34,569 bases of DNA, taken from contig MEDL01000008.1 in the NCBI GenBank assembly GCA_001724785.1, positions 1 to 34,569 on the forward strand, given 5' to 3'. Position 1 is the stretch's first letter, and each line of letters opens with the position of its first letter. The DNA comes from Acidovorax sp. SCN 68-22 (GTDB lineage: Bacteria > Pseudomonadota > Gammaproteobacteria > Burkholderiales > Burkholderiaceae_C). Below, piece by piece: positions 1-34,569 of this stretch. Position numbers and translations under genes: made by a program. Below the pieces are notes generated by a model. The model was not told the DNA's origin. It was given only the letters and a program-made list of their open reading frames with translations, and searched no databases.

Positions 1-1
1 G

Positions 2-130
2 GCCGCCCCCGCTCCAGCGGCTGCACCCGCGCCCCAGGCAAAGGCCACCAAAACGCACAAAGTGGCCAAATCCGGCCACAAGAAGGTCGCCAAGAAGAAG
101 GCCCGCAAGACCCACGCCAAGACCGTTTGA
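2..130 (+). CDS. C-terminal fragment of a Lys/Ala/Pro-rich, histone H1-like (AlgP/HctB-type) protein, truncated by the window edge
   Basis: Frame 2 reads AAPAPAAAPAPQAKATKTHKVAKSGHKKVAKKKARKTHAKTV* and stops at TGA 128-130; low-complexity basic tail; followed by a terminator hairpin. Confidence 0.6.
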   Translation, partial: AAPAPAAAPAPQAKATKTHKVAKSGHKKVAKKKARKTHAKTV

Positions 131-183
131 AGACGATCGCGGGCGGCAGGTGCTCTGCGCTCGCCCGCCCCATGGATGAAAAT

Positions 184-209
184 AGCCCGCCACGCGCGGG
201 CTGTTTTTT
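184..209 (+). terminator. Rho-independent terminator of the H1-like gene
   Basis: AGCCCGC-CACGC-GCGGGCT stem-loop followed by GTTTTTT. Confidence 0.75.
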
Positions 210-240
210 GCCTGCACCCTGCCCCACCCTCGGAGTTTGC

Positions 241-723
241 ATGTCTGCGCTGTTCCCCGTTGCCCGTTCCATTTCGCGTCTCGCCTTGGCGGCAGGGCTC
301 GCCGCAGGGGCGCTTGCACAGGCACAGGAGGCGCCGCAGCTCGACCTGCCGCGCGTCGAGCTCAGCGCCGGCATGCACCGCATCGACGCCCAGGTGGCAC
401 ACAAGCCGGGCGAACGGCAGATCGGCCTCATGCAGCGCAAGTCCATGCCACCGCAGGAGGGCATGCTGTTCGTGTTCGAGGAACCCGGCGTGCAGTGCTT
501 CTGGATGAAGAACACCCTGCTGCCGCTCACGGCCGCCTTCGTCGCCGACGACGGCACGGTGGTCAACCTCGAAGACATGAAGCCGCAGACGACCGATTCG
601 CACTGCAGCGAGAAGCCGGTGCGCTTCGTGCTGGAGATGAACCAGGGCTGGTTCAAGGCGCGCGGCATCAAGCCGGGCTTCAAGCTCTCGGGCCCGGTGT
701 TCGCGCCGGCCAAGGGGCGTTGA
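241..723 (+). CDS. DUF192 family protein with N-terminal signal/anchor
   Basis: MSALFPVARSISRLALAAGLAAGALAQAQ leader, then the DUF192-like core (ERQIGLMQRKSMPPQEGMLFVFEEPGVQCFWMKNTLLPLTAAFV). The internal ATG at 241 is preferred over 127 because the upstream terminator lies inside the longer ORF. Confidence 0.85.
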   Translation: MSALFPVARSISRLALAAGLAAGALAQAQEAPQLDLPRVELSAGMHRIDAQVAHKPGERQIGLMQRKSMPPQEGMLFVFEEPGVQCFWMKNTLLPLTAAFVADDGTVVNLEDMKPQTTDSHCSEKPVRFVLEMNQGWFKARGIKPGFKLSGPVFAPAKGR

Positions 724-726
724 GTG

Positions 727-780
727 CTATTCTTGATATAGCTTCAACCCCTTTATAGACGGGCGCTGGAGCCCAAAAAC
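727..780 (+). repeat. Dispersed ~50-60 bp repeat copy
   Basis: CTATTCTTGATATAGCTTCAACCCCTTTATAGACGGGCGCTGGAGCCCAAAAAC, directly after the DUF192 gene. Confidence 0.6.
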
Positions 781-784
781 ACCC

Positions 785-809
785 AAAAAAAAGCGGCCCG
801 CAGGCCGCT
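785..809 (-). terminator. Rho-independent terminator of sodB
   Basis: On the minus strand AGCGGCC-TGCG-GGCCGCT followed by a run of T's, 23 bp past the sodB stop. Confidence 0.85.
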
Positions 810-831
810 CGGTCCTGGCGCCGCGTGCGGC

Positions 832-1413
832 TCAGGCGAAGTTGCTTTCGGCGAATTTCCAGTTCACCAGGTGTTCCATGAAGGACTCCAGGAACTTCGG
901 CCGGGCGTTGCGGTAGTCGATGTAGTAGGCGTGTTCCCAGACGTCCACCGTCATCAGCGCCTTGTCCGCCGTGGTCAGCGGCGTGCCGGCCGGGCCGGTG
1001 TTGACGATGTCCACGCTGCCGTCGGGCTTCTTCACCAGCCAGGTCCAGCCGGAACCGAAGTTGCCCGTGGCCGACTTGATGAAGGCTTCGCGGAAGGCGG
1101 CGTAGGAGCCGAACTTGGCGTCGATCGCCGCGGCCAGAGCGCCCGAGGGCGTGCCGCCGCCGGCCGGGGCCATGCAGTTCCAGAAGAAGGTGTGGTTCCA
1201 GATCTGCGCGGCGTTGTTGTAGATGGCGCCGTTGGCGCTCTTGACGATCTGCTCGAGCGGCATGTCGGCGTATTCCGTGCCCTCTTGCAGCTTGTTCAGG
1301 TTGTCCACGTAGGCCTTGTGGTGCTTGCCGTGGTGGTACTCCAGGGTTTCCTGGCTGTAGTGCGGGGCCAGCGCGTCGATGGGGTAAGGCAGAGGGGGAA
1401 GCTGGTGCTGCAT
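832..1413 (-). CDS. sodB: Superoxide dismutase [Fe/Mn]
   Basis: MQHQLPPLPYPIDALAPHYSQETLEYHHGKHHKAYVDNLNKL and DVWEHAYYIDYRNARPKFLESF are signature Fe/Mn-SOD motifs. Confidence 0.97.
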   Translation of the reverse strand: MQHQLPPLPYPIDALAPHYSQETLEYHHGKHHKAYVDNLNKLQEGTEYADMPLEQIVKSANGAIYNNAAQIWNHTFFWNCMAPAGGGTPSGALAAAIDAKFGSYAAFREAFIKSATGNFGSGWTWLVKKPDGSVDIVNTGPAGTPLTTADKALMTVDVWEHAYYIDYRNARPKFLESFMEHLVNWKFAESNFA

Positions 1414-1551
1414 GGGGACTCCTTTGATTTGCTTGTTGTGGTCGGGCACGACGGGTCGCGCGGGTTCACACGGCATTCTAGGAAGATCGAACACAAGCTG
1501 CTGGACCGCCCGCCCATGGCCCCACCCGCAGGCTGCGATTGCGGCCCTGTC

Positions 1552-2862
1552 CTACAGGAGGCGCGGCGGCACCACCGTGAGCTCGAGCGTGCCGTCGGCC
1601 AGGCGCGCGCGCAGGGCGGTGGCGGGCGGCGCCTGGCGCACGCTTCGCACCAGTTCGCCGGCCGGCGTTTGCAGCAGTGCATAACCGCGCTGCAGCACCA
1701 GCGCCGGGTCCAGAAGCTGCAGGCGCAGCGCGGCGCCCGCCAGGCGCTCGCCCCGGCCGGCCAGGTGGGCCGCCGTTTTTTGAGCAAAATTGGCCTCCAG
1801 CGCTTTCAGGTGCTGCGTTTCATGCTGCGTTTTCAGTAGCAACGCGTGCTGCAGGCGCTGCGCCATCCGCGCCAGGCCAAGCTGCTCGCGCTGGGCACGC
1901 TCCGAGGGCCGGCCGAGGCGCGCGCCGGCCTGGTCCAGGCGCTGGTGGCGCAGGTCGAGCTGGCGTTCGAGGGCGCGGCCGAGCCGCACGTCCAGCTGCG
2001 CCAGCGCCGCCAGCGCGGCCTCGCGCGGGGCGGCCACCAGTTCGGCGGCGGCCGTGGGCGTGGGGGCGCGCAGGTCGGCGCAAAAATCGGCGATGCAGAA
2101 ATCGGTTTCGTGGCCCACGCCGCACACCAGCGGCACCGGGCTTTGCACCACGGTGCGCGCCAAGGCCTCGTCGTTGAAGGCCCAGAGGTCTTCCAGCGAG
2201 CCGCCGCCGCGCACCAGCAGGATCACGTCGATGGGGAAGGCCCCGCCCTCGCCCGGCGTGCCGGCGCGGGCATAGAGCTGCTCCAGCGCGCGCACCAGCG
2301 ACTGCGGCGCAAGCGGCCCCTGCACCTGGGCCGGCGCGAGCAGCACCGGAATGTGCGGCGCGCGCCGGGCCAGGGCACTGACCACGTCGTGCAGGGCCGC
2401 AGCACCGAGCGAGGTGACGAGGCCGATGCCGCGCGGCGCGGCCGGCAGCGGGCGCTTGCGCGCCGCGTCGAACAGGCCTTCCTGCTCCAGCCGGGCTTTC
2501 AGTCGCAGGAACTGCTCGAACAAGGCGCCCTGGCCGGCGCGCTGCAGTTGCTCGACCACCAGTTGCAGGTCGCCACGCTGCCCATACACGCCCAGGCGGC
2601 CGCGCAGCTCGACGCTGTCGCCGTCCCGCGGGCTGAAGCCGAGGAGCAGCGCCGCGCGGCGGAACATGGCGCAGCGGATCTGGCCGCCCGCGTCCTTGAG
2701 GTTGAAGTAGCAGTGGCCGCTGGCCGCACGCGAAAAGCCGGAAATCTCGCCGCGCACGGCCACCGGATTGAAGCGCGCCGCGAGGGCGTCGTCGACCGCG
2801 CGGCACAGCGCGCCCACATCCCACACGCGCTCGCCGCCGGGCGCCGGCGCTTGCTCAAACAT
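1552..2862 (-). CDS. xseA: Exodeoxyribonuclease VII large subunit
   Basis: OB-fold N-terminus (VRGEISGFSRAASGHCYFNLKDAGGQIRCAMFR) and catalytic region (LLVRGGGSLEDLWAFNDEALAR...GVGHETDFCIADFCADLRAPTPTAAAE). Confidence 0.97.
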   Translation of the reverse strand: MFEQAPAPGGERVWDVGALCRAVDDALAARFNPVAVRGEISGFSRAASGHCYFNLKDAGGQIRCAMFRRAALLLGFSPRDGDSVELRGRLGVYGQRGDLQLVVEQLQRAGQGALFEQFLRLKARLEQEGLFDAARKRPLPAAPRGIGLVTSLGAAALHDVVSALARRAPHIPVLLAPAQVQGPLAPQSLVRALEQLYARAGTPGEGGAFPIDVILLVRGGGSLEDLWAFNDEALARTVVQSPVPLVCGVGHETDFCIADFCADLRAPTPTAAAELVAAPREAALAALAQLDVRLGRALERQLDLRHQRLDQAGARLGRPSERAQREQLGLARMAQRLQHALLLKTQHETQHLKALEANFAQKTAAHLAGRGERLAGAALRLQLLDPALVLQRGYALLQTPAGELVRSVRQAPPATALRARLADGTLELTVVPPRLL

Positions 2863-3086
2863 GAGCGCGGAAATACGTGCTGGCGCGGCCTGCGCGGAGT
2901 TGCTGCAGCGCAGTATTCCACAGCAAGCGGCCGGCGGGGCGCGGCCCCCTGGTTTTCCCGTAGATCCGCCAGAAACCGCGCAAGTACATGCAAGTTATTG
3001 ATTTCATTGAATTTTTTGTTGCACAAAAAATCATCAAAGTGTTCCGAGGACGTATTGGCGCCGCATTGCGGCCGGTCGGCACCGGC

Positions 3087-3107
3087 TTACCCACAAAGTT
3101 ATCCACA
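3087..3107 (+). promoter_or_regulatory. Pair of putative DnaA boxes (TTACCCACA and TTATCCACA)
   Basis: 3087-3095 has one mismatch and 3099-3107 is an exact match to TTATCCACA; same orientation, 12 bp apart. Confidence 0.5.
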
Positions 3108-3214
3108 GGTTCTGTGGGCGACTGCGGCGCGCGTGTGCGGCAGCCACCGGGGCGCCGGAGCGGCAAAAAAGCTGGTCCATAATCGCCGCTTGCCCCATTC
3201 GCGCGGAGAGAGAA

Positions 3215-3841
3215 TTGCTGTCCATCATACAAGCCGCAGGCTGGCCGATCTGGCCCTTGGTCGCCTGCTCGGTGCTGGCGCTGGCGCTCGTCATCGAACG
3301 TTTCATCGCGCTGCAAACCGCCCGCGTGGCGCCCCCCAAACTGCTCGACGAAGCCATCTCCGTCTCCTCCGTCACCCTGCCCGGCCCGGACGTGGTGGCG
3401 CAGCTGGCGCAGAACTCGGCCCAGGGCGAGGTGCTGGCCAGCGGGCTGCGGGCGCTCAACAGCAACCCGCGCTGCACCGAGGCCGACCTGCACGCGGCCA
3501 TGGAAGGCGCCGGCCGTGTCGTTGCCCACCGGCTGGAGAAATCCCTCGCTGCGCTGGCCACCATCGCCTCGGCAGCGCCGCTGCTGGGCCTGCTCGGCAC
3601 GGTGATCGGCATGATCGAGATTTTCGGCTCGCAGGGCTCGGGCGCCATGGGCGGCAACCCGGCGCAGCTGGCGCACGGTATTTCGGTGGCGCTGTACAAC
3701 ACGGCGTTCGGGCTGATCGTGGCCATTCCCTCGCTCATCTTCTGGCGCTACTTCCGCGGCCGGGTGGATGCCTACCTGCTGACGCTGGAGCTGTCGGCCG
3801 AGCAGTTCGTGCGCCATTTGCTGCGCATGCAGAAGCGATGA
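3215..3841 (+). CDS. exbB: MotA/TolQ/ExbB proton channel family protein
   Basis: SLAALATIASAAPLLGLLGTVIGMIEIFGSQG...ISVALYNTAFGLIVAIPSLIFWRYFRGRVD is typical of ExbB/TolQ; followed by ExbD/TolR. Probable TTG start. Confidence 0.92.
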   Translation: MLSIIQAAGWPIWPLVACSVLALALVIERFIALQTARVAPPKLLDEAISVSSVTLPGPDVVAQLAQNSAQGEVLASGLRALNSNPRCTEADLHAAMEGAGRVVAHRLEKSLAALATIASAAPLLGLLGTVIGMIEIFGSQGSGAMGGNPAQLAHGISVALYNTAFGLIVAIPSLIFWRYFRGRVDAYLLTLELSAEQFVRHLLRMQKR

Positions 3842-3902
3842 CGCCGGGGCGCGCCCCCTGCCCGGTTTCCTGCCCGGACCCCCTCAGCCAAAGGCCGCAG
3901 CC

Positions 3903-4337
3903 ATGAAATTCCGCCCGCGCGACCGCGAAGAGCCGGAGATCAACCTCATCCCCTTCATCGACGTGCTGCTGGTGATCCTCATCTTCCTGATGCTGACCAC
4001 CACCTACAGCAAGTTCACCGAATTGCAGCTCACCCTGCCGGTGGCCGACGCCGAGCAGATGCGCGAGCGGCCGAAGGAGATCATCGTCGCCGTCGCTGCC
4101 GACGGGCGCTACGCCGTCAACAAGGCCGGCGTGGAGGGGCGCGACGTCGAGCGCATGGCGGCGGCTCTGCGTGCCGCGGCGCCTGCCGGCGCAGAGAGCA
4201 TCGTCATCATCAGCGCCGACGCCATGGCGCCGCACCAGTCCGTGATCACCGTGATGGAAGCGGCGCGCCGCGTCGGCCTCACGCAGATCACCTTCGCCAC
4301 CCAGTCCGCCGCCAGCGCCGTCCCGGCGCCGCGCTGA
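3903..4337 (+). CDS. exbD: ExbD/TolR family biopolymer transport protein
   Basis: MKFRPRDREEPEINLIPFIDVLLVILIFLMLTTTYSKFTELQLTLP; adjacent to exbB. Confidence 0.93.
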   Translation: MKFRPRDREEPEINLIPFIDVLLVILIFLMLTTTYSKFTELQLTLPVADAEQMRERPKEIIVAVAADGRYAVNKAGVEGRDVERMAAALRAAAPAGAESIVIISADAMAPHQSVITVMEAARRVGLTQITFATQSAASAVPAPR

Positions 4338-4340
4338 GAG

Positions 4341-5345
4341 ATGCCGCCGTTCTGGGCCCAGCGCAGCGCCGCAGGCCTGGCACTGTGGCCGCTGTCCCTC
4401 GGCTACCGCGCCCTGGTCGCCGTGCGCCGGTGGCTGTACCGCGCGGGCTGGCGGGCGCGCACGCGCCTGCCGGTGCCGGTGATCGTGGTCGGCAACGTGG
4501 TCGCTGGCGGCGCCGGCAAGACGCCGGTGGTGATTGCGCTGGTACAGCACCTGCAGGCGCGCGGCCTGCGGCCGGGCGTGGTCTCGCGCGGCTACGGGCG
4601 CCGCAGCCGGGGCACGCAGCATGTGCAAGCGGACAGCAGCGCGCACGCAGTCGGCGACGAGCCGCTGCTGGTGGCGCGCCGCTGCGCGGTGCCGGTGGTG
4701 GTGTCGGAGCGGCGCGGCGACGCCGGGCGCGCCTTGCTCGCGCGCCACCCGGACACCGACGTGATCGTCTCGGACGACGGCCTGCAGCACCTGGCGCTGG
4801 CGCGCGACATCGAGCTGTGCGTGTTCGGCGCCGAGGGCGTGGGCAACGGCTGGCTGCTGCCGGCCGGGCCGCTGCGCGAGCCCTGGCCGCGCGCGGTCGA
4901 CTTCCTGCTGTGCGCCGGAGCCGTTCCGCCGGGCGGCAGCGCCCCCACCTTTGCCCTGGAGCGCCGGCTGGCGGACACCGCCATCGCCGCCGACGGGCGC
5001 CGCGTGCCGCTGGCCGATCTGGCCGGCCAGGCGCTGGTGGCGGTCGCCGGGACGGCCCGGCCGGAGGAGTTTTTCGCCATGCTGCGCGCGCGCGGCCTGG
5101 CGCCGGCGCAGACCTTCGCGCTCCCCGATCACTTTGATTTTGATAGCTGGAACCCCAATACAGACAAGCGCCAGAGGCTTGTTTGCACCGAAAAAGATGC
5201 GCCCAAGCTGTGGCCGCGCTTCCCCGATGCATTGGCCGTCCCGCTGGAGCTGGCCATCGCGCCCGCGTTCTTCGCCGCGCTCGACGAGCGCCTGGCGCAA
5301 ACCGGGCAGCGCCCGCTATCATCGCCCGCTCGCCCCCCCGGCTGA
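4341..5345 (+). CDS. lpxK: Tetraacyldisaccharide 4'-kinase
   Basis: Walker [68 protein letters not shown]. Confidence 0.96.
5133..5183 (+). repeat. Copy of the dispersed ~50-60 bp repeat, embedded in lpxK coding sequence
   Basis: TTTTGATAGCTGGAACCCCAATACAGACAAGCGCCAGAGGC resembles intergenic copies at 727-780 and 29591-29643 (same orientation). Confidence 0.55.
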
Positions 5346-5376
5346 TCACCACCCAACCGCGCCCGCCGCACGCCCC

Positions 5377-5559
5377 ATGGAACCCCGTCTGCTCGAACTG
5401 CTCGTCTGCCCCGTCACCAAGGGCGCGCTGACCTACGACCGCGAGCGCCAGGAATTGGTCTCGCGCAGCGCGCGCCTGGCCTACCCAGTGCGCGACGGCA
5501 TCCCCGTGCTGCTCGAAGCCGAGGCGCGCACGCTCAGCGACGAGGAACTGGAAAAGTGA
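5377..5559 (+). CDS. Trm112 family protein
   Basis: [51 protein letters not shown]; located between lpxK and kdsB as usual. Confidence 0.93.
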
Positions 5560-6380
5560 GCGCCGCGCCGGGCGAACCCACGCCGGGCGAGCCCACACCC
5601 CGCTTCACCGTGCTGGTGCCGGCGCGCATGGCCTCCAGCCGCCTGCCGGACAAACCCCTGGCCGACATCGCCGGCCGCCCCATGGTGGTGCGCGTGGCCG
5701 AGCGCGCGGCGCAGAGCGGCGCGCTGCGCACCGTCGTCGCGGCCGACGACGCACGCATCCTGGACGCCTGCGCCGCGCACGGCATCGAATCCATCGCCAC
5801 ACGCCCCGACCACGCCAGCGGCAGCGACCGCCTTGCCGAGGCCTGCACCCTGCTCGGCCTGGATGGCGACGACCTGGTCGTCAACGTGCAGGGCGACGAG
5901 CCGCTGATCGACCCGCATCTGGTGCGTGCGGTCGCCGCCCTGCTGGCCGCACGCCCCGGCGCCAGCATGGCGACCGCCGCGCACGCCATCGCCACGGCGG
6001 AAGATTTCCACAACCCGAACGTCGTCAAGGTGGTGCTCGACGCCGAGCAGTTCGCCAGCTATTTCAGCCGCGCGCCCATCCCCTGCGCACGCGACCTGGG
6101 CACGGGCGCCTGGTGGCAGGAGGCGCAGGCGGGCGCCCTGGCCGGCTTCGCCCCGCTGCGCCACATCGGCATCTACAGCTACCGCGCCGGCTTCCTGCGC
6201 CGCTTTCCGGCGCTGGCGCAGGCGCCGACCGAGCGCGCCGAGCAGCTGGAGCAACTGCGCGCGCTGTGGCACGGCCACCGCATCGCCGTGCATCGCGCGG
6301 CGCAGGCGCCGGGCCCCGGCGTCGATACGCCCGAGGACCTGGCGCGCGTGCGCGCCCTCTGGGCCGCGGCCTCCGCGTAA
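5556..6380 (+). CDS. kdsB: 3-deoxy-manno-octulosonate cytidylyltransferase
   Basis: [58 protein letters not shown]; overlaps the Trm112 stop by 4 bp. Confidence 0.97.
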
Positions 6381-6419
6381 GCTGCGCTGCGGGAAGTGCG
6401 TGCTATCCTCGTTTGTTGA

Positions 6420-7148
<729 letters not shown>

Positions 7149-7152
7149 TCCA

Positions 7153-8106
7153 TCAAGGGCGCTGCAGCAGTTCCAGCAGCAGCGCAATCCGCGCCTTGAC
7201 CGGCGCAAGCCCTTCGGCCAGCGGCAGGCCGTGCGCCGGAGTCCCCACGATGCGGCCGAAAGCGCAGCGGCTGGTCACGCGCACGGCCACGCCGGCCTGC
7301 TGCGCGCGCCGCAAGGCCGGTTCCAGCGCCTGGTGCAGGGTGCCGTTGCCGGTGCCCGCCACCACCAGGCCGTCCACGCCCGCGCGCACCAGCGCATCGA
7401 CCTGCGCCCCGCTGCTGCCGGCGTGGCTCAGCACGATTTCCACCCAGGGCCAGGCCGCACCCGGCTCGGGCAGGCGCCAGGGCGCCGCCGCCGCGCCCTG
7501 GGAGGGCCAGGGGTGCGCCAGACGCAGACGCCCTTCTTCCATCCAGCCGGCGGGGCCGCCCTCGCCGGAGCCGATCGCGTCCACGCAGTAGGGGTGGAGC
7601 TTTTGCACCTGCTGCGGCAGGTACACCGCGCCGGCGCTGACCACGCTCACCCCTGGAGCACCCAGGTCGTTCGCCAGCGCCAGGGCGTCGCACAGGTTCT
7701 GCGGCCCATCGGGCGAAAGCGCCGTGGCGGGCCGCATGGCGCAGGTCAGCACCACGGGTTTGCCGGCCGGCAAGGTCGACGCCAGGAACCAGGCGGTTTC
7801 CTCCAGCGTGTCGGTGCCGTGGGTGATGACGATGCCCCGCACGGCGTCGTCCGCCAGGTGGGCCGCGCAGCGGGCGTGCAGCGCCAGCCAGAAGGCGAAG
7901 TCGGCATCCTTGCTGTCGATCTGCGCCACCTGCTCCGCGGCCAGTTCCAGGCCGGGCGGCAGCGCCTGGCCGCCGAGCCCGGCGAGCAGCGCCTGCACCG
8001 GACGCTCGCCGGCCCGGTAGCCGACGTTGTCGCCGGCCTGCGCCGCCGTGCCGGCGATGGTCCCGCCGGTGCCGAGGACGATGATTTTCTTGGCCGCCAC
8101 TTGCAT
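7153..8106 (-). CDS. Asparaginase (L-asparaginase family)
   Basis: KIIVLGTGGTIAGTAAQAGDNVGYRAG and GIVITHGTDTLEETAWFL are the two asparaginase active-site signatures. Confidence 0.94.
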   Translation of the reverse strand: MQVAAKKIIVLGTGGTIAGTAAQAGDNVGYRAGERPVQALLAGLGGQALPPGLELAAEQVAQIDSKDADFAFWLALHARCAAHLADDAVRGIVITHGTDTLEETAWFLASTLPAGKPVVLTCAMRPATALSPDGPQNLCDALALANDLGAPGVSVVSAGAVYLPQQVQKLHPYCVDAIGSGEGGPAGWMEEGRLRLAHPWPSQGAAAAPWRLPEPGAAWPWVEIVLSHAGSSGAQVDALVRAGVDGLVVAGTGNGTLHQALEPALRRAQQAGVAVRVTSRCAFGRIVGTPAHGLPLAEGLAPVKARIALLLELLQRP

Positions 8107-8117
8107 CCCTCCAAAAA

Positions 8118-8133
8118 CTGTTTAAAAATACAG
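8118..8133. promoter_or_regulatory. LexA (SOS) box 1
   Basis: CTGT-TTAAAAAT-ACAG, exact CTGT-N8-ACAG, 43 bp upstream of the lexA start. Confidence 0.88.
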
Positions 8134-8136
8134 GCA

Positions 8137-8152
8137 CTGAAATTTCATACAG
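8137..8152. promoter_or_regulatory. LexA (SOS) box 2
   Basis: CTGA-AATTTCAT-ACAG, one mismatch to CTGT-N8-ACAG; 19 bp from box 1. Confidence 0.75.
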
Positions 8153-8176
8153 GCGCCGCCCGGCGCGCCGCAGCCC

Positions 8177-8851
8177 ATGTACCACGGCCCCCGCCTCACC
8201 CCCCGGCAGCAGCAAATCCTGGACCTGATCCAGAACGCCATCGCGCAGTCGGGCGCGCCACCCACACGTGCCGAAATCGCCGCCACCCTGGGCTTCAAGT
8301 CGGCCAACGCGGCCGAGGAGCACCTGCAGGCGCTGGCGCGCAAGGGCGTCATCGAACTGGTCAGCGGCACCTCGCGCGGCATCCGCTTGCGCAGCGACGC
8401 GGTGCGCAGCATCAACGCCGCGCGCGGCACCCAGTTCAGCCTGCCCATCCCCGGCCTCACCCAGTTGGCGCTGCCGCTGATCGGCCGCGTCGCCGCCGGC
8501 TCGCCGATTCTCGCGCAGGAACATATCCAGCAAACCTGGTGCGTTGAAAGCAGCCTGTTCGAGCGCAAGCCCGACTACCTGCTGAAAGTGCGCGGCATGT
8601 CCATGCGGGACGTGGGCATCATGGACGGCGACCTGCTGGCGGTGCAACAAACGCGCGAGGCGCGCAACGGCCAGATCGTCGTCGCGCGCCTGGGCGACGA
8701 AGTCACCGTCAAGCGCCTGCGCCGTACGGCCCACGCCATCGAGCTGCTGCCCGAAAACCCGGATTTCCCCGTCATCGTCGTGCAACCCGGCGAGCCCTTT
8801 GAAATCGAGGGCCTGGCGGTCGGCCTGATCCGCAACACCATGTTGAACTAA
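8177..8851 (+). CDS. lexA: Transcriptional repressor LexA
   Basis: [75 protein letters not shown]. Confidence 0.98.
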
Positions 8852-8963
8852 TCCCTGGTGCGCCGCGGGTGGCGGGCGACTGGCGGGGGCACGCCCCGCC
8901 ATCCCTGCGGCGCATCACCTTGTCAATCCTGCCTGTGTCCAACCTTTTTCAAGGGAGCTTCAC

Positions 8964-9344
8964 ATGCACCACCTCCTGTCCCACGCACCCCGCCTGGTGT
9001 TCGCGCTTTTTTCCCGCCGCTTCTGGCACCGCCCATCCCAGCACGGCGCGCGCAGCAGCACGCAGCCGGCTCCTGCGCCAATGCCATCCCTTGGCGGGCA
9101 CGCGCAAGGCGCATCCCCCTGGGACGCCGGCATGGCGGCCCGCGGCGCGCGTACCCAACCGCCTGGCCAGCCCCGCGCGCGGCCTGCCACCGCCCCGCGC
9201 CCTGTCCCGGCCCCGCCCAGCGCGCCCCTGGTGCGTGTACTGCGCCGGCACGAGGGCACAGCCGGGCGGCTGGCCATCGTCGGCCGCATGGCCGACGTGT
9301 GCGCCGAGCTCGACCGCCTTGCCGCGCGCGAGCGCCTGTGCTGA
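8964..9344 (+). CDS. Hypothetical protein downstream of lexA, Pro/Ala/Arg-rich with C-terminal motif RLAIVGRMADVCAELDRLAARE
   Basis: ATG preceded by AAGGGAGC; helical conserved-looking C-terminus; same strand as lexA. Confidence 0.55.
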   Translation: MHHLLSHAPRLVFALFSRRFWHRPSQHGARSSTQPAPAPMPSLGGHAQGASPWDAGMAARGARTQPPGQPRARPATAPRPVPAPPSAPLVRVLRRHEGTAGRLAIVGRMADVCAELDRLAARERLC

Positions 9345-9370
9345 TGGGGCTTGGCGAACCTGCATCGGTT

Positions 9371-9434
9371 TTTTAGGCCAAATAGGCCACCAGCGCTCGG
9401 CCATCATAGGTTCTTAGCTACTCTATCAATAGCT
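9371..9434 (-). repeat. Dispersed ~50-60 bp repeat copy (reverse orientation)
   Basis: TTAGGCCAAATAGGCCACCAGCGCT...TAGCTACTCTATCAATAGCT. Confidence 0.6.
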
Positions 9435-9594
9435 AGCGCCGCCGCAGACACTGGCCCGGAGGGGTTGCAGCCAGTTGCCGCGCTGGCATAGAGGCGGGAT
9501 GCCCGGGGGCCGGCGCCGGGTGTGCCCACCCTTTCCGCGCTGGCTTGCGGGGCTGCGCCAAGGCCGGCTGGAGCTGCAAGGCACAATCGGGGCG

Positions 9595-10602
9595 ATGAAT
9601 ATCGTGATCCTCGATGATTACCAGGACGCGGTGCGCAAGCTCCATTGCGCGGCCCGTCTCGACGCCCACTCCGCCAAGGTCTACACCAACACCGTGAAGG
9701 GGCTCGGCCAGCTGTCCGTGCGCCTGAAAGACGCCGACATCATCGTCTTGATCCGCGAGCGCACCCACATTTCGCGCCAGCTCGTGGAGAAACTCCCGCG
9801 CCTCAAAATGATCGCGCAAACCGGCCGCGTGGGGGCCCATATCGATATCGGCGCCTGCACCGAGCGCGGCATCGCCATCTCGGAAGGCGTGGGTTCGCCC
9901 GTGGCACCTGCCGAATTGACCTGGGCCCTCGTGCTGGCAGCCATGCGGCGCCTGCCGCAGTACATCGCCAACCTGAAACACGGCGCTTGGCAGCAGGCGG
10001 GGCTCAAGGCCGCCTCGATGCCGGCCAATTTCGGTATTGGCAGCGTGCTGCGCGGCAAGACCCTGGGCATCTGGGGCTATGGCCGCATCGGCCAGATCGT
10101 GGCCGGTTATGGCCGCGCCTTCGGCATGAACGTGCGCATCTGGGGCAGCGAGGCCTCGCGCGCCCAGGCGCTGACCGACGGCTACCAGGTGGCGCCGACG
10201 CAGCAGGAATTTTTCGCCCAATGCGACGTGGTGTCCCTGCACCTGCGCCTGACGGAAGAAACGCAGCAGATGATCACGCTCGAAACACTGTCGTGCATGA
10301 AGCCCACGGCGCTGCTGGTGAACACCTCGCGCGCCGAGCTGATCGAGGCCAACGCCCTGCTCGCGGCCCTCAACCGCGGCCGGCCCGGCATGGCCGCGAT
10401 CGACGTGTTCGAAAGCGAGCCGATCCTGCAGGGCCACGCGTTGCTGCGCCTGGAGAACTGCATCTGCACGCCGCATATCGGCTACGTGGAGCAAGACAAC
10501 TACGAGCTGTACTTTGGCTCGGCCTTCGACAACGTGCTCAACTTCATACGCGGCACGCCGACGAACATCGTCAATCCGGGTGCGCTGCAGGTGCGGCGCT
10601 AA
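9595..10602 (+). CDS. D-2-hydroxyacid dehydrogenase family protein
   Basis: MNIVILDDYQDAVRKLHC; GKTLGIWGYGRIGQIVAGYGRAFGMNVRIWG; NTSRAELIEANALLAALNRGRPGMAAIDVFESEP; CTPHIGYVE. The upstream in-frame start at 9475 looks spurious. Confidence 0.92.
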   Translation: MNIVILDDYQDAVRKLHCAARLDAHSAKVYTNTVKGLGQLSVRLKDADIIVLIRERTHISRQLVEKLPRLKMIAQTGRVGAHIDIGACTERGIAISEGVGSPVAPAELTWALVLAAMRRLPQYIANLKHGAWQQAGLKAASMPANFGIGSVLRGKTLGIWGYGRIGQIVAGYGRAFGMNVRIWGSEASRAQALTDGYQVAPTQQEFFAQCDVVSLHLRLTEETQQMITLETLSCMKPTALLVNTSRAELIEANALLAALNRGRPGMAAIDVFESEPILQGHALLRLENCICTPHIGYVEQDNYELYFGSAFDNVLNFIRGTPTNIVNPGALQVRR

Positions 10603-10625
10603 CGCTTCGCCCCGGGGAAATGAAA

Positions 10626-10653
10626 AGAGGCTTCCCGGGGGAAGCCTCTCTTT
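10626..10653. terminator. Likely bidirectional terminator between convergent genes
   Basis: AGAGGCTTCC-CGGG-GGAAGCCTCT stem with flanking CTTT on + and TTTT on -. Confidence 0.75.
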
Positions 10654-10685
10654 GAGTCAGGCCCTGCGGGCCCGAATGCCGCCGA

Positions 10686-11816
10686 TCAGTTCAGCGGATC
10701 CTTCTTGCCGTCCACGTAGCGGTACAGCGTGATGGCGGGGTTCTTCATTTCGCCATTGGGTTCGAAAGCGATCGTAGCGGTCACGCCCTTGTAGTTGGAC
10801 TTGGCCAGTTCGTTCACGTAGACCTTGGGGTCCACCGAGTTCGCGCGCTTCATGGCGTCGACCAGCAGCATGGTGGCGTCGTAGGTGTAGGGGCTGTAGA
10901 CCTGGAACTGGCCAGGGTACTTGGCGTCGTAGCGCTCCTTCCAGGCCTTGCCGCCAGGCATCTTGGCGAGCGAGGAACCGCCTTCGGCGCAGATCACGTT
11001 GGACAGCGTCTTGGCGCCGGCCGCGAGCTTGGCGATTTCGCTGGTGCACACGCCGTCGCCGCCGAAGTACTTCACGTTGGACATGCCAAGCTGTTCCATC
11101 TGGCGCAGCATCGGGCCGGCTTGCGGGTCCATGCCGCCGAAGAAGATGGCGTCGGGGTTCTTGGACTTGATGGCCGTCAGGATGGCCATGAAGTCGGTGG
11201 CCTTGTCGGTCGTGAACTGCTGATCGACCTGCTTCATGCCGAGGCTGACACCGGTCTTGGCAAACACGTCGGCAACGCCCTGGCCGTAGGCCGTGCGGTC
11301 ATCAATGACGGCGAAGGACTTGAGCTTGAGCGTGTCCTTGGCGTAGTTCGCCAGACCTGCGCCCAGGGCGTTGTCGTTGGCGATGATACGGAAGGTCGTC
11401 TTGTAGCCGGGCTTGGTCAGGTTGGGGTTGGTGGCAGCGCCGGTGACCATGGGGATGCCGCAGTCGTTGTACACCTTGGAAGCGGGGATGGTGGTGCCCG
11501 AATTCAAGTGACCGACCACGCCAGCAACCTTGGAGTCGCACAGCTTCTGGGCAGCTGCCGTGCCTTGCTTGGGATCCGATGCGTCGTCTTCGGCCTGCAG
11601 TTCAAACTTGATCTTCTTGCCGCCGATGGTCACGCCCTGGGCATTCAAGTCCTCGATGGCCATGCGCGCGCCATTTTCGTTGTCCTTGCCGTAGTGGGCT
11701 TGTGCACCCGACACCGGGGCGACGTGACCAATCTTGACCACTTGCTCCTGGGCCAGAGCCATGCCGGCAACAGCTGCAAAGGCTGCGGCTACGGTCAGTT
11801 TCAACTTCAATTGCAT
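10686..11816 (-). CDS. Branched-chain amino acid ABC transporter substrate-binding protein (LivJ/LivK type)
   Basis: Signal peptide MQLKLKLTVAAAFAAVAGMALAQEQ; VKIGHVAPVSGAQAHYGKDNENGARMAIEDLNAQGVTIGGKKIKFELQAEDDASDPKQG. Confidence 0.94.
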   Translation of the reverse strand: MQLKLKLTVAAAFAAVAGMALAQEQVVKIGHVAPVSGAQAHYGKDNENGARMAIEDLNAQGVTIGGKKIKFELQAEDDASDPKQGTAAAQKLCDSKVAGVVGHLNSGTTIPASKVYNDCGIPMVTGAATNPNLTKPGYKTTFRIIANDNALGAGLANYAKDTLKLKSFAVIDDRTAYGQGVADVFAKTGVSLGMKQVDQQFTTDKATDFMAILTAIKSKNPDAIFFGGMDPQAGPMLRQMEQLGMSNVKYFGGDGVCTSEIAKLAAGAKTLSNVICAEGGSSLAKMPGGKAWKERYDAKYPGQFQVYSPYTYDATMLLVDAMKRANSVDPKVYVNELAKSNYKGVTATIAFEPNGEMKNPAITLYRYVDGKKDPLN

Positions 11817-11949
11817 AGAAATCTCCAGTAAAGATTAAACGCTGAGCATCTTTTTGTGTCTCAACGCCGAAGAAGATAACGCATATTCATAGCCCGGGAC
11901 ACTAGGGAACACGCGCAAATCAGCGCAGCGCGATGCGCAAAAGCTGCAC

Positions 11950-12444
11950 TTATGCAGCCGGCGTTCCGACCCCTGCGGCGAGCTCGTCGGCCACGGCCTC
12001 GTACACCGCATGGCGCACCACCGCTTCAATCTCCTCGCGCAGCCGGGGAACGATGGAGCGCGTCTGCTCTTCCACCACGGCGGCGATGGCGCCGCGCAGG
12101 CGGATGTCGAGCGAAACGTCCACCCGTTGCATGACGCGGTGCACCAGCAACTCCTCGAAATCCTTGCTCAGCACCGCCTGTGCAGCGCGTTCGACCGGCG
12201 GTGCGGCCGGCGCTTTCGGCGCCGCCGCGGCCGGGCTTTTCGGCACGTGCACAGGCGTAGGCGGCACCGGCGGGAAAGCCGGGCGTGCCGCCGCCACTGG
12301 CGCAGCAGGCATGGGCGCAATGGGGGCCGGCGGTGGCTTGGGCGGGACGGCTTGCTCGGCGCGGGGCGGCGCCCCCTCGCGCACGACTTCCGTCAGCGTG
12401 GGGACGAAGCGGGGCGGGACGCGGGGTCCGGGCGGAACAGGCAT
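11950..12444 (-). CDS. Hypothetical protein, Pro/Ala-rich linker plus helical C-terminus; possibly DUF2486-like
   Basis: Start overlaps the holC stop (ATGA). VPTLTEVV near the N-terminus, PA-rich linker, then LSKDFEELLVHRVMQRVDVSLDIRLRGAIAAVVEEQTRSIVPRLREEIEAVVRHAVYEAVADEL. Family assignment is from memory. Confidence 0.7.
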   Translation of the reverse strand: MPVPPGPRVPPRFVPTLTEVVREGAPPRAEQAVPPKPPPAPIAPMPAAPVAAARPAFPPVPPTPVHVPKSPAAAAPKAPAAPPVERAAQAVLSKDFEELLVHRVMQRVDVSLDIRLRGAIAAVVEEQTRSIVPRLREEIEAVVRHAVYEAVADELAAGVGTPAA

Positions 12445-12875
12445 CAGGCCCCCTGAGGCGCCAGGTCGTGGCGCACCAGCGCGTAGCCGCGCTGCATGTA
12501 ATGTTTCCAGCGCACGCGGGCCGCTGCCCGGTCGGCTTCATCGCAGCCCACCACCTCGATCAGCCGCTCGAAGCTGCCAAAGCCCTGGGGCACCTCGTCC
12601 GACAGGTTGAGCAGCACCTCGTGGTGCGGCGCATCCTGCAGCCCCTGCGCCAGCACGATGGGCGAGGCTTCCAGCACATGGGCCTCGGCATCGGCCCGGC
12701 AATGGGCGACGAAGTCCTGCGGTGCCATGTGCCACAGCGTCTCGTCGAGCGCATCCATGAGCGTGTCCGGCGCCAGGACCACCAGGCGCCTGTCCTGCCG
12801 GAGCAGCTTGCGTGCGGCGCGGCAGGCGTAGGCCAGCTTGTCGGGCGCGTTGAAGTGGAAGGCGATTTCGGTCAT
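12444..12875 (-). CDS. holC: DNA polymerase III chi subunit
   Basis: MTEIAFHFNAPDKLAYACRAARKLLRQDRRLVVLAPD...LDETLWHMAPQDFVAHC; immediately follows pepA with ATGA overlap. Confidence 0.94.
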   Translation of the reverse strand: MTEIAFHFNAPDKLAYACRAARKLLRQDRRLVVLAPDTLMDALDETLWHMAPQDFVAHCRADAEAHVLEASPIVLAQGLQDAPHHEVLLNLSDEVPQGFGSFERLIEVVGCDEADRAAARVRWKHYMQRGYALVRHDLAPQGA

Positions 12876-14416
12876 TCGCGCGAGGTCTTGGCGGTGCGGG
12901 CAGCGGGGCGGGTGGGTGTCGCCTTGTTGCGGGTGCGCGCCTTGGGGCTGGTCACGGGCGCGGGCGCGGCGGCGGGCGCGGCGGCGCGCGCCAGCAGCCA
13001 GTGCACCAGCAGCCCCACCGGCCGGCCGGTCGCGCCCTTGGCGGCCCCGCCCTTCCAGGCCGTACCGGCGATGTCCAGGTGCGCCCAGGGGACATCGCCC
13101 ACGAACGCCTGCAGGAATTTGGCCGCCGTGACCGAGCCCGCCGGGCGGCCGGCGACGTTGGCCAGATCGGCAAAGTTGCTCTTGAGGCCCTCGGCGTACT
13201 CCTCGTCCAGCGGCATGCGCCAGGCCGGGTCGCCCGCCTCCTCGCCCGCATCGAGCAGGGCCTTGGCCAAGCCGTCGTCGGAGGCGAACAGTCCGCTGCG
13301 CACGCCGCCCAGGGCGATCACGCAGGCACCGGTGAGCGTGGCGATGTCCACGATGGCCGCCGGCTTGTGGCGCATTCCGTAGCCGAGCGCATCGCACAAC
13401 ACCAGGCGCCCTTCGGCATCGGTGTTCAGCACTTCAATGGTTTGCCCGCTCATGCTGGTCACCACGTCGCCCGGCTTCAGGGAGCGCCCGTCGGGCATGT
13501 TCTCGCAGGCCGGGATCAGGCCGACGACGTTGATCTCCGGCTGCAGCTGCGCCAGCGCGCGGAATACGCCCAACACGCTGGCCGCGCCGCACATGTCGAA
13601 CTTCATTTCGTCCATCTCCGGCGCCGGTTTGATGGAGATGCCGCCGGTGTCGAAGGTGATCCCCTTGCCCACCAGCACCACGGGCGCCTGCTTGCGCCCC
13701 GCGCCGGTGTAGCGCAGCTCGATGAGGCGCAGCGGTTCTTCGGACCCGCGCGCCACGGCCAGGAAGGCCCCCATCTTCAACCGCTCCACTTCGGCCGGAC
13801 CGAGCACCTTGCAATCGATGCCGGGGTGCTTGGCGAGCGCGCGTGCGGCGTCGGCCAGCAGGCGCGGCGTGGCGTGGTTGGCCGGGCGGTTGCCCCATTC
13901 GCGCGCCAGCTGCGCGCCTTGCGCCACGGCCTGCGCGACCGCGAAGCCCTCGGCCACGTCGGCAGGCCGGGCCACGCCGACCACCACCCGCTGCAGGGTG
14001 GCCGCCTGGGCCTTGGGCTTGGTGTGCGTATACACATAGGCAGCGTGCACCACGGTGTGCACGGCCGCCGAGACCGCCTGCGCGCTGGCTTCAGCGGCGA
14101 AGCAGAGCACGGCGCGGCGCACGCCCGGTGTGCGCAGCGCCGTTTGCGCACCGAGAACCGCCTGGCGCACGGAACGCGCATCGCCCGCGCCTATGCCCAG
14201 CAGCAGCACCCGGCGCGCGGCGACGCCAGGGCACTGGTACAACGCCAGAGACTTGCCTGGCTTGGGTTCAAAATCCTTGTGGCGCAAGGCGTCCTGGACA
14301 ATGACCGCGAGCGGATCGGCCCCGCCGGAGAAACCCTCTGCCACCAGCAGCACCAGCTGGTCGCATTTCTCGGACGCCGCGGCGCGCAGGTCCATGGACT
14401 TGAGATCAAAGTTCAT
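12872..14416 (-). CDS. pepA: Leucyl aminopeptidase
   Basis: VGKGITFDTGGISIKPAPEMDEMKFDMCGAASVLG and NTDAEGRLVLCDALGYG (M17 signature). Start taken at MNFDLKSMDLRAAASEK. Confidence 0.97.
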   Translation of the reverse strand: MNFDLKSMDLRAAASEKCDQLVLLVAEGFSGGADPLAVIVQDALRHKDFEPKPGKSLALYQCPGVAARRVLLLGIGAGDARSVRQAVLGAQTALRTPGVRRAVLCFAAEASAQAVSAAVHTVVHAAYVYTHTKPKAQAATLQRVVVGVARPADVAEGFAVAQAVAQGAQLAREWGNRPANHATPRLLADAARALAKHPGIDCKVLGPAEVERLKMGAFLAVARGSEEPLRLIELRYTGAGRKQAPVVLVGKGITFDTGGISIKPAPEMDEMKFDMCGAASVLGVFRALAQLQPEINVVGLIPACENMPDGRSLKPGDVVTSMSGQTIEVLNTDAEGRLVLCDALGYGMRHKPAAIVDIATLTGACVIALGGVRSGLFASDDGLAKALLDAGEEAGDPAWRMPLDEEYAEGLKSNFADLANVAGRPAGSVTAAKFLQAFVGDVPWAHLDIAGTAWKGGAAKGATGRPVGLLVHWLLARAAAPAAAPAPVTSPKARTRNKATPTRPAARTAKTSRE

Positions 14417-14439
14417 AATTGCCTCTTTACTTCGCGTCC

Positions 14440-15531
14440 ATGTTATTCGATTCATCCCTGCGCAAGGAGCTGGCCCGCAGCTTCGGCGCCACCCTGGTGG
14501 TCCTGGTCACCGTGGTCATGACCATGATGCTGATCCGTACCCTGGGTCAGGCCTCCAGGGGCAACGTGGGCCCGTCCGACGTGCTGCTCGTCATGGGCTA
14601 CACGGTGCTCGGCCAGTTGCCCACCATCCTCAGCCTGAGCCTGTTCGTCGCCACCGTCGGCTGCCTCTCGCGCATGTACCGCGACAGCGAAATGGTGATC
14701 TGGTTCGCCAGCGGACAGGGCCTCGCGCGTCTTCTGCCCGCGCTGCTGCGCTTTGCCTGGCCGGCGATGCTGGGCGTGGCGGTGCTGTCCCTGGTCGCCT
14801 GGCCGTGGGCCAACAGGCAAATCCAGGAGCTGCGCGTGCAGTACGAGCAGCGCGGCGACGTGGACCGCATCGCGCCCGGTGAATTCCAGGAATCTGCCAG
14901 CGGCAAGCGCGTCTTTTTCATCGACAAGGACAGCCCCGAGCCCAACACCGCGAGCAACGTCTTCATCGCCGCCAACGAGCACGGCACGCAGGCTGTGACC
15001 TCTGCCTTGAGCGCGCGCGTGGAAATGCGCGGTGCCGACCGTTTCGCCCTGCTGAGCAACGGCCAGCGCCTGGAAACCCAGGCCGGCAAGCCGGAAATCA
15101 AGCTCAGCGAATTCGAGCTGTACGGCACGCGCATCGGGGCCGCCAAGGTCGGCCTGGGCGACACCGGAGCGGCGCGCACGCGCGGCACGGCGGAACTGCT
15201 GGGCCAGGCTTCGCCTGCTTTCCAGGCCGAACTCGCGTGGCGCATCGGCCTGCCGCTCACCGCTTTCAATCTGGTGGTCCTCGGCCTGGGGCTGGCCAGC
15301 GTCAACCCGCGCGCCAGCCGCAGTGGCAACCTGCTGTTCGCGCTGTTCGCCTTCATCGTCTACTACAACTTCATGACGCTTGGGCAAAGCTGGGTCGGGA
15401 CCGGCCGCGTGGGCGTGGCGGCCTACGTCGGCCTGCTGCACGGCGGCGTTCTGGCCTTCGCGCTGGCGCTGATCGCCATCCGCCACAACCGCTGGTCGTT
15501 GGCGGCGCTGTGGCGCAGGAGCCCCGCATGA
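14440..15531 (+). CDS. lptF: LPS export ABC transporter permease LptF
   Basis: MLFDSSLRKELARSFGATLVVLVTVVMTMMLIRTLGQ; YjgP/YjgQ-type permease; divergent from pepA and followed by lptG. Confidence 0.95.
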   Translation: MLFDSSLRKELARSFGATLVVLVTVVMTMMLIRTLGQASRGNVGPSDVLLVMGYTVLGQLPTILSLSLFVATVGCLSRMYRDSEMVIWFASGQGLARLLPALLRFAWPAMLGVAVLSLVAWPWANRQIQELRVQYEQRGDVDRIAPGEFQESASGKRVFFIDKDSPEPNTASNVFIAANEHGTQAVTSALSARVEMRGADRFALLSNGQRLETQAGKPEIKLSEFELYGTRIGAAKVGLGDTGAARTRGTAELLGQASPAFQAELAWRIGLPLTAFNLVVLGLGLASVNPRASRSGNLLFALFAFIVYYNFMTLGQSWVGTGRVGVAAYVGLLHGGVLAFALALIAIRHNRWSLAALWRRSPA

Positions 15532-16637
15532 AGACCATCCGCCGCATGGTGCACCGCGAGGTGCTGGCCGCCGTGGCCCTGGTGACGCTCGGCTTCCTGG
15601 CGCTGTTCTTCTTCTTCGACCTGATCGACGAGCTGCGTTCGGTGGCCCGCATGCCCGACACCTACCCGCTCTCGCAGGCCGTGCTGTACGTGCTGCTGGG
15701 CATGCCGACGCATTTGTACGAGCTCCTGCCGATCACGGTGCTGATCGGCACCATCTTCGTCATGGCACGCTTCGCGCAAAGCTCTGAATTCACCATCCTG
15801 CGCACCAGCGGGCTCGGTCCCGGGCGGGCGCTGTCGATGCTGCTGTTGCTGGGCTGCGTGTTCGTCGTGCTGACCTTCGCCCTGGGCGACTACGTCGCAC
15901 CCGCGAGCGACCGCGCCGCACAGGTGGTCAAGTCCAAGGGCCTGGCGCGCCTGACGACCGGCGGCACGGGCGCCTGGCTGAAGGAGCGCCAAGGGGAGGA
16001 TTCCGTGGCCGTGAACATCCGCAGCATCCGCTCCGACGGGCTGATGGAGGACGTGCGCATCTACCGCTTCGACCGCGAGAGCCGGCTGGCGTCGCGCGTC
16101 CTGGCGCAATCGGCCACCGTGGCGCCGCAAGGCGACGCCTGGGTGCTGCGCCAGGTGCAGAGCGACACCTTCGTGCGCGGCGCCAGCGGCGAAACACAGC
16201 GCGCCGAGCGCCTGGAGCTCGCCGAACTGCGCTGGGCCACGGGCATCACCGCCGACATGGTCTCGGCCGCCGTGCTGCAGCCCGACCGCATGGCCACGGT
16301 GGACCTGTTCCAGTATGTGCGCCACCTGGAGGCCAATGGCCAGTCGGCCCAGCGCTACGAAATCGAGTTCTGGCGCAAGGTGTTCTACCCGCTCTCCTGC
16401 CTCGTCATGGTGGTGCTGGCGCTGCCTTTCGCCTACCTGCACTTTCGCGCCGGCTCGACCACGGGCTACGTGTTCGGCGGCGTGATGGCGGGCATCAGCT
16501 TCTTCCTGCTGAACAACGTGTTCGGCTTTGCCGGCACGCTGCAGAACTGGTCGCCCTGGCTCACCGCGGCGGCGCCCGGCCTGATCTACAGCATCGCCTC
16601 GCTGGCCGCCTTCGGCTGGCTGGTGTTGAGGCGGTGA
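15528..16637 (+). CDS. lptG: LPS export ABC transporter permease LptG
   Basis: MKTIRRMVHREVLAAVALVTLGFLALFFFFDLIDEL...FWRKVFYPLSCLVMVVLALPFAYLHFRAGSTTGYVFGGVMAGISFFLLNNVFGFAG; ATGA overlap with lptF. Confidence 0.95.
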   Translation: MKTIRRMVHREVLAAVALVTLGFLALFFFFDLIDELRSVARMPDTYPLSQAVLYVLLGMPTHLYELLPITVLIGTIFVMARFAQSSEFTILRTSGLGPGRALSMLLLLGCVFVVLTFALGDYVAPASDRAAQVVKSKGLARLTTGGTGAWLKERQGEDSVAVNIRSIRSDGLMEDVRIYRFDRESRLASRVLAQSATVAPQGDAWVLRQVQSDTFVRGASGETQRAERLELAELRWATGITADMVSAAVLQPDRMATVDLFQYVRHLEANGQSAQRYEIEFWRKVFYPLSCLVMVVLALPFAYLHFRAGSTTGYVFGGVMAGISFFLLNNVFGFAGTLQNWSPWLTAAAPGLIYSIASLAAFGWLVLRR

Positions 16638-17035
16638 TGGACGCTTCACGCCCACCGGCCATGCGCGGCATCGTGCTGTTCGCCCATGGTTCGCGCGATG
16701 CGCTCTGGCGCGCGCCGATCGAGGCGGTGCGCGCCGACATCGAGCGCCAGCGGCCCGACCTGCTGGTGCGCTGCGCCTACCTGGAACTGTGCGCCCCTGA
16801 CCTGGCCAGTGCCTGCAGCGAGCTGCATGCCGCCGGCGCGCGCGCGCTGACCATCGTCCCCATGTTCCTCGGCACCGGCCGGCACGCGCGGGAGGACCTG
16901 CCGCTTCTCGTGGAGCAGGTGCGAGCCCGGCACCCCAATGTCGCGCTCACGGTACAGCCCTCCATCGGCGAGGACGCCCGCATGGTGGCGCTGATGGCGG
17001 AGATCGCCGCCGCCGACCCGACCACCGCCCGCTGA
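16637..17035 (+). CDS. Sirohydrochlorin chelatase / CbiX family protein
   Basis: GIVLFAHGSRDALWRAPIEAV; ALTIVPMFLGTGRHAREDLPLLVEQVRARHPNVALTVQPSIGEDARM. Confidence 0.88.
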   Translation: MDASRPPAMRGIVLFAHGSRDALWRAPIEAVRADIERQRPDLLVRCAYLELCAPDLASACSELHAAGARALTIVPMFLGTGRHAREDLPLLVEQVRARHPNVALTVQPSIGEDARMVALMAEIAAADPTTAR

Positions 17036-17109
17036 CACTGCGCGGTACGCTGGCGCATGCAAAACGCCGGATATCGCATAATGATCGGATTCTTTAGCCA
17101 GTATTCGAT

Positions 17110-18051
17110 ATGAACCTGCACCAATTCCGCTTCGTCCAGGAAGCCGCGCGCCGCAACCTGAACCTGACCGAGGCGGCCAAGGCGCTGCACACCTCGCAGC
17201 CGGGGGTGTCCAAGGCCATCATCGAACTCGAAGGCGAACTGGGGGTGGACATATTCGCCCGCCACGGCAAGCGCTTGAAACGCATCACCGAGCCGGGCCA
17301 GCACGTGCTCAGGAGCATCGAGCTCATCATGCGCGAGGTCGGCAACTTGAAGCGCATCGGCGAGCAGTACAGCGCCCAGGACAACGGTACGTTCAGCATC
17401 GCCACCACGCACACCCAGGCGCGCTACGTACTCCCACCCGCCGTGGCCAAGCTGCGCGAGCAGTACCCCAAGGTCAACATCAGCCTGCACCAGGCGACGC
17501 CGCACCAGGTGGCGCGCATGGTGATCGATGAAGTCGCCGAGATCGGCGTCGCCACCGAGTCGCTCGTCGAATACCCCGAACTCGTCACCCTGCCCTGCTA
17601 CGAATGGCAGCATGTGCTGGTGATGCCGCACGGCCACCCGCTGGCGCAGAAGGAGCGCATCGGCCTGGACGACATCGCGCACGAGCCGCTCATCACCTAC
17701 CACCCTTCCTTCACCGGCCGCACGAAGATCGACGCCGCTTTTGCCGCCCGCAGGCTCCAGCCGCACGTGGTGCTGGAGGCGATCGACTCCGACGTCATCA
17801 AGACCTATGTCCGCCTGGGACTGGGCGTGGGCATCGTGGCCGAAATGGCCATGCGCGACGACCCGCTCGGCGACCTGCTGGTGCGCCCCGCAGGCTACCT
17901 GTTCGGCCAGAGCGTGGCGCGCGTGGCCTTCAAGCGCGGCGCCTACCTGCGCAATTTCGTCTACCGCTTCGCCGAACTGCTGAGCGACCGCCTGAGCCGC
18001 GACCTGGTCATGCGCGCCATGGACGGCCAAGTCAACGATTACGAACTGTGA
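17110..18051 (+). CDS. CysB family LysR-type transcriptional regulator
   Basis: MNLHQFRFVQEAARRNLNLTEAAKALHTSQPGVSKAIIELEGELGVDIFARHGKRLKRITEPGQ; CysB-type effector domain. Confidence 0.93.
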   Translation: MNLHQFRFVQEAARRNLNLTEAAKALHTSQPGVSKAIIELEGELGVDIFARHGKRLKRITEPGQHVLRSIELIMREVGNLKRIGEQYSAQDNGTFSIATTHTQARYVLPPAVAKLREQYPKVNISLHQATPHQVARMVIDEVAEIGVATESLVEYPELVTLPCYEWQHVLVMPHGHPLAQKERIGLDDIAHEPLITYHPSFTGRTKIDAAFAARRLQPHVVLEAIDSDVIKTYVRLGLGVGIVAEMAMRDDPLGDLLVRPAGYLFGQSVARVAFKRGAYLRNFVYRFAELLSDRLSRDLVMRAMDGQVNDYEL

Positions 18052-18199
18052 AACACCCCCTGAACCGCTTCGCGCCGTCCCCCTCCAGGCGGACGACGCC
18101 AGTGGCCGGGCAAAGCCCGCTCCCCAGCGTCCGCTGGCGCGGCCTGCTCCGCAGCCATCAGACCGATACAGCGGCGCCCATCGACAGAAAGCTTTCTCC

Positions 18200-19363
<1,164 letters not shown>

Positions 19364-19367
19364 GGGC

Positions 19368-20279
19368 TCAGCGGCGCGCCAGCCACACCCCGCTGGCCGC
19401 CAGGGCCATTCCTGCCAGCGCCCAGCCGGTCAGCGTCTCGCCAAACACCAGCCAGGCCACCAGCGCCGTCATGGGCGGCGTCAGGTAGAACAGGCTGGCC
19501 ACGTTGACCGCCCCGCCCCGGCGGATGAGCAGGTTCAACAGACTCACCGCGCCCAGCGACAGAACCAGCACCAGCCAGCCGAGCGCAAAGACGAACTCAC
19601 CCGTCCAGCGCACCGCCATGGACTCGGTGGCGGCCGCCAGCGCCGCCGTGGCGACCAGGCTGGGCAGGTATTGGATGACCGAGCCCGTGCGCAGGTCGAA
19701 GGAGGGGCAAAACCGCTTCTGGTACAGCGTGCCCGCCGTGATGCCCAGCAGCGCGACCAGCGCCGGCATCAGCATGGTGACCAGCGCCCCGCCCGGCACC
19801 GACGCCGCCTTGCCCGCCACCACCAGCGCCACGCCGGCAAAGCCCAGCACCAGGCCCATCCATTGCGCCGGCCGGACCCGCTCACCCAGCAAGGTGCCCG
19901 CAGCCAGCGCCGTGAGGATCGGCTGCAGGCCCACCACGAGCGCTGTGGTGCCAGAAGGCAGGCCATGGCCGATGGCCGTGAACACCCCGCCCAGGTACAC
20001 GCCATGCACCAGCAGGCCCGACACGCCGATGTGCACCCAGCGCATCCCCAGCGGCGGCCAGGGCGCGCGCACCAGCACGGCGACGGCAGACATCAGCACG
20101 ATCACGATGGCGAAGCGCAGCGCCAGGAACGTGAGCGGCTCCACATAGGGCAGCCCCAGCTTGGCGCCAATGAAACCCGTGCTCCACAGCGCCACGAAGA
20201 GCAGCGGGGCCAGGGAAGCCAGCGCGGCCCCGGCTTCCGAACCGTCCGGGAGCGCTGCTTTCATGGGCGCGACCGCCAT
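19368..20279 (-). CDS. DMT family (EamA) transporter
   Basis: Multi-TM protein with two EamA-like halves: LLFVALWSTGFIGAKLGLPYVEPLTFLALRFAIV...TTALVVGLQPILTALAA; LTPPMTALVAWLVFGETLTGWALAGMALAASGVWLARR. Confidence 0.9.
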   Translation of the reverse strand: MAVAPMKAALPDGSEAGAALASLAPLLFVALWSTGFIGAKLGLPYVEPLTFLALRFAIVIVLMSAVAVLVRAPWPPLGMRWVHIGVSGLLVHGVYLGGVFTAIGHGLPSGTTALVVGLQPILTALAAGTLLGERVRPAQWMGLVLGFAGVALVVAGKAASVPGGALVTMLMPALVALLGITAGTLYQKRFCPSFDLRTGSVIQYLPSLVATAALAAATESMAVRWTGEFVFALGWLVLVLSLGAVSLLNLLIRRGGAVNVASLFYLTPPMTALVAWLVFGETLTGWALAGMALAASGVWLARR

Positions 20280-21767
20280 TTACAGCAGCACGATGTCGTA
20301 CTGTTCCTGCCCCATGGCGCCCTCGGCCTGCAGCGAGATGGGCTTGCCGATGAAGTCCGACAGCCCGGCCAGGTGCGCGCTTTCCTCATCGAGGAAGAGC
20401 TCGACCACGGCGGCCGAGGCGATGACGCGGAATTCGCGCGGGTTGAACTGGCGCGCCTCGCGCAGGATTTCGCGCAGGATGTCGTAGCACACGCTGCGCG
20501 CCGTCTTCACGCTGCCCTTGCCCTGGCAGGCCGCGCAGGGTTCGCACAGCATGTGCGCCAGCGACTCACGCGTGCGCTTGCGCGTCATCTCGACCAGGCC
20601 CAGGTGCGAAAAACCGCCCGCCATGGTCTTGACGCGGTCGCGCGCCAGGTGCTTGCGGAATTCGGCCAGCACCGCGCCCTGGTGCTCGGCCTGCACCATG
20701 TCGATGAAATCGACGATGACGATGCCGCCGAGGTTGCGCAGGCGCAGCTGCCGGGCAATGGCCCCGGCGGCCTCCAGGTTGGTCTTGAAGATGGTGTCGT
20801 CGAAATTGCGCGCACCGACGTAGCCGCCGGTGTTCACGTCGACGGTGGTCAGCGCCTCGGTCTGGTCGATGATGAGGTAGCCGCCGGACTTGAGGTCCAC
20901 GCGCCGGCCGAGTGCGCGCGCGATCTCTTCGTCCACCGCATACAGGTCGAAGATCGGGCGCTCGCCCTTGTAGTGCTGCAGCTTGCCCGCCGCCGCCGGC
21001 ATGAATTCCTGGCCGAAAGCGCGCAGGCGCTGGAACTGCTCCAGCGAATCGATGCGGATGCTCTGCGTGTGCTCGCCGACCAGGTCGCGCAGCACGCGTT
21101 GCAGCAGGTCCAGGTCCTGGTGCAGCAGCGTGAGCGGTGGCTGGCGCAGCGCCGCGTCCTTGGTGCGCAGCCAGGTCTTGCGCAGGTAGGCGATGTCGTC
21201 GGCCAGTTCGGCATCCGACGCATCCTCGCCATTGGTGCGCAGGATGAAGCCGCCCCCGCCGCCCGAGGCCTTGTCGCCCACCAGCGCCTGGAGCCGCGCG
21301 CGCAGCGCCTCGCGCTCGCCAAGCGGGATCTTCTGCGACACGCCGACATGCTCGTCCTGCGGCAGGTAGACCAGCAGGCGCCCGGCGATGCTGATCTGCG
21401 TGGACAGGCGCGCGCCCTTGGTACCGATCGGGTCCTTGATGACCTGCACCATCAGTGCCTGGCCTTCGAACACCTGGCGCTCGATCGGCACCTGTGGCTC
21501 GCTTCGGCGCGCCAGGGCGCCGGCGTCCCCCTCAGGGTGGCGCTGCCAGACGTCGGCCACGTGCAGGAAGGCGGCGCGCTCCAGGCCGATGTCGATGAAG
21601 GCCGACTGCATGCCCGGCAGCACGCGCGAGACCTTCCCCAGGTAGACGTTGCCGACCAGGCCGCGCTCGAGCGTGCGCTCGACGTGCAGTTCCTGCACCG
21701 CGCCGTGCTCGACCACGGCCACGCGCGTTTCCTGGGGCGACCAGTTGATCAGGATGTCTTGTTGCAT
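20280..21767 (-). CDS. rng: Ribonuclease G
   Basis: [74 protein letters not shown]; CxxC pair [11 protein letters not shown]. Confidence 0.96.
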
Positions 21768-22384
21768 GGCGAGGCGGTCCATCCGGCGGCGCGCAGCAGC
21801 TGCGCGGTCTCAAACAGGGGCAGGCCCATGATGCCCGAATAACTGCCGCGCAAGACGGGAATGAAGGCGCCCGCGCGCCCCTGCACCCCGTAGGCCCCCG
21901 CCTTGCCGAGCGGCTCGCCGGTGGCGACGTAGGCAGCGATGTCCGCCGGGCCGAGCGGTGCGAAGCGCACGCTCGAGACCGACAGCGCCGCCAGCCGCTT
22001 GTTGCCGACCTGCAGCGCCACGGCGGTGAGCACGCGGTGCGTGCGGCCGGAGAGCTCGGCCAGCATGCGCGCCGCGTCGCTCGCGTCGAGGGGCTTGCCA
22101 TAGATGCGCCGTCCCAGCGCCACGGTGGTGTCGGCGCACAGCACCGGCGCGTCCGGCAGCTGGCGGCGCGCGCGGCGCGCCAGCGCGGCGTCGAGCTTGA
22201 GCCCGGTCACGCGCTCGACGTAGGCGGCCGGCGCCTCGCCCGGCAACTGCGCCTCCAGCGCCTCGCTGTCCTCGGCCTCGTCGCCGGGCGCGTTCGGCAG
22301 CAGGGGCTCGTGGCGCACTCCGAGCTGGTCGAGCAGTTGGCGGCGGCGCGGGCTTTGCGAGGCGAGGTAGAGGAAGTCGGGCAT
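21749..22384 (-). CDS. Maf family nucleotide pyrophosphatase
   Basis: [66 protein letters not shown]; overlaps the rng start. Confidence 0.96.
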
Positions 22385-22431
22385 GGCGGCCAGGGCGCTT
22401 TCAGGGCAATGGGAAGGGCGGAATTTTGAAC

Positions 22432-22480
22432 GAAATTGACCTCTCGCGCTTATCCCATAAGTGTTTATAGCTATGAAAAC
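22432..22480 (-). repeat. Dispersed ~50-60 bp repeat copy
   Basis: GAAATTGACCTCTCGCGCTTATCCCATAAGTGTTTATAGCTATGAAAAC, between maf and rlmH. Confidence 0.65.
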
Positions 22481-22517
22481 AGGAATATGCGCACCCCGTG
22501 GCGTGCCGCGCCGGCCC

Positions 22518-22985
22518 CTATTCGCGGTGGTAGGGGTGCCCGGCGTTCACCGACCAGGCGCGGTAGAGCTGCTCGATGAGCAGCACGCGCACCATGGCAT
22601 GGGGGAGCGTCAGGTCCGACAGGCGGATGCGCTCGTGCGCGCTCTGGCGCAGCGCCGGCTCCAGCCCGTCCGGGCCGCCGATGACCAGTGCCACGTCGTC
22701 GCCGCCGAGCTGCCAGCCCTTGAGGCGCTCGGCCAGGGCCTTGGTCGTGAGGCTGGTGCCGCGCTCGTCGAGCACCACCATGCGCGCGCCTTTGGGGATC
22801 GCCGCGACGATGCGCTCGCGCTCGGCGGCGTAGAGGGTTTCCAGCGTCTTGGAGCCGCGTGGCTCGGTCTTGACCGCCTTGAGCTCGACCTTGAGTTCGG
22901 GCGGAAAGCGCTTGGCGTAGTCTTCGTAGGCGGTTTGCGCCCAGTCGGGCACGCGCTGGCCCACCGCCACGATGAGCAGCTTCAT
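22518..22985 (-). CDS. rlmH: 23S rRNA (pseudouridine-1915-N3)-methyltransferase
   Basis: [90 protein letters not shown]. Confidence 0.97.
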
Positions 22986-22997
22986 GGGCGGGCCGGG

Positions 22998-23732
22998 TCA
23001 GGCCTTGCTGGCGCGGCCGGCGGCCTTCTTGGCAGCGGGCTTGGTGGCCTTGGCGGCCGGTTTGGAGGCCGGAGCAGACTTGCCGGCAGCCTTCTTGGCG
23101 ACCGGCTTCTTGGCGGCGGGCTTGACCACCAAGGTCTTGATGGCCTTCTTGGCGGCGGGCGCCTTGGCCTTGGTGGCCGGGGTCTTGGCGGCCGGCGCCT
23201 TCTTCACGGCCGGCTTGGCGGCGGCAGTGGCAGTCTTTGAGGGGGCGGCCTTGGCCGGCGCCTTGGGCTTGCCGGGCAGGCGCGCGGGCACCTCGGCCAC
23301 GGCGGGGGCCTTCTTCTTCACGGCGGCCTTCTTGGCCGGCGCGGGTTTGGCGGCGCCGAGCTTGAGGCGCACCGGCAGCTCGCCCCACAGGTCTTCCAGC
23401 CGGTAGTACTGGCGGATGGTCGGCTGCATGATGTGCGCCACGGCGGCGCCGCAGTCCACGATGATCCATTCGCCGTTGTCTTCGCCTTCCACGCGCGGCT
23501 TGGGAAAACCGGCCTCCTTGACCTTGCCCTGCACGCTGGTGGCCAGCGCCTTGGTCTGGCGGTTCGACGTGCCCGAGGCGACGATGACGCGCTCGAACAG
23601 CGGCGAGAGGTGCTCGGTGTTGAACACCTGGATGTCCTGCGCCTTCACGTCTTCAAGGCCATCCACGATGGCGCGCTGCAGTTTGGCGACGTCTTTCTTG
23701 GCGGCGGATTCCGAGGTCTTGGAGGTGGTCAT
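22998..23732 (-). CDS. rsfS: Ribosome silencing factor RsfS with ~115-120 aa histone H1-like Lys/Ala/Pro-rich C-terminal extension
   Basis: RsfS core ...IVDGLEDVKAQDIQVFNTEHLSPLFERVIVASGTSNRQTKALATSVQ...DNGEWIIVDCGAAVAHIMQPTIRQYYRLEDLWG, followed by PAPAKKAAVKKKAP...KPAAKKAAGRASKA. Confidence 0.95.
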   Translation of the reverse strand: MTTSKTSESAAKKDVAKLQRAIVDGLEDVKAQDIQVFNTEHLSPLFERVIVASGTSNRQTKALATSVQGKVKEAGFPKPRVEGEDNGEWIIVDCGAAVAHIMQPTIRQYYRLEDLWGELPVRLKLGAAKPAPAKKAAVKKKAPAVAEVPARLPGKPKAPAKAAPSKTATAAAKPAVKKAPAAKTPATKAKAPAAKKAIKTLVVKPAAKKPVAKKAAGKSAPASKPAAKATKPAAKKAAGRASKA

Positions 23733-23828
23733 CAGGGGGTAGAGGTGCGAGGGATGAAAACAATATAGCGTGCGCGCGCCGTACGGGCTACGCGGCGCAC
23801 TGCCGGCGCGCCGGGTCGCGGCGCGGGA

Positions 23829-23890
23829 ATTTGAATGAAATAGGCCGCCAGCGCTTTACCATCAAGCGCCTTCAGCTACTGAAATTATAG
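23829..23890 (-). repeat. Dispersed ~50-60 bp repeat copy
   Basis: TTTGAATGAAATAGGCCGCCAGCGCTTTACCATCAAGCGCCTTCAGCTACTGAAATTATAG, between rsfS and hemF. Confidence 0.65.
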
Positions 23891-23919
23891 CGATTCGGTG
23901 TTGCAACAGCGCCTTCGCT

Positions 23920-24855
23920 TCACACCCAGTCGCGCGGCACGAGGAAATGCTCCGCCAGGCGCGCCTCGGGCGAGCCCTCTTCGGGCGTGCGCTGGTAGGC
24001 CCAGCTGGCCAGCGGCGGCATCGACAGCAGGATGGATTCGGTGCGCCCGCCCGACTGCAGGCCGAAGTGCGTGCCCCGGTCCCAGACCAGGTTGAATTCC
24101 ACGTAGCGGCCGCGGCGGTAGAGCTGGAAATCCCGCTCGCGCTCGCCATAGGGCGCGCCCTGGTGCTTTTCAACGATGGGCAGGTAGGCCGGCAGGAAGG
24201 CATCGCCCACGGCCTGCGTCATGGCCATGCTGCCCGCCAGGCCCAGCTCGGAAAAATCGTCGAAGAACACGCCGCCAACGCCGCGCTGCTCGCCCCGGTG
24301 CTTGAGGCGGAAATACTCGTCGCACCAGCGCTTGAAGCGCGGGTATTTGTCGTCGCCAAAGGGGGCCAGCGCGGCCCTGCAGGTCTGGTGGAAATGCACC
24401 ACGTCGGCATCGAAGCCGTAGTAGGGCGTGAGGTCCATGCCGCCGCCGAACCAGCACACGGGCTCCTGGCGGGGGTGACCGGCCGCGATCATGCGCACAT
24501 TCATGTGCACCGTCGGCACGTAGGGGTTGCGCGGATGGAACACCAGCGAAACTCCCATGGCCTCAAAGGGCGCGCCCGCCAGTTCGGGCCGGTGCTGCGT
24601 GGCGGACGGCGGCAGGCGCGGCCCGCGCACGTGCGAGAAGCCGCAGCCGGCGCGCTCGAACACGCGCCCGCCTTCGATGATCTGGGTGATGCCGTCGCCC
24701 TGCAGCAGCTCGTCCGCACCTTTGCGCCACGGGTCCACCAGCACCTGGGCGCCGCCCTCGCCGTCGTCCTCGATGGCCTGCAGCGCGCCCATGATGCGCG
24801 CCTGCAGGCCCAGCAGGTATTCGCGCATGGCGCTCGCTTGCGGTGCCGCGCTCAT
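23920..24855 (-). CDS. hemF: Oxygen-dependent coproporphyrinogen III oxidase
   Basis: [76 protein letters not shown] overlap with purD. Confidence 0.97.
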
Positions 24856-26135
24856 GGGTTCTTGATGGCGCGGTGGCCAATGTCCCGGCGGTACTGCGCG
24901 CCGTCGAAGTGGATGCCGCGCGCCACGTCGTAGGCACGCTGCTGCGCCTGGCGCACGTTGTCGCCGAGCGCCGTGACGCACAGCACGCGCCCGCCGCTCA
25001 CACGCAGCGTGTCGCCGTCCTGCACGGTGCCGGCGTGGAACACCATGGCGTCGTCCTGGTCCTGCGGCAGGCCGTGGATGGCGTCGCCCTTGCGCGGCGC
25101 CTCGGGGTAGCCGTGCGCGGCCATCACCACGCCCAGCGCGGTCCGGCGGTCCCACTGCAGTTCGGTCTGGTCGAGCTTGCCGTCGATGGCGGCGCCCAGC
25201 ACGTCGAGCAGGTCGCTCTTGAGGCGCATCAGGATGGGCTGGGTTTCCGGGTCGCCCATGCGGCAGTTGAATTCGAGCGTCTTGGGGTGGCCCTGGGCGT
25301 CGATCATCAGCCCGGCGTACAGGAAGCCGGTGTAGGGAATGCCGTCCTTTTCCATGCCGCGGATGGTGGGCAGGATGATCTCGCGCATGGCGCGGGCGTG
25401 CACGTCGGCCGTGACCACCGGCGCCGGCGAATAGGCGCCCATGCCGCCGGTGTTCGGGCCCTCGTCGCCGTCCTGCAGGCGCTTGTGGTCCTGGCTGGTG
25501 GCCATGGCGGCGACGTTCTTGCCGTCGCACAGCACGATGAAGCTCGCTTCCTCGCCGGCGAGGAATTCCTCGATCACCACGCGTGCGCCACCGGCGTTGT
25601 GCACGGCGCCGTATTTGTTGTCGACCAGCATGAAGTCCACGGCGTCGTGGGCTTCCTGGAGGCTCATGGCCACCACCACGCCCTTGCCGGCCGCCAGCCC
25701 GTCGGCCTTGACAACGATGGGCGCGCCCAGGCGGTCCACGAAGGCGTGGGCCGCGGCCGGGTCGGTGAAGGTGTCGTAGTCGGCCGTGGGGATGCCGTGG
25801 CGGCGCATGAAGGCCTTGCTGAACGCCTTGGAACTCTCCAGCTGCGCGGCCGCCTTGGTGGGGCCGAAGATGCGCAGGCCGTGGGCGCGGAATTCGTCCA
25901 CCACGCCAGCGGCCAGCGGCGCCTCGGGGCCGACCACGGTCAGGCCGATCTTTTCCTGCTGCGCCCATTCGCGCAGCGCGCGCACGTCGGTGATGGCGAT
26001 GTTCTCCAGGTCCGGCGAGAGCGCCGTGCCGCCGTTGCCCGGCGCCACATAGACGCGCGTGGCCTTGGGCGACTGCGCGAGCTTCCATGCCATGGCATGT
26101 TCGCGTCCGCCGCCGCCGATGACGAGTACTTTCAT
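24852..26135 (-). CDS. purD: Phosphoribosylamine-glycine ligase
   Basis: [75 protein letters not shown]. Confidence 0.98.
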
Positions 26136-26148
26136 AGGGGAGCTTGGT

Positions 26149-26868
26149 TCACAGTGCCGCGTTGTGGAAGACTTCCTGCACGTCGTCGAGGTCTTCGAGC
26201 ACGTCCAGGAGTTTTTGCATGCGCTCGGCGTCTTCGCCGGTCAGTTCGATGGTGACGTCCGGCCGCATGGTGACGCCGGCGTCGGCGGGCTCCAGCCCGG
26301 CGGCCTGCAGGGCGTTCTTCACGGCCTCGAACTCGCCCGGCGCGGTCAGCACCTCGATGGCGCCGTCCTCGTCGGTCAGCACGTCGTCGGCGCCGGCTTC
26401 GAGCGCCACCTCCATCACCTGGTCCTCACTGGTGCCAGGGGCGAACACCAGCTGCCCGACGTTCTTGAACTGGAAGGCGACCGAGCCCTCCGTGCCCATG
26501 TTGCCGCCGTACTTGCTGAAGGCGTGGCGCACCTCGGCCACGGTGCGCACGCGGTTGTCCGTCATGGTGTCGACGATGATGGCCGCGCCGCCAATGCCAT
26601 AGCCCTCATAGCGGATTTCCTCGTAGGCCATGCCTTCGAGGGTGCCGGAGGCCTTGTCGATGTTGTATTTGATGCGGTCGGCCGGCATGTTGGCCGCTTT
26701 CGCCTTGTCCACCGCCAGGCGCAGGCGCGGGTTGGCCGACAGGTCGCCGCCACCGGCGCGCGCCGCCACCGTGATCTCGCGGATGATGCGCGTCCAGATC
26801 TTGCCGCGCTTTTCGTCCTGCCGCCCCTTGCGGTGCTGAATGTTCGCCCACTTGCTGTGTCCGGCCAC
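26149..26868 (-). CDS. YebC/PmpR family protein
   Basis: [66 protein letters not shown]. Confidence 0.97.
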
Positions 26869-26931
26869 GGAGGTTCCTTGATGTCGATACTGAATTAAGC
26901 TACTGGCCGATTCTACTTTTCACCACCTGCC

Positions 26932-28452
26932 ATGGCTGACCCTCTGCTGATCGCTAAAAACGGCCCCACCGAATGCTTTTTGCTGCCGGGCCTGGCCAAC
27001 CGGCACGGGCTGATCACCGGCGCCACCGGCACCGGCAAGACCGTGACGCTGCAAAAGCTCGCCGAGCAGTTCTCGGCCATCGGCGTGCCGGTGTTCATGG
27101 CCGACGTCAAGGGCGACCTGACGGGCATCAGCCAGCAGGGCAGCGTGCCCGAGAAGCTCGCCGGCGTGCTCAAGGACCGGGGCCTGCCCTTGCCCGAGCC
27201 GGGCGCCTGCCCCACCACGCTGTGGGACGTGTTCGGCGAACAGGGCCACCCGGTGCGCGCCACCATCACCGACATGGGGCCGCTGCTGCTCGGGCGCATG
27301 CTCGATTTGAACGACACCCAGCTCGGCGTGCTGAACCTGGTGTTCAAGATCGCCGACGACAACGGCCTGCTGCTGCTGGACCTGAAGGACCTGCGCGCCA
27401 TGCTCACCTACGTGGGCGACAACGCCAAGCAGTTCACCACCGAATACGGCAACGTGAGCGCGGCCAGCATCGGCGCCATCCAGCGCGGGCTGCTGCAGAT
27501 CGAGAGCCAGGGCGGCGACCAGTTCTTCGGCGAGCCCATGCTCGACATCAACGACCTGCTCCAGACGGTGAACGGGCGCGGGGTGGTGAACATCCTCGCC
27601 GCCGACAAGCTGATGAACGCGCCGCGCCTGTACGCGACCTTCCTGCTGTGGATGCTCTCCGAGCTGTTCGAGCAGCTCCCTGAAATCGGCGACCCGGAGA
27701 AACCCAAGCTGGTGTTCTTCTTCGACGAGGCGCATTTGCTGTTCAACGACGCGCCCAAGGTGCTCATCGAGCGCATCGAACTCGTGGTGCGCCTGGTGCG
27801 CTCCAAGGGCGTGGGGGTATATTTCGTCACGCAGAACCCGCTCGACATCCCCGACAGCGTGCTCGCCCAGCTGGGCAACCGCGTGCAGCACGCGCTGCGC
27901 GCCTTCACCCCGCGCGATCAGAAGGCCGTGAAAGCCACGGCCACCACCATGCGCCAGAAGCCGGGGCTGGACATCGAGGCCGCGATCACCGAGCTCGCCG
28001 TCGGCGAGGCACTGGTCAGCCTGCTCGACGCCAAGGGGCGCCCGAGCATCACCGAGCGCGTGTACGTGCTGCTGCCGGGCAGCCAGCTCGGCCCGATTTC
28101 GCCGCAGCAGCGGCGCGCGCTGCTCGCGCAGTCGCTGGTGGCGGGCGTGTACGACACACCGGCCGACCGCGAATCGGCCTACGAAAAGCTCAAGGCGCGC
28201 ACCGCCGAGGTGGCGGCGCAGGCGCCGGCGGCCAAGGGCGGCGCGGCGCAGACGCAGGAAGGCGGCGAAGGCGGCGGCCTGCTCGGCGGGCTGAACGACG
28301 TGCTCTTTGGCAGCACCGGGCCGCGCGGCGGCCGGCGCGACGGCCTGGCGCAGACCATGGCCAAATCGGCCGTGCGCACCATGGGCACCAGCCTGGGCCG
28401 CGAAATCCTGCGCGGCGTGCTGGGCAGCGTGTTCGGCGGGCGCAAGCGCTAG
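26932..28452 (+). CDS. HerA-like helicase/ATPase (DUF853, YjgR-like)
   Basis: [109 protein letters not shown]. Confidence 0.95.
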
Positions 28453-28720
28453 GGCCTGTTCACACTATTTTTGCCAGATGCATTGCGATCAAGAAAGGCC
28501 GGGCGCTAGGCGCCAAACGAAGCTGGGGTGCGGCCCCAGCGAGGCTTGGCAACGCCGCGCATGGCCTTTTTTGATCGCAATCCGAAGGAAAGGCCGGTCA
28601 AACCGCGCCACTCGTCGTTGCGTTCCTAGCCAAGGCCCCGGCCTTGGCGTCGTCGCGCGCCTTGATTGGCGCGGTTTGACCGGCCTTTGCACTGGCAAAA
28701 ATAGTGTGAACAGGCCCTAG
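28449..28720. mobile_element. MITE-like/foldback element: 29-bp perfect terminal inverted repeats enclosing two nested hairpin modules, no coding capacity
   Basis: CTAGGGCCTGTTCACACTATTTTTGCCAG (28449-28477) is exactly inverted at 28692-28720. Hairpin A arms 28482-28500/28563-28581 (18/19), hairpin B arms 28589-28610/28667-28688 (22/22). CTAG at both outer ends. Confidence 0.8.
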
Positions 28721-28729
28721 CACTCTGCC

Positions 28730-29581
28730 ATGCAAACCACCCCCGCGACGCACACCATCACCGGCTTTGAATTCGGGCTGCTGCGGCTTTCTGGCCTGCT
28801 GGTGCCCCTGGCCATTGCGCCGTGGGTTGTCGCCCTGATCGGTGTGCCGTTCGGCTGGTGGGAGCCCGAGGGACGCTGGGTCGTCTATCTGATCTGCACT
28901 GCACTGGCCGTCCTGGGCGCCCGCCGCTGGACGCTCGCCGTGCGCGAGCGCTTCGTGCGCGAAGCCGCCTTGCCGCAACTGCTCAAGCGCAAGCTGCGCG
29001 ACGCGTATCCGCTCCTGACCGCCAAAGATGCCGATCTGGCCGAGCGCGGCCTGCGCCAGTTCTTCTTGGCCTGTCTGCGCAGCAACAGAAATTTCGTGGC
29101 TGTCCCCTCGCACGCGGTGGGCGCCCTGTGGAGCGCCTTTTCTCAGGATTCCGAGTCCTATCGGAACTGGTGCCAGAACGCCCTGGGTTACGCACCCGAC
29201 TATTCACCCGCGCATGTGCTGGGCAAGAAAGCCTCGAACAACGATGCGCTGCGCCGTGCCTGGTACTGGGCCTGCAAAGACGAGGCCATCGATCCGCGCA
29301 AACCCAGCCGCCTGCCCCTGCTGTTCGCGCTGGACGCCAAACTGGCCATTCCCGACGGTTTCTACTATGCCCCCGCCCCGCCGGTCGGCGCCCAGCCCGG
29401 CCGCGACCCCCATGCCGCTGTCACGCTGCACTTTGGCACCAGTTTTTCGGACAGCAGTCACTCCGGCCGGTTTCAGGATTTTGGAGGCTCCGAGCGTTCG
29501 GGCGGCAAGACCAGGGACAGGCGTGCGGATGATGGCGGTGAAGGTGATTCCAGCAATGCTGAAGATGACAACGAAGATTGA
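28730..29581 (+). CDS. Membrane-anchored protein with a GRDP (glycine-rich domain-containing protein)-like domain
   Basis: Two N-terminal TM segments, then RGLRQFFLACLRSNRNFVAVPSHAVGALWSAFSQDSESYRNWCQNALG...PLLFALDAKLAIPDGFYYAP, resembling the VD-xx-WHxFIL-x-T-xx-Y-xx-FC pattern of GRDP-like proteins; Ser/Gly/Asp-rich tail. Confidence 0.6.
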   Translation: MQTTPATHTITGFEFGLLRLSGLLVPLAIAPWVVALIGVPFGWWEPEGRWVVYLICTALAVLGARRWTLAVRERFVREAALPQLLKRKLRDAYPLLTAKDADLAERGLRQFFLACLRSNRNFVAVPSHAVGALWSAFSQDSESYRNWCQNALGYAPDYSPAHVLGKKASNNDALRRAWYWACKDEAIDPRKPSRLPLLFALDAKLAIPDGFYYAPAPPVGAQPGRDPHAAVTLHFGTSFSDSSHSGRFQDFGGSERSGGKTRDRRADDGGEGDSSNAEDDNED

Positions 29582-29590
29582 GCCATCAAC

Positions 29591-29643
29591 ATTTATAGCT
29601 ACAAAGGACCAATTCACAAGCGCTGCGCCGGATTTTCTTTGCC
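29591..29643 (+). repeat. Dispersed ~50-60 bp repeat copy
   Basis: ATTTATAGCTACAAAGGACCAATTCACAAGCGCTGCGCCGGATTTTCTTTGCC. Confidence 0.6.
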
Positions 29644-29727
29644 AAAATGGCGGCTCCACCTAGGATGATTCCCAGTGTGACGCCTGCGCTGACGGCAAGA
29701 AGCCAAGCACGTTCCAAGGACACCAAC

Positions 29728-30708
29728 ATGAACGCCTGGCCCCACCTGATTGCACCCACCAACCACGATGTTGTGGAGGCCGCCCAACGGCTCAAAGGCA
29801 TCGCGCACCGCACGCCGGTGCTGCGCTCGAACACGGCCGACGAAATCCTGGGCGCGCAGGTGTTCTTCAAGTGCGAGAACCTGCAGCGCAGCGGCTCGTT
29901 CAAGTTCCGCGGCGCCTACAACGCGCTGGCGCAGCTCTCGCCCGAGCAGCAGGAGCGCGGCGTGCTCACCTTCTCGGCCGGTAACCACGCCCAGGCCATT
30001 GCACTGGCCGCGCGCCTGCTCGACATCCCCGCGCTGGTGGTCATGCCGCACGACGCGCCAACGACCAAGATGGCCGCCGCGCGCGCCTACGGCGCCCAGG
30101 TCGTCACCTACGACCCGCTCAATGAGGACCGCGAAGCCATCAGCCGCAAGCTCTCGCAGGAGCGCGGCATGCTGCTGGTGCCGCCCTCGGACAACGCCGC
30201 CGTGATCGCCGGCCAGGGCACGGCCGCGCTGGAGCTGATCGAGGAAGTGCCCCGACTGGACGTGCTCTTCGCCGGCGTGGGCGGCGGCGGCCTGCTGGCC
30301 GGCAGCCTGCTCGCCACCAAGGCGGCGCTGCCGCTGTGCCGTGTCTATGGCGTCGAACCCGAGGTCGCCAACGACGGCCAGCAGTCGCTGGCGTGCGGCG
30401 AGATCGTTCAAATCCCGTGGCCGCGCAGCACCATTGCCGACGGCGCGCGCGCCACGGCGCTGGCGCCCCTGGCCTTCGACATCCTGCAGCAGGGCGCCGA
30501 GGGCATCGTCACCGCCAGCGACGCGCAGCTGATGGAGGCGATGCGCTTTTTCGCCGAGCGCATGAAAATCGTCGTCGAGCCCACCGGCGCGCTGGCACTG
30601 GCTGGAGCACTGCACGGTGGCTGCGACGTGCACGGCGCGCGCGTGGGCATCGTCATCAGCGGCGGCAATGTCGACCTGCCGCGCTACGCCCGCTTCCTGT
30701 CAGATTGA
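29728..30708 (+). CDS. Threonine/serine dehydratase family (PLP fold type II)
   Basis: FFKCENLQRSGSFKFRGAYNAL (PLP lysine); TFSAGNHAQAIALAARLL; FAGVGGGGLLAGSLL; VISGGNVDLPRYARFL. Confidence 0.93.
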   Translation: MNAWPHLIAPTNHDVVEAAQRLKGIAHRTPVLRSNTADEILGAQVFFKCENLQRSGSFKFRGAYNALAQLSPEQQERGVLTFSAGNHAQAIALAARLLDIPALVVMPHDAPTTKMAAARAYGAQVVTYDPLNEDREAISRKLSQERGMLLVPPSDNAAVIAGQGTAALELIEEVPRLDVLFAGVGGGGLLAGSLLATKAALPLCRVYGVEPEVANDGQQSLACGEIVQIPWPRSTIADGARATALAPLAFDILQQGAEGIVTASDAQLMEAMRFFAERMKIVVEPTGALALAGALHGGCDVHGARVGIVISGGNVDLPRYARFLSD

Positions 30709-30753
30709 ATGAAGAACACCCCCCTAGGCCGCGTCATTAACCTCCCCTTCCCC

Positions 30754-31383
30754 ATGAGCAACGTTCACGTCATCGACCACCCCCTGGTGCAGCACAAGCT
30801 GACCCTGATGCGCCGCAAGGACGCCAGCACCAACAGTTTTCGCCGCATGCTGGGCGAGCTCAGCACGCTGATGGCCTACGAAGTCACGCGCGACATGCCG
30901 CTTTCGGACATCGAGATCGAGACGCCGCTGGAGACCATGACCGGCAAGGTCATCGACGGCAAGAAGCTGGTGCTGGTCTCCATCCTGCGCGCCGGCAACG
31001 GCTTCCTGGACGGCATGCTCAATGTCGTGCCCGGCGCCCGGGTGGGCCACATCGGCCTGTACCGCGACCCGGCCACGCTGCAGCCGGTGGAGTACTACTT
31101 CAAGATGCCGTCCGAAATGGACGAGCGCGACATCATCGTCGTCGACCCCATGCTGGCCACGGGCAACTCGGCCGTCGCGGCCGTGGCGCGCCTCAAGCAG
31201 ACGCACCCCAAGTCCATCAAGTTCGTCTGCCTGCTGGCCGCGCCCGAAGGCATCGCGACCATGCAGAAAGCCCACCCCGACGTGCCCATCTACACCGCCG
31301 CCATCGACCGCGAGCTGAACGATCACGGCTACATCCTGCCGGGCCTGGGCGACGCGGGGGACCGGATTTTTGGGACGAAGTAG
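30754..31383 (+). CDS. upp: Uracil phosphoribosyltransferase
   Basis: [95 protein letters not shown]. Confidence 0.97.
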
Positions 31384-31394
31384 GGCGCGGGTGC

Positions 31395-32207
31395 TCAGTC
31401 CTTGAACACCGGCACCTGCTTGGCCATGCTGGCCGTCATCGCCGCCGTGAGGTCCTGGCTCATCAGCATGGCCGCATTCCAGGTGGCGATGTAGTTCAGG
31501 CTGTCGGCCACCGAGTGGTCGCGGGCGTAGGTGATCATTTCCTTGGTGCCGCGGATCGACAGGGGCGACTTGGCGGCGATGGTGGCGGCCATATCGTGCA
31601 CACCGGCATAGAGCGCCTCACGGCTCTCGAACACGCGGTTCACCAGGCCGATGTTCTTGGCCTCTTGCGCGTCGAACTTGCGGCCGGTGTACGCCAGCTC
31701 GCGCACGATACCCTCACCCACCAGCTTGGGCAGGCGCTGCAGCGTGCCGACGTCGGCGGTCATGCCGATGTCGATTTCCTTGATGGTGAAGTAGGCGTCG
31801 CTGCTGGCGTAGCGCATGTCGGCGCAGGTGACGAGGTCGATGCCGCCGCCGATGCAGCCGCCGTGGATGGCCGCGAGCACGGGCTTGCGGCAGCGCTCCA
31901 GGCTGGTGAGCGTGTCCTGCAGGTCGAGGATGACGCGGCGCAGCGCTTCCCGCGTGCGGCCGTCGCAGTCGTTCTGGATCTGCGGGGCGAGGCCCATCAT
32001 CATCTGCAGGTCGATGCCGGCGGTGAAGAGCTTGCCTTCGCCTTGCAGCACGGCCACGCGGGCCTCGGGGGTGGCGTCCACCCACTCGAAGGCCCGGCGG
32101 ATCTCCTGCCACATGGTGGCATTCATGGCGTTGGCCTTGTCCGGGCGGTTCAGGCGCACGGTGGCGATGTGGTCTTGCAGCGAGACGGCGAGGGTTTCAA
32201 ATTGCAT
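31395..32207 (-). CDS. Crotonase/enoyl-CoA hydratase family protein
   Basis: VRLNRPDKANAMNATMWQEIRRAFEWVD; GKLFTAGIDLQMMMGL; KPVLAAIHGGCIGGGIDLVTCADMRYAS. Confidence 0.94.
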   Translation of the reverse strand: MQFETLAVSLQDHIATVRLNRPDKANAMNATMWQEIRRAFEWVDATPEARVAVLQGEGKLFTAGIDLQMMMGLAPQIQNDCDGRTREALRRVILDLQDTLTSLERCRKPVLAAIHGGCIGGGIDLVTCADMRYASSDAYFTIKEIDIGMTADVGTLQRLPKLVGEGIVRELAYTGRKFDAQEAKNIGLVNRVFESREALYAGVHDMAATIAAKSPLSIRGTKEMITYARDHSVADSLNYIATWNAAMLMSQDLTAAMTASMAKQVPVFKD

Positions 32208-32227
32208 GGAAGGCTCCGGTTTCAAGT

Positions 32228-32285
32228 GTTTTAGGCCTCTAGCGCTTATCTGGTAAGCGTTAGTAGCTATTAATTAAATAGTTAT
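32228..32285 (-). repeat. Dispersed ~50-60 bp repeat copy (clear example)
   Basis: GTTTTAGGCCTCTAGCGCTTATCTGGTAAGCGTTAGTAGCTATTAATTAAATAGTTA; inner palindrome AGCGCTTATC-TGGTAAGCGTT. Confidence 0.7.
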
Positions 32286-32289
32286 CCGA

Positions 32290-33849
32290 TCAGATTTTCG
32301 TGCCCGTCGCGGCGGCTCGCCACTGGCGCGCAAGGTCGGCAGGGTTCCATGGGGCATCGGTGTTCACGGTCAGTGCCAGCGCCTGCTCCTGCGCTGTCAG
32401 CGGTTCGGCGGTGCGCTGCTGCGCTGCCAGTACGGCCAGGCCGGCCTCGGACGGGTCGCCTCCAGCCGCAAGGCGACTTTGCACACGCGCTTGCAGTTGT
32501 GGCTCGCCGGCGTGGCAGTGCAACACGGTGAAGGGCACGCCCAGGGCCTGCGCCACGGCATGCATGTGGGCGCGATCGCTCTGGCGCAGGAAGGCGGCAT
32601 CGACGATCACCGGGTAGCCGGCCTGCAGCACCGCGCGTGCCCGCTCGGCCAGGTGCTCAAAGGTGCGCTGCGAGGCCTCGGGCGTGTAGATATCGGCGCC
32701 TCGGGCAGCCGAGTCGGCCAGTGGCGCCAGGCCATGCAGGCGCTTGCGCTCCACGTCCGAGCGCAGGCGCACGGCGCCGGCCTGGGCCAACAGGGCAGCG
32801 GCGACGGTGGATTTGCCCGAACCCGACAGACCATGGGTAATGAGCAAGCGCGGCTGCAGGGGCTGGGCCAGCGCCTCGACGCAGGCCAGGTAATCGGGCC
32901 CGCACGCCAGCGCCCCACCCTGCTCGGCGCGCAGCCGCGCCGCCAGCGCGCGCACCAGGGCGCGGTAGATTTCGTAGGGGCGCAGCACGGCCAGTGCTGC
33001 GTAGTCGCCGGTTTCGCTCAGGTAGGCATCCAGAAAGCGCCAGGCCAGATCGGAACGGCCGTGGGCATGCAGGTCCATGGTGAGAAACGCGGCGTCTGCC
33101 AGGGTGTCGATCCAGCGGAGGGCCGGACTGAACTCGATGCAGTCAAAGGCGGTGAGCACGCCCTCCAGCCGCACCAGGTTGCCCAGGTGCAGGTCGCCAT
33201 GGCCCTCGCGCACATGGCCGCCCGCCTGGCGCTGTGCCCACCATCCTTCCAGCCCGGCAAACGCCGGGCGCAGCGCCTGCAGCCGGGGCGCATCGGCACC
33301 GTCCAGCAGCGTTGCCAGGGTTTCGAATACATCGCCAATGGTCTGCTGCACCTGGGCGGCGCTGCCCCACGCACCACCGGCAGCCGCCACCGGGCAAGCC
33401 GCATGAAAGTGCGCAAGCTGCCTGGCAAAACGCTCCAGCTCGGCCGCGTGCAACGCGCCACTGCGCACCAGGGCATCGGCCTCGCTGCCGCTGGGGAAAC
33501 GGTGCATGTGCACCACCCAGTCGATGGCACCGTCTGCCGCTTCGTTCGGCGCGCCCAGGCGCGGCGCCTGCACGCTGCCCAGCACCGGCAGCACCTCCAG
33601 GTACAGCGATGGCGCCAGCCGCCGGTTCAGGCGCAGCTCTTCTTCACAAAAATGGCGGCGCGCGGCCACGCTGCTGAAATCGGCAAAGGGCAGCCGCACC
33701 GGCCTCTTGAGCTTGTAGGCATGCGCGGGCGTGAGCAGGATGTGCGAAATATGGGTCTGCACATGCGCCACGGGCAGGCCATCGCGCTGCTGGAGCATCG
33801 GCACCAGGCCGCTCAGCAAAGCGTCGTCCGCATGGTTCACAAGGCTCAA
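32290..33849 (-). CDS. Bifunctional aminoglycoside phosphotransferase-like / AAA ATP-binding protein
   Basis: N-terminal kinase-like part (VREGHGDLHLGNLVRLEGVLTAFDCIEFSPALRWIDTLADAAFLTMDL) and C-terminal P-loop part (LLITHGLSGSGKSTVAAALLAQAGAVRLRSDVERKRLHG). Start uncertain (TTG at 33849 or GTG just downstream). Confidence 0.9.
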   Translation of the reverse strand: MSLVNHADDALLSGLVPMLQQRDGLPVAHVQTHISHILLTPAHAYKLKRPVRLPFADFSSVAARRHFCEEELRLNRRLAPSLYLEVLPVLGSVQAPRLGAPNEAADGAIDWVVHMHRFPSGSEADALVRSGALHAAELERFARQLAHFHAACPVAAAGGAWGSAAQVQQTIGDVFETLATLLDGADAPRLQALRPAFAGLEGWWAQRQAGGHVREGHGDLHLGNLVRLEGVLTAFDCIEFSPALRWIDTLADAAFLTMDLHAHGRSDLAWRFLDAYLSETGDYAALAVLRPYEIYRALVRALAARLRAEQGGALACGPDYLACVEALAQPLQPRLLITHGLSGSGKSTVAAALLAQAGAVRLRSDVERKRLHGLAPLADSAARGADIYTPEASQRTFEHLAERARAVLQAGYPVIVDAAFLRQSDRAHMHAVAQALGVPFTVLHCHAGEPQLQARVQSRLAAGGDPSEAGLAVLAAQQRTAEPLTAQEQALALTVNTDAPWNPADLARQWRAAATGTKI

Positions 33850-33904
33850 ATCGGCTCCAAACGCTTTCCAGGCCAGCGCGGAAAGCTATCAAGACAATGA
33901 ATTT
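33848..33904 (-). repeat. Degenerate copy of the dispersed repeat at the start of the APH/AAA gene
   Basis: AAATCGGCTCCAAACGCTTTCCAGGCCAGCGCGGAAAGCTATCAAGACAATGAATTT aligns with the clearer copy at 32228-32285. Confidence 0.45.
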
Positions 33905-34020
33905 ACCGAGCACAAAGCCTGCAACGGTGCCTCCCCTATTGCAAGCGGCCGTGGCGCAAGCATGCGCCAGCCGGCTGCAGGTTTCCAGGCGGCTTGTGGC
34001 GCCGCCCGGTCCCAAACTCC

Positions 34021-34500
34021 TCAGGCCTTGGCGCCCTTCATGGCGGCCAGGTAGGGCGCGAGGCGTTTGGCCATCTCGTCGCCCAGTGCCTGCAGGCCGC
34101 TCATGGGGCGCACCATGACTTCAAAGTCCACGATCTTGCCTTCCTCGTCGAAGCGGATCTGGTCGATGCCCTTGAGCTCCTTGCCGTTCACCTTGGCAGA
34201 GAACTCCAGGATGGCGCTCATGCCGTCTTCGCTGGTGTAGGTGCGGTGGTAGGTGAAGTCCTCAAACACCTTGACCACCGTGCCCAGGATGAGCTGCACT
34301 GCCTGCGCGCTGGGGTACGGGGTGTGCGCCATGGGCGAGCGGAACACGGCCTTCCTGTGCAGGATGCTGGGCAGCTCGCTCAGGTCGCCCGCGGCCACCA
34401 TGGCGTGCCAGGCTTTCAGGCTGGCCTGCACGGCGGCCGGGGCCTGGTGGCTTGCGCCGGGTGTGGCCTGCGCGGCGGCGGGTGCCGGGCTCAGGTCCAT
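34021..34500 (-). CDS. NTF2-like/SnoaL-like protein (frame stays open to the window edge at 34569)
   Basis: VQASLKAWHAMVAAGDLSELPSILHRKAVFRSPMAHTPYPSAQAVQLILGTVVKVFEDFTYHRTY...LEFSAKVNGKELKGIDQIRFDEEGKIVDFEVMVRP is typical NTF2-like. Confidence 0.8.
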   Translation of the reverse strand: MDLSPAPAAAQATPGASHQAPAAVQASLKAWHAMVAAGDLSELPSILHRKAVFRSPMAHTPYPSAQAVQLILGTVVKVFEDFTYHRTYTSEDGMSAILEFSAKVNGKELKGIDQIRFDEEGKIVDFEVMVRPMSGLQALGDEMAKRLAPYLAAMKGAKA

Positions 34501-34569
34501 GCGCAGCGCCAGCTCGGTGCCCTGCTTGATGGCGCGCTTGGCGTCCAGCTCGGCCGCCTTGTCGGCGCC

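Follow-up and report, generated by a model that had tools for sequence, protein, structure and literature searches.

The element described here has its closest known counterparts in the REP/BIME sequences of E. coli and Pseudomonas, hundreds of short imperfect palindromes that lie mostly outside genes, at gene ends and in convergent gaps, and in both orientations (PMC1525189). Gyrase, DNA polymerase I and IHF bind to REPs (PMC1525189), whose definition requires a tetranucleotide, GTAG or CGTC, in front of the palindrome (PMC8266576). The REPINs of P. fluorescens SBW25 are non-coding repeats made of inverted REP pairs that RAYTs mobilise, and go together with a single-copy RAYT gene (PMC3116915). 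A further dispersed intergenic repeat, the BRE of Bordetella, is 75-91 bp long with ~69% GC, stands in tandem arrays and has been reported in Bordetella and some Comamonadaceae (PMC3110155).

Our element shares the numbers, placement and double orientation of REP/BIME. However, it carries no GTAG or CGTC tag at the foot of its inverted repeat on either strand (column table), its ~68 bp are multipartite with invariant spacing, no BIME mosaics were seen, and it is held at the same sites across genera, even within coding sequence. It is best read as REP-like in distribution but not a REP by definition. As with REPINs, it is a non-coding repeat in genomes with a single-copy RAYT gene, which a copy adjoins in some genomes; unlike them, it is not an inverted REP pair, no current movement was seen, and the conserved hairpins flanking RAYT here have another sequence. 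A REPIN identity was rejected because near-identical copies are missing (in five genomes the most similar paralogues are 0.80-0.86 identical). Identity with the BRE was likewise rejected on comparison with its description, as both GC and layout differ: the present consensus has 37% GC, copies usually stand singly, and the pattern has no match in the 292 genomes sampled from the order's other families. The matS sites offer a different parallel; they are 13 bp long, number about two dozen, are confined to the terminus region and are read by MatP. They have in common with our element many conserved, register-sensitive inverted half-sites, as for a DNA-binding protein, whereas the element is ~68 bp long, exists in hundreds of copies and shows no replication polarity, a possibility dismissed on the full match list of one genome, G093 (runs test, z=-1.4).

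The window, by which we mean the whole stretch of 34,569 nucleotides analysed from Acidovorax sp. SCN 68-22, holds seven clear and two degenerate copies, as detected with a profile derived from the genome's own copies. The copy under study (32221-32282, plus strand, 49.8 bits) lies between genes for an enoyl-CoA hydratase (31395-32207, minus) and an AAA ATPase (32290-33840, minus). At 725-788 (minus, 36.4 bits), a copy separates a convergent DUF192 gene (241-723, plus) and Fe/Mn superoxide dismutase gene (832-1449, minus), both neighbours being assigned by Pfam. The copy at 9371-9434 (plus, 43.3 bits) is intergenic, upstream of a gene for a 2-hydroxyacid dehydrogenase (9595-10602, plus); that at 22422-22484 (plus, 44.6 bits) stands between a maf-like gene (21749-22384, minus) and a SPOUT methyltransferase gene (22518-22985, minus); and that at 23829-23892 (plus, 48.3 bits) is downstream of hemF (23920-24828, minus) and upstream of a gene at 22998-23732 (minus). 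Two copies lie inside genes and antisense to them: 1778-1842 (plus, 38.3 bits) in xseA, which encodes the exonuclease VII large subunit (1552-2862, minus), and 5130-5193 (minus, 38.2 bits) in lpxK (4341-5345, plus). The degenerate copies are at 29591-29639 (minus, 16.7 bits), between genes at 28730-29581 and 29665-30708 (both plus), and at 33846-33892 (plus, 10.1 bits), beside the start of the AAA ATPase gene. Both are supported by higher-scoring orthologous sites in congeners, namely 24-28 bits in G460 and G450 for the former and 34.7 bits in G459 and G466 for the latter.

The original prediction of a dispersed repeat family with about eight copies in the window is thus borne out in its essentials: family members occupy all eight listed places, six of them at 36-50 bits (725, 5130, 9371, 22422, 23829, 32221) and two weakly (16.7 and 10 bits), although the ninth copy in xseA (38 bits) had been missed. 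The length of 50-60 bp given there was too short. Aligned copies from many genera show no gaps across a unit of ~68 bp, AAATTTnnAGnCAAATTGGCCTCYAGCGCTT-n7-AAGCGCTnGnAGCTATnAATTTnATAGC, whose full consensus, from 298 copies mutually <80% alike, is AAATTTTGAGTCAAATTGGCCTCTAGCGCTTATCCATCAAGCGCTAGCAGCTATTAATTTAATAGCAA; the blocks GCGC, AAGCG, AGCTA and TAG are the most strongly conserved. The core consists of two inverted half-site pairs, AGCGCTT-n7-AAGCGCT and AGCTATT-n5-AATAGC. Direct, model-free counts in 1.21 Mb show how rigid this layout is: GCGCTT-n-AAGCGC occurs at 52 sites with n=7 and at no more than 3 with any other n from 0 to 20, AGCGCTT-n17-AGCTA at 89 sites against 0-4 at other lengths, and AGCTA-n9-TAG at 104 sites against 0-6. 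Indels of +/-1 are absent from the spacer despite strong divergence of its bases.

Genome-wide, the family is clearly enriched. We found 55 copies (E<1e-3) in 412 kb of the own genome, or one per 7.5 kb, which extrapolates to ~390 copies in the 2.94-Mb genome (a fragmented assembly, 78% complete), while the same 412 kb reversed gave no profile match at all. A pattern of 36 bases, allowed at most 3 mismatches, matches 125 times in the 2.94-Mb assembly and never when it is reversed. The same pattern occurs in 36 of 151 genomes of the own family (maximum 519 matches) and is missing from all 292 genomes sampled in the order's other families, in agreement with the original statement that similar sequences are common in Comamonadaceae intergenic DNA; a wider sequence model extends the range to 55 of the 151. 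Among the sampled genomes of the order, the element hence occurs in Comamonadaceae only, its carriers including Acidovorax, Simplicispira, Ottowia, Paenacidovorax, Giesbergeria, Diaphorobacter and others. The number of strict matches differs widely within genera (448 versus 19; 232 versus 15), which is odd for an essential site and counts against the reading as a protein site that we favour below. On plasmids the element is rare (five records), and phage sequences gave no match. In the open-access literature we found no account of this element in Comamonadaceae.

Some copies reside in integrons. G390 has a chromosomal integron (L303, 2193-16485; integrase TIGR02249, 462 bits) in which a ~320-bp non-coding leader containing the element recurs among the cassettes, giving thirteen copies in one orientation. 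A single copy in a class 1 integron of the Citrobacter freundii plasmid NZ_CP154589.1 (L304, 3001-3049), with an aminoglycoside acetyltransferase cassette on one side and an IS481-family transposase gene on the other, is probably a captured Comamonadaceae cassette.

Copies had been described as mostly following stop codons or lying between genes, and this is largely so: seven of the nine in the window do, and 69% of 185 stop-codon distances fall within -20 to +35 bp; the copies at 1778 and 5130, inside xseA and lpxK, do not fit. In five genomes the element is mainly extragenic (35 of 200 copies inside genes), and it occupies 38 of 94 convergent, 107 of 408 tandem and 9 of 131 divergent intergenic regions (convergent versus divergent, p=1e-9); these placement-class counts are approximate, since genes were called with a simple hexamer caller. 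Both orientations are used, as predicted, on the two strands of the window and, relative to transcription, at random (51 sense to 58 antisense in tandem pairs). The spacing of copies is more regular than chance would give in the own genome (CV 0.59, p=0.001) and in G445 (CV 0.68, p=0.01); no such regularity is seen in G466, G313 and G390.

Once in place, the element stays there. Position and orientation of the 22422 copy are kept in 14 of 15 congeners, and those of the 32221 copy in all four congeners that retain both flanks. Across 130 orthologous sites (33 loci, with regions chosen independently and flanks 85% identical), 125 have the element in the same orientation (122 at >15 bits, 3 at 5-15 bits), none has it in the opposite one and 5 lack it. 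Orthologues diverge by 0.18 at conserved columns and by 0.47 at variable ones, a ratio of 0.37 (95% 0.28-0.46). At the variable columns, orthologues resemble each other more closely than paralogues do (identity 0.526 versus 0.34), which indicates vertical descent; in conserved columns the two are equal (0.822 versus 0.824), and this points to turnover of conserved letters under stabilising selection or constraint.

The copies within genes show that the constraint acts on DNA. Each of the 15 congeneric xseA genes that were compared has a match at identical codons (9.6-39.8 bits), as do 18 of 20 congeneric lpxK genes, the matches being gapless in both cases and, in lpxK, leaving the gene length unchanged. 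Third-position GC drops within the element segment, to 0.59 from 0.85 outside it in xseA and to 0.53 from 0.80 in lpxK, and synonymous recoding with the genes' own codons rarely attains the observed motif score (p<=0.0005 in 15 of 15 xseA genes; p<=0.0015 in 18 of 20 lpxK genes). In 14 element-free genera, by contrast, none has the element in xseA, the segment is as GC-rich as its surroundings (0.83 versus 0.83), and its length is the same in 13 of 14. Other element-bearing genera have a match at these xseA codons in 12 of 16 genomes, some of them weak (11.8-15 bits); with the own genome added, 7 of 17 exceed 15 bits. Given the matches at the same codons, the depressed GC3 and the element-free alleles of equal length, we conclude that the motif is maintained as DNA and that no insertion is needed to account for it there.

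A base-specific, register-rigid, orientation-indifferent double dyad is best explained by a sequence-specific protein acting on double-stranded DNA. We therefore read the element as a Comamonadaceae-specific, genome-wide double-stranded-DNA site for a putative sequence-specific protein or complex, with a probability of roughly 0.6; its conservation is base-specific, register-sensitive and in place, as is characteristic of protein sites. Of the three candidates offered by the original prediction, a nucleoid-type DNA-protein site is accordingly the one we favour. The putative protein would read the ~68 bp base by base and in a fixed register on double-stranded DNA, and the two inverted half-site pairs of the core suggest that it is probably dimeric. 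Most sites are found at gene ends, with convergent gaps as the preferred place and divergent promoter regions nearly free of them. Such a placement points to a function in supercoiling, roadblocking or the structure of the nucleoid. The element may thus be a chromosome-organising or transcription-boundary site where transcription units end, acting perhaps through supercoil relief, as a roadblock or by nucleoid-protein loading. Such roles have been proposed for REPs, and the effect could be comparable with that of E. coli REP/BIME sites, to which gyrase, DNA polymerase I and IHF bind (PMC1525189).

The strongest competing explanation, which we nevertheless consider unlikely, is that a REP-like non-autonomous element was spread by the resident single-copy RAYT and is now mostly immobile, its placement at 3' ends reflecting tolerated insertions. 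A single-copy RAYT gene, which the original prediction had proposed to look for, is indeed present: 116 of the 151 genomes of the family have a match (PF01797), and these include 38 of 40 element-rich genomes against 78 of 111 others (p=0.0009, kinship ignored). Furthermore, the element stands at the 3' end of RAYT, always in sense orientation, in 7 of 20 genomes, against 21 of 156 other genes (p=0.02), and its genomic distribution matches that of REPs (PMC1525189). On the other hand, the palindrome lacks the REP tag, G408 and G371 are element-rich without a RAYT match, and all 3' flanks of RAYT conserve another signature, GGGGACAG/GGGGTCAGA, which is present in element-free genomes too and was not found in 412 kb of the own genome. 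No copies >0.90 identical exist in any of five genomes, and the element is present in xseA and lpxK without extra length. The evidence for RAYT as mobiliser is suggestive only, and there may be a historical link between the two. As a present mechanism, the mobilised REP/BIME once put forward does not agree with the lack of near-identical copies, the fixed positions and orientations, the gapless copies in genes and the missing tag. A MITE was likewise discarded: none of 192 orthologous comparisons shows a clean empty site, the 14 orthologous sites without the element have no clean insertion junction, and element-free alleles are of equal length.

At RAYT loci (L085-L104, L283-L302), the 3' flank TGTCCCCAATTA...AATTGGAATCTGACCCCAATTA is strongly conserved across the family and is not dispersed in the own 412 kb. 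G447 (L241), the sole congener without the element at the 22422 orthologue, has a classic REPIN-like palindrome pair, GTAGGTCGGGTTAGC...GCTAACCCGACCTACA, in its stead. In the window, 28445-28724 is a MITE-like insertion at the end of the gene 26932-28452, with terminal inverted repeats of 33 bp, GGGCCTGTTCACACTATTTTTGCCAG, enclosing ~214 bp, and with CTA/TAG flanks; terminal repeats of a similar kind, GAACCTGTTCACGGTCTTTTCATG, bound an insertion beside the 23829 orthologue in Acidovorax sp. 210-6 (L233). Orthologues of 23829-23892 are mostly degenerate, the left half having decayed in most species while AGCTAnnGAAATTATAGC is retained. Read on the minus strand, the latter includes TATAAT and precedes the gene 22998-23732, for which it is possibly a co-opted promoter.

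Improbable, and more so than mobilisation by RAYT, is an RNA element at mRNA 3' ends, a stem-loop serving as terminator or mRNA stabiliser. Its appeal is that copies abut stop codons and that the core is an inverted repeat, and stem covariation seemed apparent by eye; it vanished when 298 non-redundant copies were counted, nearly all stem pairs being paired as often as independence predicts. At pair 28/50, for instance, the commonest combinations are TA (88), CA (72), CG (42) and TG (41), with 57.4% paired against 56.8% expected, and a specified two-helix structure is paired only slightly more often than shuffles, at 60.2% against 59.3% (76 sequences, with the second helix out of register). 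RNAalifold predicts three base pairs, with a folding term of -0.65 kcal/mol. Neither the covariation nor the orientation bias suggested as checks by the original prediction was found, which leaves the mRNA 3' stabiliser unsupported; the spacer is invariant in length, unlike loops, and the element has neither a U-tract nor an Rfam match. No intrinsic terminators were called at window copies from 20001 onward. Ordinary intrinsic terminators occur at 12.5% of convergent gene ends with the element versus 20.4% without it; element-bearing ends are not significantly poorer in them (p=0.22), and the idea that the element replaces terminators was dropped. Missing covariation alone cannot rule out a reader of single-stranded hairpins, since E. 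coli REP recognition is sequence-specific and does not tolerate compensatory stem changes (PMC8266576). Against such a reader, the evidence from within genes and from position weighs more.

That the copies are neutral remnants left by an old burst of a mobile element would agree with their age (mean paralogue identity 0.58-0.62, none >0.90), yet it is highly improbable, because relics should decay equally in all columns, whereas conserved ones diverge 0.37 times as fast, synonymous codons are bent to retain the motif, and the highly diverged spacer has no +/-1 indels. The divergence ratio between the two column classes already contradicts such relics, unless a biased gene conversion acts to restore the conserved columns alone. 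We give equally little credence to ectopic gene conversion, which would keep the family alike without functional selection and might put a copy into a gene at unchanged length, as it copies whole tracts while the variable columns keep a memory of their locus (0.526 versus 0.34) and the conserved ones do not exceed the paralogue level.

Repeats dispersed in bacterial genomes are usually taken for DNA that moves or decays. The hundreds of copies described here have a fixed place and orientation across species, are constrained base by base, and are kept in two conserved genes by means of unusual synonymous codons. We regard it as an evenly balanced proposition that they form a previously undescribed, chromosome-wide site system of Comamonadaceae, in which several hundred fixed positions carry a rigid, multipartite ~68-bp motif that is read by a putative protein. 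On this view, selection keeps the motif far longer than intergenic DNA lasts, and the motif can be present in genes without insertion and override codon choice. Should a protein indeed read these copies, this would be a new system of DNA binding at chromosome scale, and the element itself is a ready bait for finding that protein. The family also offers a clean case for the old question of whether REP-like repeats have a function at gene ends.
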